Below, in pieces: positions 1 to 64,000 of a DNA stretch of 64,000 bases. The notes beneath the pieces were generated by a model. It had not been told where the DNA came from, searched no databases, and saw nothing but the letters and a program-made list of their open reading frames with translations. The stretch spans positions 310,001 through 374,000 of the forward strand of contig NZ_AP025628.1 in NCBI RefSeq assembly GCF_025999835.1, read 5' to 3'. This DNA is from Caldinitratiruptor microaerophilus. Lineage in GTDB: Bacteria > Bacillota > Sulfobacillia > Symbiobacteriales > ZC4RG38. The stretch's first letter is position 1; the number at the start of each line of letters is the position of its first letter. The translations under genes were made by a program, and so were the position numbers.

Positions 1-479
1 CCGGCAAGTGCAAGATGGGCATCATGCCGAACCACATCTACAAGCCCGGGCCCGTCGGCATCGTCGCCCGCTCCGGCACCCTATCGTACGAGATCGCCTA
101 CAACCTGACCCGGGCCGGCCTCGGCCAGACCACGGTGATCGGCATGGGCGGGGACCGGGTGATCGGCACGAACTTCGTCGAGGCCCTGAAGCTCTTCGAG
201 GCTGACCCGGAGACGAAGGTCGTCGTCATGGTCGGCGAGATCGGCGGGATCCAGGAGGAAGTGGCCGCCGAGTACATCAAGACGATGTCCAAGCCCGTCG
301 TCGCCTTCCTCGCCGGCAAGGCCGCCCCGCCCGGCAAGCGCATGGGGCACGCCGGGGCGATCATCGAGGGGAACCGGGGCACGTTCCAGTCGAAGGTCGA
401 CGCCCTCACCGCCGCCGGCGCCAGCGTCGCCTCCCTGCCGTGGGAGGTGCCGGAGCTCGTGCGGCAGCGGCTGGGTTAG
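1..479 (+). CDS. sucD: Succinyl-CoA synthetase alpha subunit, C-terminal part
   Basis: The reading frame is open from the window edge and ends at TAG 477-479, so only about the last 158 residues are present. The protein is the ADP/GDP-forming succinate-CoA ligase alpha chain, which carries the phosphohistidine and works with SucB in the TCA cycle. Visible family marks are the [20 protein letters not shown] segment, the [12 protein letters not shown] loop and the HAGAII motif, whose His is the phosphorylated residue. The end of the protein has the usual family length. A long hairpin follows the stop codon, so sucD is probably the last gene of its operon. The family identification is secure. 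Confidence 0.96.
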
Positions 480-512
480 GCCAGCCGGGCCCAGGCCGGT
501 CCGTGTGAATCC

Positions 513-551
513 GCGAGGCGCCCAGGCCGGGGTGGCGTGGGCGCCTCGCTT
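513..551 (+). terminator. Terminator-like hairpin after sucD
   Basis: A perfect 12-bp stem (GCGAGGCGCCCA at 513-524 and TGGGCGCCTCGC at 538-549) with a 13-nt loop is followed by TT only. It lies between the convergent ends of sucD and the AhpD-like gene and could serve both. Confidence 0.7.
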
Positions 552-561
552 CCTGAGCCGC

Positions 562-1095
562 TCAGCGGGTGACCTCCACCCGCAGGGCCACGGACATGCG
601 GTTGAAGGCGTTGAAGGCCCCGACGGCCGCGACGAGCTCGATGATCTGCCCCTCGTCGAAGTGGGCGGTGAGGCGGCTCCACAGCTCGTCGTCGACGGGT
701 TCGTTGCGGGTCATGCGCTCGGCCAGCTCGAGGGCCGTCTTCTCGCGGTCGGAGAAGGCCGGGCTGAGCTTCCAGAGCGCCAGGTCCGCCAGCCGTTCTT
801 CGGAAGCTCCGGCGCGCCTTGCCAAGGCGCTGTGGGAGGCCTGTCAGTAGGCGCTGTCGTTGATCTGCGAGACCCGCAGGATGCACAGCTCCTTGAGCTG
901 CACGTCCACCGTGCCCGTGTAGGTGACGGCGTGCAGCAGGTTGGCGTACGCCGTCATGATCTCGGGCCGCCGGGCCAGGGTGCGGAAGAGGTTGGGGATG
1001 TTGCCGCGCTCCTGCAGGAAGCGGTCGAAGACCGGGCGGGCGGCGGGGTCGACTTCCTCCGGGGCGAGCGCCCGCATCCGCGGGGGCAGGGACAT
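562..1095 (-). CDS. Candidate selenoprotein: carboxymuconolactone decarboxylase/AhpD-like protein with in-frame TGA
   Basis: Read through a single TGA at 846-844, this is a full-length (177-residue) member of the AhpD/carboxymuconolactone decarboxylase fold (peroxidase-related family). The first 83 codons end in NDSAY. The TGA falls exactly where the family has the second Cys of its CxxC redox motif, and the same frame continues with QASHSALARRAG, an acidic middle and a conserved GAFNAFNRM-type C-terminus. The His and A-x-x-A-G residues that normally follow the CxxC are present, so both halves look functional. The first Cys is replaced by Ser, giving SxxU. A 17-nt perfect hairpin starts 14 nt after the TGA, as expected of a bacterial SECIS element. 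The start ATG at 1095 has GAGGAGG about 8 nt upstream. An alternative is a Cys-to-stop nonsense mutation. No selA, selB or selD is in the window. Confidence 0.72.
814..830 (-). promoter_or_regulatory. SECIS-like hairpin downstream of in-frame TGA
   Basis: On the coding (minus) strand, GCGCCTT and AAGGCGC pair perfectly around a GGC loop, 13 nt after the TGA codon. The loop lies about 21-23 nt past the TGA and begins with G, which agrees with the spacing and loop preference described for bacterial SECIS elements. It lies inside the coding region of the AhpD-like gene. Confidence 0.6.
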
Positions 1096-1174
1096 GGTGG
1101 GGCCTCCTCTCGATGGCGAACTGGCTCCCCACGGGGGTTCGACGGGTGGGGCAGCGGTTCCTGGCCGCCCCCGG

Positions 1175-1807
1175 TCACGCCCGGGCGGTGATCCGCTTCA
1201 CGAGGCGGCCGGACACGTTTTCCTCCTTGACGATCTCGAACCCGGCCCGGCGGATGTTCTCCACCGTCCGGCGGTTGATGTTCACCCCCGTGAGGCCGAC
1301 GCTGATCGGGTTGAGCAGGTCCATGAGCGTCCCGATGACGGGCGCGTCGATTCGGACGTGCTCCAGGAAGAAGGCCATGCCGCCCGGCTTCAGTACCCGG
1401 CGGATCTCCCGCAGGCCCAGGACGGGGTCGGGGACCGAGCAGAAGACGCACGTGGCGACGGCGGAGTCGAAGGTGTGATCCGGGAAGCCCATGCGCTGTG
1501 CGTCCATCTCCAGGAGGGTCACCGGCACCGGGCACAGGTGTGCGCGCCGGCGGGCCCGGGCGAGCATGGCCGGGCTGAAGTCGATGGCCGTCAGTTCGGT
1601 CACCCGGCCCGGGTCGTAGTAAGGCAGGTTCTTCCCCGTCCCCACGCCGACCTCCAGCACCTTGCCGAAAGCCTGGCCCACGACCGACCGGCGCCACTCC
1701 TCGCGGATCGCCCGGTCCATCGCGTCGTAGAAGATCGCGTTGCGGTTGTACCGGCGCCGGATCACCGCCGTGCGCCGCTCGTCCACGCTGCGGCCGGGCT
1801 CTGCCAA
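1175..1807 (-). CDS. Class I SAM-dependent methyltransferase
   Basis: A 210-residue Rossmann-fold methyltransferase. Motif I is LEVGVGTGKNLPYY, an acidic residue (TAIDFS) binds the SAM ribose, and a post-I segment reads MDAQRMGFPDHTFD. The VLKPGGMAFFLEH stretch is typical of the UbiE/PmtA-like group, so a lipid or quinone substrate is possible but not shown. The frame stays open further upstream, but the TTG at 1807 is preceded by GGGAGGGATCACC and gives a normal N-terminus, so it was chosen as the start. The gene is divergent from the sigma factor gene. The substrate is unknown. Confidence 0.85.
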   Translation of the reverse strand: MAEPGRSVDERRTAVIRRRYNRNAIFYDAMDRAIREEWRRSVVGQAFGKVLEVGVGTGKNLPYYDPGRVTELTAIDFSPAMLARARRRAHLCPVPVTLLEMDAQRMGFPDHTFDSAVATCVFCSVPDPVLGLREIRRVLKPGGMAFFLEHVRIDAPVIGTLMDLLNPISVGLTGVNINRRTVENIRRAGFEIVKEENVSGRLVKRITARA

Positions 1808-1998
1808 GGTGATCCCTCCCCGCGCTGCTCGGCGGTGTGAGCCACGCGCCTCTACGCCAAGTCTACCAGGGCCCGGGCGAGCCCGCAAAGGAAGGGCCGG
1901 CGCGGGTGGCGTAATGTAAGGGACAGGCCCTGCCGCCTGCGTAACCGGATCCGGCGGCCGGCCGTTACAAGGGTGGGCCGCCCACAGGGGGGATGGCC

Positions 1999-2553
1999 GT
2001 GTCCGCCCCGGAGCTGTCGGAGCAGGCCCTGGTCGAGCGGGCGAAACGCGATCCGGAAGCCTTCGGACAACTTTATGATATTTACTTTCCGCGAATCTAC
2101 TCGTTCATCTACCGGCGCGCAGGGGACCAGGCGACCGCGGAGGACCTCACGTCCGAGACGTTCTTGAAGGTCCTGCGGAGCATCGGGCAGTACCAGTACA
2201 CCGGCCAGCCCTTCTCGGCGTGGCTGTTCCGGATCGCCACCAACGTGGTCACGGACCATTTCCGCCGCAGCCGTGGGGTAGAGACGCTCACCGACCGGCT
2301 GCCGGTCCCGGACGGCGCCCCGGGGCCGGAGGAGGCGGCGCTCCGGGAGGACCGGCGGGAGGCCATCCTCCGGGCGCTGGCGGAGCTGACCCCGGAACAG
2401 CAGGACGTGGTGCTGCTGCGGTTCCAACAGGGGTTCCGGCTCAAGGAGATCGCCGGGCTGCGGGGGAAGACGGAGGGGGCCGTCAAGGCCCTGATGTTCC
2501 GGGCCCTGCACAGCCTGCGGGCGAAGCTGGAGGAAAGGGGGGTGCGGTCGTGA
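1999..2553 (+). CDS. RNA polymerase sigma-70 family (ECF-like) sigma factor
   Basis: About 184 residues with the two-domain ECF layout. Region 2 (roughly residues 20-95) contains FGQLYDIYFPRIYSFIYRR and the LTSETFLKVLRS and FSAWLFRIATNVVTDHFRR segments for -10 recognition. An acidic Pro/Gly linker follows, then region 4 (about 125-180) with the LTPEQQDVVLLRF start and an EGAVKALMFRAL helix-turn-helix. GTG 1999 sits 6 nt after AGGGGGG. ATG 1993 directly abuts that site and is less likely. The gene overlaps the next one by 4 nt (GTGA), so the pair is translationally coupled. The partner is membrane-anchored, which fits a sigma/anti-sigma pair. No convincing self-recognised promoter was found in 1808-1998. 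Confidence 0.88.
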   Translation: MSAPELSEQALVERAKRDPEAFGQLYDIYFPRIYSFIYRRAGDQATAEDLTSETFLKVLRSIGQYQYTGQPFSAWLFRIATNVVTDHFRRSRGVETLTDRLPVPDGAPGPEEAALREDRREAILRALAELTPEQQDVVLLRFQQGFRLKEIAGLRGKTEGAVKALMFRALHSLRAKLEERGVRS

Positions 2554-4079
2554 CGCAGCCCGGAGCCTTCGGAGCCCTGCCCGAGGACGTGTACCAGCTC
2601 GTGCTGGAGCATGCGGACGGGGAGGCGGAGCGGGAGGCGCTGCTGGCCGCAGGACGGCAGCTGACCGCCGCGCTGGCCGCCCCCGTCGAGGCGCGCCCGG
2701 AATTCGTGGCCGCGCTGCGCGCCCGCCTGGTGGCCGAGGCCGGCAGGATCCTCGCCGGAGGGGCGACCGGCGCCGGGGAGGCCGGGGGCCCTGGGGAGGC
2801 GGAACCGGCCCGTGTGCTGCCGGTGGCTGAACCCGGTGGCGTGGTCGGGGCCGGCCGAGCGGGCAGGCGTGGACGGCTGCGCCTCTGGCTCGGGCTCGTG
2901 CTGCCAGCGGCGGCCGCGGCGGCGGTGGTGTCGGCCGCCCTCCGTGCGGACGGGTTGCCTCTCTGGCGGCGCGCGCGGCCCCTCACCCCCGCGGCCCAGA
3001 TCGTCAGCGGGACCGCAGCTACGCAAGACCTGCCGGCCCCACCCGGCCGGGAGCCCGCGCCGGGCAGCGGGAGCGGTTCCGGCGGCGCGGGGATGCCCGG
3101 AGGCCCGGCGGCTCCCGACCCGGGCGGCGGAGGCGGGCGTGGGCTGGCGGGAGTGCTGGCCCAGACCGGGATCGCCAGCTACGCGCCGGCGGGCACCGAG
3201 CTCGTCCTGCCCGTGCCCCGCTTCGTGCCGGTCGACGACGGGGTCCAGGTCCCCCCGGGCGCGCAGCCGGTTGCGGGGCTCGCGCACGTCGACCTGGACC
3301 TGCAGGTCCTCGATGTCCCGCACAGCAACCCACCCGTGTTCCGGCTCCTGCCCGTGGGCTGGCCGGCCGAGCGCCTGGCGGCGGTCGCGCAGGCTCTGGA
3401 CCTCGGCGCTCCGGGCGTGGGCGGGCCAGGAGAGCGGGTCGCCTCGTCCCCCGACGGTTCCCGGCGCCTGCGGGCCACGGCCGCCGGGGAGCTGGTCTAC
3501 GAGGAGCGCCCGTCCCCTCCCGGTGACGCCCGGCAGGCCGGCGAGGCCGAAGCCCGCGCGGCCGTGGAAGCCTTCTTCGCCCGGTCCGGCCTGATCGCGC
3601 CGGCGGGCGACGCCACGGTCCGGCGGGCCACGTTCCCTGACCGGGGTATCCCCGATGCGCTGTGGCTCGAATGGCCCGGGCAGCTGCCGGGCGGGTACGT
3701 CCTCCTCGGCGCGCCCGACCGGGCGGTCGTGGCGCCGTGGGGGCAGGTGCTGCAGGTCCGCCTGCAGCCGATCCGGGCGGAGCGGCTGGCGATCGTCCCT
3801 CTCAAGTCGGTCGAAGAGGCGGCGCAGGAGCTGAACGGCCTGCCGATCGCCGCCCAGGGCCCCGTCACCCTCACGGCCGTGAAGCTGGTGTACGGGCGGC
3901 CGGAGGCCGTCGAGGCCGGGGAAGACCTGGTGGCTCAGCCGTACTACCGCTTCGTGGGACGAACTGCCGAGGGCTGGCCGTTCACGGGTTACGTCCCGGC
4001 GACCGCCGGGGCTCCCGGACCGGCGCGGCCAGGCCGGGCGGCGCCGGAGGCGCCCGCGCCGACCTCCGGGACACGCTAG
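2550..4079 (+). CDS. Membrane-anchored putative anti-sigma factor or sigma partner
   Basis: A 509-residue protein starting at GTG 2550 inside the sigma gene's stop codon, with GGAAAGGGGGG as its ribosome site. The first 100 or so residues are cytoplasmic and acidic/Ala-rich, with a FVAALRARLVAEAG helix recalling the N-terminal domain of actinobacterial sigma-linked proteins. One membrane segment (LWLGLVLPAAAAAAVVSAAL, around residue 112-131) follows. A Gly/Pro/Ser-rich linker leads to a large outside domain. No zinc-binding HxxxCxxC motif is seen, so this is not a classical ZAS anti-sigma factor. The anti-sigma function is inferred only from coupling to the sigma gene. The outer domain could be a sensor or a processed signal. 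Confidence 0.65.
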   Translation: MTQPGAFGALPEDVYQLVLEHADGEAEREALLAAGRQLTAALAAPVEARPEFVAALRARLVAEAGRILAGGATGAGEAGGPGEAEPARVLPVAEPGGVVGAGRAGRRGRLRLWLGLVLPAAAAAAVVSAALRADGLPLWRRARPLTPAAQIVSGTAATQDLPAPPGREPAPGSGSGSGGAGMPGGPAAPDPGGGGGRGLAGVLAQTGIASYAPAGTELVLPVPRFVPVDDGVQVPPGAQPVAGLAHVDLDLQVLDVPHSNPPVFRLLPVGWPAERLAAVAQALDLGAPGVGGPGERVASSPDGSRRLRATAAGELVYEERPSPPGDARQAGEAEARAAVEAFFARSGLIAPAGDATVRRATFPDRGIPDALWLEWPGQLPGGYVLLGAPDRAVVAPWGQVLQVRLQPIRAERLAIVPLKSVEEAAQELNGLPIAAQGPVTLTAVKLVYGRPEAVEAGEDLVAQPYYRFVGRTAEGWPFTGYVPATAGAPGPARPGRAAPEAPAPTSGTR

Positions 4080-4095
4080 GCCCCCAAGCGGCGGA

Positions 4096-5064
4096 TCAGA
4101 ACCAGGGCGAGACAGGTGGGCGCGCCGGACGGGAGGGCGCGCCCACGGCTTCCCGGAGTTCGTTCGTCACGTCCGGGCTGAGGGCGGCGGGCTCGGTCAC
4201 CACCAGGACCCCGTCGGGCGCGGCCGGCGCCGGCAGGGCGGAGCGGGACGCCGCCTGCAGGATCGCGCCGGCGGGACCTCGCAGGGCGTGGTCTGCCCGC
4301 CCGGCCCGCACGTCGATGTCGAGGTGCTCCAGGCCGGCCGCCGTCAGGCTGCGGCGGACGCGGCCGGCCTGCACCCAGTCGGCGGCGAGGAGCACCACCC
4401 GCGTCGCCGCCGGCAACGTTCGCAGCCGCTCCCAGGCCGAGCGGACCTCGGGCCCCGCCGCGGCGATCACCGGCACGGCCAGCCCGAGCCGGGCGAGGGA
4501 CTGGGCCGCCTCCGCGGCGTGGAAGAGGGTCGCAACCACCGCCCGGTAGCGCGTGAGGACGGGGGGCGGCGGCAGGTCGTCGCTCAGCGCCGTGTCGGCG
4601 TAGACCGGCAGGGCGGCTTCCAGTTCGGCCCGCAGCGCCTCGACCACGCGGCGGTGGCCGCCGACCACCAGGACCCGCTCGGGGCGCGTGGTGCGCCGCT
4701 CGACGAGCTGGCCGTACGCGAGGAGGGCGAGGCCGAGCTCGGCCGGCGCCACCCCGAGCGCGGCGGCGCGCTCCCGGCCGAACTCCAGGGCGGCGCGCAG
4801 GGTGCTGCCGGCGGGGCCGGGGGGGCGGTCGGCCACGAAGATGCCCCGGCCGTGCTCGCTGTGGACGTATCCCTCCGCCTCGAGCTCGGCGATGGCGTGG
4901 ATCACCGTGTTGCGGTTGAGGCCCGTGCGGCGCGCGAGCTCCCTCAGCCCGGGCAGGCGGGCCCCGGGGCGCAGGAGGCCGAGGCGGATCTGGAGGCGGA
5001 GCTGTTCCTTCAACTGCAGGGTGAGCGGCACGGGGCTGGTCGGGTCGAGGGAGAAAGGCTGCAC
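4096..5064 (-). CDS. GntR-family transcriptional regulator
   Basis: 322 residues. The N-terminal winged helix (about residues 8-78) is a clear GntR domain: VPLTLQLKEQLRLQIRLG, PGARLPGLRELARRTG and LNRNTVIHAIAELEAEGY, followed by the wing. The C-terminal 230 residues are Ala/Leu-rich alpha/beta sequence with a VLVVGGHRRVVEALRAEL segment. They do not match the FCD or UTRA effector domains I know. The MocR aminotransferase domain is also absent, because the protein is too short and lacks a PLP-lysine motif. The gene ends 16 nt from the convergent sigma-partner gene and has ubiX on the same strand upstream. Its targets are unknown. Confidence 0.85.
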   Translation of the reverse strand: MQPFSLDPTSPVPLTLQLKEQLRLQIRLGLLRPGARLPGLRELARRTGLNRNTVIHAIAELEAEGYVHSEHGRGIFVADRPPGPAGSTLRAALEFGRERAAALGVAPAELGLALLAYGQLVERRTTRPERVLVVGGHRRVVEALRAELEAALPVYADTALSDDLPPPPVLTRYRAVVATLFHAAEAAQSLARLGLAVPVIAAAGPEVRSAWERLRTLPAATRVVLLAADWVQAGRVRRSLTAAGLEHLDIDVRAGRADHALRGPAGAILQAASRSALPAPAAPDGVLVVTEPAALSPDVTNELREAVGAPSRPARPPVSPWF

Positions 5065-5113
5065 GGTCGGGTCCCCCGTCAGGGATGGGGTGCGGGGACG
5101 GGTGCCGGGCCCT

Positions 5114-5695
5114 TCACGGCTCGTCCACGGCCTCAGGGCCCATGCCCTGCCACTCGGCGTACAGGCCGCTGCGAATGCCGAAATGGTCCAGGACCCGGCC
5201 GACGAAGTGGTCGACCACGTCCTGGAGGGTCCGGGGCCGGTCGTAGAACGCCGGGACGGGCGGCATGATGATCGCCCCGGCCCGGCTCAGCCGTAGCATG
5301 TTCTCCAGGTGGATGGCGTGGAGCGGTGTCTCCCGGGGGCACAGCACGAGGGTGCGGCGCTCCTTCAGGCAGACGTCGGCGGCGCGGGTGAGGAGGTCGG
5401 CGGTGTAGCCGGCGGCCAGGGCACCCAGGGTCTTCATGCTGCACGGGAGGACCACCATGCCGGCCGTCTGGAAGGAGCCGCTGGCCACCGGGCTGCTGAG
5501 GTCCGAAGGGTGGTAGGAGGCCGTCGCCAGGGCGGTGACCTCGGCGGCCGGGCGGCCGAGTTCGTGCTCGATCGTCCGCCGCGCCCAGCCGGTCGCGATG
5601 AGGTGGGTCTCCACACCCAGCTCCCGCGCGACCTCCAGGAGCCGGACGCCGTAGATGACCCCGCTCGCCCCGCTGATGCCGACGATCAGCCGCAT
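5114..5695 (-). CDS. ubiX: UbiX/MqnM-type flavin prenyltransferase
   Basis: 193 residues. The family makes prenylated FMN from FMNH2 and dimethylallyl phosphate, the cofactor of UbiD-type decarboxylases. The N-terminus LIVGISGASGVIYGVRLLE is the FMN-binding signature. SPVASGSF, the VVLPCSMKTLGALAAG segment, the LVLCPRETPLHAIHLENM loop and the MPPVPAFYDRP C-terminal region are all conserved. ATG 5695 has GGGAG at 7 nt and gives the family N-terminus. The partner ubiD gene lies 4 kb away in the menaquinone block, so in this organism the enzyme probably serves the decarboxylation of the aromatic menaquinone precursor (MqnL/MqnM step). Confidence 0.95.
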   Translation of the reverse strand: MRLIVGISGASGVIYGVRLLEVARELGVETHLIATGWARRTIEHELGRPAAEVTALATASYHPSDLSSPVASGSFQTAGMVVLPCSMKTLGALAAGYTADLLTRAADVCLKERRTLVLCPRETPLHAIHLENMLRLSRAGAIIMPPVPAFYDRPRTLQDVVDHFVGRVLDHFGIRSGLYAEWQGMGPEAVDEP

Positions 5696-5859
5696 GCCTG
5701 TCTCCCTTCGCCTCCGCCGGGTGCCGGATGTGACGGCGCCATGGGGCCGCATCGTAGTAGTGTTCGACCTGCGGCGGGCAAAGCCTCCTGGACGGCCGGC
5801 TCAGGAAGTCAGCCAGGCGGGGTTCTGACCGTTGACCCGGATGTGACCCTGCTCCTCCC

Positions 5860-6411
5860 TCACTGGGTGGCGCGGCTGGCTCCTGCGGCCTCGACGGCCT
5901 GCCGGAGAGCCTCGGCGATCCGAGTCGGATCCGGGGGAGGAACCGGTGCTGTGGCTTCGACACGGATGGGCCACCGGAGCCAGCCCGCACGGGCCTCGAT
6001 GCTCACGGTGGCGGTGGGTCGCGTGCCGGACGGGGTGGCGACCCTGACGTCGGTCACGCGATAGGCGCCCCGTTTCGGGAAGCCGAGCGAGAGCGCAGCC
6101 GTCGGCACCAGCCGCCTGGCCTCGGCGGTTGCGGCCGTCGGAACGCAGCGGGTGTTGAGGAGCTGGCCCATCCGGGCCGGGTTCAGGTCGTGCTCGAGCA
6201 GCACGTGTTGGGCCGACGTCTCCACGTCGCCGCAGCGCTGCGTCAGGGTGACGACGACTTCCGCCGTGTAGCCTCCGGCCGCTGCCACTGCGGCTTCCCG
6301 CACCGTGCGTAGCAGCTGCCTGCGGGCGACCTGGGCCCGGGCGAAGTCGATGGCGATCGCCGCGAGGAGCACGACGGCCGCAGGAGCCAGGAGTCGCATT
6401 CTGGGCGTCAT
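5860..6411 (-). CDS. Small membrane-anchored protein, TadE/TadG-like in outline
   Basis: 183 residues starting at ATG 6411, with GAGGTGAGCCG in front. A single N-terminal membrane segment (LLAPAAVVLLAAIAIDFARA) is followed by a helix rich in Arg/Gln/Ala and a beta-rich outer domain with two Cys (QRC and NTRC, about 28 residues apart) that could form a disulfide. This outline resembles TadE/TadG-type pseudopilins or secreted assembly proteins, but no pilus genes are nearby and I do not recognise the family. It is separated by over 100 bp from ubiX and by 470 bp from the next gene. Confidence 0.6.
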   Translation of the reverse strand: MTPRMRLLAPAAVVLLAAIAIDFARAQVARRQLLRTVREAAVAAAGGYTAEVVVTLTQRCGDVETSAQHVLLEHDLNPARMGQLLNTRCVPTAATAEARRLVPTAALSLGFPKRGAYRVTDVRVATPSGTRPTATVSIEARAGWLRWPIRVEATAPVPPPDPTRIAEALRQAVEAAGASRATQ

Positions 6412-6880
6412 CGGCTCACCTCGTGTGCCGTTCTCTGGCTTCAGGGGGACGCGGCCCACCCGTAGCACTTGCCGTGCGGGTAACGGGGGAGGGGGAACCC
6501 CGACCGCCACCGGGGCCGTCATATCCTTGCACGGTCCCGAATCTTCGACACCCGGGGCTACAGACGGGGGGTTTGCGCGGCCGGCGGTCCTGCCCCGGGC
6601 GGCCTGACGGATAGCCGCGAGCCCCGACGGTTGGATTCGACGCGCTTGCCGGATTCACCGTCCAGGGGGCCCTCCGCCCTCCAGGGGGTGGACGCTCCCA
6701 GGTGCCACCGGTCGTTCGCGTGGGGGAGGCGACGGGTCCCGTCGTGCCGGCGGAACGAGCGCCGTCGGAGCAGCCCGGACGGCGGTGCACGGGGCCACCC
6801 AGGAAGCCGGCCCGGGTCCCGGGCGGCGGGAGGCGGGACAGGGGCTGAGATGGCCACTGTGCTGCGGAAGGAGGGACAGC
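6412..6880. other. Intergenic region without recognised gene
   Basis: A 469-bp, very GC-rich spacer between divergent genes. No open frame in it has both a ribosome site and gene-like composition. The minus-strand ribosome site for the gene ending at 5860 lies at the left edge, and AAGGAGGGACAGC for the lipoprotein gene lies at the right edge. I saw no convincing -35/-10 pair. Confidence 0.5.
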
Positions 6881-8179
6881 GTGCGTCGCCAGCGATCCAC
6901 GAGCCTGGTCACAGCCCTCGTGCTGGCCGTCATGCTGCCCGCGTGCACGGCCGGCCGCCGCGGGGTCGGGCCGACCGACCCGGCGCCTACCAGCGCGATA
7001 GCGGCGGAGCGGCCGGAGGACACGCTTCTGGTCTCTGCGGAGGACGGCCTGTGGGCGGTCACCGGATCGGGTGAGCGGCGCCCGATCGCCGGCGTCCAGC
7101 CGGCCGCTCTGGTGGCACAGCTGAGTGACGGCGAGGCGGTTCTCTACCGGTTCCGGTGGGAGGACGGGAACGTCCCCACGACCGTGCTGGAGGCCGAGCG
7201 AATGCCATCCGGCGAGCCCGTCGTCTCCCACCGGCTCGAGGGGCGGTTCAACCCCATCGCGGCGACCGGCGACCGCGGGGTGTACCTGGCCAAGACCGTC
7301 GGCGGGTCGGCGAACGACCCGCCCGAACGGGTGGAGCTGTGGGCCCTCGACCCGGGCACGGGCAGGCTGCGGGGCCCGGCCCGCGGCGGGTGGGAAAAGG
7401 GGCCCCACGCCGGCTTCGGCGTGCCGTGGCAGATCGTGGTGGCCCCCGACGGACGGCGCCTCTACGCACTGTATCTCAACCTGGGCGTCCGGCGGCTGGA
7501 GGGCCCCGACGCCAAGGTGTTCGTGCGGCGGATCGACCTGGACGCGCTGGCGATCGGTCCGGACCTGCCCCTGCCGGTGCCCGAGGACCTGCAGTCCGAC
7601 GAGGGCCTCATGGTCTACTCCATCGCCCTCTCGCCCGACGGCCGCAAGCTCTACGCGGCCTCCGGCGGCCTGCGGCAGCTGGCGGTGATCGACACCGCCG
7701 CGTGGAACCTGGAGCGGACCCTGGCCTGGGCGCCGGCGGGCGACACCCGGGCGGCCCGTTCGGCGAGCGTCCGCGCCGGTCTCTCGGTGCTGGCGGAGGT
7801 AGCCCGCCGGCTCGGGCTCGCCGCTTCCGTGGCGGAGGCCAAGCGGGCGCTCTTCCCCGGGGTGGCGATGGCCCCGGACGGCAGCGTTCTCTACGTGGTG
7901 GCCTTCCGCGAAGGTCGCTCGGGCCTGCTGCAAGGGGACGGCCTGTGGGCCATCGATCCGGCGACGGGTCAGGTGCGCGCCCAGTGGCTGGCGGGAAAGG
8001 AGGTCTTCAGCGTGGCGGCGGGCACGGACGGGCGGTTCGTGTACGCCGTGGCACAGGACGGCCTCTCCCCGCAGGCGGAGCGCCGCCTGTTGGCGGTCGA
8101 CACCCGGACCGGCCAGGCAGTCGACCTGTGGCCGGATGCCACGGCCCGGCCTTGGCGGATCGAGACGGTGCTCCCGTAG
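6881..8179 (+). CDS. Lipoprotein with beta-propeller-like repeats
   Basis: 432 residues. The first 25 are a lipoprotein signal peptide (basic start, ALVLAVMLPAC lipobox, predicted lipidated Cys near residue 24). The mature part contains repeated blade-like segments: VAPDGRRLYAL, LSPDGRKLYAA, MAPDGSVLYVV and TDGRFVYAV, each followed by a strand ending in an IDLDAL, IDTAAW, IDPATG or VDTRTG turn. This pattern is that of a seven-bladed WD40/YVTN-type propeller on the outer face of the membrane. GTG 6881 is preceded by AAGGAGGGACAGC. No catalytic residues are recognised. A sensing or binding role is possible. A small anchored protein gene follows after 45 bp. Confidence 0.75.
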   Translation: MRRQRSTSLVTALVLAVMLPACTAGRRGVGPTDPAPTSAIAAERPEDTLLVSAEDGLWAVTGSGERRPIAGVQPAALVAQLSDGEAVLYRFRWEDGNVPTTVLEAERMPSGEPVVSHRLEGRFNPIAATGDRGVYLAKTVGGSANDPPERVELWALDPGTGRLRGPARGGWEKGPHAGFGVPWQIVVAPDGRRLYALYLNLGVRRLEGPDAKVFVRRIDLDALAIGPDLPLPVPEDLQSDEGLMVYSIALSPDGRKLYAASGGLRQLAVIDTAAWNLERTLAWAPAGDTRAARSASVRAGLSVLAEVARRLGLAASVAEAKRALFPGVAMAPDGSVLYVVAFREGRSGLLQGDGLWAIDPATGQVRAQWLAGKEVFSVAAGTDGRFVYAVAQDGLSPQAERRLLAVDTRTGQAVDLWPDATARPWRIETVLP

Positions 8180-8224
8180 GTCGGCTCAGGCACACGGAGA
8201 CGGGGAAGGAGGGGGGTTGTACAC

Positions 8225-8668
8225 GTGAGACGGGGTCCGGGCCGCCCGGGTTGGCGGGTGGCTCGTCCGCCGCTGCTCGTCGGCGTGGTTCTGACCGTAG
8301 CCTGGGCCCGGTGGAGCGTGAACGGCCCCCAGGCCCGTGCCCGGGAGACCGCGGCCCGGTTCTGGCGGGCGGTGGCGGACGGCGACGTCGGCACGGTCCG
8401 ATCGCTCCTCCATCCCGACGCCGATCAGACGGCGGAAGAACTCGTGGCCATGTACCGGACGTACCGGTACGGCGGAGGCGCCACGGTCACCGACGCCGCC
8501 CCGCATCGGCGGGCGCAGGTGATCGTGACGGTAGGCCTGGGCAAACCCAACGGGTATACCACGCTCCAGCTGGTCGCCATGGCCCGGCACGGCGGCGAGT
8601 GGCGCGTGCTGCACGCCGGTCCGGGTTATGAAGAGGCGCCGGTGCCCGCGCCTTCGGGGAAGGGGTGA
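8225..8668 (+). CDS. Small anchored protein with NTF2/DUF4878-like domain
   Basis: 147 residues from GTG 8225 (AAGGAGGGG upstream). One N-terminal hydrophobic segment (PPLLVGVVLTVAWARWSV) is followed by an alpha+beta domain: a helix ARETAARFWRAVADGDVGTVRSLLH, then strands ending in HGGEWRVLHAG. This is the order of NTF2-like DUF4878-type lipoprotein domains, although no lipobox Cys is present. It probably forms an operon with the upstream propeller lipoprotein. The function is unknown. Confidence 0.65.
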   Translation: MRRGPGRPGWRVARPPLLVGVVLTVAWARWSVNGPQARARETAARFWRAVADGDVGTVRSLLHPDADQTAEELVAMYRTYRYGGGATVTDAAPHRRAQVIVTVGLGKPNGYTTLQLVAMARHGGEWRVLHAGPGYEEAPVPAPSGKG

Positions 8669-8672
8669 GCGG

Positions 8673-8980
8673 GTGCGGAGACATGCAGGCGACCGGGCGG
8701 ATGTCGCCGGGATGGGGTACGGGTCCCTCGGCGTCGTGCTGTTCAGCCTCACGCTGCCGGCGACCCGGGCTGCCGTGGCGGCTTTCCACCCGGCAGTGGA
8801 CGGGCCGGGGCGGGCACTGATCGCCGCCGTGCTGGCTGCGGCCGCCCTGTGGCTCACGCGCCAGCCCCGACCTGACCGGGCCCAGTGGCGTGGCCTCTTG
8901 GTGGTGGCGGCGGGCGTGGTGCTGGGATTCCCGCTCCTGACCGCCTGGGCCCTGGAGCGGGTGCCGGCGACGCACGGGCG
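8673..8980 (+). pseudogene. Truncated EamA/DMT-family transporter, N-terminal fragment
   Basis: GTG 8673 with GGGGAAGGGG upstream opens a frame whose first 100 or so residues are typical of EamA drug/metabolite transporters: a membrane segment GVVLFSLTLPATRAAV, a second one ALIAAVLAAAALWLT, then GLLVVAAGVVLGFPLLTAWALERVPATH. In intact members the last motif leads into GAVVxGLLPL and seven or eight more membrane segments. Here the homology stops at about 8980. The sequence beyond, although open to 9383, reads as low-complexity Arg/Pro/Gly and belongs to a gene on the other strand. The gene is therefore cut by a rearrangement. Confidence 0.7.
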
Positions 8981-9147
8981 TCGACCGGCAGCAACACGAG
9001 TTCTCCGTCCATCTCCCCCACCAGGGTGCCATACCGCTGGGTGCCGTGGAGGTAGTAGCGGACCGAATCCACCACGCGCGCGTACAGGGTCCCGGGACGC
9101 CACGGCCAGCGCAGCCCCTCGCCCTGGGAAACGTCCGTCCGGTCCAT
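8854..9147 (-). CDS. Small protein of unknown family, C-terminus replaced at a junction
   Basis: ATG 9147 follows GGAAGGGGTGGTCGG. The first 58 residues (MDRTDVSQGEGLRWPWRPGT and on through YARVVDSVRYY, GTLVGEMDGELVLLPVDA) look like real beta-rich protein sequence. From about 8980 leftward the frame runs antisense through the truncated DMT transporter and becomes Pro/Arg/Gly-rich, so the natural end of this gene is probably missing. I do not recognise the family. It may be a pseudogene. Confidence 0.4.
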   Translation of the reverse strand: MDRTDVSQGEGLRWPWRPGTLYARVVDSVRYYLHGTQRYGTLVGEMDGELVLLPVDARASPAPAPGPRRSGAGIPAPRPPPPPRGHATGPGQVGAGA

Positions 9148-9734
9148 CCGACCACCCCTTCCCGCGGCCCGGCGGCGCCAATCGACACTGTTGCGGCTCG
9201 GGTGCTTGCCCTTTCCAGTACGCCAGACCCGCTGTACTCCCCTGCGGGGAGGTTTCGACGGCCGAAACGCCGTCACTGTGGGTGGAACGAAACGCATATC
9301 TTGACACGCTAACGTCCCCGTTGCCTGTCAGAATCTGCGGGCGGAGGCCCTGGCAGCGGTCGGCGAGAGGGGATAAACGGTAAAGTCGACGGCCACAGTC
9401 GACGAAAACCAAGTGTTATGTCTACTAGATCGCATGGCGGGCCAGGCCAAAACGCAGAAGTTGAACCCCATTGCCAGATCTTACCGCGCAACTTTTGCGA
9501 GGCGGGGGAAGACGCCCCGCTCAGCGGGACCATGTCCCGATACGCGGGACAAACCCCGCGGGCCGTCCACGCCCGACAGGCGGGGGAGACGGGGAGTTCC
9601 CCACGACCGGGAGTCTGTGCACCGACCGGGCCCCGGGTCCGCGTAGAAGCCGGGCCTCGGGAGGCGGTCACCTGGCCTCGCAGCCGACCACGGCCCCACC
9701 GCACGGGCCACACACCACACACGGGGGCCCCGCG
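9148..9734. other. Intergenic region with nested inverted repeats
   Basis: No convincing gene lies in this 587-bp stretch. It contains a palindrome GTTTCG-N5-CGAAAC (about 9252-9268), two GTCGAC sites 7 bp apart near 9385-9403, and a three-part motif at 9525-9550: CGGGAC, CAT, GTCCCG, ATACG, CGGGAC. The segment 9370-9480 is clearly richer in A/T than its surroundings. Confidence 0.5.
9525..9550. repeat. Three alternating CGGGAC half-sites
   Basis: CGGGAC (9525-9530), its reverse complement GTCCCG (9534-9539) and CGGGAC again (9545-9550) form two overlapping palindromes with spacers of 3 and 5 bp. This could be a regulator binding site or a hairpin switch. The distance to the ubiD promoter is about 185 bp. 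Confidence 0.5.
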
Positions 9735-9763
9735 TTGACACCCCCCTGCACCGCCGGTACACT
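9735..9763 (+). promoter_or_regulatory. Sigma-A-type promoter of ubiD-ubiA-menG
   Basis: TTGACA at 9735-9740, a 17-bp spacer and TACACT at 9758-9763. It is a close match to consensus, 93 bp upstream of ubiD, with predicted transcription start near 9770. Confidence 0.8.
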
Positions 9764-9771
9764 GAAGACGG

Positions 9772-9799
9772 GCGCCGCCCCCCGGCGGGCGGCGCTTTT
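9772..9799 (+). terminator. Terminator-like hairpin in the ubiD leader
   Basis: GCGCCGCC (9772-9779) and GGCGGCGC (9788-9795) pair over 8 bp with an 8-nt loop and are followed by TTTT. The hairpin begins within a few nt of the predicted transcription start, so it may act as an attenuator, or protect the 5' end. An alternative is that it terminates transcripts arriving from upstream. Confidence 0.55.
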
Positions 9800-9855
9800 G
9801 CGTGCGATCGCACCCGGCCCCGGCTCGGCCGGGGCGTGGCAGGGGAGTGCATGGC

Positions 9856-11313
9856 GTGGCATTCCGGGACATCCAGGAGTTCGCGGCGGCCCTGGAGGAA
9901 CGGGGCTGGCTGAGGCGGATCAAGACCCGGGTGAGCCCGATCCTCGAGATCACCGAGATCGCCGACCGGGTGATGAAGCAGCCGGGCGGCGGCCCCGCCC
10001 TCCTGTTCGAGAACGTGGAAGGGTCCCCATACCCGGTCCTCATCAACGCGTTCGGGTCGATGGAGCGGATGTGCCTGGCGCTGGGGGTGGAGCGGCTCGA
10101 CCAGATCGGCGACGAGATCCGCTCGCTCATGGAGCTGCCCTCCCCGGGCACGGGCCTCCTGGACAAGCTTGGGGCGGGCCTGAAGCTGGTGGAGGCGGTG
10201 CGGCACACGGTCCCCCGGGTGGTGAGCCGGGCGCCCTGCCAGGAGGTCGTCGAGGAGGAACCGGACCTCTCCCGGCTGCCGATCCTCCAGTGCTGGCCGC
10301 AGGACGCCGGGCGGTTCATCACCCTTCCGCTCGTCTTCACCAAGGATCCCCGGACCGGCGTGAAGAACATCGGCATGTACCGGATGCAGGTGTACGACGC
10401 CCGTACAACGGGCATGCACTGGCACAAGCACAAGGTGGGCCAGCAGCACGCCGACCGGGGCCGGGAGGCAGGACTGCGGCGCCTGGAGGCGGCCGTGGCG
10501 CTGGGGGCCGACCCCGCCACCATCTACGCGGCGACCGCGCCCCTGCCCCCGCAGGTGCCCGAACTCGCCTTCGCCGGGTTCCTCCGCAAGCAGCCGGTGG
10601 AGGTCGTGAAGTGCCGGACGGTCGACCTCGAGGTCCCGGCGCACGCGGAGTTCGTGCTGGAAGGGTACGTCGACCTGGACGAGACCCGCGTCGAAGGACC
10701 CTTCGGCGACCACACGGGCTTCTACTCGCCTGCCGAGCCGTACCCGGTTTTTCACGTGACCACCATCACGCGCAAGCGCAACCCGGTGTACCCCGCCACC
10801 ATCGTGGGCCGGCCGCCCATGGAGGACTTCTACCTGGGCAAGGCGACCGAGCGGATCTTCCTGCCGCTCATGCAGGCGGTGCTGCCGGAGATCGTCGATG
10901 TCAACATGCCCGCCGAGGGCGTCTTCCACAACTGCGTCCTCGTGCGCATGAAGAAGCGCTACCCCGGGCACGCGCGTAAGGTCGCCTACGGCCTCTGGGG
11001 CATGGGCCTCATGATGCTGGCGAAGTGCATCGTGCTGGTGGACGACGACTGCGACGTGCAGAACCTGTCCGAGACCGCGTGGCGGGTGCTGGCGAACATC
11101 GACCCGGAGCGGGACGTGTTCTTCGCCCGGGGACCGGCGGACGACCTGGAGCATGCCTCGCCGGCGTGGCGCTACGGCTCCAAGATGGGCATCGACGCCA
11201 CGCGCAAGCTGCCGGAGGAGGGCCACCCGCGGCCCTGGCCGGACGACATCGTCATGAGCCCGGAGATCAAGGCGCTGGTGGACCGCCGCTGGCGGGAGTA
11301 CGGGATCGACTGA
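9856..11313 (+). CDS. ubiD: UbiD-family prenyl-FMN-dependent decarboxylase (probable MqnL)
   Basis: 485 residues. UbiD enzymes use prenylated FMN made by UbiX to decarboxylate aromatic acids such as 4-hydroxybenzoate-type quinone precursors. Marks seen are FRDIQEFAAALEERGWLRRI at the N-terminus, NIGMYRMQVYDARTTGMHWH in the prFMN pocket, the catalytic region DETRVEGPFGDHTGFYS, and a C-terminal KMGIDATRKLPEEG segment. GTG 9856 is 8 nt after AGGGGAG. The gene heads ubiD-ubiA-menG with intergenic gaps of 25-35 bp. With ubiX at 5.1 kb the set matches MqnL/MqnM/MqnP of the futalosine menaquinone route, though MqnA-D are not in the window. Confidence 0.95.
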   Translation: MAFRDIQEFAAALEERGWLRRIKTRVSPILEITEIADRVMKQPGGGPALLFENVEGSPYPVLINAFGSMERMCLALGVERLDQIGDEIRSLMELPSPGTGLLDKLGAGLKLVEAVRHTVPRVVSRAPCQEVVEEEPDLSRLPILQCWPQDAGRFITLPLVFTKDPRTGVKNIGMYRMQVYDARTTGMHWHKHKVGQQHADRGREAGLRRLEAAVALGADPATIYAATAPLPPQVPELAFAGFLRKQPVEVVKCRTVDLEVPAHAEFVLEGYVDLDETRVEGPFGDHTGFYSPAEPYPVFHVTTITRKRNPVYPATIVGRPPMEDFYLGKATERIFLPLMQAVLPEIVDVNMPAEGVFHNCVLVRMKKRYPGHARKVAYGLWGMGLMMLAKCIVLVDDDCDVQNLSETAWRVLANIDPERDVFFARGPADDLEHASPAWRYGSKMGIDATRKLPEEGHPRPWPDDIVMSPEIKALVDRRWREYGID

Positions 11314-11346
11314 CAGACCGGCGGCAACGGGGGGAGGGACCGCACG

Positions 11347-12234
11347 GTGCCGGGGAAGGTCCGGACCTTTGCGGAACTGGTCAAGTTCGAGCACACGATC
11401 TTCGCGCTGCCCTTCGCCTACCTGGGCACCTTCCTCGCGTCGCGGGGGTGGCCGAGCCCCCGTGTGCTGCTGTGGGTGACCGTGGCGATGGTGGGCGCGC
11501 GGACGGCGGCGATGGCGCTGAACCGCCTGATCGACGCACGCATCGACGCCCTCAACCCCCGCACGGCCGGCCGGCACCTGCCGTCCGGGAAGCTCCGGCC
11601 CGGCGAGGTGCTCGCCCTGGCGGTGGGCTCGCTGGCCGTGCTGGGCGTGGCGGCCTGGCAACTGAACCCGCTCGCCCTGAAGCTGTTCCCGCTGGCCGTG
11701 CTGACGCTGGTGGTGTATTCGTACACCAAGCGCTTCACGTGGCTCTGCCACCTTGTGCTGGGGATCGCCGACGGCTGGGCGCCCTTCGGCGGCTGGGTGG
11801 CCGTGACGGGCAGCACCCATCCGGTGGCGTACCTCCTCTGGGCGATCGTGGCGCTCTGGGTCGGCGCGTTCGACATCCTCTACGCCACGCAGGACCTGGA
11901 GTTCGACCGGCGCCACGGGATCCACTCGATCCCGGCCCGCTTCGGCCTGGCGCCGGCGCTCCGGATCGCCCGGGCGGCCCATCGGGTCGTGGTGGGCCTG
12001 GTGCTGTGGGCCGGCTACCTGGCGGGGCTCGTCGGACCGGACCCGGCGGCGTGGGGCCTGAAGGGCTGGCTCTACATGGCCGGGTGGGCGGTCATGGCCG
12101 CGCTGCTCCACTACGAGCACTCGATCATCTCGCCGACCGACCTGTCCCGGCTGGACGCGGCCTTCTTCAACGTGAACGGGTACATCTCCGTGAGCTACTT
12201 CGTGTTCACCGCGGCCGCCGTCGTGGCGGCGTGA
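11347..12234 (+). CDS. ubiA: UbiA-family prenyltransferase (probable MqnP)
   Basis: 295 residues, nine or so membrane segments. UbiA enzymes attach a polyprenyl chain to an aromatic acceptor in the membrane. The first Asp-rich motif is NRLIDARIDALNPRTAGR, the second is YATQDLEFDRRHGIHSIPAR. Both bind Mg-diphosphate. GTG 11347 has GGGGGGAGGGACCGCAC upstream. It lies between a UbiD decarboxylase and a MenG-type methyltransferase, which fits the prenylation step of futalosine-pathway menaquinone synthesis. MenA-type activity cannot be excluded from sequence alone. Confidence 0.93.
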   Translation: MPGKVRTFAELVKFEHTIFALPFAYLGTFLASRGWPSPRVLLWVTVAMVGARTAAMALNRLIDARIDALNPRTAGRHLPSGKLRPGEVLALAVGSLAVLGVAAWQLNPLALKLFPLAVLTLVVYSYTKRFTWLCHLVLGIADGWAPFGGWVAVTGSTHPVAYLLWAIVALWVGAFDILYATQDLEFDRRHGIHSIPARFGLAPALRIARAAHRVVVGLVLWAGYLAGLVGPDPAAWGLKGWLYMAGWAVMAALLHYEHSIISPTDLSRLDAAFFNVNGYISVSYFVFTAAAVVAA

Positions 12235-12259
12235 CGGCGTGGCGACGGAGGGGCCGCGC

Positions 12260-13000
12260 ATGTACCGGCATCCGACGCCGGAAGAAAAGGAAGCATACGT
12301 GCGGGCGCTGTTCGACCGGATCGCGAGCCACTACGACCGGATGAACCAGATCATGTCCCTGGGGCAGTGGGGGCGGTGGCACCGGATCTTTGCCCGCATG
12401 GCCGGGTACAGGCCGGGCATGCGGGTCCTGGACGTGGCCTGCGGCACCGGCGACCTCACCCTCCTGGCCGCCTCCCGTGTGGGGGCGGAGGGACGGGTCG
12501 TCGGGGTCGACATCTCGCCCGGCATGCTCGCCCGCGCCCGGGAGCGGGTGCAGGCGTCGCCCTGGGCCGGGGTGATCGAGCTCTGCGAGGGGAACGCGCT
12601 CGACCTGCCTTTCCCCGACGGGACGTTCGACATCGTCACGATGGGGTGGGCGATGCGCAACGTCCGCGACATCCCCCGCACCGTGGCAGAGGCGCTGCGC
12701 GTCCTCCGGCCCGGCGGCCGCTACCTGAACCTCGACGCCGCAGAGCCGCAAGGTCCGATTGGCCGGCTCCTCCTGCGGGCGTGGTGGGGGACGCTCCTGC
12801 CGGTCATCGACCGCCTGGTCGTGGGCGTCCGGGACCCGGACGAGCCCGTGCGGCCGTACACGTACCTGTCCCGCTCGCTGGAGGGCTACCCCTCGCCCGC
12901 CCGCCTCGAGGAGATCTTCCGCCAGGCAGGGTTTGTCGAGACCGGGCACGTACCCCTCATGATGGGCAGCGTGTGCATCCACTACGGGACAAGGCCCTGA
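12260..13000 (+). CDS. menG: Demethylmenaquinone methyltransferase
   Basis: 246 residues of the UbiE/MenG family, which performs the last C-methylation of menaquinone (or ubiquinone) with SAM. Seen are FDRIASHYDRMNQIMSLGQ near the N-terminus, motif I VLDVACGTGDLTLLAA, the GVDISPGML acidic loop, and the family-specific FDIVTMGWAMRNVRDI and SRSLEGYPSP segments (intact members usually have FGLRNV and SVxxFP). ATG 12260 follows GGAGGGG by 6 nt. GTG 12239 in the same frame lacks a ribosome site. It is third in the quinone operon. Confidence 0.93.
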   Translation: MYRHPTPEEKEAYVRALFDRIASHYDRMNQIMSLGQWGRWHRIFARMAGYRPGMRVLDVACGTGDLTLLAASRVGAEGRVVGVDISPGMLARARERVQASPWAGVIELCEGNALDLPFPDGTFDIVTMGWAMRNVRDIPRTVAEALRVLRPGGRYLNLDAAEPQGPIGRLLLRAWWGTLLPVIDRLVVGVRDPDEPVRPYTYLSRSLEGYPSPARLEEIFRQAGFVETGHVPLMMGSVCIHYGTRP

Positions 13001-13019
13001 GGGGTCGGGGGGTAGCGCC

Positions 13020-13514
13020 TTGGCGGTACGGGTTCGCCGGCTCGACTTCGCCCGCGACGCGGACCGGTTGCTCGCCTTCATGCCGGACCTTTACGAGACG
13101 AATTTCCCGGGCTTCCTGGCGACGCCGGAGTTCCTCGCCCGCCGGCGCCAGGCGCTGCGGGAGGCGGCGCGTGACCCGGCCCAGCGCGTCCTCGTGGCCG
13201 ACGACGGCGTCCGGCCGGTGGGGTTCATCTGGCTGGTGCTCGAGATCGACGGCGCCGGGCGGCGGCGCGGGGAAGTGGCGGCGCTCTACGTCGACCCCCG
13301 CCTGCGCGGCCGGGGGGTGGGCCGGCAGCTCATGGAGGAGGGGGAGGAGGTTCTCCGCGGCTGGGGCTGCCACAGCGCTCACCTGATGGTAACGGTGGCC
13401 AACGAGGCGGCCGTGCGCCTGTACCGCGACCTTGGGTACGAGGTGGTGCGGTACCAGATGGAGAAGCGGCTGCCGCCGGCCGGCTCGGCGCAAGGCGGGG
13501 ACCGCCGGGTGTAG
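13020..13514 (+). CDS. GNAT-family N-acetyltransferase
   Basis: 164 residues with the complete GNAT core: strand 4 EVAALYVDPRLRGRGVGRQL carries the R/Q-x-x-G-x-G/A acetyl-CoA loop, followed by LMEEGEEVLRGWG and the C-terminal VANEAAVRLYRDLGYEVVRY. It starts at TTG 13020 after GGGGTCGGGGGG and lies 19 bp behind menG, so it may be co-transcribed. The acceptor substrate is unknown. Confidence 0.88.
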   Translation: MAVRVRRLDFARDADRLLAFMPDLYETNFPGFLATPEFLARRRQALREAARDPAQRVLVADDGVRPVGFIWLVLEIDGAGRRRGEVAALYVDPRLRGRGVGRQLMEEGEEVLRGWGCHSAHLMVTVANEAAVRLYRDLGYEVVRYQMEKRLPPAGSAQGGDRRV

Positions 13515-13560
13515 CGGGCAATATCAATGGCCTGAGACGACCCGGTGGAGGTGATCCCCC

Positions 13561-13716
13561 GTGCCCGGGCGCCGCCGGGGTTTCAGCGACGAACGGGTCT
13601 CGCTGCTCCTGCCGGTCCTCTTGGTCGCGCTGCTCGCCCGACAGGTCCCCCGCCTCCAGGTGCGCACCCTGCTGGAAATCCTGCGGTTCATCCTGGATCG
13701 GATGGAGCGCGGTTAG
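13561..13716 (+). CDS. Small membrane-associated protein, 51 residues
   Basis: A short frame starting at GTG 13561 right after GGAGGTGATCCCCC, the best ribosome site in the neighbourhood. The protein has a basic start (PGRRRGFSDER), one hydrophobic segment VSLLLPVLLVALLARQV and an amphipathic C-terminal helix LLEILRFILDRMERG. It lies between the GNAT gene and the hemA promoter. No family is recognised. The strong ribosome site and clean stop support a real gene. Confidence 0.6.
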   Translation: MPGRRRGFSDERVSLLLPVLLVALLARQVPRLQVRTLLEILRFILDRMERG

Positions 13717-13747
13717 GAGGCCGGCGTCCGCCTCTGGCGCGGGTTTC

Positions 13748-13777
13748 TTGACCATCAAAAAAGCCCGGTGTTACAAT
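13748..13777 (+). promoter_or_regulatory. Sigma-A-type promoter of the hem operon
   Basis: TTGACC at 13748-13753 and TACAAT at 13772-13777 with an 18-bp spacer (or TTACAA with 17 bp). It lies 31 bp upstream of the hemA start and drives hemAXCDB. The frame that opens at 13748 is a consequence of this promoter, not an N-terminal extension of HemA. Confidence 0.85.
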
Positions 13778-13807
13778 GCGCCCGTGCTGAAGGTGGGGGA
13801 AGCACCC

Positions 13808-15142
13808 ATGCACCTGCTGGCACTGGGCCTGAGTCACCGAACGGCACCGGTGGAGCTCCGGGAGACCCTGGCCTTCGGGCCGGAGGAACTCCCCGGAGTC
13901 CTCGCGCGCCTGCGCGACGAGGCCCGGGTGGAGGAGGTCGCCCTGCTCTCCACCTGCAATCGGACGGAGCTGTACGTCGCCCACCCGGTCTGGCCCGACC
14001 CCGAGGTCCTGATTCGCTCCCTGGCCGCCCAGAAGCGCGTGGACCCGGAGAACATCCGACCTTACCTGTACCGGCGCGAGGACCTCGAGGCCGCGGCCCA
14101 CCTCTTCCGGGTGGCTGCAGGCCTCGACTCGATGGTGCTGGGGGAGACCCAGGTTCTCGGCCAGGTGCGCGATGCCTACCAGGCCGCGGCGGCAGCGGGC
14201 ACGGCCGGCAAGGTCCTGTCGAGGCTCATGACGGGCGCGCTGGCGGCGGCGAAGCGGGCGCAGACGGAGACGGGGATCGGGCAGAACGCGGTCTCCGTCC
14301 CGTACGCGGCGGTCGAGCTGGCCCGCAAGCTCTTCGAGACCCTCCAGGGTCGCGTGGTGATGGCGATCGGTGCCGGCGAGACCGCCAAGCTGACGGTCCG
14401 CCACCTGGCCGCCGCCGGAGTCGGGCGGATCTACGTCGCCAACCGCACCCTGGACCGGGCCCGGGAGCTGGCCGCCGAGGTCGGAGGGGTGCCGATCCCC
14501 CTGGAGGCCATCCGTCAGCACCTGCCGGAGGTCGACGTGGTCATCTCGTCGACCGGCTCTCCCCACCCGATCCTCCGGCGGGAGGACATCCAGCAGGCCC
14601 TGCGTGCCCGCCGTGGCCGGCCGATCTTCCTCTTCGACATCGCCGTGCCCCGGGACATCGACCCGGCAGCCGGGCAGCTGGAGGGTGTGTATCTGTACGA
14701 CATCGACGACCTCGAGCAGGTCGTCGCCGCCAACATCGAGGAGCGGGCCCGGGAGGCCCGCCGGGCCGAGCGCCTCCTGGAGGAGGAGCTGGCCCGGTTC
14801 CGCGCCTGGCTGGCGGTCCAGGACGTGGTCCCGACCATCCGGCTCCTGCGCGAGAAGGCGGAGGACATCCGCCAGGCCGAGCTGCAGAAGGCGCTGCGCA
14901 AGCTGCCGGGCCTGGATCCGCACCAGCGGCGGGTGGTCGAGGCCATGAGCGCGGCCATCGTCAACAAGCTCCTGAACGACCCCACCCAGCGTCTCAAGGC
15001 GCTGGCCGAGGCCGGCGAGGCGGACGGGGCGGCGCGCCTCGTGACCCTCCTCTTCGACCTGGAGGGTCCGGACGTGGGGACCCGTGCCCTGCCGCTGCCC
15101 GCCCGGGCCGAGCGGGCGGCGCCGCCCGTCGGTCAGGGCTGA
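13808..15142 (+). CDS. hemA: Glutamyl-tRNA reductase
   Basis: 444 residues. HemA reduces glutamyl-tRNA to glutamate-1-semialdehyde with NADPH, the first committed step of C5-pathway heme synthesis. The N-terminus HLLALGLSHRTAPVELRE is standard. The catalytic Cys lies in LLSTCNRTELY. HLFRVAAGLDSMVLGE, the NADPH-binding VVMAIGAGETAKLT loop, and the C-terminal dimerisation helix ending in KLLNDPTQRLK are all present. ATG 13808 follows GGGGGAAG by 5 nt. Usual family length. First gene of a five-gene hem operon. Confidence 0.98.
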   Translation: MHLLALGLSHRTAPVELRETLAFGPEELPGVLARLRDEARVEEVALLSTCNRTELYVAHPVWPDPEVLIRSLAAQKRVDPENIRPYLYRREDLEAAAHLFRVAAGLDSMVLGETQVLGQVRDAYQAAAAAGTAGKVLSRLMTGALAAAKRAQTETGIGQNAVSVPYAAVELARKLFETLQGRVVMAIGAGETAKLTVRHLAAAGVGRIYVANRTLDRARELAAEVGGVPIPLEAIRQHLPEVDVVISSTGSPHPILRREDIQQALRARRGRPIFLFDIAVPRDIDPAAGQLEGVYLYDIDDLEQVVAANIEERAREARRAERLLEEELARFRAWLAVQDVVPTIRLLREKAEDIRQAELQKALRKLPGLDPHQRRVVEAMSAAIVNKLLNDPTQRLKALAEAGEADGAARLVTLLFDLEGPDVGTRALPLPARAERAAPPVGQG

Positions 15143-15155
15143 GGGGGTGACCCCG

Positions 15156-15983
15156 GTGCTGGCAGAATCCGGCCTCCTGGGCGGCACCGGTGCCGCGTAC
15201 GCGGTCGCGGCCGCAGCCCACCTGGCGTTCGCGCGGTACCGGGAGTGGGGCGCGCTCGCCCGCTGGGCGACCCGGGCGGCCTACGCCGTCCACACCGCTG
15301 CCCTGCTGGCGGTCGTGCTCGCCACCCGGCGCTTTCCGGTGTACACTCAGTTCGAAGCCCTCTTCGCCCTGACCTGGCTCCTGGCGCTGGGCTACCTGCT
15401 GGTGGAGGCCCTCGGGCGCGACAGGGCTTCGGGGACCTTCCTGGTACCGGTGCTGAGCTTCCTGGTCCTCATGGGGCTGGCCAGCGCCCCGCCGGTGCCG
15501 GGGATGGGCGTCCGGGTGCACCTGCCCCCGGGCGTCGTGCTCTGGCACGTGAGCGGCATGCTGGGCGGGTACGTGTTCTTCGTCTCGGCCTTCGTGGTCG
15601 CGCTGATGTACCTGCTCCTGGACTACCAGCTCCGCCGCAAGGTGTTCTCGCCCCTCTACTACCGCCTTCCATCGCTGGAGACACTCGACCTCTGGGGCTA
15701 CCGGTTCGTCGCCCTGGGGTTCCCGCTGATGACCCTCGGCCTCCTGTCCGGGGCGCTCTTCGCCGAGACCCTGTGGGGACCGCACCGCTGGTCCCTCGAC
15801 GCGAAGGTCCTGTGGACCGTCGTCACCTGGGCCGTCTACGGCGGCTACCTGCTCCTCAGGCGCCGGCACGGGTGGGGCGGCCGGCGGTCGGCCTGGTGGG
15901 CGGTCGGCGGCTTCGTGGCCGTGGTGCTCAACTACTTCGTCATCAACACCGCGCTGACGGGCCTGCACCGCTTTGGCATCTGA
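15156..15983 (+). CDS. hemX: HemX/CcsA-type cytochrome c assembly membrane protein
   Basis: 275 residues with about eight membrane segments. It belongs to the CcmC/CcsA/HemX heme-handling superfamily. In Bacillus the gene at this place (hemX) modulates HemA levels. Seen are the central WHVSGMLGGYVFFVSAFVVAL segment (position of the tryptophan-rich loop, here reduced), a TLDLWGYRFVALGFPLMTLG stretch and an ETLWGPHRWSLDAKVLWTVV segment close to the CcsA consensus. GTG 15156 is 6 nt after GAGGGGG. GTG 15147 is possible but overlaps that site. Position between hemA and hemC supports HemX over a c-type cytochrome assembly role. Confidence 0.88.
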   Translation: MLAESGLLGGTGAAYAVAAAAHLAFARYREWGALARWATRAAYAVHTAALLAVVLATRRFPVYTQFEALFALTWLLALGYLLVEALGRDRASGTFLVPVLSFLVLMGLASAPPVPGMGVRVHLPPGVVLWHVSGMLGGYVFFVSAFVVALMYLLLDYQLRRKVFSPLYYRLPSLETLDLWGYRFVALGFPLMTLGLLSGALFAETLWGPHRWSLDAKVLWTVVTWAVYGGYLLLRRRHGWGGRRSAWWAVGGFVAVVLNYFVINTALTGLHRFGI

Positions 15984-15997
15984 GGCAGGTCCGGGAG

Positions 15998-17035
15998 GTG
16001 AGCGTCCTGCGGACGATCCGGGTGGCCACGCGGGGCAGCCGCCTGGCGCTGGCGCAGACGGAATGGGTCGTGGCACGGCTCCGGGAGGCGCACCCGGGGC
16101 TCGACTTTCAGGTGGTCACCTTGCGGACGGCGGGCGATCGCACGCAGCGGGCGGGCATCCCCCTGAGCCGGGTCGGGGGCAAGGGCCTCTTCACCCGGGA
16201 GCTGGAGGAGGCCCTCCTGGATGGCCGCGTGGACCTGGCCGTCCACAGCCTCAAGGACCTGCCGTCCGACCTGCCATCCGGCCTGACGCTCGGCTGCGTG
16301 CCGCCCCGCGAGGACCCGCGGGACGCGCTGCTCAGCCCCGACGGCCGGGGCCTTCGTGACCTGGCCCCCGGCACGCGGGTGGGGACGTCGAGCCTCCGCC
16401 GCACGGCGCAGCTGCGCCGGCTGCGCCCGGACCTCGAGCTGGCACCGGTGCGGGGGAACGTGGACACCCGGCTGCGCAAGCTGGCCACCGGCCAGTACGG
16501 CGCCCTCGTCATGGCGGCGGCCGGCCTGCACCGGCTGGGCCTCAGGGACCGGATCAGCGCGTACCTGGCGCCGGAGGAGTGCCTGCCGGCAGCCGGGCAG
16601 GGAGCGCTGGGCATCGAGGTGCGCGACGGAGACGAGGCGATCCTGGCGCTCCTGCGCCCCCTTCACGACCCGGTCACCGCTGCCGCCGTCCGGGCCGAGC
16701 GGGCCTTTCTCGCCCGCCTGACCGAGGAACTGGAGGGCCGGGGGCCGGTACCCGGCGACCCGGCGGCCGGCGTGCCCGGCCAGGCCCCGCCGCTCTCCGG
16801 CACGTGCCAGGTGCCGGTGGCGGCCCACGCCGCGCTGGACGGCGACCGGCTGCACCTGCACGGACTCGTCGCCCTGCCGGACGGCAGCCGGGTGGTGAAA
16901 GCGGCCGGTGACGGGCCGGCGGACGCCCCCGAGCAGCTCGGCCGGGCCGTGGCGGAGACGGTGCTGAGGACGGGCGGCCGGCAGATGCTCCGGCAGGCCC
17001 ACGGCCTGGCCGGCGAGGAGGGGGAGTCGCCGTGA
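15998..17035 (+). CDS. hemC: Hydroxymethylbilane synthase (porphobilinogen deaminase)
   Basis: 345 residues. It condenses four porphobilinogens into hydroxymethylbilane. ATRGSRLALAQTEWVV at the start, VGGKGLFTRELEEALL, DLAVHSLKDLP, VGTSSLRRTAQL and RGNVDTRLRKL are conserved substrate and cofactor residues. The dipyrromethane-attaching Cys lies in SGTCQVPVAAHA. A Gly/Pro-rich insertion of about 20 residues precedes that Cys loop and makes the protein slightly long. The start is uncertain: GTG 15998 is used, but it overlaps GGGAGG, which would better serve CTG 16007. It overlaps hemD by 4 nt. Confidence 0.97.
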   Translation: MSVLRTIRVATRGSRLALAQTEWVVARLREAHPGLDFQVVTLRTAGDRTQRAGIPLSRVGGKGLFTRELEEALLDGRVDLAVHSLKDLPSDLPSGLTLGCVPPREDPRDALLSPDGRGLRDLAPGTRVGTSSLRRTAQLRRLRPDLELAPVRGNVDTRLRKLATGQYGALVMAAAGLHRLGLRDRISAYLAPEECLPAAGQGALGIEVRDGDEAILALLRPLHDPVTAAAVRAERAFLARLTEELEGRGPVPGDPAAGVPGQAPPLSGTCQVPVAAHAALDGDRLHLHGLVALPDGSRVVKAAGDGPADAPEQLGRAVAETVLRTGGRQMLRQAHGLAGEEGESP

Positions 17036-17820
17036 CGGGCGGCGCACCCGGACCCCTCGCCGGGCGGCGGGTCCTCATCACCCGGGCGGCCGGGGAGGGC
17101 CGCAGCCTGGCCGAGGCGATCCGGCGGCTGGGCGGCGAGCCGTGGGAAGTGCCGGTGATCGCCATCGCCGGCCCTCCCGACCCCGCACAGGTGGCCGCCG
17201 CAGCGGCCCGCTTGCCGGAGTACGGTTGGGTGGTCTTCACGAGCCGGCACGGGGTCGAGCGGCTCGTGGCCGTACTGGAGGCAGCCGGGGTGGGCGCGCA
17301 GGCCCTGCGTGACTGCCGGCTGGTCGCCGTCGGGCCGGCGACCGCCCGGGCGCTCGAGGGGGAGGGTCTGGCGGCCGTACGCCTGCCGGAGTCACCCGAT
17401 GCGACAGGCGTCCTGCGGCTGCTCCTCCAGGAGGTCCGTCCCGGCGACCGCGTCCTGGTGGTGCGGCCGCTGGAGGCGGCCATGGACCTGGCGACGCCCC
17501 TGCGGGCTGCCGGGGCGGAGGTCGACGAGGTGGTGGCGTACCGGACCGTCCCCGCCCTGCCGGCGGGAGCACTGGCCCCGGCGCTGAGGGAGCGGCCGGT
17601 ACATTACGTGACGTTCACGAGCGGCTCGACGGTGCGTGCCCTGCTGGACGCCGCCGGCGGGCCGGGGGCCCTGCAGGGCGTGCGGGTGGCCTGCATCGGG
17701 CCGCGGACGGCCGAGGCGGCGCAGCGACTCGGACTCACGGTGCACGTGGTCGGGCCGGGGAACTCGGTGGAGGCGCTGGCGGAGGCGATCGGCGCCGACG
17801 CGGCGCGACATGCCGGCTGA
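17032..17820 (+). CDS. hemD: Uroporphyrinogen-III synthase
   Basis: 262 residues. The enzyme closes and inverts ring D of hydroxymethylbilane. HemD sequences diverge strongly, but the two-lobe pattern is clear: [20 protein letters not shown] with [11 protein letters not shown], then [16 protein letters not shown], later [16 protein letters not shown] and [23 protein letters not shown] 17032 overlaps the hemC stop (GTGA), which implies translational coupling. Position between hemC and hemB confirms the call. Confidence 0.95.
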
Positions 17821-17867
17821 GGCAGGCCGGCCGGCCCTGGGGAGAACGCCGACGGAGGTGCAGGATC

Positions 17868-18875
17868 GTGGCGGTGGAGAGCATCCGGGTGGGGACAGGC
17901 TTCCCGGTCCAGCGGCCGAGGCGGCTCCGGGCGAGCGAGACCATCCGGCGCCTGGTGCAGGAGACGCGCCTCGGCACGGACGACCTCATCTACCCGCTCT
18001 TCGTGGTGCCGGGCACGGGCGTGCGCGAGGAGATCGATGCGATGCCCGGCCAGTACCACCTCTCGGTGGACATGCTGCTGCGCCGGGTGGAGGAGAGCCT
18101 CGGCCTCGGAGTCCGCGCGTGCATCCTCTTCGGGATCCCCGAGCACAAGGACGCGACGGGATCGAGCGCCTTCGACCCGCAGGGCCCCGTGCAGCGGGCG
18201 ATCCGGGAGATCAAGGCGCGCTTCCCGGAGATGTACGTCATCACCGACGTGTGCCTGTGCGAGTACACCGACCACGGCCACTGCGGGGTCGTACAGGACG
18301 GGCGCGTCGCCAACGACCCGACCCTGGACCTCCTCGCCCGCGAGGCGCTGAGCCACGCGGAGGCCGGCGCCGACATGGTGGCGCCCTCCGACATGATGGA
18401 CGGCCGGGTGGCGGCGATCCGCAAGGCGCTCGACGAGAACGGGTTCGAGGAGATCCCCATCATGGCGTACTCGGCGAAGTACGCGTCTGCCTACTACGGG
18501 CCGTTCCGGGTGGCGGCGCAGTCGGCGCCCCGGTTCGGGGACCGGCGCTCGTACCAGATGGATCCCCCGAACGCCCGGGAGGCGCTGAAAGAGGTCGAGC
18601 TGGACATCGCCGAAGGCGCGGACATCGTCATGGTCAAGCCCGCCCTGGCGTATCTGGACGTCCTCTGGCGGGTCAAGGAGGCCACGAAGGTCCCCGTCGC
18701 CTGCTACAACGTCTCCGGCGAGTACGCCATGGTGAAGGCGGCGGCGCAGCGAGGCTGGATCGACGAGCGCCGGGTCGTCCTGGAGACGCTCACGGGCATG
18801 AAGCGCGCGGGCGCAGACCTCATCCTCACCTACCACGCGCTCGACGTGGCCCGCTGGCTGCGGGAGGATGCGTAG
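17868..18875 (+). CDS. hemB: Porphobilinogen synthase (delta-aminolevulinate dehydratase)
   Basis: 335 residues. It condenses two 5-aminolevulinates to porphobilinogen. The zinc-binding Cys triad is in [13 protein letters not shown], so this is a Zn-type rather than Mg-type enzyme. The two active-site lysines are in MAYSAKYAS and [15 protein letters not shown] 17868 follows GGAGGTGCAGGATC. It is the last gene of hemAXCDB. hemL, which ends this operon in Bacillus, is missing here, and a 17-bp terminator stem follows at once. Confidence 0.98.
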
Positions 18876-18876
18876 C

Positions 18877-18916
18877 GGCGAAGGGCCGGCCCCAGCGTGG
18901 GGGCCGGCCCTTCGCC
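18877..18916. terminator. Bidirectional terminator between hemB and the cupredoxin gene
   Basis: A perfect 17-bp GC-rich stem (GGCGAAGGGCCGGCCCC at 18877-18893 with its complement at 18900-18916) and a loop of about 6 nt. There is no T-run on the plus side. It sits between convergent genes. Confidence 0.85.
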
Positions 18917-18941
18917 GTCTCGGACGACCCGGTGACCGCCG

Positions 18942-19337
18942 CTACTCGGCGACCACGATGGTCCCGACCATGCCCGCTTCCTTGTGGCCGGGGAGGTCGC
19001 AGACGAACTCGATCTCGCCGGGGGTCCTGGGTGCCGTCCACTCGACGGTGCGGGTCTTGCCGGGCGGTACGACGATCTCTTCGAGCCCGCCTTCCTCGCC
19101 CTCGAACTCGTGGTCCTGGGTGCCCCTGTTCTCCACCGCGAACCGGATGCGCTCGCCGGGCTTGACCGTGATCCGGGAGGGCTCGAAGCCCATCTTGGCC
19201 CCGTTCTCGATGGCCGCCACCCGGATCTCCCGGGGGCCTGCCCCGGCGCCCGCTGCGGTGGCGCCGGGCTCCCTGCCGCAGGCGCTGAGAAGGCTCGCCC
19301 CGAGAACCGTCAAGATGAGTGCGGTCTGTATCTTCAC
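18942..19337 (-). CDS. Cupredoxin-domain lipoprotein
   Basis: 131 residues. The signal peptide ends in a lipobox (LGASLLSAC). The mature domain is a small blue-copper beta-barrel: GFEPSRITVKPGERIRF, a first ligand His in TQDHEFEGEE, then EFVCDLPGHKEAGM with Cys, His and Met in the type-1 copper order. It lies 49 bp downstream of an FTR1 iron permease on the same strand and is probably co-transcribed. The pairing matches iron-uptake systems in which a secreted copper protein or oxidase hands Fe(III) to FTR1. The role in iron oxidation is inferred from this pairing. Confidence 0.88.
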   Translation of the reverse strand: MKIQTALILTVLGASLLSACGREPGATAAGAGAGPREIRVAAIENGAKMGFEPSRITVKPGERIRFAVENRGTQDHEFEGEEGGLEEIVVPPGKTRTVEWTAPRTPGEIEFVCDLPGHKEAGMVGTIVVAE

Positions 19338-19386
19338 GAACCCATACCTCCGAGGAGTTGTGTCCTTTCGGATGCGGTCAGGCGGG

Positions 19387-20232
19387 TCAGGCCCGCACGG
19401 GCGGGGTCTGCCCGGCCGGCCGGGCGGGGCGCGCCGGCCGCAGGTAGAGGCCCCCGGCCACGAGCAGGTAACCGAGGTGGGCGATCACCTGCACCAGGCT
19501 GGGGCTGGAGTCGTACCCGAAGAGCGCCGCGAGGAGCCGGCCCACGGTGCCGGTGTCGCTCACGATGTCGTACGTGTCCCACACGTGGGGGATGATCGGC
19601 GGCACCAAGCCGACCTCATGAAGCTCCTTGAACGCGTTCGACAGGAGCCCCGCCGCGAACAGGATCAGGAGGAGTCCGGTGTACAGGAAGAAGCGCCGCA
19701 GGTCCAGACGGACCGAGCCGCGGTAGAGGAGGTATCCCAGGAAGGCGGCCACCGCCAGGCCGAGCACCCCGAGGCCGGAGTAGGTCACGCCGCTCCCCGC
19801 CTGCATGGCCCCGGCCGCCAGGAACAGGACGGTTTCGAGCCCCTCCCGGACGACCACGGAGAAGGCGAGGACGCCGAGGGCGATGCGCGAGCCCCGCGAG
19901 AGGGCCTCGTCCACCTCGCGGTGCAGCTGGGCCTTGAGGTGCCGGGCGTGGGACCCCATCCAGAACACCATGTAGGTGAGCACGCCGACGGCCAGGAACA
20001 TCGCAGCGGCCTCGAAGATGTCCATGGCGGCGCCGCTCAGTTCGCCCACGGTGCCCATGATCGCCAACCCGCCGCCCACGCTCAGGGCCAGGGCCGCGGC
20101 CACGCCGGCCCAGATGGGGGCCAGGCCGTCCGGCCGCCCGATCTTGTGCAGGTAGGCGACCAGGATGCCGATGATCAGTGCCGCCTCGAGCCCCTCACGC
20201 AGGGTGATGATGAAGGCGTAGATGGGGGCCAC
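19387..20232 (-). CDS. FTR1-family high-affinity iron permease (EfeU-like)
   Basis: 281 residues with seven membrane segments. Both REGLE motifs that bind Fe(III) are present: TLREGLEAALI near residue 12 and VVREGLETVLF near residue 125. GTG 20232 has GGGAG just upstream, an unusually tight ribosome site that overlaps a perfect Fur box, so a bound repressor would cover the translation start region. The C-terminus is a short Arg/Pro tail. The downstream cupredoxin completes a two-gene iron-uptake unit. EfeO and EfeB are not present. Confidence 0.93.
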   Translation of the reverse strand: MAPIYAFIITLREGLEAALIIGILVAYLHKIGRPDGLAPIWAGVAAALALSVGGGLAIMGTVGELSGAAMDIFEAAAMFLAVGVLTYMVFWMGSHARHLKAQLHREVDEALSRGSRIALGVLAFSVVVREGLETVLFLAAGAMQAGSGVTYSGLGVLGLAVAAFLGYLLYRGSVRLDLRRFFLYTGLLLILFAAGLLSNAFKELHEVGLVPPIIPHVWDTYDIVSDTGTVGRLLAALFGYDSSPSLVQVIAHLGYLLVAGGLYLRPARPARPAGQTPPVRA

Positions 20233-20238
20233 CTCCCG

Positions 20239-20253
20239 TGAGAATGATTCTCA
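20239..20253 (-). promoter_or_regulatory. Fur box (7-1-7 palindrome) upstream of the iron permease
   Basis: TGAGAATGATTCTCA is a perfect inverted repeat and matches the 7-1-7 Fur core TGAnAATnATTnTCA. It ends 6 nt before the GTG start of the permease gene and lies downstream of the predicted promoter. Confidence 0.85.
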
Positions 20254-20275
20254 GCATCACCGCAGCCCGGTTCTT

Positions 20276-20305
20276 ATGGTAGCCATGGCACGGGCCTATC
20301 GTCAA
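20276..20305 (-). promoter_or_regulatory. Promoter of the iron-uptake pair
   Basis: On the minus strand TTGACG (20305-20300), an 18-bp spacer and TACCAT (20281-20276). Predicted start lies near 20270, so the Fur box is in the early transcribed region. Confidence 0.65.
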
Positions 20306-20865
20306 GCGATCAAATGTGTCACTCGAGCATAGACCAGGCCGGGTGGCGGACCGATCCGCAGCCGGTTCCCGCGGGCGGTTGCGCCGGGGCGGGACTGATC
20401 GGCGCGGCAGCCTGCCCACCTGACGCCGGCCTGCCCGGCCGCGCCGGCTGGTGTCCCGGCTGCCGGCACCGGTCGCCATCCGCCGGGACGACGTGCGCTT
20501 TCTGCACGCCGGGTGGCGCGCAGAAATCGCGCTTTGGCGCCCACGAACCGCCCGAATCGGCGACGTACCGGGGCCAACTGGCACATCCTGCACGGCTGCG
20601 CCGCTGCAGACGCGGCCAACGCGCGAAAACTGCCCCCCCACCCCGGGGGTAGCCAGTGCACGTTGGCTCGGAGGCGGATCGGGAGCCCGGCCCCGCCGGC
20701 CCCCCGGCCCTCCGCCGGGGCGCCGGCGGTCGGCGGTGGCCGGGGGCAGGCAGCGGCGGGTCCGATCTCGAACCATTACGGCGCCATGGAGCATGGCACC
20801 ACCGAGTGCGTCGCCACGGAATGCGTCGCCACGGGGTGCGTCACCACGGAATCGGAGGGATCTCC
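20306..20865. other. Intergenic region with hairpin and short tandem repeats
   Basis: A 560-bp stretch with no supportable gene on either strand. It holds a long imperfect hairpin at 20495-20532 (TTTCTGC and GCAGAAA arms with inner GCC/GGC pairing) and three 15-bp tandem repeats at 20804-20848 next to the YciI gene. No clear promoter was found. Confidence 0.5.
20804..20848 (+). repeat. Three 15-bp tandem repeats upstream of the YciI gene
   Basis: Units GAGTGCGTCGCCACG, GAATGCGTCGCCACG and GGGTGCGTCACCACG, followed by a partial GAATC. They end 12 nt before the GGAGGG ribosome site of the next gene, so they lie in its leader or promoter. Confidence 0.75.
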
Positions 20866-21129
20866 ATGAAATACGCGGCCTTCATCCACTACGTCGCGGA
20901 CCAGGACAAGGTCCAGTCCGTGCGGCCCGCCCACCGGGAGTACCTCAGCCGGGTCAAGGCGCAGGGCAAGCTGTGGGCTTCCGGCCCGTTCACCGACGGT
21001 AGCGGCGCCCTGATCATCTACGAGGCGGAGAGCGAGGAGGAGGCCCGCCGGCTGCTGGAGGACGACCCGTTCCACAAGAGCGGCGTCTTCGCCTCCTGGG
21101 AGCTTCGCCCCTGGCAGCAGGTGTTCTGA
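20866..21129 (+). CDS. YciI-family protein
   Basis: 87 residues. The YciI/DGPF fold is a small ferredoxin-like domain. Seen are KYAAFIHYVADQDK at the start, HREYLSRVKAQGKLWASGPF with the conserved His and Gly-Pro, and EEEARRLLEDDPFHKSGVFA, the family's DP-F motif. ATG 20866 follows GGAGGGATCTCC. The biochemical role is unknown for most members. Tandem repeats just upstream may bear on expression. Confidence 0.9.
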   Translation: MKYAAFIHYVADQDKVQSVRPAHREYLSRVKAQGKLWASGPFTDGSGALIIYEAESEEEARRLLEDDPFHKSGVFASWELRPWQQVF

Positions 21130-21264
21130 AGCCGTACGGAGCGCCGGAGGCCGGCCGGACCGCAGTCCGGGCAGGTCGTGGCGGCCGGGAAGGCCAGCCA
21201 GGCCTTGCCACGGAGGACGCGATGGACGTGGCGGGCATACGGCACCCGCGGTCTGTCCTTCGAG

Positions 21265-22308
21265 TCAGCGGAGGATCTCCCAGACCCTGCGCTTCTCCTC
21301 CAGCCGGGCGACGTCGGCCGCCGGCAGCGGGTGCGGCCGGTCCGGCACCTCGATCTGCCGCTCGGGCTCGAAGAGCTCGGTGGAGAAGTAGCGCCGGCCG
21401 TCGTCGTTGACCATGGTCACGATGAGCCGGAACTCCGGGTGCGCCCGCGCCACCTTGAGCACGGCGGCCACGTTGCACCCGCTCGAGATGCCGCAGAAGA
21501 TGCCCTCCCGGCGGCTGAGCTGTTTCGCCATCTCGATGGACTCGTCCGAGGTGGTGGTCACCACCCCGTCGATCAGGTCCAGGTCGAGGTTCTTGGGCAC
21601 GAACCCGTCGCCGATCCCTTCGATCTTGTGCGAGCCCCACCCGCCGCCGGAGAGGATGGCGCACTCGGCGGGCTCGACGGCGTAGATCCGGACGGCAGGG
21701 TTCTTCTCCTTCAGGAAGCGCGCCACCCCGGAGAGCGTGCCGCCGGTGCCCTGGCTGGCGACGAACGCGTCCACCCGGCCTTCGGTCTGCTCCCAGATCT
21801 CCGGGCCGGTGGTGAGGTAATGGGCCTCGACGTTGTCATCGTTGTCGAACTGGCCGACCTCCCAGTACTTGCCCGGCTCCCTCGCCTTCAGCTCACGGAC
21901 CTTTGCCAGGACGAGGTCGACGTCGCTCTCCGCCCCGGGGGTGAGGATCAGCTCCGCCCCGTAGGCCCGGATCGCCTTCTTGCGCTCCTCGGACATGCCC
22001 GCCGGCATGACGATGACCACCGGGTAGCCCAGCGCGGCGCCGGCGGCGGCCGTGGCGATGCCGGTGTTGCCCGTCGTCCCCTCGATGAGGGTCATGCCCG
22101 GCCGGAGCTCGCCCCGGGCCTCCGCCCGGGCGATCATGTGGCGGAGGATCCGGTCCTTGAGGCTTCCGGACGGGCTGAAGTACTCGATCTTGGCCGCGAC
22201 GGTCGCACCGATACCCTCGGTGACCCGCCGCAGCCGCACGAGGGGCGTGTACCCCGCCGTGTCGAGGATGCTGTCCAGCATCCGGGCCCGTGACTGCCAG
22301 TTGAGCAC
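21265..22308 (-). CDS. PLP-dependent cysteine synthase/cystathionine beta-synthase-type enzyme
   Basis: 347 residues of the beta-family PLP enzymes. The N-terminal AGYTPLVRLRRV, the PLP lysine in YFSPSGSLKDRI, the EGTTGNTGIATAA phosphate/substrate loop and the SQGTGGTLSGVARFL glycine loop are all clear. The C-terminal tail (GRRYFSTELFEPER) is longer than that of CysK and recalls the CBS-type bacterial enzymes without the CBS pair. GTG 22308 was chosen because GGAGGG lies 10 nt upstream. A second, more canonical cysK is at 38.8 kb, so this copy may use O-phosphoserine, homocysteine or another acceptor. Confidence 0.9.
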   Translation of the reverse strand: MLNWQSRARMLDSILDTAGYTPLVRLRRVTEGIGATVAAKIEYFSPSGSLKDRILRHMIARAEARGELRPGMTLIEGTTGNTGIATAAAGAALGYPVVIVMPAGMSEERKKAIRAYGAELILTPGAESDVDLVLAKVRELKAREPGKYWEVGQFDNDDNVEAHYLTTGPEIWEQTEGRVDAFVASQGTGGTLSGVARFLKEKNPAVRIYAVEPAECAILSGGGWGSHKIEGIGDGFVPKNLDLDLIDGVVTTTSDESIEMAKQLSRREGIFCGISSGCNVAAVLKVARAHPEFRLIVTMVNDDGRRYFSTELFEPERQIEVPDRPHPLPAADVARLEEKRRVWEILR

Positions 22309-22559
22309 CGCAACCACTCCCTCCGGGTTTCCGTGCTTAGCCCGGCGTACGGGGGAGAAACCGGCCATGGCCGGCCTCGCCCGCGAACTGCCCGTCCGCC
22401 GCCACGGCGCGTCGCCGCATCAGGATGCAACGTGCCGCGCTGTCCCGCGCAACCAGGTCGGTGCCGGTGCCGGGGGTTACGACGCCCTCACGGGGTACCG
22501 CTCCCGGCCGAAGGCCCCGGGCGCGACCGCCCGGGGCCTCGTGGTGGCAAGCGAAACGC

Positions 22560-22790
22560 TCACGGTTCGTCGTGCCGGTACGTGACGTCGCTCCGGGCCG
22601 GCTCGTGCAGGTCCTCGCCCTGCCGGCGGGCCGGGTTCGTGCTGGAGACCCGGAAGTCCAGCGTCCGGAGCATGGCCTCCTCCTGGGTCCGGGGCATGTC
22701 TCCGGCGAACTGGTCGAGCCGTGACGGCTTCGCCCGCTTGTTGGGAGCATTCCGGGCACGGCCGGGGTCTTCGCCGCGAGTCTCGCTCAA
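22560..22790 (-). CDS. Small hydrophilic protein of unknown function
   Basis: 76 residues from TTG 22790, with GGAGGTGG 9 nt upstream. The protein is charged and probably unstructured: NAPNKRAKPSRLDQFAGDM, then EEAMLRTLDFRVSSTNPARR and an acidic C-terminus VTYRHDEP. No Cys, no membrane segment. The size, charge and Asn/Lys/Arg-rich middle recall small spore proteins, but I recognise no specific family. The good ribosome site is the main support. Confidence 0.5.
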   Translation of the reverse strand: MSETRGEDPGRARNAPNKRAKPSRLDQFAGDMPRTQEEAMLRTLDFRVSSTNPARRQGEDLHEPARSDVTYRHDEP

Positions 22791-22890
22791 GACGGATCGC
22801 CACCTCCGGCATGAACGGCGTTCACTCCGGTGGTCCCTGCCGTAGTATGGCCGCGGCGGGTGCCCCGGCAGTCGGCGGGGACGCCGCCCG

Positions 22891-24111
22891 CTAGCGGATG
22901 GCGATGGCCACCGGCGGCCGGGGCGCCGGGCGGGCGATGAGGTAGCCCTGCGCCAGATCGACCCCGATCCGGCGCAGGGCGTCGAGTTCTGCCCGCGTCT
23001 CGACCCCCTCGGCCACCACCTGCACCCCCACCCGGCGGGCGAAGTGCACCAGACCGGCCGCCAGGGCCTCCTGCCACGGACTCCGGTCGATGCCCCGCAC
23101 GATCTCCATGTCCAGCTTGATGTAGTCCGGCTTGACCGCCAGGAGGGCCCGGAGACCCGAGTCGCCCGCCCCAAGGTCGTCGATGGCGACGAGACCTCCC
23201 ATCCGGCGGAAGCCCTCCAGCGCCTCCAGGAAGTCCGGGCTCCGGTTGAGGACGGTGCGCTCGGTCACCTCGAGAACGATCTCGGAGGCGTGGACCCCGC
23301 TCCGAAGGAGTTCGGAGAGGGGACAGGAGCGATCGGCGATCGGGACCCGGGCGTCGACGTTGAGGAAGAGCTTCGTCCCGGACGGCAAGAGGCGCTGCTT
23401 GGCCTGGAGCGCTGTGGCCCGGGCGAGACGCTCCAGCACGTAGAGCACGCCCGCTTCCTCCGCCGCCCTGTAGAAGCGGTCCGGGCGCTCGACCTCCGTC
23501 CCGCGGGGCCCGCGCAGGAGCCCCTCGTACCCGACCACGGCCCCGGTGGCCAGGGACACGATGGGCTGGAAGTGTACGGAGACCTGTCGCCGGGTGAGCA
23601 CCCGGAGGACGGTGAGCGGCCCGTGGTCGATCGCCGGCAGGGCGCTGTCCGCGCTGCGGGAGCCCGCCGCGCCCACGCTGAGGAGCACGTGGACCGGCCC
23701 GCCCGACGTGAGGAACTCGACCGCATGGAACGTGACCGGGCGCGAGACGAACGCCTCGCCCGGCCGCACGAGCTGCGGGACCGTCACCGTCGCCTCGTGG
23801 CCCCGGTCGCTGAGGCGGGAGGCGCCGCCCGCCGCCACGAGGTTGGCCAGTTCGGCGACCACGCTCTCGGCCATGGAGGACGGCGAACCGTCCCGGGCGT
23901 CGCCGCTCAGGCGCGTCGCCGTCTCACGGCTCGTCGAGGTCAAGATGAGGCCGCTCACCCGGCCGACCACCGCCACGAGAGCGGAGACGTCGTCCGGGGC
24001 GGCCTGGAGCTGGACCCGGGACTGAGGACCCGCCTTCACCGGGCCACCCGTCATGTTGGCCAGTGCGGACAGCGCAGCTTCGAGAAACAAGTCGACGAAT
24101 GAGTGTGGCAT
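22891..24111 (-). CDS. CheX-like domain fused to an EAL c-di-GMP phosphodiesterase domain
   Basis: 406 residues in two parts. Residues 1-150 follow the CheX phosphatase pattern: VDLFLEAALSALANMTGGPV, DVSALVAVVGRVSGLILTS, then SMAESVVAELANLVAAGGA with the catalytic E-x-x-N pair (E and N three apart). Residues about 165-400 are an EAL domain: VSVHFQPIVSLATGAVVGYE with the signature as EGL, FLNVDA, LEVTERT, AIDDLGAGDSGL, PDYIKLDM, VVAEGVET and AQGYLIARP. Metal and base residues (E, N, E, D-D, K, E, Q) are all kept, so c-di-GMP hydrolysis is likely. The fusion would join chemotaxis-type phosphate removal to second-messenger breakdown. ATG 24111. No chemotaxis operon is adjacent. Confidence 0.85.
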   Translation of the reverse strand: MPHSFVDLFLEAALSALANMTGGPVKAGPQSRVQLQAAPDDVSALVAVVGRVSGLILTSTSRETATRLSGDARDGSPSSMAESVVAELANLVAAGGASRLSDRGHEATVTVPQLVRPGEAFVSRPVTFHAVEFLTSGGPVHVLLSVGAAGSRSADSALPAIDHGPLTVLRVLTRRQVSVHFQPIVSLATGAVVGYEGLLRGPRGTEVERPDRFYRAAEEAGVLYVLERLARATALQAKQRLLPSGTKLFLNVDARVPIADRSCPLSELLRSGVHASEIVLEVTERTVLNRSPDFLEALEGFRRMGGLVAIDDLGAGDSGLRALLAVKPDYIKLDMEIVRGIDRSPWQEALAAGLVHFARRVGVQVVAEGVETRAELDALRRIGVDLAQGYLIARPAPRPPVAIAIR

Positions 24112-24350
24112 CCACCGTTGCTCCCGATCGCCAGCTCGGGTGGCCGGGCGGCGGCCTCACCGGCCACCGGCCACCGGCCCCGGCAGCCGTTCCCTGGCGC
24201 AGTAAAATTCTCCGGGTCCGGGGCTGGATTCCTGCTGCAGCAGAACCGTTCGTTTGCCGGTTTGCTCGCGGACTCGCCAGGATTTCGGTTTCCGTGGGCG
24301 AAAAGGCAAGACGGGTCAGACCGTTTTGGCCCCTCGGGGAGGTGGTTCAC

Positions 24351-26117
24351 GTGCCCGGAGGGCGGCACCGGACACGGCGGGAGTCCCTGCCCGCACCCCC
24401 GGCGGAAGTGCAGGAGGCGCTGGACCGGGCGCTCCGTCCCTTCGGCGACCGGCCGGCGCGGGACCGCGCGCTGCCCGTCCTGCAGGCAGCCCACCGGGCT
24501 GCCGGCGCGCTGTCACCGCCGGTCCTGGCCTACGTGAGCGAGCGCACCCGCCTGCCCCTCGCCCACCTGACCGCCCTGGTCACCTTCTACGAGGAACTGA
24601 CCATCGACCCCGGCGGCCGGCCGGTGCTGCGGGTTTGTGACGACGTCGCCTGCCGGCTCGGGGGGCGGGCGGAGCGCGTCCTGGCGGCGGCCCGGGCGAG
24701 CGGGCGGTTCACCGTTCACCCCACGGCCTGCCTGGGCGCGTGCGACCGCGGGCCGGCGGCGCTCCTGGAGGGCGAGCTGGTGGCTCCGGTCGATCCCGAG
24801 GCACTCCCGGACCCGAACTCCGTGGGGGACCCGTCGCGCCGGGCGCCGGGCGGGGCGCGGCACGGCTGGCTGCCGGGCCACGCGCCCCGGCTCCTCAGGC
24901 GCTGCGGGCAGGTCGACCCCGAGTCTGCCGAGGCATACCGGGCGGCCGGGGGGTTCCGTGGCCTGGAGCGGGCGCTCGCCATGGACCCCGACGCGGTGAT
25001 CGCCGCCGTGCGGGAGGCCGGCCTCCTGGGCCGGGGCGGTGCCGCCTTCCCGACGGGCGCCAAGTGGGAGGCGGCCCGGCGCGCCCCGGGCCAACCGAAG
25101 TACGTCGTGGTCAACGCCGACGAGTCGGAGCCGGGCGCGTACACGAACCGGAAGCTCCTGGAAGAAGACCCCTTCGCCGTCCTGGAGGGGATGCTGATCG
25201 CCGCCCATGCGGTGGGGGCTAGCCGGGGCTACGTCTACGTCCGCGGGGAGTACGCGCTGGCGACCCGGCGGGTCGAGCGGGCCCTGGCCGCCCTCCGCCG
25301 GCTCGGCTGGCTGGGCCCTGACGCCCTGGGCCACGGGCGGCCCTTCGACGTCGAGCTGCGCCGGGGCGCAGGCGCCTACGTGTGCGGGGAGGAGACGGCT
25401 CTCTTCGCCTCGATCGAGGGGTACCGGGGCGAGCCGCGGCCGAAACCGCCCTTCCCCACCACACACGGTCTCTTCGGCAAGCCCACGGTTGTCCAGAACG
25501 TGGAGACCCTGGCGTGCGTGACCCTCATCCTGGCGGAAGGCCCGGACGGCTTCCGGGCGGCGCAGCCGAAGCTCTTCTCGGTCAGCGGGCACGTGCGCCG
25601 GCCGGGCGTGTACGAGGTCCCCCTCGGCACCCCGCTGCGCCGGCTCCTGGAGGACTGCGCCGGCGGGGTAGAGGGGGAGCTGCAGGCCGTGCTGATCGGG
25701 GGGGCGGCCGGGATGTTCCTGCGCCCCGACCAGATCGACGTGCCGCTCGACCACGAGCCCCTGCGGGCCGCCGGGGCGACGCTGGGCGCCGGGGCGGTGC
25801 TGGTGCTGAACCACACCGTCGACCTGTGGCGAGACGTCGCGCTCCGGGTCGCGCGCTTCTTCGCCGACGAGTCCTGCGGCCAGTGCGTCCCGTGCCGGAT
25901 CGGGACCGCCCGGCAGCTCGAGCGGGTCGCCGCCATGGCCGGACGGGGCGGGCGGAGCGACGACCTGGCCGTCCTGGAGCAGCTGGGGGCCGTGATGGCC
26001 GACGCCTCGATCTGCGGCCTCGGTCAGAGCGCGTCGTGGGCGGTCCTGAGCCTGGCGCGGCAGTTCGGGCTGCCGGCTGCGCCCGCCGCGCCGGCGGAAG
26101 GGGGGAAGGAGCGGTGA
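24351..26117 (+). CDS. NuoE-NuoF fusion, NADH-binding subunit of NAD-dependent formate dehydrogenase
   Basis: 588 residues. Residues about 20-160 are a NuoE/HoxE thioredoxin-like 2Fe-2S domain with VCDDVACRLGG and CLGACDRGP as its four Cys. From about residue 180 it is NuoF/HoxF: GLLGRGGAAFPTGAKW (NADH/FMN), YVVVNADESEPGAYTNR, AYVCGEETALFASIEG, and ESCGQCVPCRIGT for the 4Fe-4S cluster. The protein passes electrons between NAD and the iron-sulfur chain. GTG 24351 follows GGGGAGGTGGTTCAC. It overlaps the next gene by 4 nt. With the following two genes it forms a soluble formate dehydrogenase, and a hydrogenase or bifurcating role is less likely because FdhA is adjacent. Confidence 0.93.
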   Translation: MPGGRHRTRRESLPAPPAEVQEALDRALRPFGDRPARDRALPVLQAAHRAAGALSPPVLAYVSERTRLPLAHLTALVTFYEELTIDPGGRPVLRVCDDVACRLGGRAERVLAAARASGRFTVHPTACLGACDRGPAALLEGELVAPVDPEALPDPNSVGDPSRRAPGGARHGWLPGHAPRLLRRCGQVDPESAEAYRAAGGFRGLERALAMDPDAVIAAVREAGLLGRGGAAFPTGAKWEAARRAPGQPKYVVVNADESEPGAYTNRKLLEEDPFAVLEGMLIAAHAVGASRGYVYVRGEYALATRRVERALAALRRLGWLGPDALGHGRPFDVELRRGAGAYVCGEETALFASIEGYRGEPRPKPPFPTTHGLFGKPTVVQNVETLACVTLILAEGPDGFRAAQPKLFSVSGHVRRPGVYEVPLGTPLRRLLEDCAGGVEGELQAVLIGGAAGMFLRPDQIDVPLDHEPLRAAGATLGAGAVLVLNHTVDLWRDVALRVARFFADESCGQCVPCRIGTARQLERVAAMAGRGGRSDDLAVLEQLGAVMADASICGLGQSASWAVLSLARQFGLPAAPAAPAEGGKER

Positions 26118-26824
26118 GCGAGACGGTGACCCTGACGGTGGACGGGCGTCCCGTGACGGTCCCGGCCGGCTCGACCCTGCGCGAGGCGGCGCAGGCCGCC
26201 GGCGTGCACGTGCCGGTGCTGTGCTGGCACCCGCAGGTCCGCACCGGCTCGAACTGCCGGGTGTGCGTGGTGGAGGTGGCTGGCAACCGGACCCTGGTCC
26301 CCTCCTGCAGCCGGCAGGCGGAGCCGGGGATGGAGGTCCGCACGGACTCCGAGCGCGTGCGGCGGGCCCGGCGGGTGGTGCTGGAACTCCTCCTCTCGGA
26401 GGCCGACGCCTCGCAGGCGCCGGAGCTGCTGGCGTACGCCGCCCACTACGGGGCGGATCCGGGCCGCTTCGGTGAGATCACCGCCCGAAAGCGGAGGGAG
26501 CCGATCCGGGACAACCCGTTCTTCGTGCGCGACTACGCCCGCTGCATCCTCTGCCGGCGGTGCACCGAGGTGTGCGGGGTGGGCGTCCAGCATACGTTCG
26601 CGATCGAGATCGCCGGTCGTGGAAACCGGGCGGCGATCGCCACCGGGGGCACGGGCCTCCTCCCCGACTCCCCCTGCGTCTTCTGCGGCAACTGCGTGGG
26701 CGCGTGTCCGACCGGGGCGCTGGTGCCGGTGGCGGAGTTCGAGGCCCGCCGCGACGGCATCTGGCCCCGGGAGCCCGCCCTGCGCTGGTCGCCGGCGACC
26801 GGCTTCGTGGCGGAGGAGGTGTGA
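26114..26824 (+). CDS. NuoG-N/HoxU-like iron-sulfur subunit of formate dehydrogenase
   Basis: 236 residues. An N-terminal 2Fe-2S ferredoxin domain (LTVDGRPVTVPAGSTLREAA, then CWHPQVRTGSNCRVCVVEV and SCSRQAEPG) is followed by the NuoG-type His/Cys region and two 4Fe-4S sites, CILCRRCTEVC and CVFCGNCVGACPTGAL. In many NAD-linked formate dehydrogenases this part is fused to the N-terminus of FdhA. Here it is a separate polypeptide. GTG 26114 overlaps the previous stop, with GGGGGAAGGAG as the ribosome site, and the next gene begins 3 nt after its end. It wires FdhA to the NuoEF subunit. Confidence 0.92.
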   Translation: MSETVTLTVDGRPVTVPAGSTLREAAQAAGVHVPVLCWHPQVRTGSNCRVCVVEVAGNRTLVPSCSRQAEPGMEVRTDSERVRRARRVVLELLLSEADASQAPELLAYAAHYGADPGRFGEITARKRREPIRDNPFFVRDYARCILCRRCTEVCGVGVQHTFAIEIAGRGNRAAIATGGTGLLPDSPCVFCGNCVGACPTGALVPVAEFEARRDGIWPREPALRWSPATGFVAEEV

Positions 26825-26827
26825 CCC

Positions 26828-28882
26828 GTGCGGCCCGTCGTGACCACCTGCTCATACTGCGGCGTGGGGTGCACGCTGGAGGTGCGTACCCTCCGGGGCC
26901 GGATCGTGAAGGTCACGTCGCCCCCGGATGCCCCGGCGAACCGCGGGAACCTCTGCGTGAAGGGCCGCTTCGGGCACGACTACGTGACGAGCCCGGATCG
27001 CCTGACCCGGCCACTCGTCCGCCGGGGCGACCGCCGGACGGGGCGACTCGAGCCGGCCTCCTGGGAGGAGGCCCTGGACCTCGTCGCCCGCCGGCTGGCG
27101 TCGGTGCGGGAGCGGTACGGCCCCGGCGCGGTGGCCGGCTTCAGCTCCGCGAAGTGCACGAACGAGGAGAACTACCTCTTCCAGAAGTTCCTGCGCGCCG
27201 TGATCGGCACCCACAACGTCGACCACTGCGCCCGGCTCTGCCACGCCTCGAGCGTCGTGGCGATGAACCTGGCCCTGGGGGCCACGGCGATGACGAACTC
27301 GATCGGCGAGATCCGCGACCATGCCGACGTCATCCTGGTGACCGGGTCGAACACGTCGGAGAACCACCCCATCGTCGCGCTGGAGATGAAGGCCGCCGTG
27401 GCGCGGGGAGCCCGCCTGATCCTCATCGACCCGCGGGAGATCGAACTCGCCCGCTTCGCCACGGTCTGGCTGCGGCAGCGGCCCGGGACCGACGTCGCGG
27501 TGCTGAGCGGCCTGGCGCACGTGATCATCCGTGACGGGCTCTGGAACCGGGAGTTCGTCGAGCGCTTCACGGAGGGCTTCGAGGAACTGGCCGCGGCCGT
27601 GGCGCACTACACGCCCCAGGTCGTGGAGGCGCTGAGCGGGGTGCCGGCCCGGGACGTCGAGGAGGCCGCCCGCCTCTACGCCACCTCGCCCGCCGCGGCC
27701 ATCTTCTGGGGGATGGGCATCTCCCAGCACACCACCGGCACCGACAACGCCCTGGCGCTGGTGAACCTGGCGCTGCTCTGCGGCCAGCTCGGCCGCCCTG
27801 GCACCGGCCTGAACCCCCTCCGGGGGCAGAACAACGTCCAGGGCGCGGGCGACATGGGGGCGCTGCCCCACGTGCTCCCCGGGTACGTGCCGGTGACCGA
27901 CGCGGAGGGCCGGCGCCGCTTCGAGGCGCTGTGGGGCGTCCGGCTGCCGGAGGCGCCGGGCCTCACCGCCACCGAGGTCACCGAGGCCGCCTGCGACGGC
28001 CGGGTGCGGGCCCTCTACGTCATGGGGGAGAACCCCGCCCTGACCGACGCCAACCTGAACCACGTCCGGCACTGCCTGGAGCAGCTCGAGTTCCTCGTGG
28101 TGCAGGACATCTTCCTGACCGAGACCGCCGCCATGGCCGACGTGGTGCTACCCGCCTGGTCCTGGGCCGAGAAGGACGGCACCTTCACGAGCACCGAGCG
28201 GCGGGTCCAGCGCGTGCGCCGGTTCCTCGATCCGCCGGGGGAGGCGCGGGCGGACTGGGACATCCTCTCCGACCTGGCGCGCCGGCTGGGGTCCGACTGG
28301 CGCTACGACTCGGCGGAGGCGATCTTCGAGGAGATCCGGCGCGCCGTGCCGGCGTACGCCGGGATCACCTACGCGCGGATCGAGGAGCGCGGCCTGCAGT
28401 GGCCGTGCCCCGCCGAGGACCACCCCGGCACCCCGTACCTCTTCGCCGGCGGCCTGCCCCGGGGGCGCGGCCGCTTCCACCCCGTGGGCTACCTCGACCC
28501 GGCCGAGCTGCCCGACGACGAGTTCCCGCTGATCCTCATCACCGGCCGGGTCCTCTACCACTGGCACGGCGGGGTGATCAGCCGGCGCAGCGCGGGCCTG
28601 AACGAGATCTACCCCGAGGCGCTGGTGGAGCTCCACCCGGACGACGCCGCCCGGCTGGGCGTGCACGACGGCCAGATGGTGCGGGTGCGCTCCCGCCGGG
28701 GGGAGGTCACCGCTGCGGCGAGGGTGACCGAGCGTTCCCGGCCGGGCAGCGTCTTCCTGACGTTCCACTTCGCCGAGGCGGCCGCCAACCTCCTCACCAA
28801 CGACGCCCTCGACCCCCGCGCCCGGATCCCCGAGTTCAAGGTCGCCGCGGTGGCGGTGGAGGCCGTGGCCCGGTCGCGTTGA
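26828..28882 (+). CDS. fdhA: Formate dehydrogenase catalytic subunit, Mo/W-bis-MGD, Cys form
   Basis: 684 residues. It oxidises formate to CO2 (or the reverse) at a Mo/W pterin centre. The 4Fe-4S cluster Cys are in CSYCGVGC and NLCVKGRFGHD. The metal ligand region is VDHCARLCHASSV, where the second Cys (residue 138, codon TGC 27239-27241) is at the place of selenocysteine in E. coli FdhF, and the following His is kept. GENPALTDANLNH, the YHWHGGVISRRS segment and the C-terminal molydopterin dinucleotide domain are complete. The gene starts at GTG 26828, 3 nt after the preceding stop. No signal peptide, so the complex is cytoplasmic. Its stop codon lies inside the -35 box of uppP. Confidence 0.95.
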   Translation: MRPVVTTCSYCGVGCTLEVRTLRGRIVKVTSPPDAPANRGNLCVKGRFGHDYVTSPDRLTRPLVRRGDRRTGRLEPASWEEALDLVARRLASVRERYGPGAVAGFSSAKCTNEENYLFQKFLRAVIGTHNVDHCARLCHASSVVAMNLALGATAMTNSIGEIRDHADVILVTGSNTSENHPIVALEMKAAVARGARLILIDPREIELARFATVWLRQRPGTDVAVLSGLAHVIIRDGLWNREFVERFTEGFEELAAAVAHYTPQVVEALSGVPARDVEEAARLYATSPAAAIFWGMGISQHTTGTDNALALVNLALLCGQLGRPGTGLNPLRGQNNVQGAGDMGALPHVLPGYVPVTDAEGRRRFEALWGVRLPEAPGLTATEVTEAACDGRVRALYVMGENPALTDANLNHVRHCLEQLEFLVVQDIFLTETAAMADVVLPAWSWAEKDGTFTSTERRVQRVRRFLDPPGEARADWDILSDLARRLGSDWRYDSAEAIFEEIRRAVPAYAGITYARIEERGLQWPCPAEDHPGTPYLFAGGLPRGRGRFHPVGYLDPAELPDDEFPLILITGRVLYHWHGGVISRRSAGLNEIYPEALVELHPDDAARLGVHDGQMVRVRSRRGEVTAAARVTERSRPGSVFLTFHFAEAAANLLTNDALDPRARIPEFKVAAVAVEAVARSR

Positions 28883-28908
28883 CAGATCCGGGCGACAGCC
28901 CGTATGCT
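28879..28908 (+). promoter_or_regulatory. Sigma-A-type promoter of uppP
   Basis: TTGACA (28879-28884), 18-bp spacer, TATGCT (28903-28908). The -35 box includes the TGA stop of fdhA. The start would be near 28915. Confidence 0.8.
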
Positions 28909-28946
28909 GGCGGAGGTGCATGTCCGGGACGGACGGGGAGGCGTGG

Positions 28947-29747
28947 GTGTTGACACTCGTGCAGGCAGCGGTGCTGGGGATCGTGCAGGGCATCACGGAG
29001 TTCCTGCCGATCTCGAGCACCGCTCACCTTTACCTGGTCCCGTGGCTGCTCGGCTGGCCCGAGCACAGCCTGGCCTTCGACGTCGGCCTGCACATGGGCA
29101 CGCTGGTGGCCGTGACGGCCGTGTTCTGGCGGGATCTGCTCGACCTGGCCCTGGCAGCGGTCCGGGAAGGGATGCGGACCTCCCGGGGCCGGCTGGCGTG
29201 GGGGATCGCCGCCGGTACGGTCCCGGCGGCGCTGGCCGGCCTGATCCTGGAGGACGTGGTCGAGGAGGTCCTCCGCTCGCCGCTGGTGATGGCCGCCTCG
29301 CTGGCCGTGCTCGGGGTGGTGCTGTGGCAGGTGGACCGGCGCGCGGCCCGCGGCCGGCGGCTGGACCAGGTGGGGTTCGCCGACGTCGTGTACGTCGGAT
29401 TCGCCCAGATGCTGGCGCTGGTCCCCGGCGTGTCCCGCTCCGGCATCACGATGACGGCGGGGCTCCTGGAGGGGCTGGAGCGGGAGGCCGCCGCACGGAT
29501 CTCCTTCCTGCTGTCGTTCCCCGTGATCCTGGGGGCGGGAGTGCTGAAGCTGCCGGACATCGGCGGCGGAGCGGGCGATCCGGCCTTCTGGACGGGGGTC
29601 CTGACCTCGTCCGTGACGGGCTTCCTGGCGATCCGCTACCTGCTGGCCTACCTGCGCCGCGGCAGCTACAGCGTCTTCGCCGCATACCGGGTGGGTCTCG
29701 CCGTCCTGGTCGTGCTCTCCTACGCCCTGGGCTACCGGGGGTCCTGA
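28947..29747 (+). CDS. uppP: Undecaprenyl-diphosphate phosphatase
   Basis: 266 residues with about eight membrane segments. UppP (BacA) recycles the lipid carrier of cell wall synthesis and gives bacitracin tolerance. The first signature is GIVQGITEFLPISSTAHL, the second is LVPGVSRSGITMTAGLL with the P-loop-like Ser/Arg. GTG 28947 follows GGGGAGG by 5 nt and gives the family N-terminus. ATG 28920 would lie only a few nt from the transcription start and has poor spacing. A terminator-like hairpin follows at 29781. Confidence 0.96.
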   Translation: MLTLVQAAVLGIVQGITEFLPISSTAHLYLVPWLLGWPEHSLAFDVGLHMGTLVAVTAVFWRDLLDLALAAVREGMRTSRGRLAWGIAAGTVPAALAGLILEDVVEEVLRSPLVMAASLAVLGVVLWQVDRRAARGRRLDQVGFADVVYVGFAQMLALVPGVSRSGITMTAGLLEGLEREAAARISFLLSFPVILGAGVLKLPDIGGGAGDPAFWTGVLTSSVTGFLAIRYLLAYLRRGSYSVFAAYRVGLAVLVVLSYALGYRGS

Positions 29748-29780
29748 CCGGTCCCGTCCGGATCGCCTCCAGCCACGTCG

Positions 29781-29810
29781 CCGCCGCCGGTTTCACCACC
29801 GGCGGCGGTT
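29781..29810 (+). terminator. Terminator-like hairpin after uppP
   Basis: CCGCCGCCGG (29781-29790) pairs with CCGGCGGCGG (29799-29808), extended by one T-A pair, followed by TT. The T's begin TTGACA (29809-29814), a possible -35 box for the next gene with only a weak -10 (TACCGC, 16 bp on). Confidence 0.65.
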
Positions 29811-29879
29811 GACATAGTCTGGAGTGGAGATACCGCACCTCCCGGGTACTGCCCGCTTCAGGAGGGAGGGGTTCGCCTC

Positions 29880-30350
29880 ATGACCGTGGACTCGGTCAAG
29901 TGGGGTCCCGCGTCCCGGGGGTCCCCGGGGTCCGCGGGGGTGACGCAGGTACAGGTGGTACCCACGTCCGCTTCGGTGGCCACGTTCCGCCCGCCGGGCA
30001 CGGTCCGCTCCGTATCGTTCGAGTTCCAGCAGGTCCAGGCCGGCCCGGCCGCCGCCTCCCAGCCCGCCCCCGGGGGCATGACCCAGGGTGTTCCCCCCGT
30101 GAGCGGCGGCGGGCTGGCAGCCGTCCCGATGTCGCCGCTGGTCCCCCTGGCCGACCCGCTGGCGTCGCTGCTGCTCCTGGGCGCCCTGACTTCGCCCATC
30201 GCCGCGCTCGCCGCCGCGCCCTTGGCCTTCCTGGACCCGGCGGCGCTGATGGCCATGGGCGCCGGGGTCAGCCCGTGGGTCCTCGGCTTCGACCCCAGCG
30301 TCCTGGCCGGGCCCCTCGCGATGGGCCTCGGTCTCTCCCTGTTCATGTGA
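29880..30350 (+). CDS. Hydrophobic NP-repeat protein 1, unknown family
   Basis: 156 residues from ATG 29880, with GGGAGGGG about 9 nt upstream. The first 80 residues are polar and Ser/Val/Gln/Pro-rich. The rest is Ala/Leu/Pro-rich with short repeats of the form S/D-P-x(2-5)-A-L: VPLADPLASLLLLGALTSP, IAALAAAPLAFLDP and the end GPLAMGLGLSLFM. No Cys, no signal peptide, no obvious catalytic residue. It shares composition and motif with the next two genes and with the protein at 36797-37306. A coat, crust or other structural role is possible in a sporulating cell, but this is inference. Confidence 0.65.
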   Translation: MTVDSVKWGPASRGSPGSAGVTQVQVVPTSASVATFRPPGTVRSVSFEFQQVQAGPAAASQPAPGGMTQGVPPVSGGGLAAVPMSPLVPLADPLASLLLLGALTSPIAALAAAPLAFLDPAALMAMGAGVSPWVLGFDPSVLAGPLAMGLGLSLFM

Positions 30351-30376
30351 CCCGAGGATCGAAGGAGGTACACCCC

Positions 30377-30787
30377 ATGCCGGCTCCCAGCCTTCCCCAG
30401 GCGGCCGCGGCCGCAGCGGCCCCCGTGAACCCGGCCCTGCAGTCCTTCGTCAACCCGGTCGCCCAGCTGGCGCAGCTGAACCCGATCGCCGCGCTGGCCG
30501 CCCTCAGCCCGGTGTCGGCCGTCTCGGCCCTGGGCCCCGCCCTGCGGTTCCTCAACCCGGCCCTGAACCCGGCCGCCGCCCTCCTGGCCTTCAACCCGGC
30601 GGCCGCGCCCACACTGGCGATCACGAACCCGGCGCTGGCGTCGCTGGTCAGCCCGCTGGCGGCTCTCAGTCTCCTGGGGTTCGGCGGGATCAGCCCGTTC
30701 GGCTTCGGCGGCTTCCCGATCAGCTCCTTCGGCTTTGGCGGTTTCCCGATCAGCCCCTTCGGGTTCGGCCTGCCGATCATCATCTGA
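30377..30787 (+). CDS. Hydrophobic NP-repeat protein 2, unknown family
   Basis: 136 residues from ATG 30377 after a near-perfect GAAGGAGGTACACCCC. It contains some seven Asn-Pro pairs in repeats such as NPALQSFVNPVAQLAQLNP, LRFLNPALNPAAALLAFNP and ITNPALASLVSP, with Ala/Leu between them. The last 35 residues are a Gly/Phe repeat: GFGGFPISSFGFGGFPISPF, resembling silk- or amyloid-like self-assembly sequence. No Cys, few charges (about one Arg). It lies 26 bp after protein 1. Low-complexity surface or coat protein is the best guess. I recognise no family. Confidence 0.7.
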   Translation: MPAPSLPQAAAAAAAPVNPALQSFVNPVAQLAQLNPIAALAALSPVSAVSALGPALRFLNPALNPAAALLAFNPAAAPTLAITNPALASLVSPLAALSLLGFGGISPFGFGGFPISSFGFGGFPISPFGFGLPIII

Positions 30788-30803
30788 CCAACCCCGGGGC
30801 CGT

Positions 30804-30841
30804 GCGGCACCGCGACCCCGCTGCGCCGGGTCCGGTGCCGC
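30804..30841 (+). terminator. Hairpin between NP-repeat genes 2 and 3
   Basis: GCGGCACCG (30804-30812) and CGGTGCCGC (30833-30841) form a 9-bp stem with a 20-nt GC-rich loop. There is no T-run. It could be a partial terminator or an mRNA-stabilising element. Confidence 0.45.
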
Positions 30842-30875
30842 GCGGCGCGGCCTGTACCGGCCGAGGTGACAGGCG

Positions 30876-31331
30876 GTGGCCGAAGCGAAAGGCGGAGTCC
30901 CGCCGCCCCTGGCGGTATTCGTCGACCCCGTGCACATGCTGGCGGCCATCCACCCGCTGCTGGCGCTGGCCGCGCTCTCGCCGTCCGCTGCGGTGGTGGC
31001 GGCCAGCAACCTCATGGACCTCTTCAGCCCCGCGCAGAACCCGGTGGCGGCTCTGGTGGCGTTCCAGCTCGGGTGGGAGTGGGCCAGCCGCCTGGCTGCC
31101 GGCGGGGAGTCCGGAGCTTCACGGTCGGGGTCGGGCGGCACCCAAACCGCCACGCTCCCTCGTCCGGGGCAGCCGGGTCCCGTCCCGGCGGACCAGGCGG
31201 CGCTCTTCCTCGCCACCGTCCTGGCGGCGGCGCGCGCCGGCGCCGCGCCCGTCACGGTCCCGCCGGCCGCGTCGCTCCTCTCGCTGGCGGTGCTGGGAGG
31301 CCCGTGGGCGCCGCAGTGGATCCTCCTCTGA
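30876..31331 (+). CDS. Hydrophobic NP-repeat protein 3, unknown family
   Basis: 151 residues from GTG 30876 (GAGGTGACAGGC upstream). Two Ala/Leu-rich blocks carry the same repeat style as its neighbours ([38 protein letters not shown]) and flank a Ser/Gly/Thr-rich linker. The end reads [19 protein letters not shown]. No Cys or known domain. It is the third gene of a same-strand cluster with proteins 1 and 2 and is followed by the methylmalonyl-CoA mutase promoter. Confidence 0.62.
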
Positions 31332-31404
31332 CGGAAGCGGGCCGGATGGCCTGTCGCCGGCCCGCTCCGTGCCTTGTCCGGAGCCGCGCCGGGCAGGAGG
31401 GAAC

Positions 31405-31435
31405 TTGCGAAAGCCCGCCGAATACTGACGATAAT
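31405..31435 (+). promoter_or_regulatory. Possible promoter of the mutase operon
   Basis: TTGCGA (31405-31410), 19-bp spacer, GATAAT (31430-31435). The spacer is long, so this is a moderate call. It lies in the only A/T-richer spot of the region. Confidence 0.5.
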
Positions 31436-31462
31436 CGGTGGGGTATTTTGCCCCCGCGCTCT

Positions 31463-31476
31463 ACCAAACGGTTGGT
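31463..31476 (+). promoter_or_regulatory. TetR-type palindrome in the mutase leader
   Basis: ACCAAACGGTTGGT, a 14-bp near-perfect palindrome (12 of 14 positions symmetric) just downstream of the putative promoter and 17 nt before the ribosome site. Many TetR-family regulators of acyl-CoA metabolism bind such sites. The regulator is not in the window. Confidence 0.45.
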
Positions 31477-31501
31477 CAATCGGCCGGGAGGAATGGTGGA
31501 C

Positions 31502-33151
<1,650 letters not shown>

Positions 33152-33152
33152 C

Positions 33153-33551
33153 ATGGACCGCAAGATCCGGGTGCTGGTCGCCAAGCTGGGACTGGACGCG
33201 CACGACCGCGGCGCGAAGGTCATCGCCCGGGCCTACCGCGACGCGGGCTTCGAGGTGATCTACACGGGACTGTACCAGCGGCCGGAGCAGGTCGCCGAGG
33301 CGGCCATCCAGGAGGACGTGGACGTGGTGGCGATCTCGAGCCTGGCTGGCGCCCACAACACGCTCATCCCCGAGCTGATCCGCCACCTGCGCGAGCAGGG
33401 GGCGGACGACGTCCTGGTGCTGGCGGGGGGCGTGATCCCGGAGGACGACATCCCGTTTCTGAAGGAGCAGGGCGTGGCCGGGATCTTCGGCCCCGGCTCC
33501 GACCTGGACGAGATCATCGAGTTCACCCGGCAGAACGTGAGGCGTGTGTAG
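33153..33551 (+). CDS. Methylmalonyl-CoA mutase, cobalamin-binding subunit
   Basis: 132 residues, the B12 domain of the mutase as a free subunit. The base-off, His-on signature D-x-H-x-x-G is in [15 protein letters not shown], followed by [11 protein letters not shown] (S-x-L) and [11 protein letters not shown] (GG). ATG 33153 comes 1 nt after the large subunit stop. Split mutases of this type are common in archaea and in some Bacillota. Confidence 0.95.
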
Positions 33552-33554
33552 CCC

Positions 33555-34715
33555 ATGCAGATATACGAGCGCTTCATCCAGGGGGACCGGCGCGCCCTGG
33601 CCCGGGCCATCACGCTGGCCGAGAACGGGGCGCCCGAGGCGACGGCGCTCATCCGCGACGTCTTCGGCCGGACCGGACGGGCCCACGTGATCGGGGTGAC
33701 GGGCCCGCCCGGGGCGGGGAAGTCCACCCTGGTGGACCGGCTGGCCGTGGCGCTGAGGGCCCGGGGCCGGACGGTGGCGATCGTGGCCGTCGACCCATCG
33801 AGCCCCTTCTCCGGGGGCGCCATCCTCGGTGACCGCATCCGGATGCAGCACTCCCTCGCCGACCCCGGCATCTTCATGCGGAGCCTGGCGAGCCGGGGCC
33901 ACCTGGGCGGCCTCTCCCTGGCGACGGCCGACGTGGTGCTGCTCCTCGACGCCTTCGGCTTCGACGTGATCCTGGTCGAGACCGTGGGTGCGGGTCAGTC
34001 CGAGGTCGAGATCATGGGGCTCGCCCACACCACCCTTGTGGTGCTGGTGCCGGGCCTGGGCGACGACATCCAGGCGATCAAGGCCGGCATCCTCGAGATC
34101 GGCGACGTGTTCGCGGTGAACAAGGCCGACCGCGAAGGGGCGGACCGGACCGTCACCGAGATCGAGATGATGCTCGACCTGGGCCACGTGGGGGAACCCG
34201 GGATGAACCGCTGGCCGCAGGACGCCCGGGTGCCTGCCGCGGCCGGATACCAGGGTCTGGAGCGGCTCGACCCGCGCGGTCACCACGCCGACCTGCACGC
34301 GCTCCCCGAGGGGGTAGCCAGGGGGCCGGCGGCGGCCACGGGGCTCATGACGGCCGCCATGCGCCACACGGCCGCGCGGCACGGCCTGCCGGCGCCCGGC
34401 GCGATCTCCTGGCGGCCGCCCGTGGTGCGGACGGTGGCCCGGGACGACCGGGGCACCGAGGAACTGGTCGACCGCCTGCTCGAGCACCTCGCGTTCCTGC
34501 GCGAGTCGGGGCGGTGGGACGCCCGCCTGCGCCTGGACGCCGAGGCGCGCCTCCGCGAGCTCGTGTCGCTGTACGCCACCCGGGCGGTGCTCGGGCGCGC
34601 CTCGGAGTCCGGCGACCTGGAGCGGCTGGCGGGGGCCGTGGCGGCACGGGAGGTCGACCCGTACACGGCGGCGGAGACGCTCCTCTCCCGCCACCTGGGC
34701 GAGCCGCCGGGGTGA
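33555..34715 (+). CDS. meaB: MeaB-family GTPase, mutase chaperone, with an internal insertion
   Basis: 386 residues. MeaB protects and reloads methylmalonyl-CoA mutase with cobalamin. The Walker A motif is GVTGPPGAGKSTLVDRLA, and VAVDPSSPFSGGAILGDRIR, VETVGAGQSEVEIM, VLVPGLGDDIQAIKAGILEI and NKADREGADR are all conserved. After EIEMMLDLG (about residue 210) some 60-70 residues rich in Pro/Ala/His/Gly intervene before ISWRPPVVRTVARDDRGTEEL. In standard members these two motifs lie much closer. The total length is therefore about 60 residues above the usual 310-330. ATG 33555 is 3 nt after the B12 subunit gene. Confidence 0.92.
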   Translation: MQIYERFIQGDRRALARAITLAENGAPEATALIRDVFGRTGRAHVIGVTGPPGAGKSTLVDRLAVALRARGRTVAIVAVDPSSPFSGGAILGDRIRMQHSLADPGIFMRSLASRGHLGGLSLATADVVLLLDAFGFDVILVETVGAGQSEVEIMGLAHTTLVVLVPGLGDDIQAIKAGILEIGDVFAVNKADREGADRTVTEIEMMLDLGHVGEPGMNRWPQDARVPAAAGYQGLERLDPRGHHADLHALPEGVARGPAAATGLMTAAMRHTAARHGLPAPGAISWRPPVVRTVARDDRGTEELVDRLLEHLAFLRESGRWDARLRLDAEARLRELVSLYATRAVLGRASESGDLERLAGAVAAREVDPYTAAETLLSRHLGEPPG

Positions 34716-34733
34716 CGCACAGGAGGGACCCGC

Positions 34734-35900
34734 ATGAACTTCTTCCTCACCGACGAGCAACAGGCGCTGCGCGAGGCGGTGCGGGAGTTCGCCGAGGAGG
34801 AGATCGCCCCCCGCTCCGCCGAGTACAACCGGCGCCACGAGTTCCCGCGGGACAACTTCCGGCGTCTGGCGGAGCTTGGCTACCTGAACATGCAGCTCCC
34901 GGAGAAGTACGGCGGGCAGGGGCTCGACTGGGTCAGCTACACGATCGTGGTGGAGGAACTCGCCCGGGCATGCGCGGCCACGGCGGTGATCTACGAGGTC
35001 CACTCTTCCCTGCACTCCGAGGCCATCTACCGCTTCGGCACCGAGGAGCAGCGCATGCGCTACCTGCCCCGGCTCTCCCGGGGCGAACTCCTGGGCGCGT
35101 ACGCGCTGACGGAGCCCGGGGCCGGTTCCGACGCGGCGGCGATCCAGACCCGGGCCGAGCGGCGCGGCGACGTGTACGTCCTGAACGGGCAGAAGGCGTT
35201 CATCACGAGCGGCGGGGTGGCGGACAGCTACATCGTCTTCGCCCGCACGGACCCCGCGCCGGGCCACCGCGGGATCACGGCGTTCATCGTCGAGAAGGGT
35301 GCGCCGGGCCTGCGCTTCGGCCCGCCGGAGCGGAAGATGGGCCTCCACGCCTCGCCGACCACCGCCATGTACCTGGAGGACTGCCGGGTCCCCGTGGCCA
35401 ACCGGCTGGGGGACGAGGGGCAGGGTTTCGCCATCGCCATGGCGATCCTGGACCGGGGGCGGGTCGGCATCGGCGCCCAGGCGGTCGGGATCGCCCAGGC
35501 GGCGCTGGACGACGCTCTCGCCTACGCCCGGCAGCGCCACACGTTCGGCAAGCCGATCGCCGAGCACCAGGCCATCGCCTTCAAGCTGGCCGACATGGCG
35601 ACGGAGATCGACGCCGCCCGGCTCCTGGTCTACCGCGCGGCCTTCCTGCTGGGACAGGGGCGCCCCTGCCGCAGGGAGGTGTCGATGGCCAAGCTCTTCG
35701 CCTCGGAGGTCGCGATGCGGGCGACCACCGAGGCCGTGCAGATCCTCGGCGGCTACGGGTACATGGAGGACTACCGGGTCGAGCGCCTCATGCGCGAGGC
35801 GAAGGTGACCCAGATCTACGAGGGCACGTCGGAGATCCAGCGGATCGTGATCAGCCGGGAACTGCTCCGGGGGCTGCGGGAGGAGGCCGCGGTCCGCTGA
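34734..35900 (+). CDS. Acyl-CoA dehydrogenase
   Basis: 388 residues, FAD-dependent. FFLTDEQQALREAVREFAEE at the N-terminus, YALTEPGAGSDAAAI and NGQKAFITSGGVAD around the flavin, the RQRHTFGKPIAEHQAI loop, and the C-terminal QILGGYGYMEDY with the catalytic Glu in QIYEGTSEIQR. This is the short-chain/branched-chain (butyryl- or isobutyryl-like) group. The exact acyl chain cannot be read from sequence. ATG 34734 follows AGGAGGGACCCGC. It is the last gene of the mutase operon, 18 bp after meaB. Confidence 0.95.
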   Translation: MNFFLTDEQQALREAVREFAEEEIAPRSAEYNRRHEFPRDNFRRLAELGYLNMQLPEKYGGQGLDWVSYTIVVEELARACAATAVIYEVHSSLHSEAIYRFGTEEQRMRYLPRLSRGELLGAYALTEPGAGSDAAAIQTRAERRGDVYVLNGQKAFITSGGVADSYIVFARTDPAPGHRGITAFIVEKGAPGLRFGPPERKMGLHASPTTAMYLEDCRVPVANRLGDEGQGFAIAMAILDRGRVGIGAQAVGIAQAALDDALAYARQRHTFGKPIAEHQAIAFKLADMATEIDAARLLVYRAAFLLGQGRPCRREVSMAKLFASEVAMRATTEAVQILGGYGYMEDYRVERLMREAKVTQIYEGTSEIQRIVISRELLRGLREEAAVR

Positions 35901-35933
35901 CGGCGACGCTCGCCCGGACACGCCGTGTCGCGC

Positions 35934-36542
35934 TCAGGAGGTGCCGGCCGGCGGCCGGCGGGCCACCAGCGTGGCCAGCCCCCGGACCGCATCCTCTCCG
36001 TAGTGCAGGACCTCCCAGTCCCGGAAGGTATCGAGGAGTTCCCCGGGCCTCAGCGTGTGGTCCGGCCGGTGGCGGAGCCCCGGCCCGGCGGCGTAGAAGC
36101 TGTGGTAGAACACGACGCCGCCGGGCCGCACCGCGCGGCGGATGTGCGGCAGCAGCGGGCGGTGGAGGTAGAGGGTGACGACCACCAGGTCGTACGCTTG
36201 GGGAGGGATGTCGACCGGGCCCGCCTCCAGGTCGACCTGGCGGGTGCGCAGCCGGTCCCGGTTCCCGGCGGGGACCTCCTCCCGCAGGATGCGGAGGCCC
36301 TCGTCGCTGACGTCCCAGGCGTCGACCTCGTAGCCCAGGCTCAGGAGGTAGAGGGTGTTCCGCCCGGCGCCGCAGGCCAGGTCGAGGGCGCGCAGCGGTC
36401 GCCCCGGCGGCCGGGAAGTCGCGTGGGGCAAGAGGTGGGACAGTTCGACCAGGCGGGGGCTGGGTAGCCGGGAGAACTCCCCGGCGGCGTAGCGGCGGTT
36501 CCAGCGCTCCTGCGCGCTCTCGGGCTCAGGGGCCTCGGGCAC
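35934..36542 (-). CDS. Class I SAM-dependent methyltransferase, TehB-like
   Basis: 202 residues. WNRRYAAGEFSRLPSPRLVE at the N-terminus, motif I ALDLACGAGRNTLYLLSLGY, VDAWDVSDEGLRIL, and YDLVVVTLYLHRPLLPHIRRA followed by VRPGGVVFYHSF. This order is that of the TehB/thiopurine-type small-molecule methyltransferases. GTG 36542 is 6 nt after GGAGGGG. The frame's earlier GTG 36560 overlaps the ribosome site. It converges on the acyl-CoA dehydrogenase gene. Substrate unknown. Confidence 0.85.
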   Translation of the reverse strand: MPEAPEPESAQERWNRRYAAGEFSRLPSPRLVELSHLLPHATSRPPGRPLRALDLACGAGRNTLYLLSLGYEVDAWDVSDEGLRILREEVPAGNRDRLRTRQVDLEAGPVDIPPQAYDLVVVTLYLHRPLLPHIRRAVRPGGVVFYHSFYAAGPGLRHRPDHTLRPGELLDTFRDWEVLHYGEDAVRGLATLVARRPPAGTS

Positions 36543-36734
36543 GGCACGCCCCTCCTCCACGTCGCCTCCATCATAGCACGAGGCGCGCGGCGTGGGGCCC
36601 GATCGCTGCCGCGCTGCGTATGCCCGCGGGGGTCACGACTGCAACCCCGAAATACGGGCCTTGCGTTGCCGACCCGCCAGTGTGGCGCGGCCGGCCCGTC
36701 GCCATGACTAGGTCGGACAGGCGGTGTCGCGCAG

Positions 36735-36766
36735 GACCGCACCCGCCGTTTGGGGCAGGTGCGGTC
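36735..36766 (-). terminator. Hairpin downstream of NP-repeat gene 4
   Basis: GACCGCACC (36735-36743) and GGTGCGGTC (36758-36766) form a perfect 9-bp stem with a 14-nt loop, about 30 bp beyond the stop codon of the minus-strand gene. No T-run. Confidence 0.5.
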
Positions 36767-36796
36767 GCGCACGCGTCCCGCCGCCCGGCGGATGCC

Positions 36797-37306
36797 TCAG
36801 AGGCCGAGGGAGAGCAGGAGCGCTGTCGTGTCGTCCAGGACGCCCAGCGGCCCCGTCACGGCGATACCGGGCACGCCGAAGAAGGGGGTGCCGAAGACGG
36901 CCGCGAACTGGCCGGTGAGGATCGGGTTCACCGCCACCTGAGCCAGCAGGGCCGGGCATGCGGCCATGATGGAGGCGACGGTCGGGTTGGCGAGGAGGAG
37001 GTTCACCAGCTGGATGTTGGCGGCCACCTGCGCGGCCAGGGTCGGGTTGGCCCGCAGCACGGCGGCCAGGCTGGGGTTCACGGTGGAGATCAGGTTGATG
37101 AGCTGCTGGGCGGTCAGGGAAACCCCGATCGCGCTGGGGCCCACAGCCGGAGCCACGGTCGGGATCGCCGCCGGAGCCGTGAGGCCGGTGATCCCGGTCA
37201 CGGCGGGCGGTACCGCCGCCGGCGGGCAGTTGACCACCACCGTGGGTGCCGCCGCCGGGGTCACCGGGGTGACGCGGACCTCGGTCACGCCGCCTCTCTT
37301 GTCCAT
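36797..37306 (-). CDS. Hydrophobic NP-repeat protein 4, unknown family
   Basis: 169 residues from ATG 37306, directly after GGAGGTGAAAGC. The first 55 residues are Val/Thr/Pro/Ala-rich with one Cys (VVVNCPPAAVPP). A helical repeat region follows in which Asn-Pro or Cys-Pro recurs every 8-12 residues: STVNPSLAAVLRANPTLAAQ, VNLLLANPTVASIMAACP and LLAQVAVNPILTGQFAAVFG. It ends DDTTALLLSLGL. The NP-x-L/V-A-A pattern links it to the three proteins at 29.9-31.3 kb. A CATA-N3-TA element, the -10 form used by mother-cell sigma-K, lies 32 nt upstream, which points to a late sporulation protein. No known family is recognised. Confidence 0.7.
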   Translation of the reverse strand: MDKRGGVTEVRVTPVTPAAAPTVVVNCPPAAVPPAVTGITGLTAPAAIPTVAPAVGPSAIGVSLTAQQLINLISTVNPSLAAVLRANPTLAAQVAANIQLVNLLLANPTVASIMAACPALLAQVAVNPILTGQFAAVFGTPFFGVPGIAVTGPLGVLDDTTALLLSLGL

Positions 37307-37338
37307 GCTTTCACCTCCGGGGCAGAGAGGCTCACGGG

Positions 37339-37347
37339 TATCTTATG
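37339..37347 (-). promoter_or_regulatory. Sigma-K/E-like -10 element
   Basis: CATAAGATA on the minus strand fits CATA-N3-TA. It lies 32 nt before the NP-repeat gene 4 start. A -35 'AC' at the right distance is not evident, so the call is tentative. Confidence 0.4.
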
Positions 37348-37400
37348 TAAAGCCCCGGCCAGCGGCGCGCCGCGGCCCCGGCGGCCGGCGAGATGGAACA

Positions 37401-37495
37401 TGGAGGCCGCGGATGGGAGTCGAACCCATCTCCGGACGCTGTGGTCCGGACGCCAGGGTTTGCAGCCCCGGGGGAACACCGGTTCCATCGCGGCC
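37401..37495 (-). tRNA. Selenocysteine-tRNA-like tRNA with Cys identity (anticodon GCA)
   Basis: A 95-nt tRNA with encoded CCA. From nt 1: acceptor GGCCGCG pairs with CGCGGCC (nt 85-91) over 7 bp. D-stem GGAAC/GTTCC has a 4-nt loop CGGT, as in E. coli tRNA-Sec. The anticodon stem CGGGG/CCCTG carries the loop CTGCAAA, so the anticodon is GCA (nt 33-35, 37463-37461). The variable arm is a perfect 7-bp stem TCCGGAC/GTCCGGA with a 6-nt loop. T-arm is ATGGG-TTCGACT-CCCAT, and one extra C (nt 84) that can pair with G66 makes the 3' branch 13 nt long, as in bacterial tRNA-Sec. The discriminator is U92 (position 73). GCA and U73 are CysRS determinants, while tRNA-Sec has UCA and G73. tRNA-Sec recoded to UGC/UGU is the alternative. 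It cannot be an ordinary tRNA-Cys, which has a short variable loop. Confidence 0.85.
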
Positions 37496-37501
37496 AGGCT
37501 C

Positions 37502-37507
37502 ATTTTA
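37502..37507 (-). promoter_or_regulatory. -10 box of the tRNA gene
   Basis: TAAAAT on the minus strand ends 6 nt before tRNA nucleotide 1, so transcription probably starts at or next to the mature 5' end. The -35 region (GGGGAC about 17 bp upstream) is weak. Confidence 0.5.
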
Positions 37508-37638
37508 CCCCGGCTGCGCGCTCCGTCCCCCGCACCGCGAGGCTTGTCCCGGCGGTCGTAGCGCTCGGAGGGAAGCCGAACCCGCACGGAGAATCCCTCC
37601 TGGCAACTGCCGGACAGCGGGCGTGGAGGGGAGCAGGG

Positions 37639-38169
37639 GTGGATCAGGAGCTGCGAGAGTACCTCGACAGGCGCTTCGGAGGGGTCGAAGAGCGGATCGG
37701 GCGTGTCGAGGAGCGAATCGGCCGCGTCGAAGGGCGCCTGAGCCGACTGGAAGAGCGCATCGGAGGAGTGGAGGGAAGCCTCGAGCATCTGGGAGGCCGC
37801 CTCGACAGGGTGGAGGAGCGCCTCGACGGCATGGCCCGGCGCCTCGACGGGGTGGAGGAGCGCCTCGGCGGCGTGGAGGAGCGCGTCGGCAGCGTGGAGG
37901 CGCGCGTCGGGCGTGCAGAAGAAGAGCTGAGGGCCCTGCACGCCGAAACCGGCCGTGTCGGAACCAATCTGGACTCGCTGCAAGACCAGGTTCGACTCGT
38001 GGCGGAGAGCCACTCGATCCTGTACGGGGCCATCGACCGCCAGTACGAGGAAGTGAGGGCCGAGATGCGGGACGTGCGCTCTCTGCTCAAGGTGTGGAAC
38101 GAGCTGGTCCCGCTGCGGCTGCGCGATGTCGAGGAGCGGATCCGCGAGCGGGCCGGCCCTGCGTCGTGA
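37639..38169 (+). CDS. Coiled-coil heptad-repeat protein
   Basis: 176 residues from GTG 37639 with GGAGGGG upstream. After DQELREYLDRRFGG, about twelve 7-residue units follow with the pattern G/R-V-E-E-R-I/L-G/D (for example GVEERIGRVEERIGRVEGRL), a regular heptad with hydrophobic residues at a and d. The C-terminal 70 residues continue as helix (LDSLQDQVRLVAESHSILYG). No membrane segment, no Cys. It should form a long rod-like oligomer. The function is unknown. The start is about 145 bp from the divergent tRNA gene. Confidence 0.75.
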   Translation: MDQELREYLDRRFGGVEERIGRVEERIGRVEGRLSRLEERIGGVEGSLEHLGGRLDRVEERLDGMARRLDGVEERLGGVEERVGSVEARVGRAEEELRALHAETGRVGTNLDSLQDQVRLVAESHSILYGAIDRQYEEVRAEMRDVRSLLKVWNELVPLRLRDVEERIRERAGPAS

Positions 38170-38223
38170 CCGGGCCGGCAGGCCCGGCACCCGGTCCTGG
38201 AGGGCTGGCTGGCCAGAGCGCCG

Positions 38224-38502
38224 CTACCGCCGGGCGACGTACTTCTCCCGGATCCGGCGAAGCCACTCGAGCTGAGCGGCGAGCGCCTCGTCCTTCCGGG
38301 CCGCCAGGTCGGGGTTCGCCGCGGCCATGGTCTCCATGTTGCCCACGATGTCCGCTTCGACGCTGTCCAGGAACTCCGCCAGCAGCTCGGGGCTGACCGG
38401 TCCGAAATCCCCTGCGACCACCCTGTCCAGGAACTCGGTCAGGTCCGGGTGGCCGTCCATCTGAAACGCCACGTACCGATCCCGCAGTTCCTCCAGGTTC
38501 AT
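38224..38502 (-). CDS. Small acidic helical protein of unknown function
   Basis: 92 residues from ATG 38502, with GGAGGTGGGAACCGGT upstream. The sequence NLEELRDRYVAFQMDGHPDL begins a mainly helical acidic protein with a basic tail (RRIREKYVARR). No known motif, Cys or membrane segment. It converges on the coiled-coil gene and is divergent from cysK. Confidence 0.6.
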   Translation of the reverse strand: MNLEELRDRYVAFQMDGHPDLTEFLDRVVAGDFGPVSPELLAEFLDSVEADIVGNMETMAAANPDLAARKDEALAAQLEWLRRIREKYVARR

Positions 38503-38677
38503 ACCGGTTCCCACCTCCGCGCGGGTCCGCACCGGAGATTGACGAGGGGCCCGTCGTAGCCGGCGCACGTCCGCCTGCCGGCGGGGCCCTCATCGTGTTC
38601 ATCGCGCCTCCCGGCGATCCCTTCCGCCGGCGGGCAGGATGATACCGGCGAGGTCAGGCGCCGCGGGCAAATCCCAC

Positions 38678-38706
38678 GTGAACAAATCGGAATTACAGTA
38701 TATGAT
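38678..38706 (+). promoter_or_regulatory. Promoter of cysK and the cystathionine gene
   Basis: GTGAAC (38678-38683), 17-bp spacer, TATGAT (38701-38706). It sits in a locally A/T-rich stretch, about 60 bp upstream of the cysK start. No T-box or SAM riboswitch was recognised in the short leader. Confidence 0.7.
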
Positions 38707-38767
38707 GGAGGTGGCGCCGGCACGTGCGGCAGACCCGGCGCGCAACACACGACAAGGGGTGCGTGCG

Positions 38768-39694
38768 GTGGCAAGGGTCGCAGAAGGCATCCGTGACCTG
38801 GTGGGCAACACGCCGCTCATGCGGCTTCGGAACATGGGTGTCCCCGACGGGGTCGAAGTCTACGCCAAGCTGGAGATGTTCAACCCCGGCGGCAGCGTGA
38901 AGGACCGGATCGGGGTGGCGATGCTGGACCGGGCGGAGGCCGAGGGCCGTCTGCGCCCGGGGGGGACGGTGATCGAGCCCACGGCCGGCAACACGGGGAT
39001 CGGCCTGGCCCTGGCGGCGGTGGGCAGGGGCTACCGGGTCATCTTCGTGATGCCGCAGAAGTTCGACGGGGAGAAGTCGGCCCTCATGCGGGCCCTGGGC
39101 GCGGAGATCGTCCTCACGCCGAACGAGGAGGGGATGGCCGGGGCGATCCGCCGGGCGCACGAGCTGGCTGCGGCGATCCCGGGCAGCTTCGTGCCGAACC
39201 AGTTCGAGAACCCGGCCAACCCGGACGCCCACTACCGCACGACGGGTCCGGAGATCTGGCGCGACCTGGACGGCCGGCTCGACGTGTTCGTTGCCGGGGT
39301 GGGCAGCGGCGGCACGTTCACCGGCGTGGCCCGCTACCTCAAGGCGCAGGACCCGGCCATCCGCTGCGTGGCGGTGGAGCCGGAGGGCTCGATCATCGGC
39401 GGCGGCCCGAAGGGCACCTACAAGGTCGAAGGGATCGGCAACTGGTTCGTCCCCGCCGTGATGGACGTGTCCCTGGCCGACCGCTTTCTCCGCGTGCCGG
39501 ACCGGGCCGCCTTCGACACGGTTCGGGAACTCGCCCGTCGGGAGGGGCTCCTGGTGGGGTCCTCGAGCGGGGCGGCCGTCTGGGCCGCGCTGGAGGTGGC
39601 ACGGGAGTCGGCGCCCGGCACTCGCATTGCCGTGGTCCTGCCGGACTCGAGCGAGCGGTACCTGTCCCGGCGGATCTACGAGCAGGAACTCTGA
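38768..39694 (+). CDS. cysK: Cysteine synthase (O-acetylserine sulfhydrylase)
   Basis: 308 residues, the standard CysK length. It makes cysteine from O-acetylserine and sulfide with PLP. RDLVGNTPLMRL, the PLP lysine in NPGGSVKDRIG, the EPTAGNTGIGLALAA substrate loop, GVGSGGTFTGVARYL and the C-terminal VGSSSGAAVWAAL. GTG 38768 has AAGGGG 8 nt upstream. Earlier in-frame codons lie in the promoter leader. The following cystathionine gene suggests a cysteine/methionine transsulfuration unit. Confidence 0.95.
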   Translation: MARVAEGIRDLVGNTPLMRLRNMGVPDGVEVYAKLEMFNPGGSVKDRIGVAMLDRAEAEGRLRPGGTVIEPTAGNTGIGLALAAVGRGYRVIFVMPQKFDGEKSALMRALGAEIVLTPNEEGMAGAIRRAHELAAAIPGSFVPNQFENPANPDAHYRTTGPEIWRDLDGRLDVFVAGVGSGGTFTGVARYLKAQDPAIRCVAVEPEGSIIGGGPKGTYKVEGIGNWFVPAVMDVSLADRFLRVPDRAAFDTVRELARREGLLVGSSSGAAVWAALEVARESAPGTRIAVVLPDSSERYLSRRIYEQEL

Positions 39695-39719
39695 GCGTGC
39701 ACGTCCGGAGGTGGGATCC

Positions 39720-40859
39720 GTGCGATTCGCCACCCGCTGCATCCACGGTGGACCCGGGCCCGATCCCCTCACCGGGGCCGTCAACGTGCCGGTGTACCTC
39801 ACGTCCACCTACCGTCAGGAGGCCATCGGCCGCCACAAGGGGTACGAGTACTCGCGCACCGGCAACCCCACCCGCGCGGCGCTGGAGCAGCTGATCGCCG
39901 GTCTCGAGGGCGGGAGCCGGGGGCTGGCCTTCGGTTCCGGGCTGGCCGCGCTCACCACGATCCTGCTCCTCTTCCAGGCCGGCGACCACCTGATCCTGGG
40001 GGACGACGTGTACGGGGGCACCTTCCGCCTGCAGGACAAGGTGTTCCGGCGCTTCGGGCTCGAGGCCACCCGGGTGGACACCACCCGCCCGGAGGCGGTG
40101 GCCGCCGCCTTCACCCCCCGCACCCGGGCGGTGCTGGTGGAGTCGCCCACCAACCCCCTGCTCAAGATCTCCGACCTGCGCGCCCTGGCCGAACTGGCCC
40201 ACGCGCGTGACGCCCTCCTCATCGTGGACAACACCTTCATGACCCCCTACTTCCAGCGACCGCTCGAACTGGGCGCCGACGTGGTGTGGCACAGCGCCAC
40301 CAAGTACCTGGGTGGTCACAGCGACGTGGTGCTCGGCCTCGTGGTGGCCCGCGACCCGGCGCTGGGGGAGCGGCTCGCCTTCCTCCAGAACGCGGCGGGA
40401 GCGGTGCCCGGGCCGCTGGACTGCTACCTGGTCATCCGGGGCATCGCCACCCTGCCGCTCCGGATGCAGGCCCACGAGGCGGGTGCCCGGCGGGTCGCGT
40501 CGTACCTTGCCGCCCATCCCCGCGTCCGCCGGGTCTACTACCCGGGCCTCCCGGATCACCCGGGCCGGGAGGTGCACGAGCGTCAGGCGACGGGCTACGG
40601 CGGCATGATCGCCTTCGACGTGGGCTCGGCCCGTGCGGCCGAGCGCGTGGTGGAGCGGGTCAGGCTGTTCTACCTGGCGGAGAGCCTCGGCGGGGTGGAG
40701 AGCCTCATCGAGGTGCCCTCCCGCATGACCCACGGCTCGCTGCCCGCCGAGGTCCGGGAGGCCCTCGGGATCACGGACGGGCTCATCCGCCTCTCGGTGG
40801 GGGTCGAGGACCCCGAGGACCTCGTCGCCGACCTCGACCAGGCGCTGGCGGGCATCTGA
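39720..40859 (+). CDS. Cystathionine gamma-synthase/gamma-lyase family enzyme
   Basis: 379 residues of the Cys/Met metabolism PLP family. RFATRCIHGGPGPDPLTGAV at the start, YEYSRTGNPTRAALEQLIAG, the PLP-lysine motif HSATKYLGGHSDVVLG, and the C-terminal ESLGGVESLIEVPSRMTHGS and LIRLSVGVEDPEDL. Members include MetB, MccB (CGL) and MetC, and they are hard to separate by sequence. The pairing with cysK resembles mccA/mccB of Bacillus, which converts homocysteine to cysteine, so gamma-lyase is slightly favoured. GTG 39720 follows GGAGGTGGGATCC. Confidence 0.92.
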   Translation: MRFATRCIHGGPGPDPLTGAVNVPVYLTSTYRQEAIGRHKGYEYSRTGNPTRAALEQLIAGLEGGSRGLAFGSGLAALTTILLLFQAGDHLILGDDVYGGTFRLQDKVFRRFGLEATRVDTTRPEAVAAAFTPRTRAVLVESPTNPLLKISDLRALAELAHARDALLIVDNTFMTPYFQRPLELGADVVWHSATKYLGGHSDVVLGLVVARDPALGERLAFLQNAAGAVPGPLDCYLVIRGIATLPLRMQAHEAGARRVASYLAAHPRVRRVYYPGLPDHPGREVHERQATGYGGMIAFDVGSARAAERVVERVRLFYLAESLGGVESLIEVPSRMTHGSLPAEVREALGITDGLIRLSVGVEDPEDLVADLDQALAGI

Positions 40860-41020
40860 GGGCCGCGGCAGGGCGCCGCCCCGGTGACCGGGCCGTCCGG
40901 GAGGAAGTGCCAGGCCGGTGGGCGAAACTCGTTCCAAGCGGTGCACACAGATTACAGCACCCGTGAGGACCACCGGACCGGGGGAGAGGGGCCGGTCCAC
41001 AGGGCAGGGGGCAGGACGGA

Positions 41021-42496
41021 TTGGCGCGCTGGCTCGACTACCGGCAGTGGAGCGTCCGTTTCAAGTTCACCGCCACGCTCGTCATGGGTTCCCTTTCCAC
41101 CGCCGTCCTCGTGGCCGGAACCCTTTTGTGGCTGCAGTGGCACGGCGGCATCGTCGATCCGGCGGTGTTCCGGCGCAACATCCTGTACGCGGCCCTGGCG
41201 GCGTCCATCCCGTTCGTGGTGAGCATCTTCGTCGGGATCGGTATCTCGATCCTGGTGGCGACGCCGCTACGCGCCATCCGCCAGGCGATGAGCCGGGTGG
41301 CGCAGGGCGACCTCCGGGTGGACGAGGTGCGGACCCCCTTCCGGGACGACATGGGCCTCATCGCCGAGGCGTTCGGCCAGATGGTGGCGGACCTGCGGCG
41401 GGTCGTGGGCGAGATGACCCAGAGTGCCCGTGAGGTGGCAGCCGCCAGCCGGGTCGGGCAGGAGAGCTCGCAGGCCATCGCCCAGGTGGCGGCGGAGCTG
41501 CGCGCCGAGTCCGACCACCTCGCCGAGGCGGCGGGCAAGCAGCGCGACCAGGCCCGGCAGGCGGTCCAGGTGATCGACGAGCTGCGGCGGGCCGTGCGGG
41601 ACGTGGCGACCGGCGCCCAGAACCAGGCGGCGCAGGCCTCCAGCGGCCTGGAGGCGATCCGGCAGATGGCCTCGGCCATCGACCAGGTGGCGGCCAGCGC
41701 CGGGCAGGTGGCCGCCGCCGCCCAGAACGCCCACGCGGCCTCGACGAAGGGGAGCCGGCAGATCGCCCAGGCGGTCGACGGGATGCTGCGGGTGCGCGAC
41801 CAGGTGACGGGCGCCTCGGACCGTATCCACGCGCTCGAGGCCAGCCTCGCGCACGTCGACGAGATCCTCCGCCTCATCACGGACGTGGCGGAGCAGACGA
41901 ACCTGCTCGCCCTGAACGCCGCCATCGAGGCGGCGCGGGCGGGGGAGCACGGCCGGGGCTTCGCCGTGGTGGCGGACGAGGTGCGGCGCCTGAGCGAGCG
42001 ATCCCGGGAGGCGGCGGAGCAGATCGGGGAGCAGCTGAGGCAGCTCCAGGCCAGCGCCCGGGAAGTGGTCGAGGCCATGAGCGTCACCAGCCGGGAGGCG
42101 GAGGCAGGGGCGCAGCTCGGCGCCGGGGTGCGGGACGCCCTGCAGTCGATCATCGTGGCCGTGGAGGAGACCGACCGTGCGGCGCAGAACATCTCGGCCG
42201 CGGCGCAGCAGCTCGCCGCCTCCAGCCAGGATGTCGTGCGCGCGACCGAGGAGCTGGCGGCGATCGCGGAGGAGAACTCGGCCGCCAGCGAGGAGATGCT
42301 GGCTTCGGCGGAAGAGGTCGGCGGGCTGGTCGGACAGATGGCGGAGGTGGCCGAGTGGGGCGCCGGGGCAGCGGGGCGCCTGTCGGAAGCCAGTCACCGG
42401 CTGATGGTCTCCACCGCCGAGGCAGCGGTGTCCGCCGGTCAGCTCAAGGACCTGAGCGAGCGATTGACCGCCCGGGTGAGCCGCTTCACCACCTGA
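41021..42496 (+). CDS. Methyl-accepting chemotaxis protein
   Basis: 491 residues. Two membrane segments (about residues 15-35 and 58-83) enclose only some 20 outer residues, so there is no periplasmic sensor domain. A HAMP domain follows ([20 protein letters not shown]), then a long signalling coiled coil with the conserved hairpin tip [20 protein letters not shown] and [20 protein letters not shown]. It probably senses membrane or cytoplasmic state. TTG 41021 with AGGGGGCAGGACGGA upstream. No che genes are adjacent, but a CheX-EAL protein is at 23 kb. Confidence 0.93.
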
Positions 42497-42563
42497 GTCA
42501 CCACCCGCAGGAGGAAAAGGACCGCCGGCGGGGGAAGTTAACGGGAGAAGGGAGGCGTCGGGC

Positions 42564-42785
42564 GTGTTCCGCAACCTGGGGCCGATGGAGATCGGGCTCA
42601 TCCTGCTGATCCTCCTGCTGCTCTTCGGGGGGTCCAAGCTCCCGGAGCTTGCCCGCGGTCTGGGCAAGGGGATCCGGGAGTTCAAGCAATCCATGCGGGA
42701 CGAGGGGCCGGCGGAGGAGAAGCCACCGGCCGGCGGCGCTCCGGAGAAGACCGCGGCGGAGGGTTCCGCGCGCAAGGAAGGCTAG
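42564..42785 (+). CDS. tatA: Sec-independent protein translocase TatA/E
   Basis: 73 residues. A short N-terminal membrane helix (PMEIGLILLILLLLFGGSKL) with the conserved Phe-Gly hinge leads into the amphipathic helix PELARGLGKGIREFKQSM and an acidic/Lys-rich tail. TatA forms the pore of the twin-arginine pathway. GTG 42564 follows GAAGGGAGG. tatC is not in the window. Confidence 0.95.
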   Translation: MFRNLGPMEIGLILLILLLLFGGSKLPELARGLGKGIREFKQSMRDEGPAEEKPPAGGAPEKTAAEGSARKEG

Positions 42786-42802
42786 CCGGGGGTGCTGCGC
42801 GT

Positions 42803-43633
42803 TTGTGGCTGGTCCTCCTGGTGGCCGGCAGCCTCCTCATGGGACTGTCGGTCAACCTTTTTCTGCTCCCGCTGCGGCTCGCCGAGGGCGGCGTGGTCGG
42901 GGTCGGGATCGTGCTCGAGCACACCCTCGGCGTGCCGGTGCCGGTGAGCTTCTTCCTGCTCAACCTGCCCCTGGCCGTGGTCGCGTGGCGCCATCGCGGC
43001 TGGGACTTCGTCGCGCGCTCGGTCCTGGGGATCGTGGCGTTCACCCTGTCCCTGGCCCTGACGCGGGGCGTGCACCCGATCACCTCCGAGCCCCTCCTGG
43101 GAATCGTCTACGGGGGGCTCACCATGGGGGTCGGCCTCGGCCTGGTGCTGCGCGCCGGCGCCACCACCGGCGGCACGGACCTGCTCGCCTCGCTGTTCCA
43201 CCACCACCTGGGCCTGACAGTGGGCAACGTGATCCTGGCGGTGGACGCGCTGGTGCTGCTCCTGGCGGGCGTCACCTTCGGGTTCGAGCAGGCCCTCTAC
43301 TCGGGCCTGACGCTGGCCATCTCCAGCCGGATGGTCGACTACGTCCAGGAGGGTTTCTACGGCGCCAAGGGGGTCGCGGTCATCACCACCCGGCCGCAGG
43401 AGATCACCCGGGCCATCATGGAGGGGCTGGAGCGCGGGGTGACCCTCCTGGAGGGGACGGGAGGGTGGACCGGGGAGCGACGGACCATCGTCTACTCGGT
43501 GGTGCAGCGGAGCGAACTGAGTGCCCTGAAGCGCATGGTCTACGGACTGGACCCCGGGGCGTTCGTGGTGGTCGGAGACGTGCGCGAGGTGCTGGGGGAG
43601 GGGTTCCGCCCCTGGGACACGGCACGACCGTAA
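42803..43633 (+). CDS. YitT-family membrane protein
   Basis: 276 residues. Five membrane segments (MWLVLLVAGSLLMGLSVNLF onward, with RLAEGGVVGVGI and the LRAGATTGGTDLLA motif of the family) precede a C-terminal DUF2179 domain (KGVAVITTRPQEITRAIMEG, GVTLLEGTGGWTGERRTIVY and the LDPGAFVVV end). These proteins are very common in Bacillota, often in several copies, and their function is poorly known. TTG 42803 was used, since no better start lies downstream. A terminator follows. Confidence 0.92.
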   Translation: MWLVLLVAGSLLMGLSVNLFLLPLRLAEGGVVGVGIVLEHTLGVPVPVSFFLLNLPLAVVAWRHRGWDFVARSVLGIVAFTLSLALTRGVHPITSEPLLGIVYGGLTMGVGLGLVLRAGATTGGTDLLASLFHHHLGLTVGNVILAVDALVLLLAGVTFGFEQALYSGLTLAISSRMVDYVQEGFYGAKGVAVITTRPQEITRAIMEGLERGVTLLEGTGGWTGERRTIVYSVVQRSELSALKRMVYGLDPGAFVVVGDVREVLGEGFRPWDTARP

Positions 43634-43653
43634 GGCGGCGCAGCACGCGCGTG

Positions 43654-43690
43654 GGCCCCCCGGTCCCTGGTCAGGGCACGGGGGGCCTTT
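43654..43690. terminator. Terminator after yitT
   Basis: GGCCCCCCG (43654-43662) pairs with CGGGGGGCC (43679-43687) and is followed by TTT. It lies between the convergent YitT gene and the germination operon. Confidence 0.85.
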
Positions 43691-43698
43691 GACTTCTG

Positions 43699-43866
43699 CT
43701 ACCGCGTGATGAGGAGATAGAGCGGGAGCCCCAAGCTGGCGGCCGCCAGGACCAGGAGGCCGGCCGCGCCGCGGAGGAGCCGCTGCCGGAGCGCCCAGCG
43801 CGCGTAGTTCACGGAGTAGGCGGCAGCCGCCAGCGCGATCAAGAGGGCTCCGAGCTTGTAGAGCAC
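43699..43866 (-). CDS. Small membrane protein at the end of the germination operon
   Basis: 55 residues from GTG 43866, with GAGAGGGGGGACTGC upstream that overlaps the gerC stop region. It has two hydrophobic helices (KLGALLIALAAAAYSVNYA and LLVLAAASLGLPLYLLI) joined by a basic loop (RWALRQRLLRG). Fourteen bases separate it from gerC on the same strand. Small membrane proteins linked to ger operons (GerD/GerY-like) are known, but no family is recognised here. Confidence 0.65.
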   Translation of the reverse strand: MLYKLGALLIALAAAAYSVNYARWALRQRLLRGAAGLLVLAAASLGLPLYLLITR

Positions 43867-43880
43867 CGCAGTCCCCCCTC

Positions 43881-45248
43881 TCAACGTGCCGGCGCGATTC
43901 GGGGAGGATCGAGGCGCGTACCCGGGCGGCGGATCTGCACGGGGATGCGCACCTCGACCTCCGCCTCCGGGAAGCGGCGGCTCCAGTCGTACTCCCGCCA
44001 TTCCGGGTAGGTGGGAAAGAGGCGCGCCACCTTGAGGCCGAACCCGAACGGATCGGCCCGCCACTCGGTCTGCGCCTTGCGGATCAGTTCCCGAGCCGTC
44101 GCCTCGAGAAGGGCCGACGTTGCCCCCGCCAGACGGGCGATGCGGGTCTCGTCCCGCGCGTAGTCAACACGGCTCTGGACTCCGAGCAGCGTCGCCTCCT
44201 GCGGTGCGACCACCGTGAGGCGCGGGTGCTGCCCGCCCAGTGCCGCGCGGACGACGGGGAGCCGTCCGGGCCGGATCTCGAGTCCGACTTCCTGGCCCGG
44301 GGCCAGCGGGTCCGGAACCGACAGCACGGCGCGCCGCAGGTCCCCGCGCAGGAGGTTGATGACCCGCATCTCCTGGCCGGTGGCAACCCCGACCATGCGC
44401 GCGTCCCGGAGGATGGCCGCTCCCACCATCTCCGCGTTGGGTCCGCCGCGCCGGGGGAGGTTGCCGGCCACCCATTGCTCCGGCCGCTCCGGGCCGGCGG
44501 TGTCACCCCCCCCACCGGTGCCGTCCCCGGCCTCGCCGCCCGGCCGGGCGCCCTCCTCCGTCGAGCCCTCCTGCTGGTGCTGCCCCGGCTGAGGGCGCAG
44601 CGCGATCAGGTACGCGATCCCGTCCATGCCCGGGTTCTCCGTGGCGGCCAGAAGGTCGTTGAAGCGGGCCGAATGCGGGATCAGGCCCGTCTCCCGGTCC
44701 TGCAGCGGCAGGAACTCGAGGAAGCGGTGGGGGTCCCGCTCGACCTGCGGGTGCAGGCGGCTGAGCAACTCCACTGCCGGGCCCTGGCTGATGACCACGG
44801 CCATGGTGGCCCGGATCGGGCGGCTGCGGTCCAGGAAGTCGAGAAACGGGGCCAGGCCGTCGTGCTCTGCGAGGTCCCGCCCCACGACCAGGACCTTGGC
44901 GTGCTCCAGGGACAGCGTGCGGGCAAGGTACGAGTTGAGGAGGTTTGCCGCCTCCGGGATCGTCGCGGCGGTGACGGTGGAGACCGTGACGACGTCCTCC
45001 TCGCCGCCGCTCCCACCGCCGTCGCCATTCCCGCCGCCGCCGGCCATCTTGCTCGGGATGGCGATCATCGCCGAGACCTGAACGCCGTGTGGTGCCCGGT
45101 CCAGACCGAGGGCCAGCACGAAGGCGAGTTCCTCCAGCTCGCGCCGGTCCCAGCACCCCGTCAGGAGCGGGGTCAGCACCAGCGCAATACCCGCGAGCCA
45201 CACCCGGCGGGTGCGGGGCTGCCGGCTAGTCGTCGCCGGTCGGGGCAT
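43881..45248 (-). CDS. gerC: Ger(x)C-family spore germination lipoprotein
   Basis: 455 residues. The signal peptide ends in the classic LLTGCWDRRELEELAF, where Cys is lipidated and WDRREL is the family signature. NLLNSYLARTLSLEHAKVLV, VVISQG and the C-terminal REYDWSRRFPEAEVEVRIPV match the three-domain GerC fold. A low-complexity Gly/Asp/Glu insertion lies near residue 75 (GGGGNGDGGGSGGEED) and a second near residue 245. GerC is part of the inner-membrane nutrient receptor of the spore. ATG 45248 overlaps gerB by 23 nt. Confidence 0.95.
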   Translation of the reverse strand: MPRPATTSRQPRTRRVWLAGIALVLTPLLTGCWDRRELEELAFVLALGLDRAPHGVQVSAMIAIPSKMAGGGGNGDGGGSGGEEDVVTVSTVTAATIPEAANLLNSYLARTLSLEHAKVLVVGRDLAEHDGLAPFLDFLDRSRPIRATMAVVISQGPAVELLSRLHPQVERDPHRFLEFLPLQDRETGLIPHSARFNDLLAATENPGMDGIAYLIALRPQPGQHQQEGSTEEGARPGGEAGDGTGGGGDTAGPERPEQWVAGNLPRRGGPNAEMVGAAILRDARMVGVATGQEMRVINLLRGDLRRAVLSVPDPLAPGQEVGLEIRPGRLPVVRAALGGQHPRLTVVAPQEATLLGVQSRVDYARDETRIARLAGATSALLEATARELIRKAQTEWRADPFGFGLKVARLFPTYPEWREYDWSRRFPEAEVEVRIPVQIRRPGTRLDPPRIAPAR

Positions 45249-46335
45249 GTGCGGGCACCCCCTTGCGGCGCAGGAGCCGGAGTCCGTAGGCGAGGATGGG
45301 CACCCCGAACACCGGCCCGACCGCCCAGGTGCGCACGGCCAGGTCCGCCCGCAGGGCGGTGATGGTGTCCGGCGGCAGCAGGCTGATCGAGAAGGCCACC
45401 ACCGCCAGCGGGAACAGGAGGGGGCGGTAGTACGGAAGGGCCAGCGTCACGGAGGCGAGCGAGGCGGTCGCGTGCAGGGAGATCGCCATGTACACGAGCG
45501 CGCCCACGATCCAGAACAGGACGAACAGGCCCTCGGCGCGCTGGAAGAACCGCCCGAGGTACACGAGGCGGGCGAGACGGTAGAAGAGGAAGGGGTGCCG
45601 GGCGGCATCCTCGGGTCCCAGCACCGCCGTACCCAGCGCGACCGTCCCCGCCAGGGCGATCGCCGACGTGGCCAGGGCCCACATGGCTGCTGCCCGCAGA
45701 TGGCCCGGGCTGCGCGCCGCGTACGCGTAGACCCCGGTCAGCCCCAGGTCCGCCCACAGGCCGATGTCGCGCAGGCTGGCGGCCACCAGTCCCGACAGGC
45801 CCGGCCCGGCCAGCGGGAAGAGCCAGTCCGTGTGGGCTTCCGGCAGCACGGCGGCGGCGACCGCCAGGACGGAGAGGGTCAGCGCCGGCCAGACGATGAC
45901 GTTGGCCCGCGCCACGGGCTCCAGCCCCAGGTAGGCGCCGTAGACGGCCATCGCCAGGACGGTGGCGCCGATGGCCGTCGGGGGGGTGCGCGGCAGGATG
46001 GCCACGGCGAAGGTCTCCATGACCAGCCGCACGCCGAGGGCGGTCTTGAGGACGAGCCACAGCGTCAGGGCGACGTTGGCCACGAGGCCCGGCACAAGGC
46101 CGAACGTCTCCTGCAAGGCCTCGGGCAGCCCCCGCCCCGGGAAGTCCTGCATCAGCGACACGATCGGCAGGGTGAGGATCCCGGCCCACACGGCGGACAG
46201 CAGGGCGACCGCCCACCCGGCCGTGATCCCCTGCTGGGCGACGAGTGCCGGGTGCGGTAGCACCACGACCCCGGCCAGAACCGTGAACCCGAGCAGGGCC
46301 AGCTCCCGGAACCCGAGGTGGCCTTCCTGGTACAC
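45226..46335 (-). CDS. gerB: GerB-family spore germination permease
   Basis: 369 residues, about ten membrane segments, of the amino-acid/polyamine/organocation permease-like GerB group that binds the nutrient germinant. It begins YQEGHLGFRELALLGFTVLA and continues through LPIVSLMQDFPGRGLPEALQ, YGAYLGLEPVARANVIVWP and RRLV-like loops to PPDTITALRADLAVRTW. GTG 46335 shares one base with the gerA stop (TAGTG), so the two are coupled. AAGGGAGG lies 10 nt upstream. Confidence 0.93.
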   Translation of the reverse strand: MYQEGHLGFRELALLGFTVLAGVVVLPHPALVAQQGITAGWAVALLSAVWAGILTLPIVSLMQDFPGRGLPEALQETFGLVPGLVANVALTLWLVLKTALGVRLVMETFAVAILPRTPPTAIGATVLAMAVYGAYLGLEPVARANVIVWPALTLSVLAVAAAVLPEAHTDWLFPLAGPGLSGLVAASLRDIGLWADLGLTGVYAYAARSPGHLRAAAMWALATSAIALAGTVALGTAVLGPEDAARHPFLFYRLARLVYLGRFFQRAEGLFVLFWIVGALVYMAISLHATASLASVTLALPYYRPLLFPLAVVAFSISLLPPDTITALRADLAVRTWAVGPVFGVPILAYGLRLLRRKGVPAHAPTGDD

Positions 46336-48269
46336 TAGCGCGTGCCTCCCTTGCCGTGGGTGCCGGAACCGGGCGGCCGGGTCCGGCGCTCGGGGCGTGC
46401 CGCCGGCCCCGCCGCCCCGCTGTGCCAGCGGCGGGAGATCTCCGGCTGCCGCCAGGGGTCCAGGGGCCGCACGTGCCGGGGGCGCTGTTCCATGTAGAAG
46501 AGGGGCTCGCGGCGCAGCGTGTCCTCGGCCCCGGCCCGGAACGGGGCGACCGGCGAGAGGTACGGCACCCCGAACGAGCGCAGCGCCGCGAGGTGGAGCA
46601 CGACCCCGAAGATCCCCAGGGCGATGCCGTAGAGCCCCAGCGTCATCCCGAGGAAGATGAACACGAACCGCAGCACCCGGATGCCCCAGGCCGTCGAGTA
46701 GTTGGGGATGGCGAAGGAGGCCAGGCCCGAGATCGCCGTGATGATGATCACCACCGGGCTGGCGATCCGGGCGGCGACGAGGGCCTGTCCGAGGATGAGG
46801 GCGCCGACGATGCCGATGGTCGGCCCGATCACGCTGGGGATCCGGATCCCCGCCTCGCGAACCAGCTCGAAGAAGAACTCCATGAACAGCAGCTCGAGCG
46901 CGGCGGGGAAGGGGACCCGCTCCCGGGCCGCGGCGATGGCCAGGAGAAGCTCGGTGGGGAACATCTCCTGGTGAAAGTTCACGGTGGCGATGTAGATCCC
47001 GCCGGTCAGGACCGCCAGGAGCAGGGCGATGATCCGGAGGCTGCGCAAGAGCGACCCGTACGGCCAGCGGATGTAGTAGTCCTCGGCGGTCTGCATGAGC
47101 GACCACCAGGTGACGGGTACGACCAGGGCGAAGGGCGAGTTGTCCGCCAGGATGACCGCGTGGCCTTCCGCCAGGTAGGCCGCCGCCCGGTCCGGCCGCT
47201 CGGTGGAGAGGGTCTGGGGGAACAGGGCGAACGGGCGGTCCTCGACGAACTGCTCGAGGATCCCTTCGGTCCCCACGTAGTCCAGGTCCAGGCTGGCGAT
47301 GCGCCGCTTGATCTCCCCCGGGAGCTTCGGGTTCACCACGCCCGAGATGTACATCACGGCTACGAAGGTCCGGCTGATCCTGCCGACCGGGATCATCTCG
47401 GTGACCAGGCGCGGGTCCTTGATCCGCCGCCGGATGAGGGCGATGTTCATCCGGATGGACTCGTTGAACGCGTCCAGCGGACCCCGGATCACCATCTCCT
47501 GCTTCGGGGTGGTGACGCTTCGCACCGGGAACCCCTTGGTCTCGACCACGACGGCCCGGGGCACCCCGTCGAGCAGGATGACGGTGTCGCCGCTCAGGAT
47601 GCCGTCGATGACGCCCTCGATCGTGGGCTTCTCCTCGACCTGGTTGCCGGGCAGGAGGCGGAACAGCACGCGCTCGAGGAGCGGTCGCCAGGGCTCGGGC
47701 CCGTCAGGGCGCGTGCCGGTGCGCCCGTCCTGGCGCCCGGCGGGCGGCGTGCCGGCCTGGCCCGGGGCCCCGCCCTGCGGGCCGGGTCCGGGGTCGCCGG
47801 CCGGCTGCGGCGGGCGCAGGTCGTGGTCCATGTGGGCCAGGAGCATGAGCGGCTCCAGCACCGCCATGTGGATCCGGGCGCTGTCCACCAGGCCGTCGAT
47901 GTAGAGGACGGCCGCCCGGACCGGCGGGTGGAGGCCGAGGAGGATCTCGCGGAACTTGACGTCGATGTTGTCCGGCGCCCGGAAGAAGGCGCGCAGGCAG
48001 GCCAGGTTCTCGTCGAGGGACGCGGCGAGGTCCCCAACGTCCGCGCCGGGGGCCGGGCCCCCGCCTTGCCCGGCCTGCTGCAGGGCGTCGAGGAACCGGT
48101 CGATGCGCCGCACGGCCGCGCGCGCCGACTCGCCGGTCTCCCGCAGCCGCCTCCGGACTTCCGCGAGTTCCTCCGGCGGCCGCTGGCCCCGGTCCCCGAG
48201 GGTGAACTCCCGGGGCGCCGCGGTGGCGCCCGGGTCGAGCAGGGCGCTCACCCGCTGCCAGACGCCCAT
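46335..48269 (-). CDS. gerA: GerA-family spore germination protein
   Basis: 644 residues. The N-terminal 200 residues are hydrophilic with long Pro/Gly/Arg-rich stretches (around 165-200), longer than usual. The conserved core then reads EGVIDGILSGDTVILLDG, SVTTPKQEMVIRGPLDAFNE, TFVAVMYISGVVNPKLPGEI, RRIASLDLDYVGTEGILEQF and FPQTLSTERPD, and the membrane part includes FHQEMFPTELLLAIAAARE and EAGIRIPSVIGPTIGIVGAL. GerA with GerB and GerC forms the germinant receptor. ATG 48269 lies 6 nt after GGGGGG, which is buried in a 12-bp hairpin. ATG 48275 abuts it. Confidence 0.95.
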   Translation of the reverse strand: MGVWQRVSALLDPGATAAPREFTLGDRGQRPPEELAEVRRRLRETGESARAAVRRIDRFLDALQQAGQGGGPAPGADVGDLAASLDENLACLRAFFRAPDNIDVKFREILLGLHPPVRAAVLYIDGLVDSARIHMAVLEPLMLLAHMDHDLRPPQPAGDPGPGPQGGAPGQAGTPPAGRQDGRTGTRPDGPEPWRPLLERVLFRLLPGNQVEEKPTIEGVIDGILSGDTVILLDGVPRAVVVETKGFPVRSVTTPKQEMVIRGPLDAFNESIRMNIALIRRRIKDPRLVTEMIPVGRISRTFVAVMYISGVVNPKLPGEIKRRIASLDLDYVGTEGILEQFVEDRPFALFPQTLSTERPDRAAAYLAEGHAVILADNSPFALVVPVTWWSLMQTAEDYYIRWPYGSLLRSLRIIALLLAVLTGGIYIATVNFHQEMFPTELLLAIAAARERVPFPAALELLFMEFFFELVREAGIRIPSVIGPTIGIVGALILGQALVAARIASPVVIIITAISGLASFAIPNYSTAWGIRVLRFVFIFLGMTLGLYGIALGIFGVVLHLAALRSFGVPYLSPVAPFRAGAEDTLRREPLFYMEQRPRHVRPLDPWRQPEISRRWHSGAAGPAARPERRTRPPGSGTHGKGGTR

Positions 48270-48275
48270 CCGCAT

Positions 48276-48308
48276 CCCCCCGCCGGGATAACCTACCCCG
48301 GCGGGGGG
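48276..48308 (-). promoter_or_regulatory. 12-bp hairpin containing the gerA ribosome site
   Basis: CCCCCCGCCGGG (48276-48287) pairs with CCCGGCGGGGGG (48297-48308) around a 9-nt loop. On the minus strand the final GGGGGG is the gerA Shine-Dalgarno, so the hairpin would block it. It may also end transcripts of the upstream hydrolase gene. Confidence 0.7.
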
Positions 48309-48329
48309 TCCGCTATCCGCCGGAGGACT

Positions 48330-49139
48330 TCAGGGGACGTCGACCCAGGCGTTGGGCTCCGGGGTGAGCACGCGGGTGCCGGGGCGCGCCGCCTCGGCCG
48401 CCCGGCGGCAGGCTTCGAGGTCGAAGGGCTCGAGCCAGCCGTCGACGTCCCAGTGCACCGGCACCAGCGTCCGCGGGCGGAGGCGCTCCAGGAGGGCGGG
48501 GACGTCCGCCAGGGTCAGGACCGGGGCCTCGGGGACCTTCGTGCGGGGGTTGGGCATCCGGGTGCCGATGTTCACCACGGCCAGGCGGCACCCGCCCACG
48601 TCCGGGATGCCCTCCAGGCGAGTGTCTCCACTCACGAAGGCCTTCCCGTCGGGGCCGGTGATGAGGATCTCCAGCATGGCGCCGCCGCTCGGCATGGCGC
48701 CGTAGTGGTGGGCGAGCTTCTTGGCCGCCTCGTCGCCCTCCGGGCCGGTGAACCAGTGTGCGCCGCGCCAGGCCCGCACCTCCAGGCCCCCGTCGAGGGC
48801 GAGGGACCGGCCGGGTTCGAGCGGCAGACACCGCTCCGCCGGCACACCGCAGACGTCCTGCAGCACCCGGGTGGCCTCGGGGGTGGCGATGTAGCGGGGC
48901 GCGGCGGCGGGGTCGATCCACTTGATGGCCTCGGGGTCGAAGTGGTCGAAGTGCCCGTGGGTGATCACGACGTAGTCGGGCCGGAAGTCGCGCAGGTACT
49001 GCGTGGGCGTGGGCGCGCGCCGGTTGGGGATGTACCAGTCGCCGTACGCGCCAGGGCGCGAGAAGTACGGGTCGACCGTGAAGCGCCTTCCTCCCACCTC
49101 GAGGCTGCTGCAGCCGGCGCCGTGCCAGGCGAACCGCAT
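48330..49139 (-). CDS. Metallo-beta-lactamase-fold hydrolase
   Basis: 269 residues. The metal-binding motif is VVITHGHFDHFDPEAI (HxHxDH), with the other ligands in RGAHWFTGPEG and SGDTRL, and the C-terminal PVHWDVDGWLEPFD. The layout is that of the UlaG/YtkL group, which act on lactones or phosphodiesters. The real substrate is unknown. ATG 49139 follows AGGAGAGGACGCCCG. It is divergent from the PHP gene and upstream of gerA on the same strand. Confidence 0.88.
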   Translation of the reverse strand: MRFAWHGAGCSSLEVGGRRFTVDPYFSRPGAYGDWYIPNRRAPTPTQYLRDFRPDYVVITHGHFDHFDPEAIKWIDPAAAPRYIATPEATRVLQDVCGVPAERCLPLEPGRSLALDGGLEVRAWRGAHWFTGPEGDEAAKKLAHHYGAMPSGGAMLEILITGPDGKAFVSGDTRLEGIPDVGGCRLAVVNIGTRMPNPRTKVPEAPVLTLADVPALLERLRPRTLVPVHWDVDGWLEPFDLEACRRAAEAARPGTRVLTPEPNAWVDVP

Positions 49140-49310
49140 CGGGCGTCCTCTCCTATGGATCCGGGTGTGGGACCGGTCACCGAGAGCGGTGTTCGGCGGG
49201 ATGGCGGCCGAGTCCTCCCCGTACCCTGGTACCGGGGCCCCGGCAAGGCCGCGGAACAGGAAAAGCCATCCGGCGGAGCGAATGGGCTTGCGAGGGAGGT
49301 GCCGCGGGCC

Positions 49311-50399
49311 TTGGCGGAACCCGGACTGCCGGAAGCGCCGCCGCGGATGTACGACGCGACCGGTGCCATCCACTGCCACTCCACGTACTCGGACGGGTCC
49401 GGGACGGTGGAGGAGATCGTGTCGGCCGCGCAGCGGGCCGGTCTCGAGTACCTGGTGATGACCGACCACGACACGCTCGCCCCCCTGCGGGAGAAGGGGG
49501 AGGGCTGGCACGGCCGCACCCTCGTGCTCTACGGCGTGGAGATCAGCCCCCGGCACAACCACTACCTCGCCTACGGGATCGAGGAGGTGCCCAGCTTCCA
49601 CCTCCCGCCCGCGGAGTTCATCCGGGCGGTGCGGGAACTCGGTGGGGTGGGCTTCCTGGCGCACCCGTGGGACTACGGCAGCCCCGTCCTCGGCCTGGGC
49701 GAGTACAGCTGGCAGGACTGGGAAGTCGACGGGTTCACCGGCATCGAGATCTGGAACTACTTCTCCGGCTGGGTGGGCAGCATCACGAGTGTGTGGGACC
49801 TGGTGAGGGGGCTCCTGAACTGGCGGGCGGTCAGCATGGACCCCGACCCGCGCACGCTCGCGCGCTGGGACCAGCTGGCCCTGCGCCGTCCGGTGGTCGG
49901 GATCGGCGGGGTCGACGCGCATGGCATCCGCCGGCGGATCCTGGGCGTGCCCGTGACGTTCCACCCGTACGAGCGGGCCTTCCGCACGGTCCGCACTCAC
50001 CTTCTCCTGCCCCGGCCGTGGGCGGGCGACGTGGCGGAGGATCGCCGGCAGGTGCTCGGCGCCCTCCGGCACGGGCGGGCGTACGTGGCCAACTGGGAGC
50101 AGGGCGACCCCCGGGGCTTCCGGTTCCTGGCGTGGGCCGGCGGGCGGTGGCTCGGCATGGGCGACCGGTTTCCGCACCCGGGGCCGGCCGGCAGCGTGCA
50201 CTTCTCGGTGGAGACGCCCCGGGACGTCCCCGGGGTGCGCATCGCCCTCTTCTGGAACGGCCGGCCCATGGTCGAGACGGACGGGCCGGTGCTCCAGGGC
50301 CGCGACGCCGGGCCGGGGGTGTATCGTGTCGAGGTCTACCGGCGCGGCCGGGGCTGGATCTACTCCAACCCCATCTGCCTCGAGGCCCCCATGCCCTAG
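49311..50399 (+). CDS. PHP-domain metal-dependent phosphoesterase
   Basis: 362 residues. The PHP motifs are AIHCHSTYSDGSGTVEEI, YLVMTDHDTLAPL, LYGVEISPRHNHYLA, FLAHPWDYG and GIGGVDAHG, which give the tri-metal site of the YciV/histidinol-phosphatase-like group. The C-terminal 120 residues form a beta-rich domain (VRIALFWNGRPMVETDG) typical of bacterial PHP hydrolases. TTG 49311 is used with GAGGGAGG upstream at long spacing. ATG 49347 lacks a ribosome site. It begins a run with a GH4 enzyme and a ChbG-like deacetylase. Confidence 0.85.
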   Translation: MAEPGLPEAPPRMYDATGAIHCHSTYSDGSGTVEEIVSAAQRAGLEYLVMTDHDTLAPLREKGEGWHGRTLVLYGVEISPRHNHYLAYGIEEVPSFHLPPAEFIRAVRELGGVGFLAHPWDYGSPVLGLGEYSWQDWEVDGFTGIEIWNYFSGWVGSITSVWDLVRGLLNWRAVSMDPDPRTLARWDQLALRRPVVGIGGVDAHGIRRRILGVPVTFHPYERAFRTVRTHLLLPRPWAGDVAEDRRQVLGALRHGRAYVANWEQGDPRGFRFLAWAGGRWLGMGDRFPHPGPAGSVHFSVETPRDVPGVRIALFWNGRPMVETDGPVLQGRDAGPGVYRVEVYRRGRGWIYSNPICLEAPMP

Positions 50400-50419
50400 C
50401 CGGCCGGGGGGGTGCACGC

Positions 50420-51706
50420 GTGACGAAGCTGGCGATCATCGGCGGGGGCAGCGCCTACACGCCCGACATCCTCGAGTCCTTGCTGGCCGAACCCCACCTC
50501 TTCCAGGGGTGGGAGTGGGTGCTTCACGACGTGGACCGGGCAGCGGTCGCGACCATCGCCCGCCTGGGCCAGGGGCTGGCGCGCGCCGCCGGGTGCGAGG
50601 TGCGGGTGCGCCCCACGCTGGACCTGGCCGAGGCGCTGGCGGGTGCCCGCTTCGTCCTCGCCCAGCCCCGCCCCGGCGGCTTGCGGCACCGCGCCCTGGA
50701 CGAGCGCATTCCCCTCCGGCACGGGGTCATCGGCCAGGAGACCGTGGGGCCGGGGGGACTGAGCTTCGCCTGGCGGTCGATCCCGGTCATGGTCGAGGTG
50801 GCCCGGCAGATGGCCCGGCTGGCGCCGGGTGCGTGGCTCATCTCGTACACGAACCCGGCCGGGATGGTCTGCGAGGCGCTCCTCCGGGTCCAGCCGGGGG
50901 TCCGCTTCCTCTGCCTGTGCGACATGCCGAGCGGGCTGCAGCACGAGATCGCGCGGGTGCTGCGCGCGGATCCGGGCCGGGTGGCCCTGGAGTACCGTGG
51001 CCTGAACCACGCCGGGTGGTCGGCCCGCGTGCTCCTGGACGGAGAGGACGTGACCCCGCGCCTCCTCCGCCTGGCCCGCCGGCTGCCGGTGGAGTGGCTC
51101 TGGCCGGGCGAGGTGGCGGGCACCGTGCGGCTGTTCAAGGAGCACGGGCACCTTCCGGACCCCTACCTGCGCTACTATTACTACACCGACGCGATCCTGC
51201 GGCGGCTGCGGCGCGCCCGGCGCACCCGGGCCGAGGTCCTGCTGGAGCGCCTGCCCCGACTCTACGCGCACTTCCGGGCCCAGGCCGCCGCGCCCCGGCC
51301 CCGCCTGCGCCTGCACCGCGGCCACGCCACCCACGGCGATCTGGCGGCGGGGATCATCCGGGCGATCGCCGCCGGGCGGAGAGAGCGCTACGTGATTCAG
51401 CAGCAGAACGCCGGCCACGTCGGCGGGCTTGTCCCGGGGCACGCGGCGCAGTTTCCGGCGGAGGTCGGCCCCGACGGGTGGCGGCCCCTGCCGGTGCCGG
51501 CCCTGGACGGGCCGGAGGGCGAGCTCATCCGGCGCATCCAGGCCGCCGAGCTGCGGAACGTCGACGCCGCCCTGACCGGCGACCGGCAGGCGGCCGTCGA
51601 GGCCATGGCCCTGAACCCGCTGGTGCCCTCGCGGGCGGTGGCGGAGCGGCTCGTCGAGGAGCTCCTGGCCGCCCACCGGGAGTACCTGCCGCAGTTCGGC
51701 GGGTGA
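50420..51706 (+). CDS. Glycoside hydrolase family 4 enzyme (6-phospho-glucosidase type)
   Basis: 428 residues. GH4 enzymes are NAD- and Mn-dependent and cleave glycosides (usually 6-phosphorylated) by an oxidation-elimination mechanism. Seen are KLAIIGGGSAYTPDILESLL (NAD Rossmann), AQPRPGGLRHRALDERIPL, GVIGQETVGPGGLSFAWRSI, YTNPAGMVCEAL, LCLCDMPSG with the metal Cys, and EYRGLNHAGW with the metal His. GTG 50420 follows GGGGGGG. It overlaps the deacetylase region, and pairing with a ChbG-like gene recalls the chbF-chbG order of chitobiose operons. Confidence 0.93.
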   Translation: MTKLAIIGGGSAYTPDILESLLAEPHLFQGWEWVLHDVDRAAVATIARLGQGLARAAGCEVRVRPTLDLAEALAGARFVLAQPRPGGLRHRALDERIPLRHGVIGQETVGPGGLSFAWRSIPVMVEVARQMARLAPGAWLISYTNPAGMVCEALLRVQPGVRFLCLCDMPSGLQHEIARVLRADPGRVALEYRGLNHAGWSARVLLDGEDVTPRLLRLARRLPVEWLWPGEVAGTVRLFKEHGHLPDPYLRYYYYTDAILRRLRRARRTRAEVLLERLPRLYAHFRAQAAAPRPRLRLHRGHATHGDLAAGIIRAIAAGRRERYVIQQQNAGHVGGLVPGHAAQFPAEVGPDGWRPLPVPALDGPEGELIRRIQAAELRNVDAALTGDRQAAVEAMALNPLVPSRAVAERLVEELLAAHREYLPQFGG

Positions 51707-51741
51707 GCGCGCCGGCCGGAGAGGGGGCGAGGGACCTGCGC

Positions 51742-52563
51742 GTGCTGATCGTGAACGCCGACGACTACGGGCTCTCGCCCGCCGTGAGCCGCGGGATCCT
51801 GGCCGCGTGGCGGGAGGGGATCGTGACCTCGACCACCTTCCTGGTCAACCTGCCCGCCAGCGCCGAATCCGCTCGCCTGCTGGCCGGGGCACCCGGCCTG
51901 GGGGTCGGCCTGCACCTGAACCTGACGACCGGCCGGCCGGTCCTGCCGCCCCGGTCCGTGCCCTCCCTGGTAGGGCCGGACGGGACGTTCGTGAAGAGCC
52001 TGTGGCGCCTCCGCTACCGGGTGCGGGCGGAGGAGGTGCGGAGGGAGTGGGAGGCCCAGGTGGACCGCTTCATCGAGCTCGTGGGCCGGCTGCCGACCCA
52101 CCTGGACAGCCACCACCACGTGCACGCCCTGCCGGGGCTGGCGGCCGTCTTCGCCGACCTCGCCCGCCGCCGCGGCATCCGGGCCGCCCGGGTGGTCCGC
52201 CCGGCCGACCTGCCCCCCGTCCGGTCCCTCGCCGGCTGGGCGACCGGGCTGCTGTACCGCCGCTACCTGGCGGGCTCCGCCCGAGTCCTCGCCCGGTCGG
52301 GGCTGGCGCTGCCGGACCGGGTGCTCCTCGCCGACTTCGACCGGCGCCGCCTGGTCGAGTGGATCCGCGGGCTTCCGGAAGGCGTCACCGAGCTCGTGTG
52401 CCACCCCGGCTACGTCGACGGCGAGCTCCGCCGCCTGTCGGGCCGGGTGGAGCCCCGGCCGGCGGAGATGGCGGACCTCGTCTCGGCGGAGGTGCGTGAG
52501 GCCGTCCGCGCCGCGGGCGTCCGCCTGGCGCACTACGGGGAGCTCACCTCGGCGGAGAGGTAG
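51742..52563 (+). CDS. ChbG/YdjC/HpnK-family carbohydrate deacetylase
   Basis: 273 residues. The family removes acetyl groups from N-acetylated sugars such as chitooligosaccharides. LIVNADDYGLSPAVSRGI carries the metal Asp pair, LGVGLHLNLTTGRP and THLDSHHHVHALPGL the metal His, and TELVCHPGYVDGEL the C-terminal motif. GTG 51742 gives the family N-terminus and lies about 6 nt after GAGGGAC. GTG 51703 overlaps the GH4 stop but has no ribosome site. With GH4 and a nearby PTS it suggests uptake and breakdown of an amino-sugar disaccharide or of peptidoglycan fragments. Confidence 0.9.
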   Translation: MLIVNADDYGLSPAVSRGILAAWREGIVTSTTFLVNLPASAESARLLAGAPGLGVGLHLNLTTGRPVLPPRSVPSLVGPDGTFVKSLWRLRYRVRAEEVRREWEAQVDRFIELVGRLPTHLDSHHHVHALPGLAAVFADLARRRGIRAARVVRPADLPPVRSLAGWATGLLYRRYLAGSARVLARSGLALPDRVLLADFDRRRLVEWIRGLPEGVTELVCHPGYVDGELRRLSGRVEPRPAEMADLVSAEVREAVRAAGVRLAHYGELTSAER

Positions 52564-52644
52564 CTCGCCTGCGGGGGCTCGTTCGTTCCTTGTACTGGAA
52601 GGAATCTCCCCCAGGCGGAGCGAAACTCTGTTCGACAGACTCGC

Positions 52645-53760
52645 TTGGACCGTGGGGAGGCGGGTAGCATTCTCTACCAGACCACCCTTGACGTCGGTTT
52701 GCAGCCGGGCTGTGACCCGTGCGGAGTCGAGCAGGCAGTCCGGATCGCCCGGCGATTTCCCCGCCTTCGCTACATGGGGAGCAAGTACAAGCTGATTCCC
52801 CATCTGGCGGAGGTGTTCGGGTCGCTACAGTTCAAGACCGTTCTCGATGCGTTCTCCGGCAGCGGTGTCGTGGCCTATCTTCTCAAGGCCATGGGAAAGA
52901 CAGTCCACGCGAACGATTTCCTCCGCTTCTCCGCGGAGGTGGCCCGGGCGACGGTCGAGAACCCCGGGCGAACCCTCACGGAGGCAGACGTCCGCGCACT
53001 CCTGGAGCCGAACCCTGCACGTAGCCACTTCATCGAAGATACCTTTGATGGCCTTTACTTTTCGAGGCAGGACAATCAGTTCTTGGACAACGTCTGGTCC
53101 AATCTCGGTCGCCTCGACGACCCCTACAAGCGCTCTCTTGCGATCGCCTCCCTGGTGCTGGCGGCTGCCAAGAAGCAGCCTCGCGGCGTGTTCACCGTGG
53201 TGGGCAGGCGATACGACGACGGGCGGCTCGACCTCCGGCTTTCGATGCAGGAGCAGTTTCTTCGGGCCGTTAAGATGTACAACCGCACGGTCATGCCTGG
53301 AGCACCCGGTAACCGCGTGACTTGTTCGGATGTCTTTGACCTGCCAGATGATCGATATGATCTTGTGTATCTCGATCCTCCGTATGTCCCACCCAGGGAC
53401 GACAACTGCTACATAAAGCGCTATCACTTCCTTGAGGGTCTTGCTTGTTATTGGAAAGATGTAAAGATCCTGTATAATACACGAACAAAGAAGATCGAGA
53501 AGAAGTGGACGCTGTTTTCCTATAAGCACACAATTGTAGACGCTCTCGATCGGTTGTTTGCCAAGTTTTCGCGAAGCATCATCGTGCTTTCGTATTCATC
53601 GAACAGCATTCCGCCCCGTGAGGTCATCATGGACCTGCTCAGGCGCTACAAGAAGACTGTGCACGTCGTCGCGGTACCCCACCGATACTCGTTCGGTACC
53701 CACCAACACGTGGGTGTAGGCCGAAACGAAGTGTCCGAGTACATCTTTGTGGGGATGTAG
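52645..53760 (+). CDS. D12-class adenine-specific DNA methyltransferase
   Basis: 371 residues. Motif X/I is PRLRYMGSKYKLIPHL and KTVLDAFSGSGVVAYLLKAM, the catalytic motif IV is DLVYLDPPYVPPRDD (DPPY), and RRYKKTVHVVAVPHRYSF is the family C-terminal end. This is the Dam/DpnM-like N6-adenine type. The start is unclear: TTG 52645 lacks a good ribosome site, and homology begins near residue 40. The last 400 bp are much richer in A/T than neighbouring genes. It is followed 4 bp later by a putative restriction enzyme, and the pair looks transferred. Confidence 0.85.
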   Translation: MDRGEAGSILYQTTLDVGLQPGCDPCGVEQAVRIARRFPRLRYMGSKYKLIPHLAEVFGSLQFKTVLDAFSGSGVVAYLLKAMGKTVHANDFLRFSAEVARATVENPGRTLTEADVRALLEPNPARSHFIEDTFDGLYFSRQDNQFLDNVWSNLGRLDDPYKRSLAIASLVLAAAKKQPRGVFTVVGRRYDDGRLDLRLSMQEQFLRAVKMYNRTVMPGAPGNRVTCSDVFDLPDDRYDLVYLDPPYVPPRDDNCYIKRYHFLEGLACYWKDVKILYNTRTKKIEKKWTLFSYKHTIVDALDRLFAKFSRSIIVLSYSSNSIPPREVIMDLLRRYKKTVHVVAVPHRYSFGTHQHVGVGRNEVSEYIFVGM

Positions 53761-53763
53761 TCG

Positions 53764-54639
53764 GTGAGATTCCCAAGTGTTTCCGTTGAGGAGCTCCTAC
53801 AGCAATTTCAGGAGGCTCCATCGGAGTGGCTGGACGACGCAGGGCGTGAAACCCTCCGCGCGATCGGCCGGTTTCTGGACGAGGCGAAGACGGGGGTCGA
53901 CGCGGAAAAGCTTGACGCCCTGCTGGCCAGCTCGCCGAGAACCCTCGATGTGATCCGACTTTTTCTCGGTCTTTCGCAGGATGAGATGGCCAACCACCTC
54001 CGGGCGGCCGGTGGGGGCGCGCTCAGCGGAACGTATGCATCCATCCGAGACCGGCTGAAGCATGATCACGTCCGGGCTACGGTTGTATCTGCCCTTGTTC
54101 GACTAGGGGCAGTCCACACGATCGGTGCCCATCTGAGGAAACGATGGACGATCCGCGACGTTTTGCTGGAACGCTACCAGTTTGGTCGCGGACGAGCGGT
54201 GAAGGGACAGTTGCGGGGCCGATCGCTGGAAAATGAGGTGGAACAGCGGCTCCGGCGGCTCGGGGTCCCATACGTGGCGCGGGTCACCTTCATCGGTCGG
54301 GACGGTAAGCAGGCGAAAGCGGACTTTGCGATTCCTGGCGCACAGCGCCCCAAGACTGTCATTGAGAGTAAGGTATATGAGGCCACGGGTTCCAAACAGA
54401 CAGACGTTCTCGGAGACATCCTGAAGATTGTGGAGGCCCGCGACTATCTGACCTACTTCTTTGTCGTGACAGACGGCCTGGGGTGGCACAACCGGGTGAG
54501 CGATCTGCGGCATCTGGTGGAGTTCCAGCAGCGAGGCATGGTGAGCATGATCTTTACCCGAGCAACGCTCGGGAAACTTGAAGAAGCAGTCCGCTACATT
54601 TACCAACACGAATACGGGCGCCAGAGCGAAGAAGAGTAG
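53764..54639 (+). CDS. Putative type II restriction endonuclease
   Basis: 291 residues from GTG 53764. The C-terminal half contains a PD-(D/E)xK nuclease core: LENEVEQRLRRLGVPYVARV, then KADFAIPGAQRPKTVIESKV, where D and E-x-K are spaced as in type II enzymes, followed by FFVVTDGLGWHNRVSDLRHL. The N-terminal part is helical (LDVIRLFLGLSQDEMANHL). It lies 3 nt after the adenine methyltransferase gene, as in many type II R-M systems. The recognition sequence is unknown. A perfect terminator hairpin follows. Codon use is less GC-biased than in the surrounding genes. Confidence 0.75.
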   Translation: MRFPSVSVEELLQQFQEAPSEWLDDAGRETLRAIGRFLDEAKTGVDAEKLDALLASSPRTLDVIRLFLGLSQDEMANHLRAAGGGALSGTYASIRDRLKHDHVRATVVSALVRLGAVHTIGAHLRKRWTIRDVLLERYQFGRGRAVKGQLRGRSLENEVEQRLRRLGVPYVARVTFIGRDGKQAKADFAIPGAQRPKTVIESKVYEATGSKQTDVLGDILKIVEARDYLTYFFVVTDGLGWHNRVSDLRHLVEFQQRGMVSMIFTRATLGKLEEAVRYIYQHEYGRQSEEE

Positions 54640-54654
54640 CCGGGGAACTCACCT

Positions 54655-54680
54655 GCCAGGTTCGGAGCGAACCTGGCTTT
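54655..54680 (+). terminator. Terminator after the restriction-modification pair
   Basis: GCCAGGTTCG (54655-54664) and CGAACCTGGC (54668-54677) form a perfect 10-bp stem with a GAG loop, followed by TTT. It is 27 bp upstream of the PTS gene start and could also act in PTS regulation. Confidence 0.8.
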
Positions 54681-54706
54681 GCGTGGTCCTGGCTGGGAGG
54701 GAGAGC

Positions 54707-56629
54707 ATGTCGCGTGCAGTTTTCGACAAGCTGAGCGCGACGCTCGTCGTGCCGATCGTGGTCCTCCCGGTTGCCGCGCTGCTGCAGGCGTTCGGGTTCA
54801 TCCTGGGCCTCGAGCCCCTCACGGCCGGCGGACGGGCGATCCTGGTGCACTTCCTGCCGGCCCTGTTCGCCCTCGCCGTGGCCGTGGGCTTCGCCGGCGC
54901 CGATGCGATGGCTGCCTTCGCCGCCCTGACGGCCTACGCGGTGATGTGGGGGGTGGGGAGCGCGGTGGCGCGCGACCCCGCCCTGAACCCCGGGGCGATC
55001 GGCGGCCTGGCGGCCGGCGCCGTGGGGGTGTGGCTCTTCCGGCGCTTCCATCGCGTGGAACTGCCCGAGTTCCTGGCCCTCTTTTCCGGCAAGCGCCTGG
55101 TCCCCACCCTGGCAGCCCTCGCCGCGCTGCCGCTGGGACTCCTCCTCGGGTACGGGTGGCCGTGGGTGCTGGGTGGCCTCCGCACGCTCGCCGGGTGGGT
55201 CTTCTCGGCCGGGCCCGCCGGGGCCTTCGTCTACGGGGCCATGGATCGGATCCTTGTGCCCACGGGCCTGCACCACATCGTCAACAACCTGGTGGAGTAC
55301 CAGCTCGGTGCTTACACCGACCCGGCGACCGGCCGGGTCGTCACCGGGGAGATCCAGCGCTTCTATGCCGGGGACCCTTCCGCGGGGCTCCTCATGAGCG
55401 GCTTCTACGTCTTCAACAACTTCGCCATCCCGGCGATCGCCCTGGCCATCGCCCACGCGGCACCCCCGTCCCGGCGGCGCCGGGTGAGCGGCCTCATGTG
55501 GACGGGCCTCCTCACCTCGGTGATGACCGGGATCACCGAGCCCGTGGAGTTCGCCTTCGTCTTCGGCGCGCCCGTGCTCTGGGGCGTGCACGTCGTCCTC
55601 ACCGGCCTGGCCTCGTACATCACGTACGCGCTCGGCATCCGGGACTGGGGCTATGCCCTGCCCATGTACGTGATCAACTGGCCTTACGCCTCGCGGGCCG
55701 CCCTGATCCCCGTGGTCGGGGTCCCGTTCTTCGTGCTGTACTACGCCCTGTTCCGCTACTACATCGCCCGCTTCCGGCCGCCGGTCCTGGGGCAGGAGGC
55801 GGACCCCGGCCCGGGACCGGCCGGCGCCGTGCCGGCGGAGCCCGGCGCCTCGGACGTGGCGCACCTCGCGCAGGCCGTCCTCGCCGGGCTCGGCGGGCCC
55901 GGAAACCTCCGGAGCCTCGACGCGTGCATGAGCCGGCTGCGCGTGGACGTGGCCGACCCAGCCCAGGTCGACGAGGCCGCCCTGCGGCGCGCCGGCGCGC
56001 GGGGCGTCATGCGGGCCGGGACGGCCGTGCAGGTCGTCCTGGGGCCCCGGGCCGGCGCCGTGCGGGCGGCGATCGAGGCCGCGTCGAAGCCGCCCGCGGC
56101 GGACGGTCACCCCCCGGCGGAAGTGGGCGAACCCGCGCCGGAGGCGCGCCCGGGCGATGACGGGCCGGTCGAGGTCGTCCTCCTCTCCCCTCTCACGGGG
56201 CGCTGCCTGCCCCTCGGCGACGTCCCGGACCCAGCCTTTGCCAACCGCCTCGTGGGGGACGGGGTGGCGGTGGCGCCCGAGGCCGGCCTCCTCCTGGCCC
56301 CGGCCCCCGGCGTGGTCGCCCACGTGTTCCCCGGCGGGCACGCCGTGGGGATCGTCACCCCGGAGGGGCTGGAGGTGCTGCTCCACGTGGGCGTCGACAC
56401 GGTGAAGCTCGGCGGCCGGCACTTCCGGGTGCGGGTCCGGGAGGGAGACCGGGTGCGGGCCGGTCAGGTGCTGGTCGAGTTCGACCGGGAGGCCGTGGAG
56501 GGGGAGGGCTACTCCACGGTCTCGCCGGTGGTCATCACGAACATGGACGCCGTGGCCGAGGTCACCCCGCTCTGCTGGGGGCCGGTCCGGGCCGGGGTTA
56601 CGCCGGTCCTGCGGGTGAGGCGGCGGTGA
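54707..56629 (+). CDS. PTS glucose/N-acetylglucosamine-type permease IICBA
   Basis: 640 residues in the order IIC-IIB-IIA. IIC (about 1-380) has ten or so membrane segments, with the sugar-specific PTGLHHIVNNLVEYQLGAYT, GFYVFNNFAIPAIALAIAHA and GITEPVEFAFVFG motifs. IIB (about 385-460) has the phospho-Cys in SLDACMSRLRVDVAD. IIA (about 490-640) has the phospho-His in VLLHVGVDTVKLGG. It imports and phosphorylates glucose, GlcNAc or a related sugar. ATG 54707 follows GGGAGGGAGAGC. Its stop overlaps the signal peptidase start by 4 nt. Confidence 0.93.
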   Translation: MSRAVFDKLSATLVVPIVVLPVAALLQAFGFILGLEPLTAGGRAILVHFLPALFALAVAVGFAGADAMAAFAALTAYAVMWGVGSAVARDPALNPGAIGGLAAGAVGVWLFRRFHRVELPEFLALFSGKRLVPTLAALAALPLGLLLGYGWPWVLGGLRTLAGWVFSAGPAGAFVYGAMDRILVPTGLHHIVNNLVEYQLGAYTDPATGRVVTGEIQRFYAGDPSAGLLMSGFYVFNNFAIPAIALAIAHAAPPSRRRRVSGLMWTGLLTSVMTGITEPVEFAFVFGAPVLWGVHVVLTGLASYITYALGIRDWGYALPMYVINWPYASRAALIPVVGVPFFVLYYALFRYYIARFRPPVLGQEADPGPGPAGAVPAEPGASDVAHLAQAVLAGLGGPGNLRSLDACMSRLRVDVADPAQVDEAALRRAGARGVMRAGTAVQVVLGPRAGAVRAAIEAASKPPAADGHPPAEVGEPAPEARPGDDGPVEVVLLSPLTGRCLPLGDVPDPAFANRLVGDGVAVAPEAGLLLAPAPGVVAHVFPGGHAVGIVTPEGLEVLLHVGVDTVKLGGRHFRVRVREGDRVRAGQVLVEFDREAVEGEGYSTVSPVVITNMDAVAEVTPLCWGPVRAGVTPVLRVRRR

Positions 56630-57243
56630 GGCGCTTCCGGTTCTGGCTGCACGCGGCCGGGCTGGCCGCGGCGCTCTACCTCCTGACCGTCCGCTTCGTG
56701 ATCCAGCCCTACGCCGTGCGGGGCGGCTCCATGGAGCCGACCCTGCACGCGGGCGAGCACGTCCTGGTGGAGAAGATCGCCTACCGCTTCCGGGCGCCCC
56801 GTCCCGGCGAGATCGTCGTCCTCCGCGACCCCACGGAACCCGGCCGGGATCTGGTCAAGCGGGTGGTGGCGGCAGGCGGACAGGTCCTGGAGAAACGGGC
56901 GGGCCACTACCTGGTCGACGGCGAGGTGGTGGCGGGTCCCTGCCCGGGGGACCCGTTCCCGCCGCGGCTGCCCCCCCGGGTGCTGGGCCCGGACCAGGTG
57001 TGGGTCCTCGGCGACAACTGGTGCGACAGCCGCGACAGCCGGGCCTTCGGGCCTGTGAGCGTCGACCTGGTCAGGGGGCGGGTCGTCTTCGCGCTGTGGC
57101 CGCCCCGGCGTCCTGCCGCGTACGCGAGCGGCGTCAGCGAGATGTGGTATCGCGCGGAAGGTCCCCGGCGGCAGGAGGCAGTTCCACGGCAGGCCGCTGC
57201 CTTCCCCGGCGCCGGCGCACCGCCGCGAGCGCCAGGAGGATGA
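56626..57243 (+). CDS. lepB: Signal peptidase I
   Basis: 205 residues. A single N-terminal membrane segment (HAAGLAAALYLLTVRFVIQP) precedes the catalytic Ser in RGGSMEPTLHAGEHVLVEKI and the general-base Lys in RDLVKRVVAAGG. LGDNWCDSRDSRAFG is the conserved box E. The C-terminal 40 residues (after WPPRR) are Arg/Ala/Pro-rich, not part of the family, and run antisense over the dedA gene for 110 bp. GTG 56626 lies in the stop of the PTS gene, an unusual coupling. Confidence 0.93.
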   Translation: MRRFRFWLHAAGLAAALYLLTVRFVIQPYAVRGGSMEPTLHAGEHVLVEKIAYRFRAPRPGEIVVLRDPTEPGRDLVKRVVAAGGQVLEKRAGHYLVDGEVVAGPCPGDPFPPRLPPRVLGPDQVWVLGDNWCDSRDSRAFGPVSVDLVRGRVVFALWPPRRPAAYASGVSEMWYRAEGPRRQEAVPRQAAAFPGAGAPPRAPGG

Positions 57244-57796
57244 AGGCAGCGGCCACCACGACGGCGTCAAGATAATGGAAGTACGCCCGCAGTGCCTCCC
57301 AGTTCTCGCCGAGCTTCACCCCGGTCCACACCAGGGCGGCGGTCCAGGGAAGGACCCCGAGGGCGGAGTACAGGGTGAAGCGCCCCAGCGGCATGCGGGC
57401 GATGCCGGCCGGGAGCGAGATGAAGGTGCGGACCCCCGGCAGGAGCCGGCTGAAGAAGGCCGTGACTTCGCCCCACCGGGCGAACCACCGCTCGGCCACG
57501 GCCAGCTCGTGTTCACGGAGAAAGACGTAGCGGCCGTAACGCTCGAGGAAGGGACGCCCGCCGTACCGGCCGGCCACGTACGCGGCCCACGACCCGACCA
57601 GCTGTCCGAGGGTGGCCCAGGTGACGGCTTCCCAGAAGCCCATGCGGCCGCGCGCGACCAGAAAGCCGGCGAACGGGAGGACCACCTCGCTCGGCAGGGG
57701 GAAGCAGGCGCTTTCCAGCGCCATGGCCAGGAAGATGCCGCCCGGCCCGGCACGGTCGAGGAAACCGACGAGGGCCTGAATGAGCGCGTCGATCAT
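57134..57796 (-). CDS. DedA-family membrane protein
   Basis: 220 residues. GIFLAMALESACFPLPSEVV and LPFAGFLVARGRMGFWEAV, then YVAGRYGGRPFLERYGRYV, FFSRLLPGVRTFISLPAGIA and MPLGRFTLYSALGVLPWTAA are the DedA signatures (SNARE-associated domain). Some members flip undecaprenyl phosphate or polyprenyl lipids. ATG 57796 follows GAAGGTG. Its 3' end overlaps the signal peptidase gene on the other strand by 110 bp. Confidence 0.93.
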   Translation of the reverse strand: MIDALIQALVGFLDRAGPGGIFLAMALESACFPLPSEVVLPFAGFLVARGRMGFWEAVTWATLGQLVGSWAAYVAGRYGGRPFLERYGRYVFLREHELAVAERWFARWGEVTAFFSRLLPGVRTFISLPAGIARMPLGRFTLYSALGVLPWTAALVWTGVKLGENWEALRAYFHYLDAVVVAAAFILLALAAVRRRRGRQRPAVELPPAAGDLPRDTTSR

Positions 57797-57880
57797 GGCG
57801 AGGCACCTTCTCTCTTGGCATCCGCGGGGGCAGACCGCTACCCCTCATCCTGCCCTTGGCCGGCGTGGCCGTCAACCCCG

Positions 57881-57889
57881 GCCGGGTGC
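57881..57889 (+). repeat. 9-bp target-site repeat, left flank of IS copy 1
   Basis: GCCGGGTGC. The same 9 bp occur at 59492-59500, 61103-61111 and 62714-62722, at each IS junction and at the far right flank. Confidence 0.9.
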
Positions 57890-59491
57890 CAGGAGTTACG
57901 CAACTCCGGTTTCTGAGAGGCCGAAAAGGTGGGTTGGAGCAGGTCTGCGTGGGGACCGGGGAAGAGAGTGAAAAGGAGAACGTACAGAGCGAGGGCTCTG
58001 TTGCTGCCAGTAGATGGATGTTGCACTTCGTTCCTGCGTCTCCCCACCCGTTCGTGCGCGGATGCCGTCAGCCGGCGGCCAGGTAAGGCAGTTGCTCAGC
58101 AGGCGCGACCCGTAGGGCGGCATACAGTTCCTGGGCGAGCCAGCGAAGCGGCTTGTTGCCCTGCCTGCCTGCACGAAGCCGGCGGTAGACGAAGGTGAGG
58201 AAGAGGTTGAAGGCCACCGCCAGGAGCAGCCAGGTGTTGAAGAGTGCCCCGGGACTCTGGTGGGCGAAGGCATGGTTCCAGTGGAACTCGTGCTTGAGCT
58301 GATGAAAGCCGGTGTTTTCCAGGTTCCAGCGGTGATGAGCCGCTTCCCACAGAGCCCGGGTAGGGAGCTGCCCCGGGGAGAGGTTGGTGACGTAGAAGGC
58401 CCGGGGGCGGAGCCTGCCGGGGGAGGGCATGCGTCGACGGCGGGTGGCGGGTTCGGGGAGTTCCTCCTCGTCCACGATCAAGACCCGGAGGGTACCAGGG
58501 TAGGAATCCCACGAAGTGAACCCGTCCTCATCCCAGGCATGGACGCGGAGGCGGTGGTGGCCCCAGGCGGCCTCCCACCGGTCGGCTTGGGAGCGGGCGG
58601 CCAGGGCCTGGGCGTCGCGGAGCAGGTGGCGGCGCTCGTGGTCTTTGACCCGGACGATGAAGCCGCGGCCAAACCGGTGGATCTGGGCCAGGAAGGGTCC
58701 GTTGGCGAAGCCGGCGTCGAGGAGGAAGACATGGAGCCAGGGAAAGGTGTTGGCAAGCCGTTCGAGCAGGCGACTGGCCGCGGCCACTTCGGACTCGCCC
58801 GGAAGGACGGGTTCCAGGTCGAGGAGGATGCGGGGGTGGGTGCCGACGGTAGAGGCGACGACGACGCGGTGGTAGTACTCGACCTGGCCGTCGGCTCGGG
58901 TGCGGGTGGCACAGTGGGTACAGTGGCGGTGGTCCGAGCGGATGGGTTCGGTGCCGTCGATGGCGACCATGACGAAGGGGCCGATGGAGCCGGGGGACCA
59001 GAGTTTGTTGCGGCGCATGCGGCGAATGAGCGGGACGAGAAGTTGGGCGCGAAGGCAGTCGCGGTCGAGCTGAGCGGCGATCCGGGCGAGGGAGTCGGCG
59101 CTGATGTGGCGGCGGGTGAGGCGGTGGAGGGAACGACGGTCGAGGAGGCGGCCGAGTTCCTCGCGGCTGTGAACGCGGGCGGCGAAACCGAGGATCCAGG
59201 CCAAAAGGGCGGAGTCGGTGGGGATCTGAACCCGGGTGGGATGGCGGCGGGCGTGAACGCGGCGGAGGTGCTGGGGGAGCAGGAACGTGTTGGAGACGTA
59301 GCGAAGGAACTGCTTGAGCAGTTTCATTCTCGACCTCCCCGGCCACCCGTTTGGGAGAGGATGGGTGGGCCGGGATTCTTCTTCGCGCCTTACCAACAAA
59401 TTCCTTCCGGACCGCGAATTTTGCCGCTCAAGGGAAAGGCCGCGAATTGTCACTGCGGTGCGGCACAGCAGGAGGAGTTGCGTAGCTCCTG
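57890..59491 (-). mobile_element. IS4-like insertion sequence, copy 1 of 3
   Basis: 1602 bp. Ends are CAGGAGTTACGCAACTCC at the left and the complement of CAGGAGCTACGCAACTCC at the right, so the terminal inverted repeats are about 18 bp with one difference. Each end is itself nearly palindromic (GGAGTT-ACGC-AACTCC). One transposase gene fills most of it. Subterminal CCGCGAATT occurs twice (59412-59420 and 59440-59448), a possible transposase or regulator site. Confidence 0.93.
58068..59327 (-). CDS. IS4-family-like DDE transposase, copy 1
   Basis: 419 residues from ATG 59327 with GGGGAGG upstream. The longer frame (to 59453) has no ribosome site. The catalytic residues read as FVMVAIDGTEPIRSDH (first D), HVFLLDAGFANGPFL (second D) and the helix HHRWNLENTGFHQLKHEFHW (E, with the R-x3-E form of the IS4 signature). 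A small HCTHC motif near residue 133 could bind zinc. The protein appears complete and active. Confidence 0.93.
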   Translation of the reverse strand: MKLLKQFLRYVSNTFLLPQHLRRVHARRHPTRVQIPTDSALLAWILGFAARVHSREELGRLLDRRSLHRLTRRHISADSLARIAAQLDRDCLRAQLLVPLIRRMRRNKLWSPGSIGPFVMVAIDGTEPIRSDHRHCTHCATRTRADGQVEYYHRVVVASTVGTHPRILLDLEPVLPGESEVAAASRLLERLANTFPWLHVFLLDAGFANGPFLAQIHRFGRGFIVRVKDHERRHLLRDAQALAARSQADRWEAAWGHHRLRVHAWDEDGFTSWDSYPGTLRVLIVDEEELPEPATRRRRMPSPGRLRPRAFYVTNLSPGQLPTRALWEAAHHRWNLENTGFHQLKHEFHWNHAFAHQSPGALFNTWLLLAVAFNLFLTFVYRRLRAGRQGNKPLRWLAQELYAALRVAPAEQLPYLAAG

Positions 59492-59500
59492 GCCGGGTGC
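59492..59500 (+). repeat. 9-bp repeat between IS copies 1 and 2
   Basis: GCCGGGTGC, shared as right flank of copy 1 and left flank of copy 2. Confidence 0.9.
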
Positions 59501-61102
59501 CAGGAGTTACGCAACTCCGGTTTCTGAGAGGCCGAAAAGGTGGGTTGGAGCAGGTCTGCGTGGGGACCGGGGAAGAGAGTGAAAAGGAGAACGTACAGAG
59601 CGAGGGCTCTGTTGCTGCCAGTAGATGGATGTTGCACTTCGTTCCTGCGTCTCCCCACCCGTTCGTGCGCGGATGCCGTCAGCCGGCGGCCAGGTAAGGC
59701 AGTTGCTCAGCAGGCGCGACCCGTAGGGCGGCATACAGTTCCTGGGCGAGCCAGCGAAGCGGCTTGTTGCCCTGCCTGCCTGCACGAAGCCGGCGGTAGA
59801 CGAAGGTGAGGAAGAGGTTGAAGGCCACCGCCAGGAGCAGCCAGGTGTTGAAGAGTGCCCCGGGACTCTGGTGGGCGAAGGCATGGTTCCAGTGGAACTC
59901 GTGCTTGAGCTGATGAAAGCCGGTGTTTTCCAGGTTCCAGCGGTGATGAGCCGCTTCCCACAGAGCCCGGGTAGGGAGCTGCCCCGGGGAGAGGTTGGTG
60001 ACGTAGAAGGCCCGGGGGCGGAGCCTGCCGGGGGAGGGCATGCGTCGACGGCGGGTGGCGGGTTCGGGGAGTTCCTCCTCGTCCACGATCAAGACCCGGA
60101 GGGTACCAGGGTAGGAATCCCACGAAGTGAACCCGTCCTCATCCCAGGCATGGACGCGGAGGCGGTGGTGGCCCCAGGCGGCCTCCCACCGGTCGGCTTG
60201 GGAGCGGGCGGCCAGGGCCTGGGCGTCGCGGAGCAGGTGGCGGCGCTCGTGGTCTTTGACCCGGACGATGAAGCCGCGGCCAAACCGGTGGATCTGGGCC
60301 AGGAAGGGTCCGTTGGCGAAGCCGGCGTCGAGGAGGAAGACATGGAGCCAGGGAAAGGTGTTGGCAAGCCGTTCGAGCAGGCGACTGGCCGCGGCCACTT
60401 CGGACTCGCCCGGAAGGACGGGTTCCAGGTCGAGGAGGATGCGGGGGTGGGTGCCGACGGTAGAGGCGACGACGACGCGGTGGTAGTACTCGACCTGGCC
60501 GTCGGCTCGGGTGCGGGTGGCACAGTGGGTACAGTGGCGGTGGTCCGAGCGGATGGGTTCGGTGCCGTCGATGGCGACCATGACGAAGGGGCCGATGGAG
60601 CCGGGGGACCAGAGTTTGTTGCGGCGCATGCGGCGAATGAGCGGGACGAGAAGTTGGGCGCGAAGGCAGTCGCGGTCGAGCTGAGCGGCGATCCGGGCGA
60701 GGGAGTCGGCGCTGATGTGGCGGCGGGTGAGGCGGTGGAGGGAACGACGGTCGAGGAGGCGGCCGAGTTCCTCGCGGCTGTGAACGCGGGCGGCGAAACC
60801 GAGGATCCAGGCCAAAAGGGCGGAGTCGGTGGGGATCTGAACCCGGGTGGGATGGCGGCGGGCGTGAACGCGGCGGAGGTGCTGGGGGAGCAGGAACGTG
60901 TTGGAGACGTAGCGAAGGAACTGCTTGAGCAGTTTCATTCTCGACCTCCCCGGCCACCCGTTTGGGAGAGGATGGGTGGGCCGGGATTCTTCTTCGCGCC
61001 TTACCAACAAATTCCTTCCGGACCGCGAATTTTGCCGCTCAAGGGAAAGGCCGCGAATTGTCACTGCGGTGCGGCACAGCAGGAGGAGTTGCGTAGCTCC
61101 TG
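59501..61102 (-). mobile_element. IS4-like insertion sequence, copy 2 of 3
   Basis: 1602 bp, offset exactly 1611 bp from copy 1, same orientation. All reading frames I compared are identical to copy 1. Confidence 0.93.
59679..60938 (-). CDS. IS4-family-like DDE transposase, copy 2
   Basis: 419 residues, identical in translation to copy 1, with the same ATG, ribosome site and DDE residues. Confidence 0.93.
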   Translation of the reverse strand: MKLLKQFLRYVSNTFLLPQHLRRVHARRHPTRVQIPTDSALLAWILGFAARVHSREELGRLLDRRSLHRLTRRHISADSLARIAAQLDRDCLRAQLLVPLIRRMRRNKLWSPGSIGPFVMVAIDGTEPIRSDHRHCTHCATRTRADGQVEYYHRVVVASTVGTHPRILLDLEPVLPGESEVAAASRLLERLANTFPWLHVFLLDAGFANGPFLAQIHRFGRGFIVRVKDHERRHLLRDAQALAARSQADRWEAAWGHHRLRVHAWDEDGFTSWDSYPGTLRVLIVDEEELPEPATRRRRMPSPGRLRPRAFYVTNLSPGQLPTRALWEAAHHRWNLENTGFHQLKHEFHWNHAFAHQSPGALFNTWLLLAVAFNLFLTFVYRRLRAGRQGNKPLRWLAQELYAALRVAPAEQLPYLAAG

Positions 61103-61111
61103 GCCGGGTGC
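61103..61111 (+). repeat. 9-bp repeat between IS copies 2 and 3
   Basis: GCCGGGTGC, single copy between two elements. Confidence 0.9.
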
Positions 61112-62713
61112 CAGGAGTTACGCAACTCCGGTTTCTGAGAGGCCGAAAAGGTGGGTTGGAGCAGGTCTGCGTGGGGACCGGGGAAGAGAGTGAAAAGGAG
61201 AACGTACAGAGCGAGGGCTCTGTTGCTGCCAGTAGATGGATGTTGCACTTCGTTCCTGCGTCTCCCCACCCGTTCGTGCGCGGATGCCGTCAGCCGGCGG
61301 CCAGGTAAGGCAGTTGCTCAGCAGGCGCGACCCGTAGGGCGGCATACAGTTCCTGGGCGAGCCAGCGAAGCGGCTTGTTGCCCTGCCTGCCTGCACGAAG
61401 CCGGCGGTAGACGAAGGTGAGGAAGAGGTTGAAGGCCACCGCCAGGAGCAGCCAGGTGTTGAAGAGTGCCCCGGGACTCTGGTGGGCGAAGGCATGGTTC
61501 CAGTGGAACTCGTGCTTGAGCTGATGAAAGCCGGTGTTTTCCAGGTTCCAGCGGTGATGAGCCGCTTCCCACAGAGCCCGGGTAGGGAGCTGCCCCGGGG
61601 AGAGGTTGGTGACGTAGAAGGCCCGGGGGCGGAGCCTGCCGGGGGAGGGCATGCGTCGACGGCGGGTGGCGGGTTCGGGGAGTTCCTCCTCGTCCACGAT
61701 CAAGACCCGGAGGGTACCAGGGTAGGAATCCCACGAAGTGAACCCGTCCTCATCCCAGGCATGGACGCGGAGGCGGTGGTGGCCCCAGGCGGCCTCCCAC
61801 CGGTCGGCTTGGGAGCGGGCGGCCAGGGCCTGGGCGTCGCGGAGCAGGTGGCGGCGCTCGTGGTCTTTGACCCGGACGATGAAGCCGCGGCCAAACCGGT
61901 GGATCTGGGCCAGGAAGGGTCCGTTGGCGAAGCCGGCGTCGAGGAGGAAGACATGGAGCCAGGGAAAGGTGTTGGCAAGCCGTTCGAGCAGGCGACTGGC
62001 CGCGGCCACTTCGGACTCGCCCGGAAGGACGGGTTCCAGGTCGAGGAGGATGCGGGGGTGGGTGCCGACGGTAGAGGCGACGACGACGCGGTGGTAGTAC
62101 TCGACCTGGCCGTCGGCTCGGGTGCGGGTGGCACAGTGGGTACAGTGGCGGTGGTCCGAGCGGATGGGTTCGGTGCCGTCGATGGCGACCATGACGAAGG
62201 GGCCGATGGAGCCGGGGGACCAGAGTTTGTTGCGGCGCATGCGGCGAATGAGCGGGACGAGAAGTTGGGCGCGAAGGCAGTCGCGGTCGAGCTGAGCGGC
62301 GATCCGGGCGAGGGAGTCGGCGCTGATGTGGCGGCGGGTGAGGCGGTGGAGGGAACGACGGTCGAGGAGGCGGCCGAGTTCCTCGCGGCTGTGAACGCGG
62401 GCGGCGAAACCGAGGATCCAGGCCAAAAGGGCGGAGTCGGTGGGGATCTGAACCCGGGTGGGATGGCGGCGGGCGTGAACGCGGCGGAGGTGCTGGGGGA
62501 GCAGGAACGTGTTGGAGACGTAGCGAAGGAACTGCTTGAGCAGTTTCATTCTCGACCTCCCCGGCCACCCGTTTGGGAGAGGATGGGTGGGCCGGGATTC
62601 TTCTTCGCGCCTTACCAACAAATTCCTTCCGGACCGCGAATTTTGCCGCTCAAGGGAAAGGCCGCGAATTGTCACTGCGGTGCGGCACAGCAGGAGGAGT
62701 TGCGTAGCTCCTG
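61112..62713 (-). mobile_element. IS4-like insertion sequence, copy 3 of 3
   Basis: 1602 bp, again offset 1611 bp. Its outer end lies 18 bp before the -35 box of the secD promoter. Confidence 0.93.
61290..62549 (-). CDS. IS4-family-like DDE transposase, copy 3
   Basis: 419 residues, identical in translation to copies 1 and 2. The open frame extends upstream to 62753 because the secD promoter region happens to lack stops, but ATG 62549 has the ribosome site. Confidence 0.93.
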   Translation of the reverse strand: MKLLKQFLRYVSNTFLLPQHLRRVHARRHPTRVQIPTDSALLAWILGFAARVHSREELGRLLDRRSLHRLTRRHISADSLARIAAQLDRDCLRAQLLVPLIRRMRRNKLWSPGSIGPFVMVAIDGTEPIRSDHRHCTHCATRTRADGQVEYYHRVVVASTVGTHPRILLDLEPVLPGESEVAAASRLLERLANTFPWLHVFLLDAGFANGPFLAQIHRFGRGFIVRVKDHERRHLLRDAQALAARSQADRWEAAWGHHRLRVHAWDEDGFTSWDSYPGTLRVLIVDEEELPEPATRRRRMPSPGRLRPRAFYVTNLSPGQLPTRALWEAAHHRWNLENTGFHQLKHEFHWNHAFAHQSPGALFNTWLLLAVAFNLFLTFVYRRLRAGRQGNKPLRWLAQELYAALRVAPAEQLPYLAAG

Positions 62714-62722
62714 GCCGGGTGC
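62714..62722 (+). repeat. 9-bp target-site repeat, right flank of IS copy 3
   Basis: GCCGGGTGC followed by GGCC, matching the left flank at 57881 and confirming 9-bp target duplication. Confidence 0.9.
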
Positions 62723-62730
62723 GGCCTTCG

Positions 62731-62759
62731 TTGACACCGCCAGGGGCGAACACTATAAT
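62731..62759 (+). promoter_or_regulatory. Consensus sigma-A promoter of secD
   Basis: TTGACA (62731-62736), 17-bp spacer, TATAAT (62754-62759): a perfect match to consensus, 63 bp upstream of the secD start and just outside the IS array. Confidence 0.93.
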
Positions 62760-62822
62760 GGACCCCGGACTTCACGTCGTGTGTCTTTCGTTATAAGAAG
62801 CGGCGCAGAAGGGGGCCTACCC

Positions 62823-64000
62823 ATGCGCGTGCGCTCGGCGGCGGCGCTGTTGGCTCTGCTGCTCCTCATCGGCGGAGCCGGCTATTATTTTCTGCGGGTT
62901 AAACCACTGTATAACCTCATGAAGCAAGGGCTGGATATCAAGGGCGGCGTGCGCCTGGTGCTGGAAGGGGTGGACACCCCCGAGGCCAAGGTGACCCGGG
63001 ACGCCATGCAGCGTGCGATGGACGTCATCGAGTACCGGGTCAACAAGCTGGGGGTCAGCGAGCCGAACATCCAGCTCGAGGGCGACCGCCGCATCATCGT
63101 CGAGCTCGCCGACGTGCCCAACGTGGAGCAGGCCCGCCAGGTGATCGGCAAGACGGCGCTCCTCAAGTTCGTCGACCCCGACGGCAACACCGTCCTGACC
63201 GGCAAGGACCTGGTCAAGGCCCAGGTCATCCAGACCGGCCAGGGCCGCACGGAGTTCGGCGTGTCCCTGGAGCTGTCGCCCGAGGGCACCAAGAAGTTCG
63301 CCGACGCCACCACGAAGTTCGTGGGCCGGCAGATCGCCATCTACCTCGACGAGGACGTGATCTCCGCCCCCGTTGTCAACGAGCCGATCCCCAGCGGCCG
63401 GGCGCAGATCACCGGCAACTTCACGGCCGAGAGCGCCAAGCAGCTGGCCGACCTCCTCAACGGCGGCGCGCTGCCGGTGAAGCTCAACATCATCGAGAAC
63501 CGGACGGTCAGCGCCACGCTCGGGCGGACGGCCCTGGCGCTCAGCCTGCGGGCCGGGCTCATCGGGCTCGGGCTGGTGGCGGCCTACATGGTGCTCTTCT
63601 ACCGGGTGCCCGGCCTCCTCGCCGACTTCGCCCTCGTCCTGTATCTCCTCCTGACCCTCGGCGTCCTGTACGGCATCGGCGCCGTGCTGACCCTGCCCGG
63701 CATCGCCGGCATCGTGCTCTCCCTGGGCATGGCCGTCGACGCCAACGTGCTCATCTTCGAGCGGGTGAAGGACGAGCTGCGCCGGGGGACGGGGCTCCGG
63801 AGCGCGATCGACGCCGGCTTCAAGCGGGCGTTCTCCGCGATCCTGGACTCCAACGTGACGACGGTCGTGGCGGCGGCGGTGCTGTACTGGCTCGGCACCG
63901 GGCCCATCCGGGGCTTCGGGCTGACCCTGGGCCTGGGCGTCCTGATCTCGATGTTCACGGCCATCACGTTCAGCCGCTGGCTCCTGAAGCTGGCGGTGGG
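62823..64000 (+). CDS. secD: Protein translocase subunit SecD, partial at window end
   Basis: 392 residues are present and the frame is still open at 64000. SecD with SecF uses the proton gradient to help pull secreted proteins through SecYEG. The first membrane segment (AALLALLLLIGGAGYYFL) is followed by LKQGLDIKGGVRLVLE-like sequence (here MKQGLDIKGGVRLVLEG), the P1 domain, and a C-terminal membrane domain with LNIIENRTVSATLG, GIAGIVLSLGMAVDANVLIF and FERVKDELRRG. The GMAVDANVLIFERVKDE motif is diagnostic of the SecD/RND group. ATG 62823 has AAGGGGG upstream. It is driven by the consensus promoter. Confidence 0.97.
   Translation, partial: MRVRSAAALLALLLLIGGAGYYFLRVKPLYNLMKQGLDIKGGVRLVLEGVDTPEAKVTRDAMQRAMDVIEYRVNKLGVSEPNIQLEGDRRIIVELADVPNVEQARQVIGKTALLKFVDPDGNTVLTGKDLVKAQVIQTGQGRTEFGVSLELSPEGTKKFADATTKFVGRQIAIYLDEDVISAPVVNEPIPSGRAQITGNFTAESAKQLADLLNGGALPVKLNIIENRTVSATLGRTALALSLRAGLIGLGLVAAYMVLFYRVPGLLADFALVLYLLLTLGVLYGIGAVLTLPGIAGIVLSLGMAVDANVLIFERVKDELRRGTGLRSAIDAGFKRAFSAILDSNVTTVVAAAVLYWLGTGPIRGFGLTLGLGVLISMFTAITFSRWLLKLAV

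Follow-up and report, generated by a model that had tools for sequence, protein, structure and literature searches.

How is the in-frame TGA read that interrupts a gene for an AhpD-like protein (carboxymuconolactone decarboxylase, CMD, fold) in Caldinitratiruptor microaerophilus? The gene lies in a stretch of 64 000 nt (contig NZ_AP025628.1, positions 310 001 to 374 000; here called the window), and a first-pass annotation, made from the sequence alone, had proposed that this TGA encodes selenocysteine (Sec). The coordinates given there are right (Table 1); the strand, which that annotation did not give, is minus. On the comparative evidence, UGA 84 is almost certainly read as Sec (we put the probability at about 94%), because relatives share both the UGA and the hairpin that follows it, and because the genome has the full Sec machinery.

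Table 1. Features of the AhpD-like locus and of the tRNA discussed in the text (positions are those of the window)
Feature	Position	Strand	Details	Source
AhpD-like (CMD-fold) predicted selenoprotein gene	562..1095	minus	177 residues, predicted Sec at 84	
Start codon ATG	1095-1093	minus		
Final stop codon TGA	564-562	minus		
Shine-Dalgarno AGGAGG	1103..1108	minus	7 nt upstream of ATG	read from sequence
Predicted Sec codon TGA (codon 84)	844..846	minus	position of second Cys in AhpD CxxC motif	
Codon 81 AGC (Ser)	853..855	minus	Cys in 28/29 TGA-bearing homologues	
Codon 88 (His)	832..834	minus	counterpart of AhpD proton-relay His, +4 from catalytic residue	PMC3141380
Codon 69 (Glu)	889..891	minus	counterpart of AhpD proton-relay Glu	PMC3141380
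Bacterial SECIS hairpin GCGCCUU-GGC-AAGGCGC	814..830	minus	7 bp, 3-nt loop beginning with G	
tRNA-Sec-like tRNA-Cys (candidate tRNA-ReC / selC* type)	37401..37495	minus	GCA anticodon, U73	

The reading frame belongs to a single family on both sides of the TGA, as had been claimed for its two halves. The Pfam CMD family (PF02627) matches residues 44-126, a range that spans the TGA (3.1e-21; 75.6 bits, over the cut-off of 23), and the halves are about equally conserved: identity to one relative (L024) is 46 out of 80 residues before the TGA and 50 out of 92 after it. The best NCBIfam match by E-value (6.8e-25) is NF053654 (YciW-related (seleno)protein), which is aligned along the whole protein and stays below its cut-off (87.9 bits versus 310). 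TIGR01926 (peroxidase-related enzyme) matches end to end (4.7e-15), again below the curated cut-off (55.8 bits versus 81.8); L024, L027 and L026 all score over it (99.4, 95.0 and 94.5 bits, respectively).

Relatives of the protein have either TGA or a Cys codon at one and the same position. For example, among five homologues from public genomes (51-55% identity), three have TGA at the position of codon 84 and two have TGC or TGT. A profile search of 400 Chloroflexota-group genomes gave 52 matches: 44 have exactly one in-frame TGA (its position was read for the loci that were fetched), eight have none, and TAA or TAG occurs in frame in none of the 52. Among 154 genomes from the class to which the window belongs, all six long homologues, our own included, have one TGA, while the short, distant homologues have no TGA. 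Pooling the searches, we read in detail 29 genes with TGA, among them our own, and 19 with Cys. The TGA is at the catalytic codon in every one of the 29, and each has a hairpin of 6-9 bp with a 3-nt loop, 11-14 nt past the TGA (in L105, an extra residue follows the motif, and the core of the hairpin is displaced by ∼2 nt). The 19 Cys homologues have TGC or TGT at the Sec position and no comparable hairpin: there is no 7-bp stem there, and the longest chance stems (6 bp) are located elsewhere. These alignments bear out the first-pass annotation, which had the TGA replacing the second Cys of CxxC. The exchange of U and C at codon 84 that it suggested looking for in homologues is seen (29 TGA versus 19 Cys genes); the random stops that it had named as counterevidence are not, since each relative inspected has either a single TGA, always at this codon, or a Cys codon there.

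A phylogenetic tree of these proteins needs about six Sec/Cys changes. We claim no direction for them, because the tree has long branches and open forks, and the placement of the window protein in it is loose. No homologue is present in the two other genomes of this family, leaving no near-identical orthologue to compare for Ser81, and the CMD proteins that plasmid records yielded are all distant (under 60% identity). The record containing L024 is titled Proteobacteria; its gene is like the Chloroflexota ones and the genome is drawn within Chloroflexota, so the title may be a mislabel. A distant AhpD-like homologue (L045, in genome G152) has a TGA in CHY*TEHH together with a hairpin, CGGAGC-GGC-GCTCCG, and is likely to be another selenoprotein of the AhpD-like fold, judging from these two features.

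The hairpin just after the TGA is, as first described, a perfect 7-bp stem closed by a GGC loop, and it agrees with the rules for bacterial SECIS elements: a loop of 3-9 nt with G in its first two positions, a stem of 4-16 bp, a distance to the loop of 16-37 nt and an MFE of at most -7.5 (PMC13188914). There are 13 nt from the TGA to the stem and 20 nt from the UGA to the loop, and the element folded alone has -9.6 kcal/mol; an Rfam search found no known element at this site. Taken alone, a 7-bp stem is unsurprising in GC-rich DNA: stems of this length occur at roughly such a distance from six out of the 1104 TGA triplets of the GC-rich window. When the gene is resampled synonymously, 0.6% of the resamplings have one, although the exact geometry recurs in only 5e-6 of them. 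The stem is built on the consecutive rare codons TTG, GCA and AGG (2.5%, 4.8% and 3.8% of their codon families). Comparison with relatives is therefore needed, and in our judgement conservation and covariation there are the decisive evidence for the hairpin. An alignment of 14 distinct hairpins has 98 base-pair cells, every one of which holds a standard pair; three pairs are invariant, and in each of the four variable ones both bases always change together, in compensation. Covariation scores 0.392 versus 0.178 in shuffles (none of the 500 shuffles is as high), and slid alternative pairings score lower on every pairing measure. We also scanned the window for other sites combining a TGA with a hairpin: there were 78 loose candidates, among which none but the AhpD-like gene looked, by translation, like a protein family across the TGA.

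The organism is equipped for Sec, which the first-pass annotation had taken the gene to imply; a genome lacking the Sec machinery, its other named counterevidence, is not what is seen. The genome (3.6 Mb, one contig) contains selA (595 bits), a full-length selB (376 bits; the only full-length SelB found), two selD genes (377 and 362 bits) and a tRNA-Sec with a UCA anticodon (70 bits), all over their cut-offs. Both selD genes (L020, C1:2013538-2014461, and L021, C1:1648211-1649131; one of them adjoins selA) have an in-frame TGA at the catalytic site, G-U-[GA]-C-K; a selenoprotein form of SelD is known. SelB is over the cut-off in 12 out of 12 homologue genomes tested, Cys-form genomes among them, so that the presence of SelB alone cannot tell the Sec form from the Cys form. 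We propose that SelB would bind the mRNA hairpin and deliver Sec-tRNA-Sec(UCA) to UGA 84, where Sec would enter as the catalytic residue of a proton relay, Glu...(Cys/Ser)-x-Tyr-(Sec/Cys)...His.

A second tRNA bears on the decoding of this codon. The window encodes a tRNA-Sec-like tRNA-Cys, missed by the first-pass annotation, that could put Cys at UGA 84. Its match to the Rfam tRNA-Sec family (37405-37495, minus strand, 58.3 bits) is the only Rfam match in the window; it has a 7-bp variable-arm stem and 13 bp in the acceptor and T arms, and its GCA anticodon and discriminator U73 are Cys identity elements. A normal tRNA-Cys is found elsewhere in the genome (L031). Out of four secondary tRNA-Sec matches in genomes of the class, three turned out to be tRNA-Ser and the fourth (L101) is a similar GCA tRNA. 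We regard the tRNA in the window as a candidate tRNA-ReC on account of these features, a name reportedly given to such tRNAs by Vargas-Rodriguez in 2018. A selC* tRNA-Cys has been described with 8/4 arms and a bulged A51a (PMC7609411), an arrangement absent here, where pairing runs through all 13 bp of the acceptor and T stems with no bulge. Just downstream of the tRNA gene (36800-37306, minus strand) there is an open frame of 169 residues, rich in Ala, Val and Pro, with no Pfam match.

The main rival to Sec insertion is accordingly that the UGA is wholly or partly decoded as Cys by this tRNA, through SelB and the same hairpin, perhaps under selenium shortage; the enzyme would then be S-x-x-C. 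According to PMC11415595, which cites Vargas-Rodriguez 2018, a tRNA of such kind from Desulfotomaculum nigrificans inserts Cys at Sec UGA with the help of SelB, and occasional Cys in place of Sec is therefore conceivable at residue 84; the long variable arm, GCA anticodon and U73 of the candidate, its counterpart in L101, the single full-length SelB and the fact that Cys is the natural replacement at the Sec position in relatives all fit such decoding. A normal tRNA-Sec and full selA/selD would, however, be needless if Cys alone were inserted, and the candidate lacks the bulged A51a of selC*; on balance we think Cys decoding unlikely, though it deserves to be kept in mind. Equally improbable in our estimate is its extension to a dual decoding, in which tRNA-Sec(UCA) and tRNA-Cys(GCA) would share one SelB and one hairpin, Sec being inserted under ample selenium and Cys under selenium scarcity, here and in other selenoproteins. 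Were this the case, the two forms would be functionally distinct, the S-x-x-U/C site having no second motif Cys. Whether or not some Cys enters, UGA 84 is, by the comparative evidence, a recoded, SelB-dependent codon.

Two further readings are contradicted by the comparison with relatives. An ordinary nonsense mutation, pseudogene or sequencing error, with the TGA ending a fragment of 83 residues, has in its favour that TGA is a stop in the standard code; yet dozens of homologues have the same TGA, the halves are about equally conserved and the hairpin covaries, and we reject this reading as highly improbable. A genome-wide code change, with UGA read as another amino acid (e.g. Trp), has nothing to recommend it beyond the open frame, whereas codon 84 aligns with Cys rather than Trp, as the Sec/Cys exchange shows, and TGA ends genes here, including the AhpD-like gene itself and a sigma factor gene (1993-2553); we likewise reject it, as the least probable of all.

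The active site suggests what a Sec-containing enzyme might do. The spacing E69-S81-Y83-U84-H88 is that of Glu36-Cys48-Tyr50-Cys51-His55 in PA0269, and these residues also match the corresponding ones of Mycobacterium tuberculosis AhpD (PMC3141380). The features of AhpD-like peroxidases, namely Glu, His and a second-position Cys/Sec with standard spacing, are present (E69, Y83, U84, H88). The first Cys of the CxxC motif is absent from the window protein, which has Ser81 instead: its motif is S-A-Y-U (SxxU), and that of the other 28 TGA genes is CxxU, so that the first-pass annotation was right to call SxxU unusual (one out of 29). Cys71 is the only other Cys of the protein, and L108 shares a Cys at that place. 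A Ser as first motif residue is also found in a Cys-form relative (L036) and in Thermus thermophilus TTHA0727, where Ser70 replacing the first Cys is taken to mean lost peroxidase activity (PMC3141380). Ser is therefore tolerated in the fold; since Ser81 differs from the other 28 genes and the Ser of TTHA0727 is read as loss of peroxidase, the catalytic role of the window protein may differ.

With the usual partner Cys missing, the enzyme should act as a mono-selenol, most likely in a redox reaction resolved by an outside thiol. Judging from the fold and the motif, this would be a redox enzyme that reacts through its selenolate and most likely reduces a hydroperoxide or some similar electrophile; with Ser in place of the partner Cys, selenium once oxidised would have to be reduced from outside, by a thiol or another protein and not by an internal motif bridge. 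A broader thiol/selenol redox function is quite probable on this basis, while a peroxidase-type function in particular is a tentative assignment, to which we give somewhat less than even odds. The sequence clearly matches solved AhpD-like structures, and also the debrominase Bmp8 (6OHI/6OHJ), whose place among the solved relatives makes a non-peroxide substrate possible.

The locus adds a well-supported selenoprotein clade, whose members are numerous in the Chloroflexota sample; a few more come from the class of the window. None of the clade members tested exceeds the cut-off of an NCBIfam (seleno)protein equivalog model, and automated annotation could therefore truncate such genes at their UGA. 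The gene in the window would encode a natural mono-selenol version of AhpD (SxxU), and its genome offers a natural candidate for the dual decoding of a single UGA as Sec and Cys.

AhpD-like selenoproteins are indeed known, as the first-pass annotation stated (PMC1088965, PMC2398784, PMC13188914). CMD-like (PF02627) and AhpD-like 1/2 CxxU selenoproteins were listed in the Sargasso Sea survey (PMC1088965) and the GOS survey (PMC2398784); these marine-metagenome proteins share with the window protein the fold, the Sec at the second motif position and a small apical loop with G, but are CxxU where the window protein is SxxU. An AhpD-like TIGR01926 CxxU selenoprotein is listed in a 2026 catalogue (PMC13188914, Table 1): it has the same fold, length, Sec catalytic position and hairpin after the UGA, whereas the window protein falls under the TIGR01926 cut-off and has the SxxU motif. 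The NF053654 YciW-related (seleno)protein is related but belongs to a different clade. M. tuberculosis AhpD and Pseudomonas aeruginosa PA0269 (2O4D, matched by the window protein at 4.1e-20) have the relay Glu-x11-(C)-x-(H/Y)-C-x3-H with the same spacing (PMC3141380), with two Cys in place of the Ser and Sec of the window protein. T. thermophilus TTHA0727 is like the window protein in its Ser at the first motif position; it is not described as a selenoprotein in PMC3141380. Since AhpD-like CxxU selenoproteins have already been catalogued, the window gene adds to a known type; its less usual traits are the SxxU motif and the presence of a tRNA-Sec-like tRNA-Cys alongside it.
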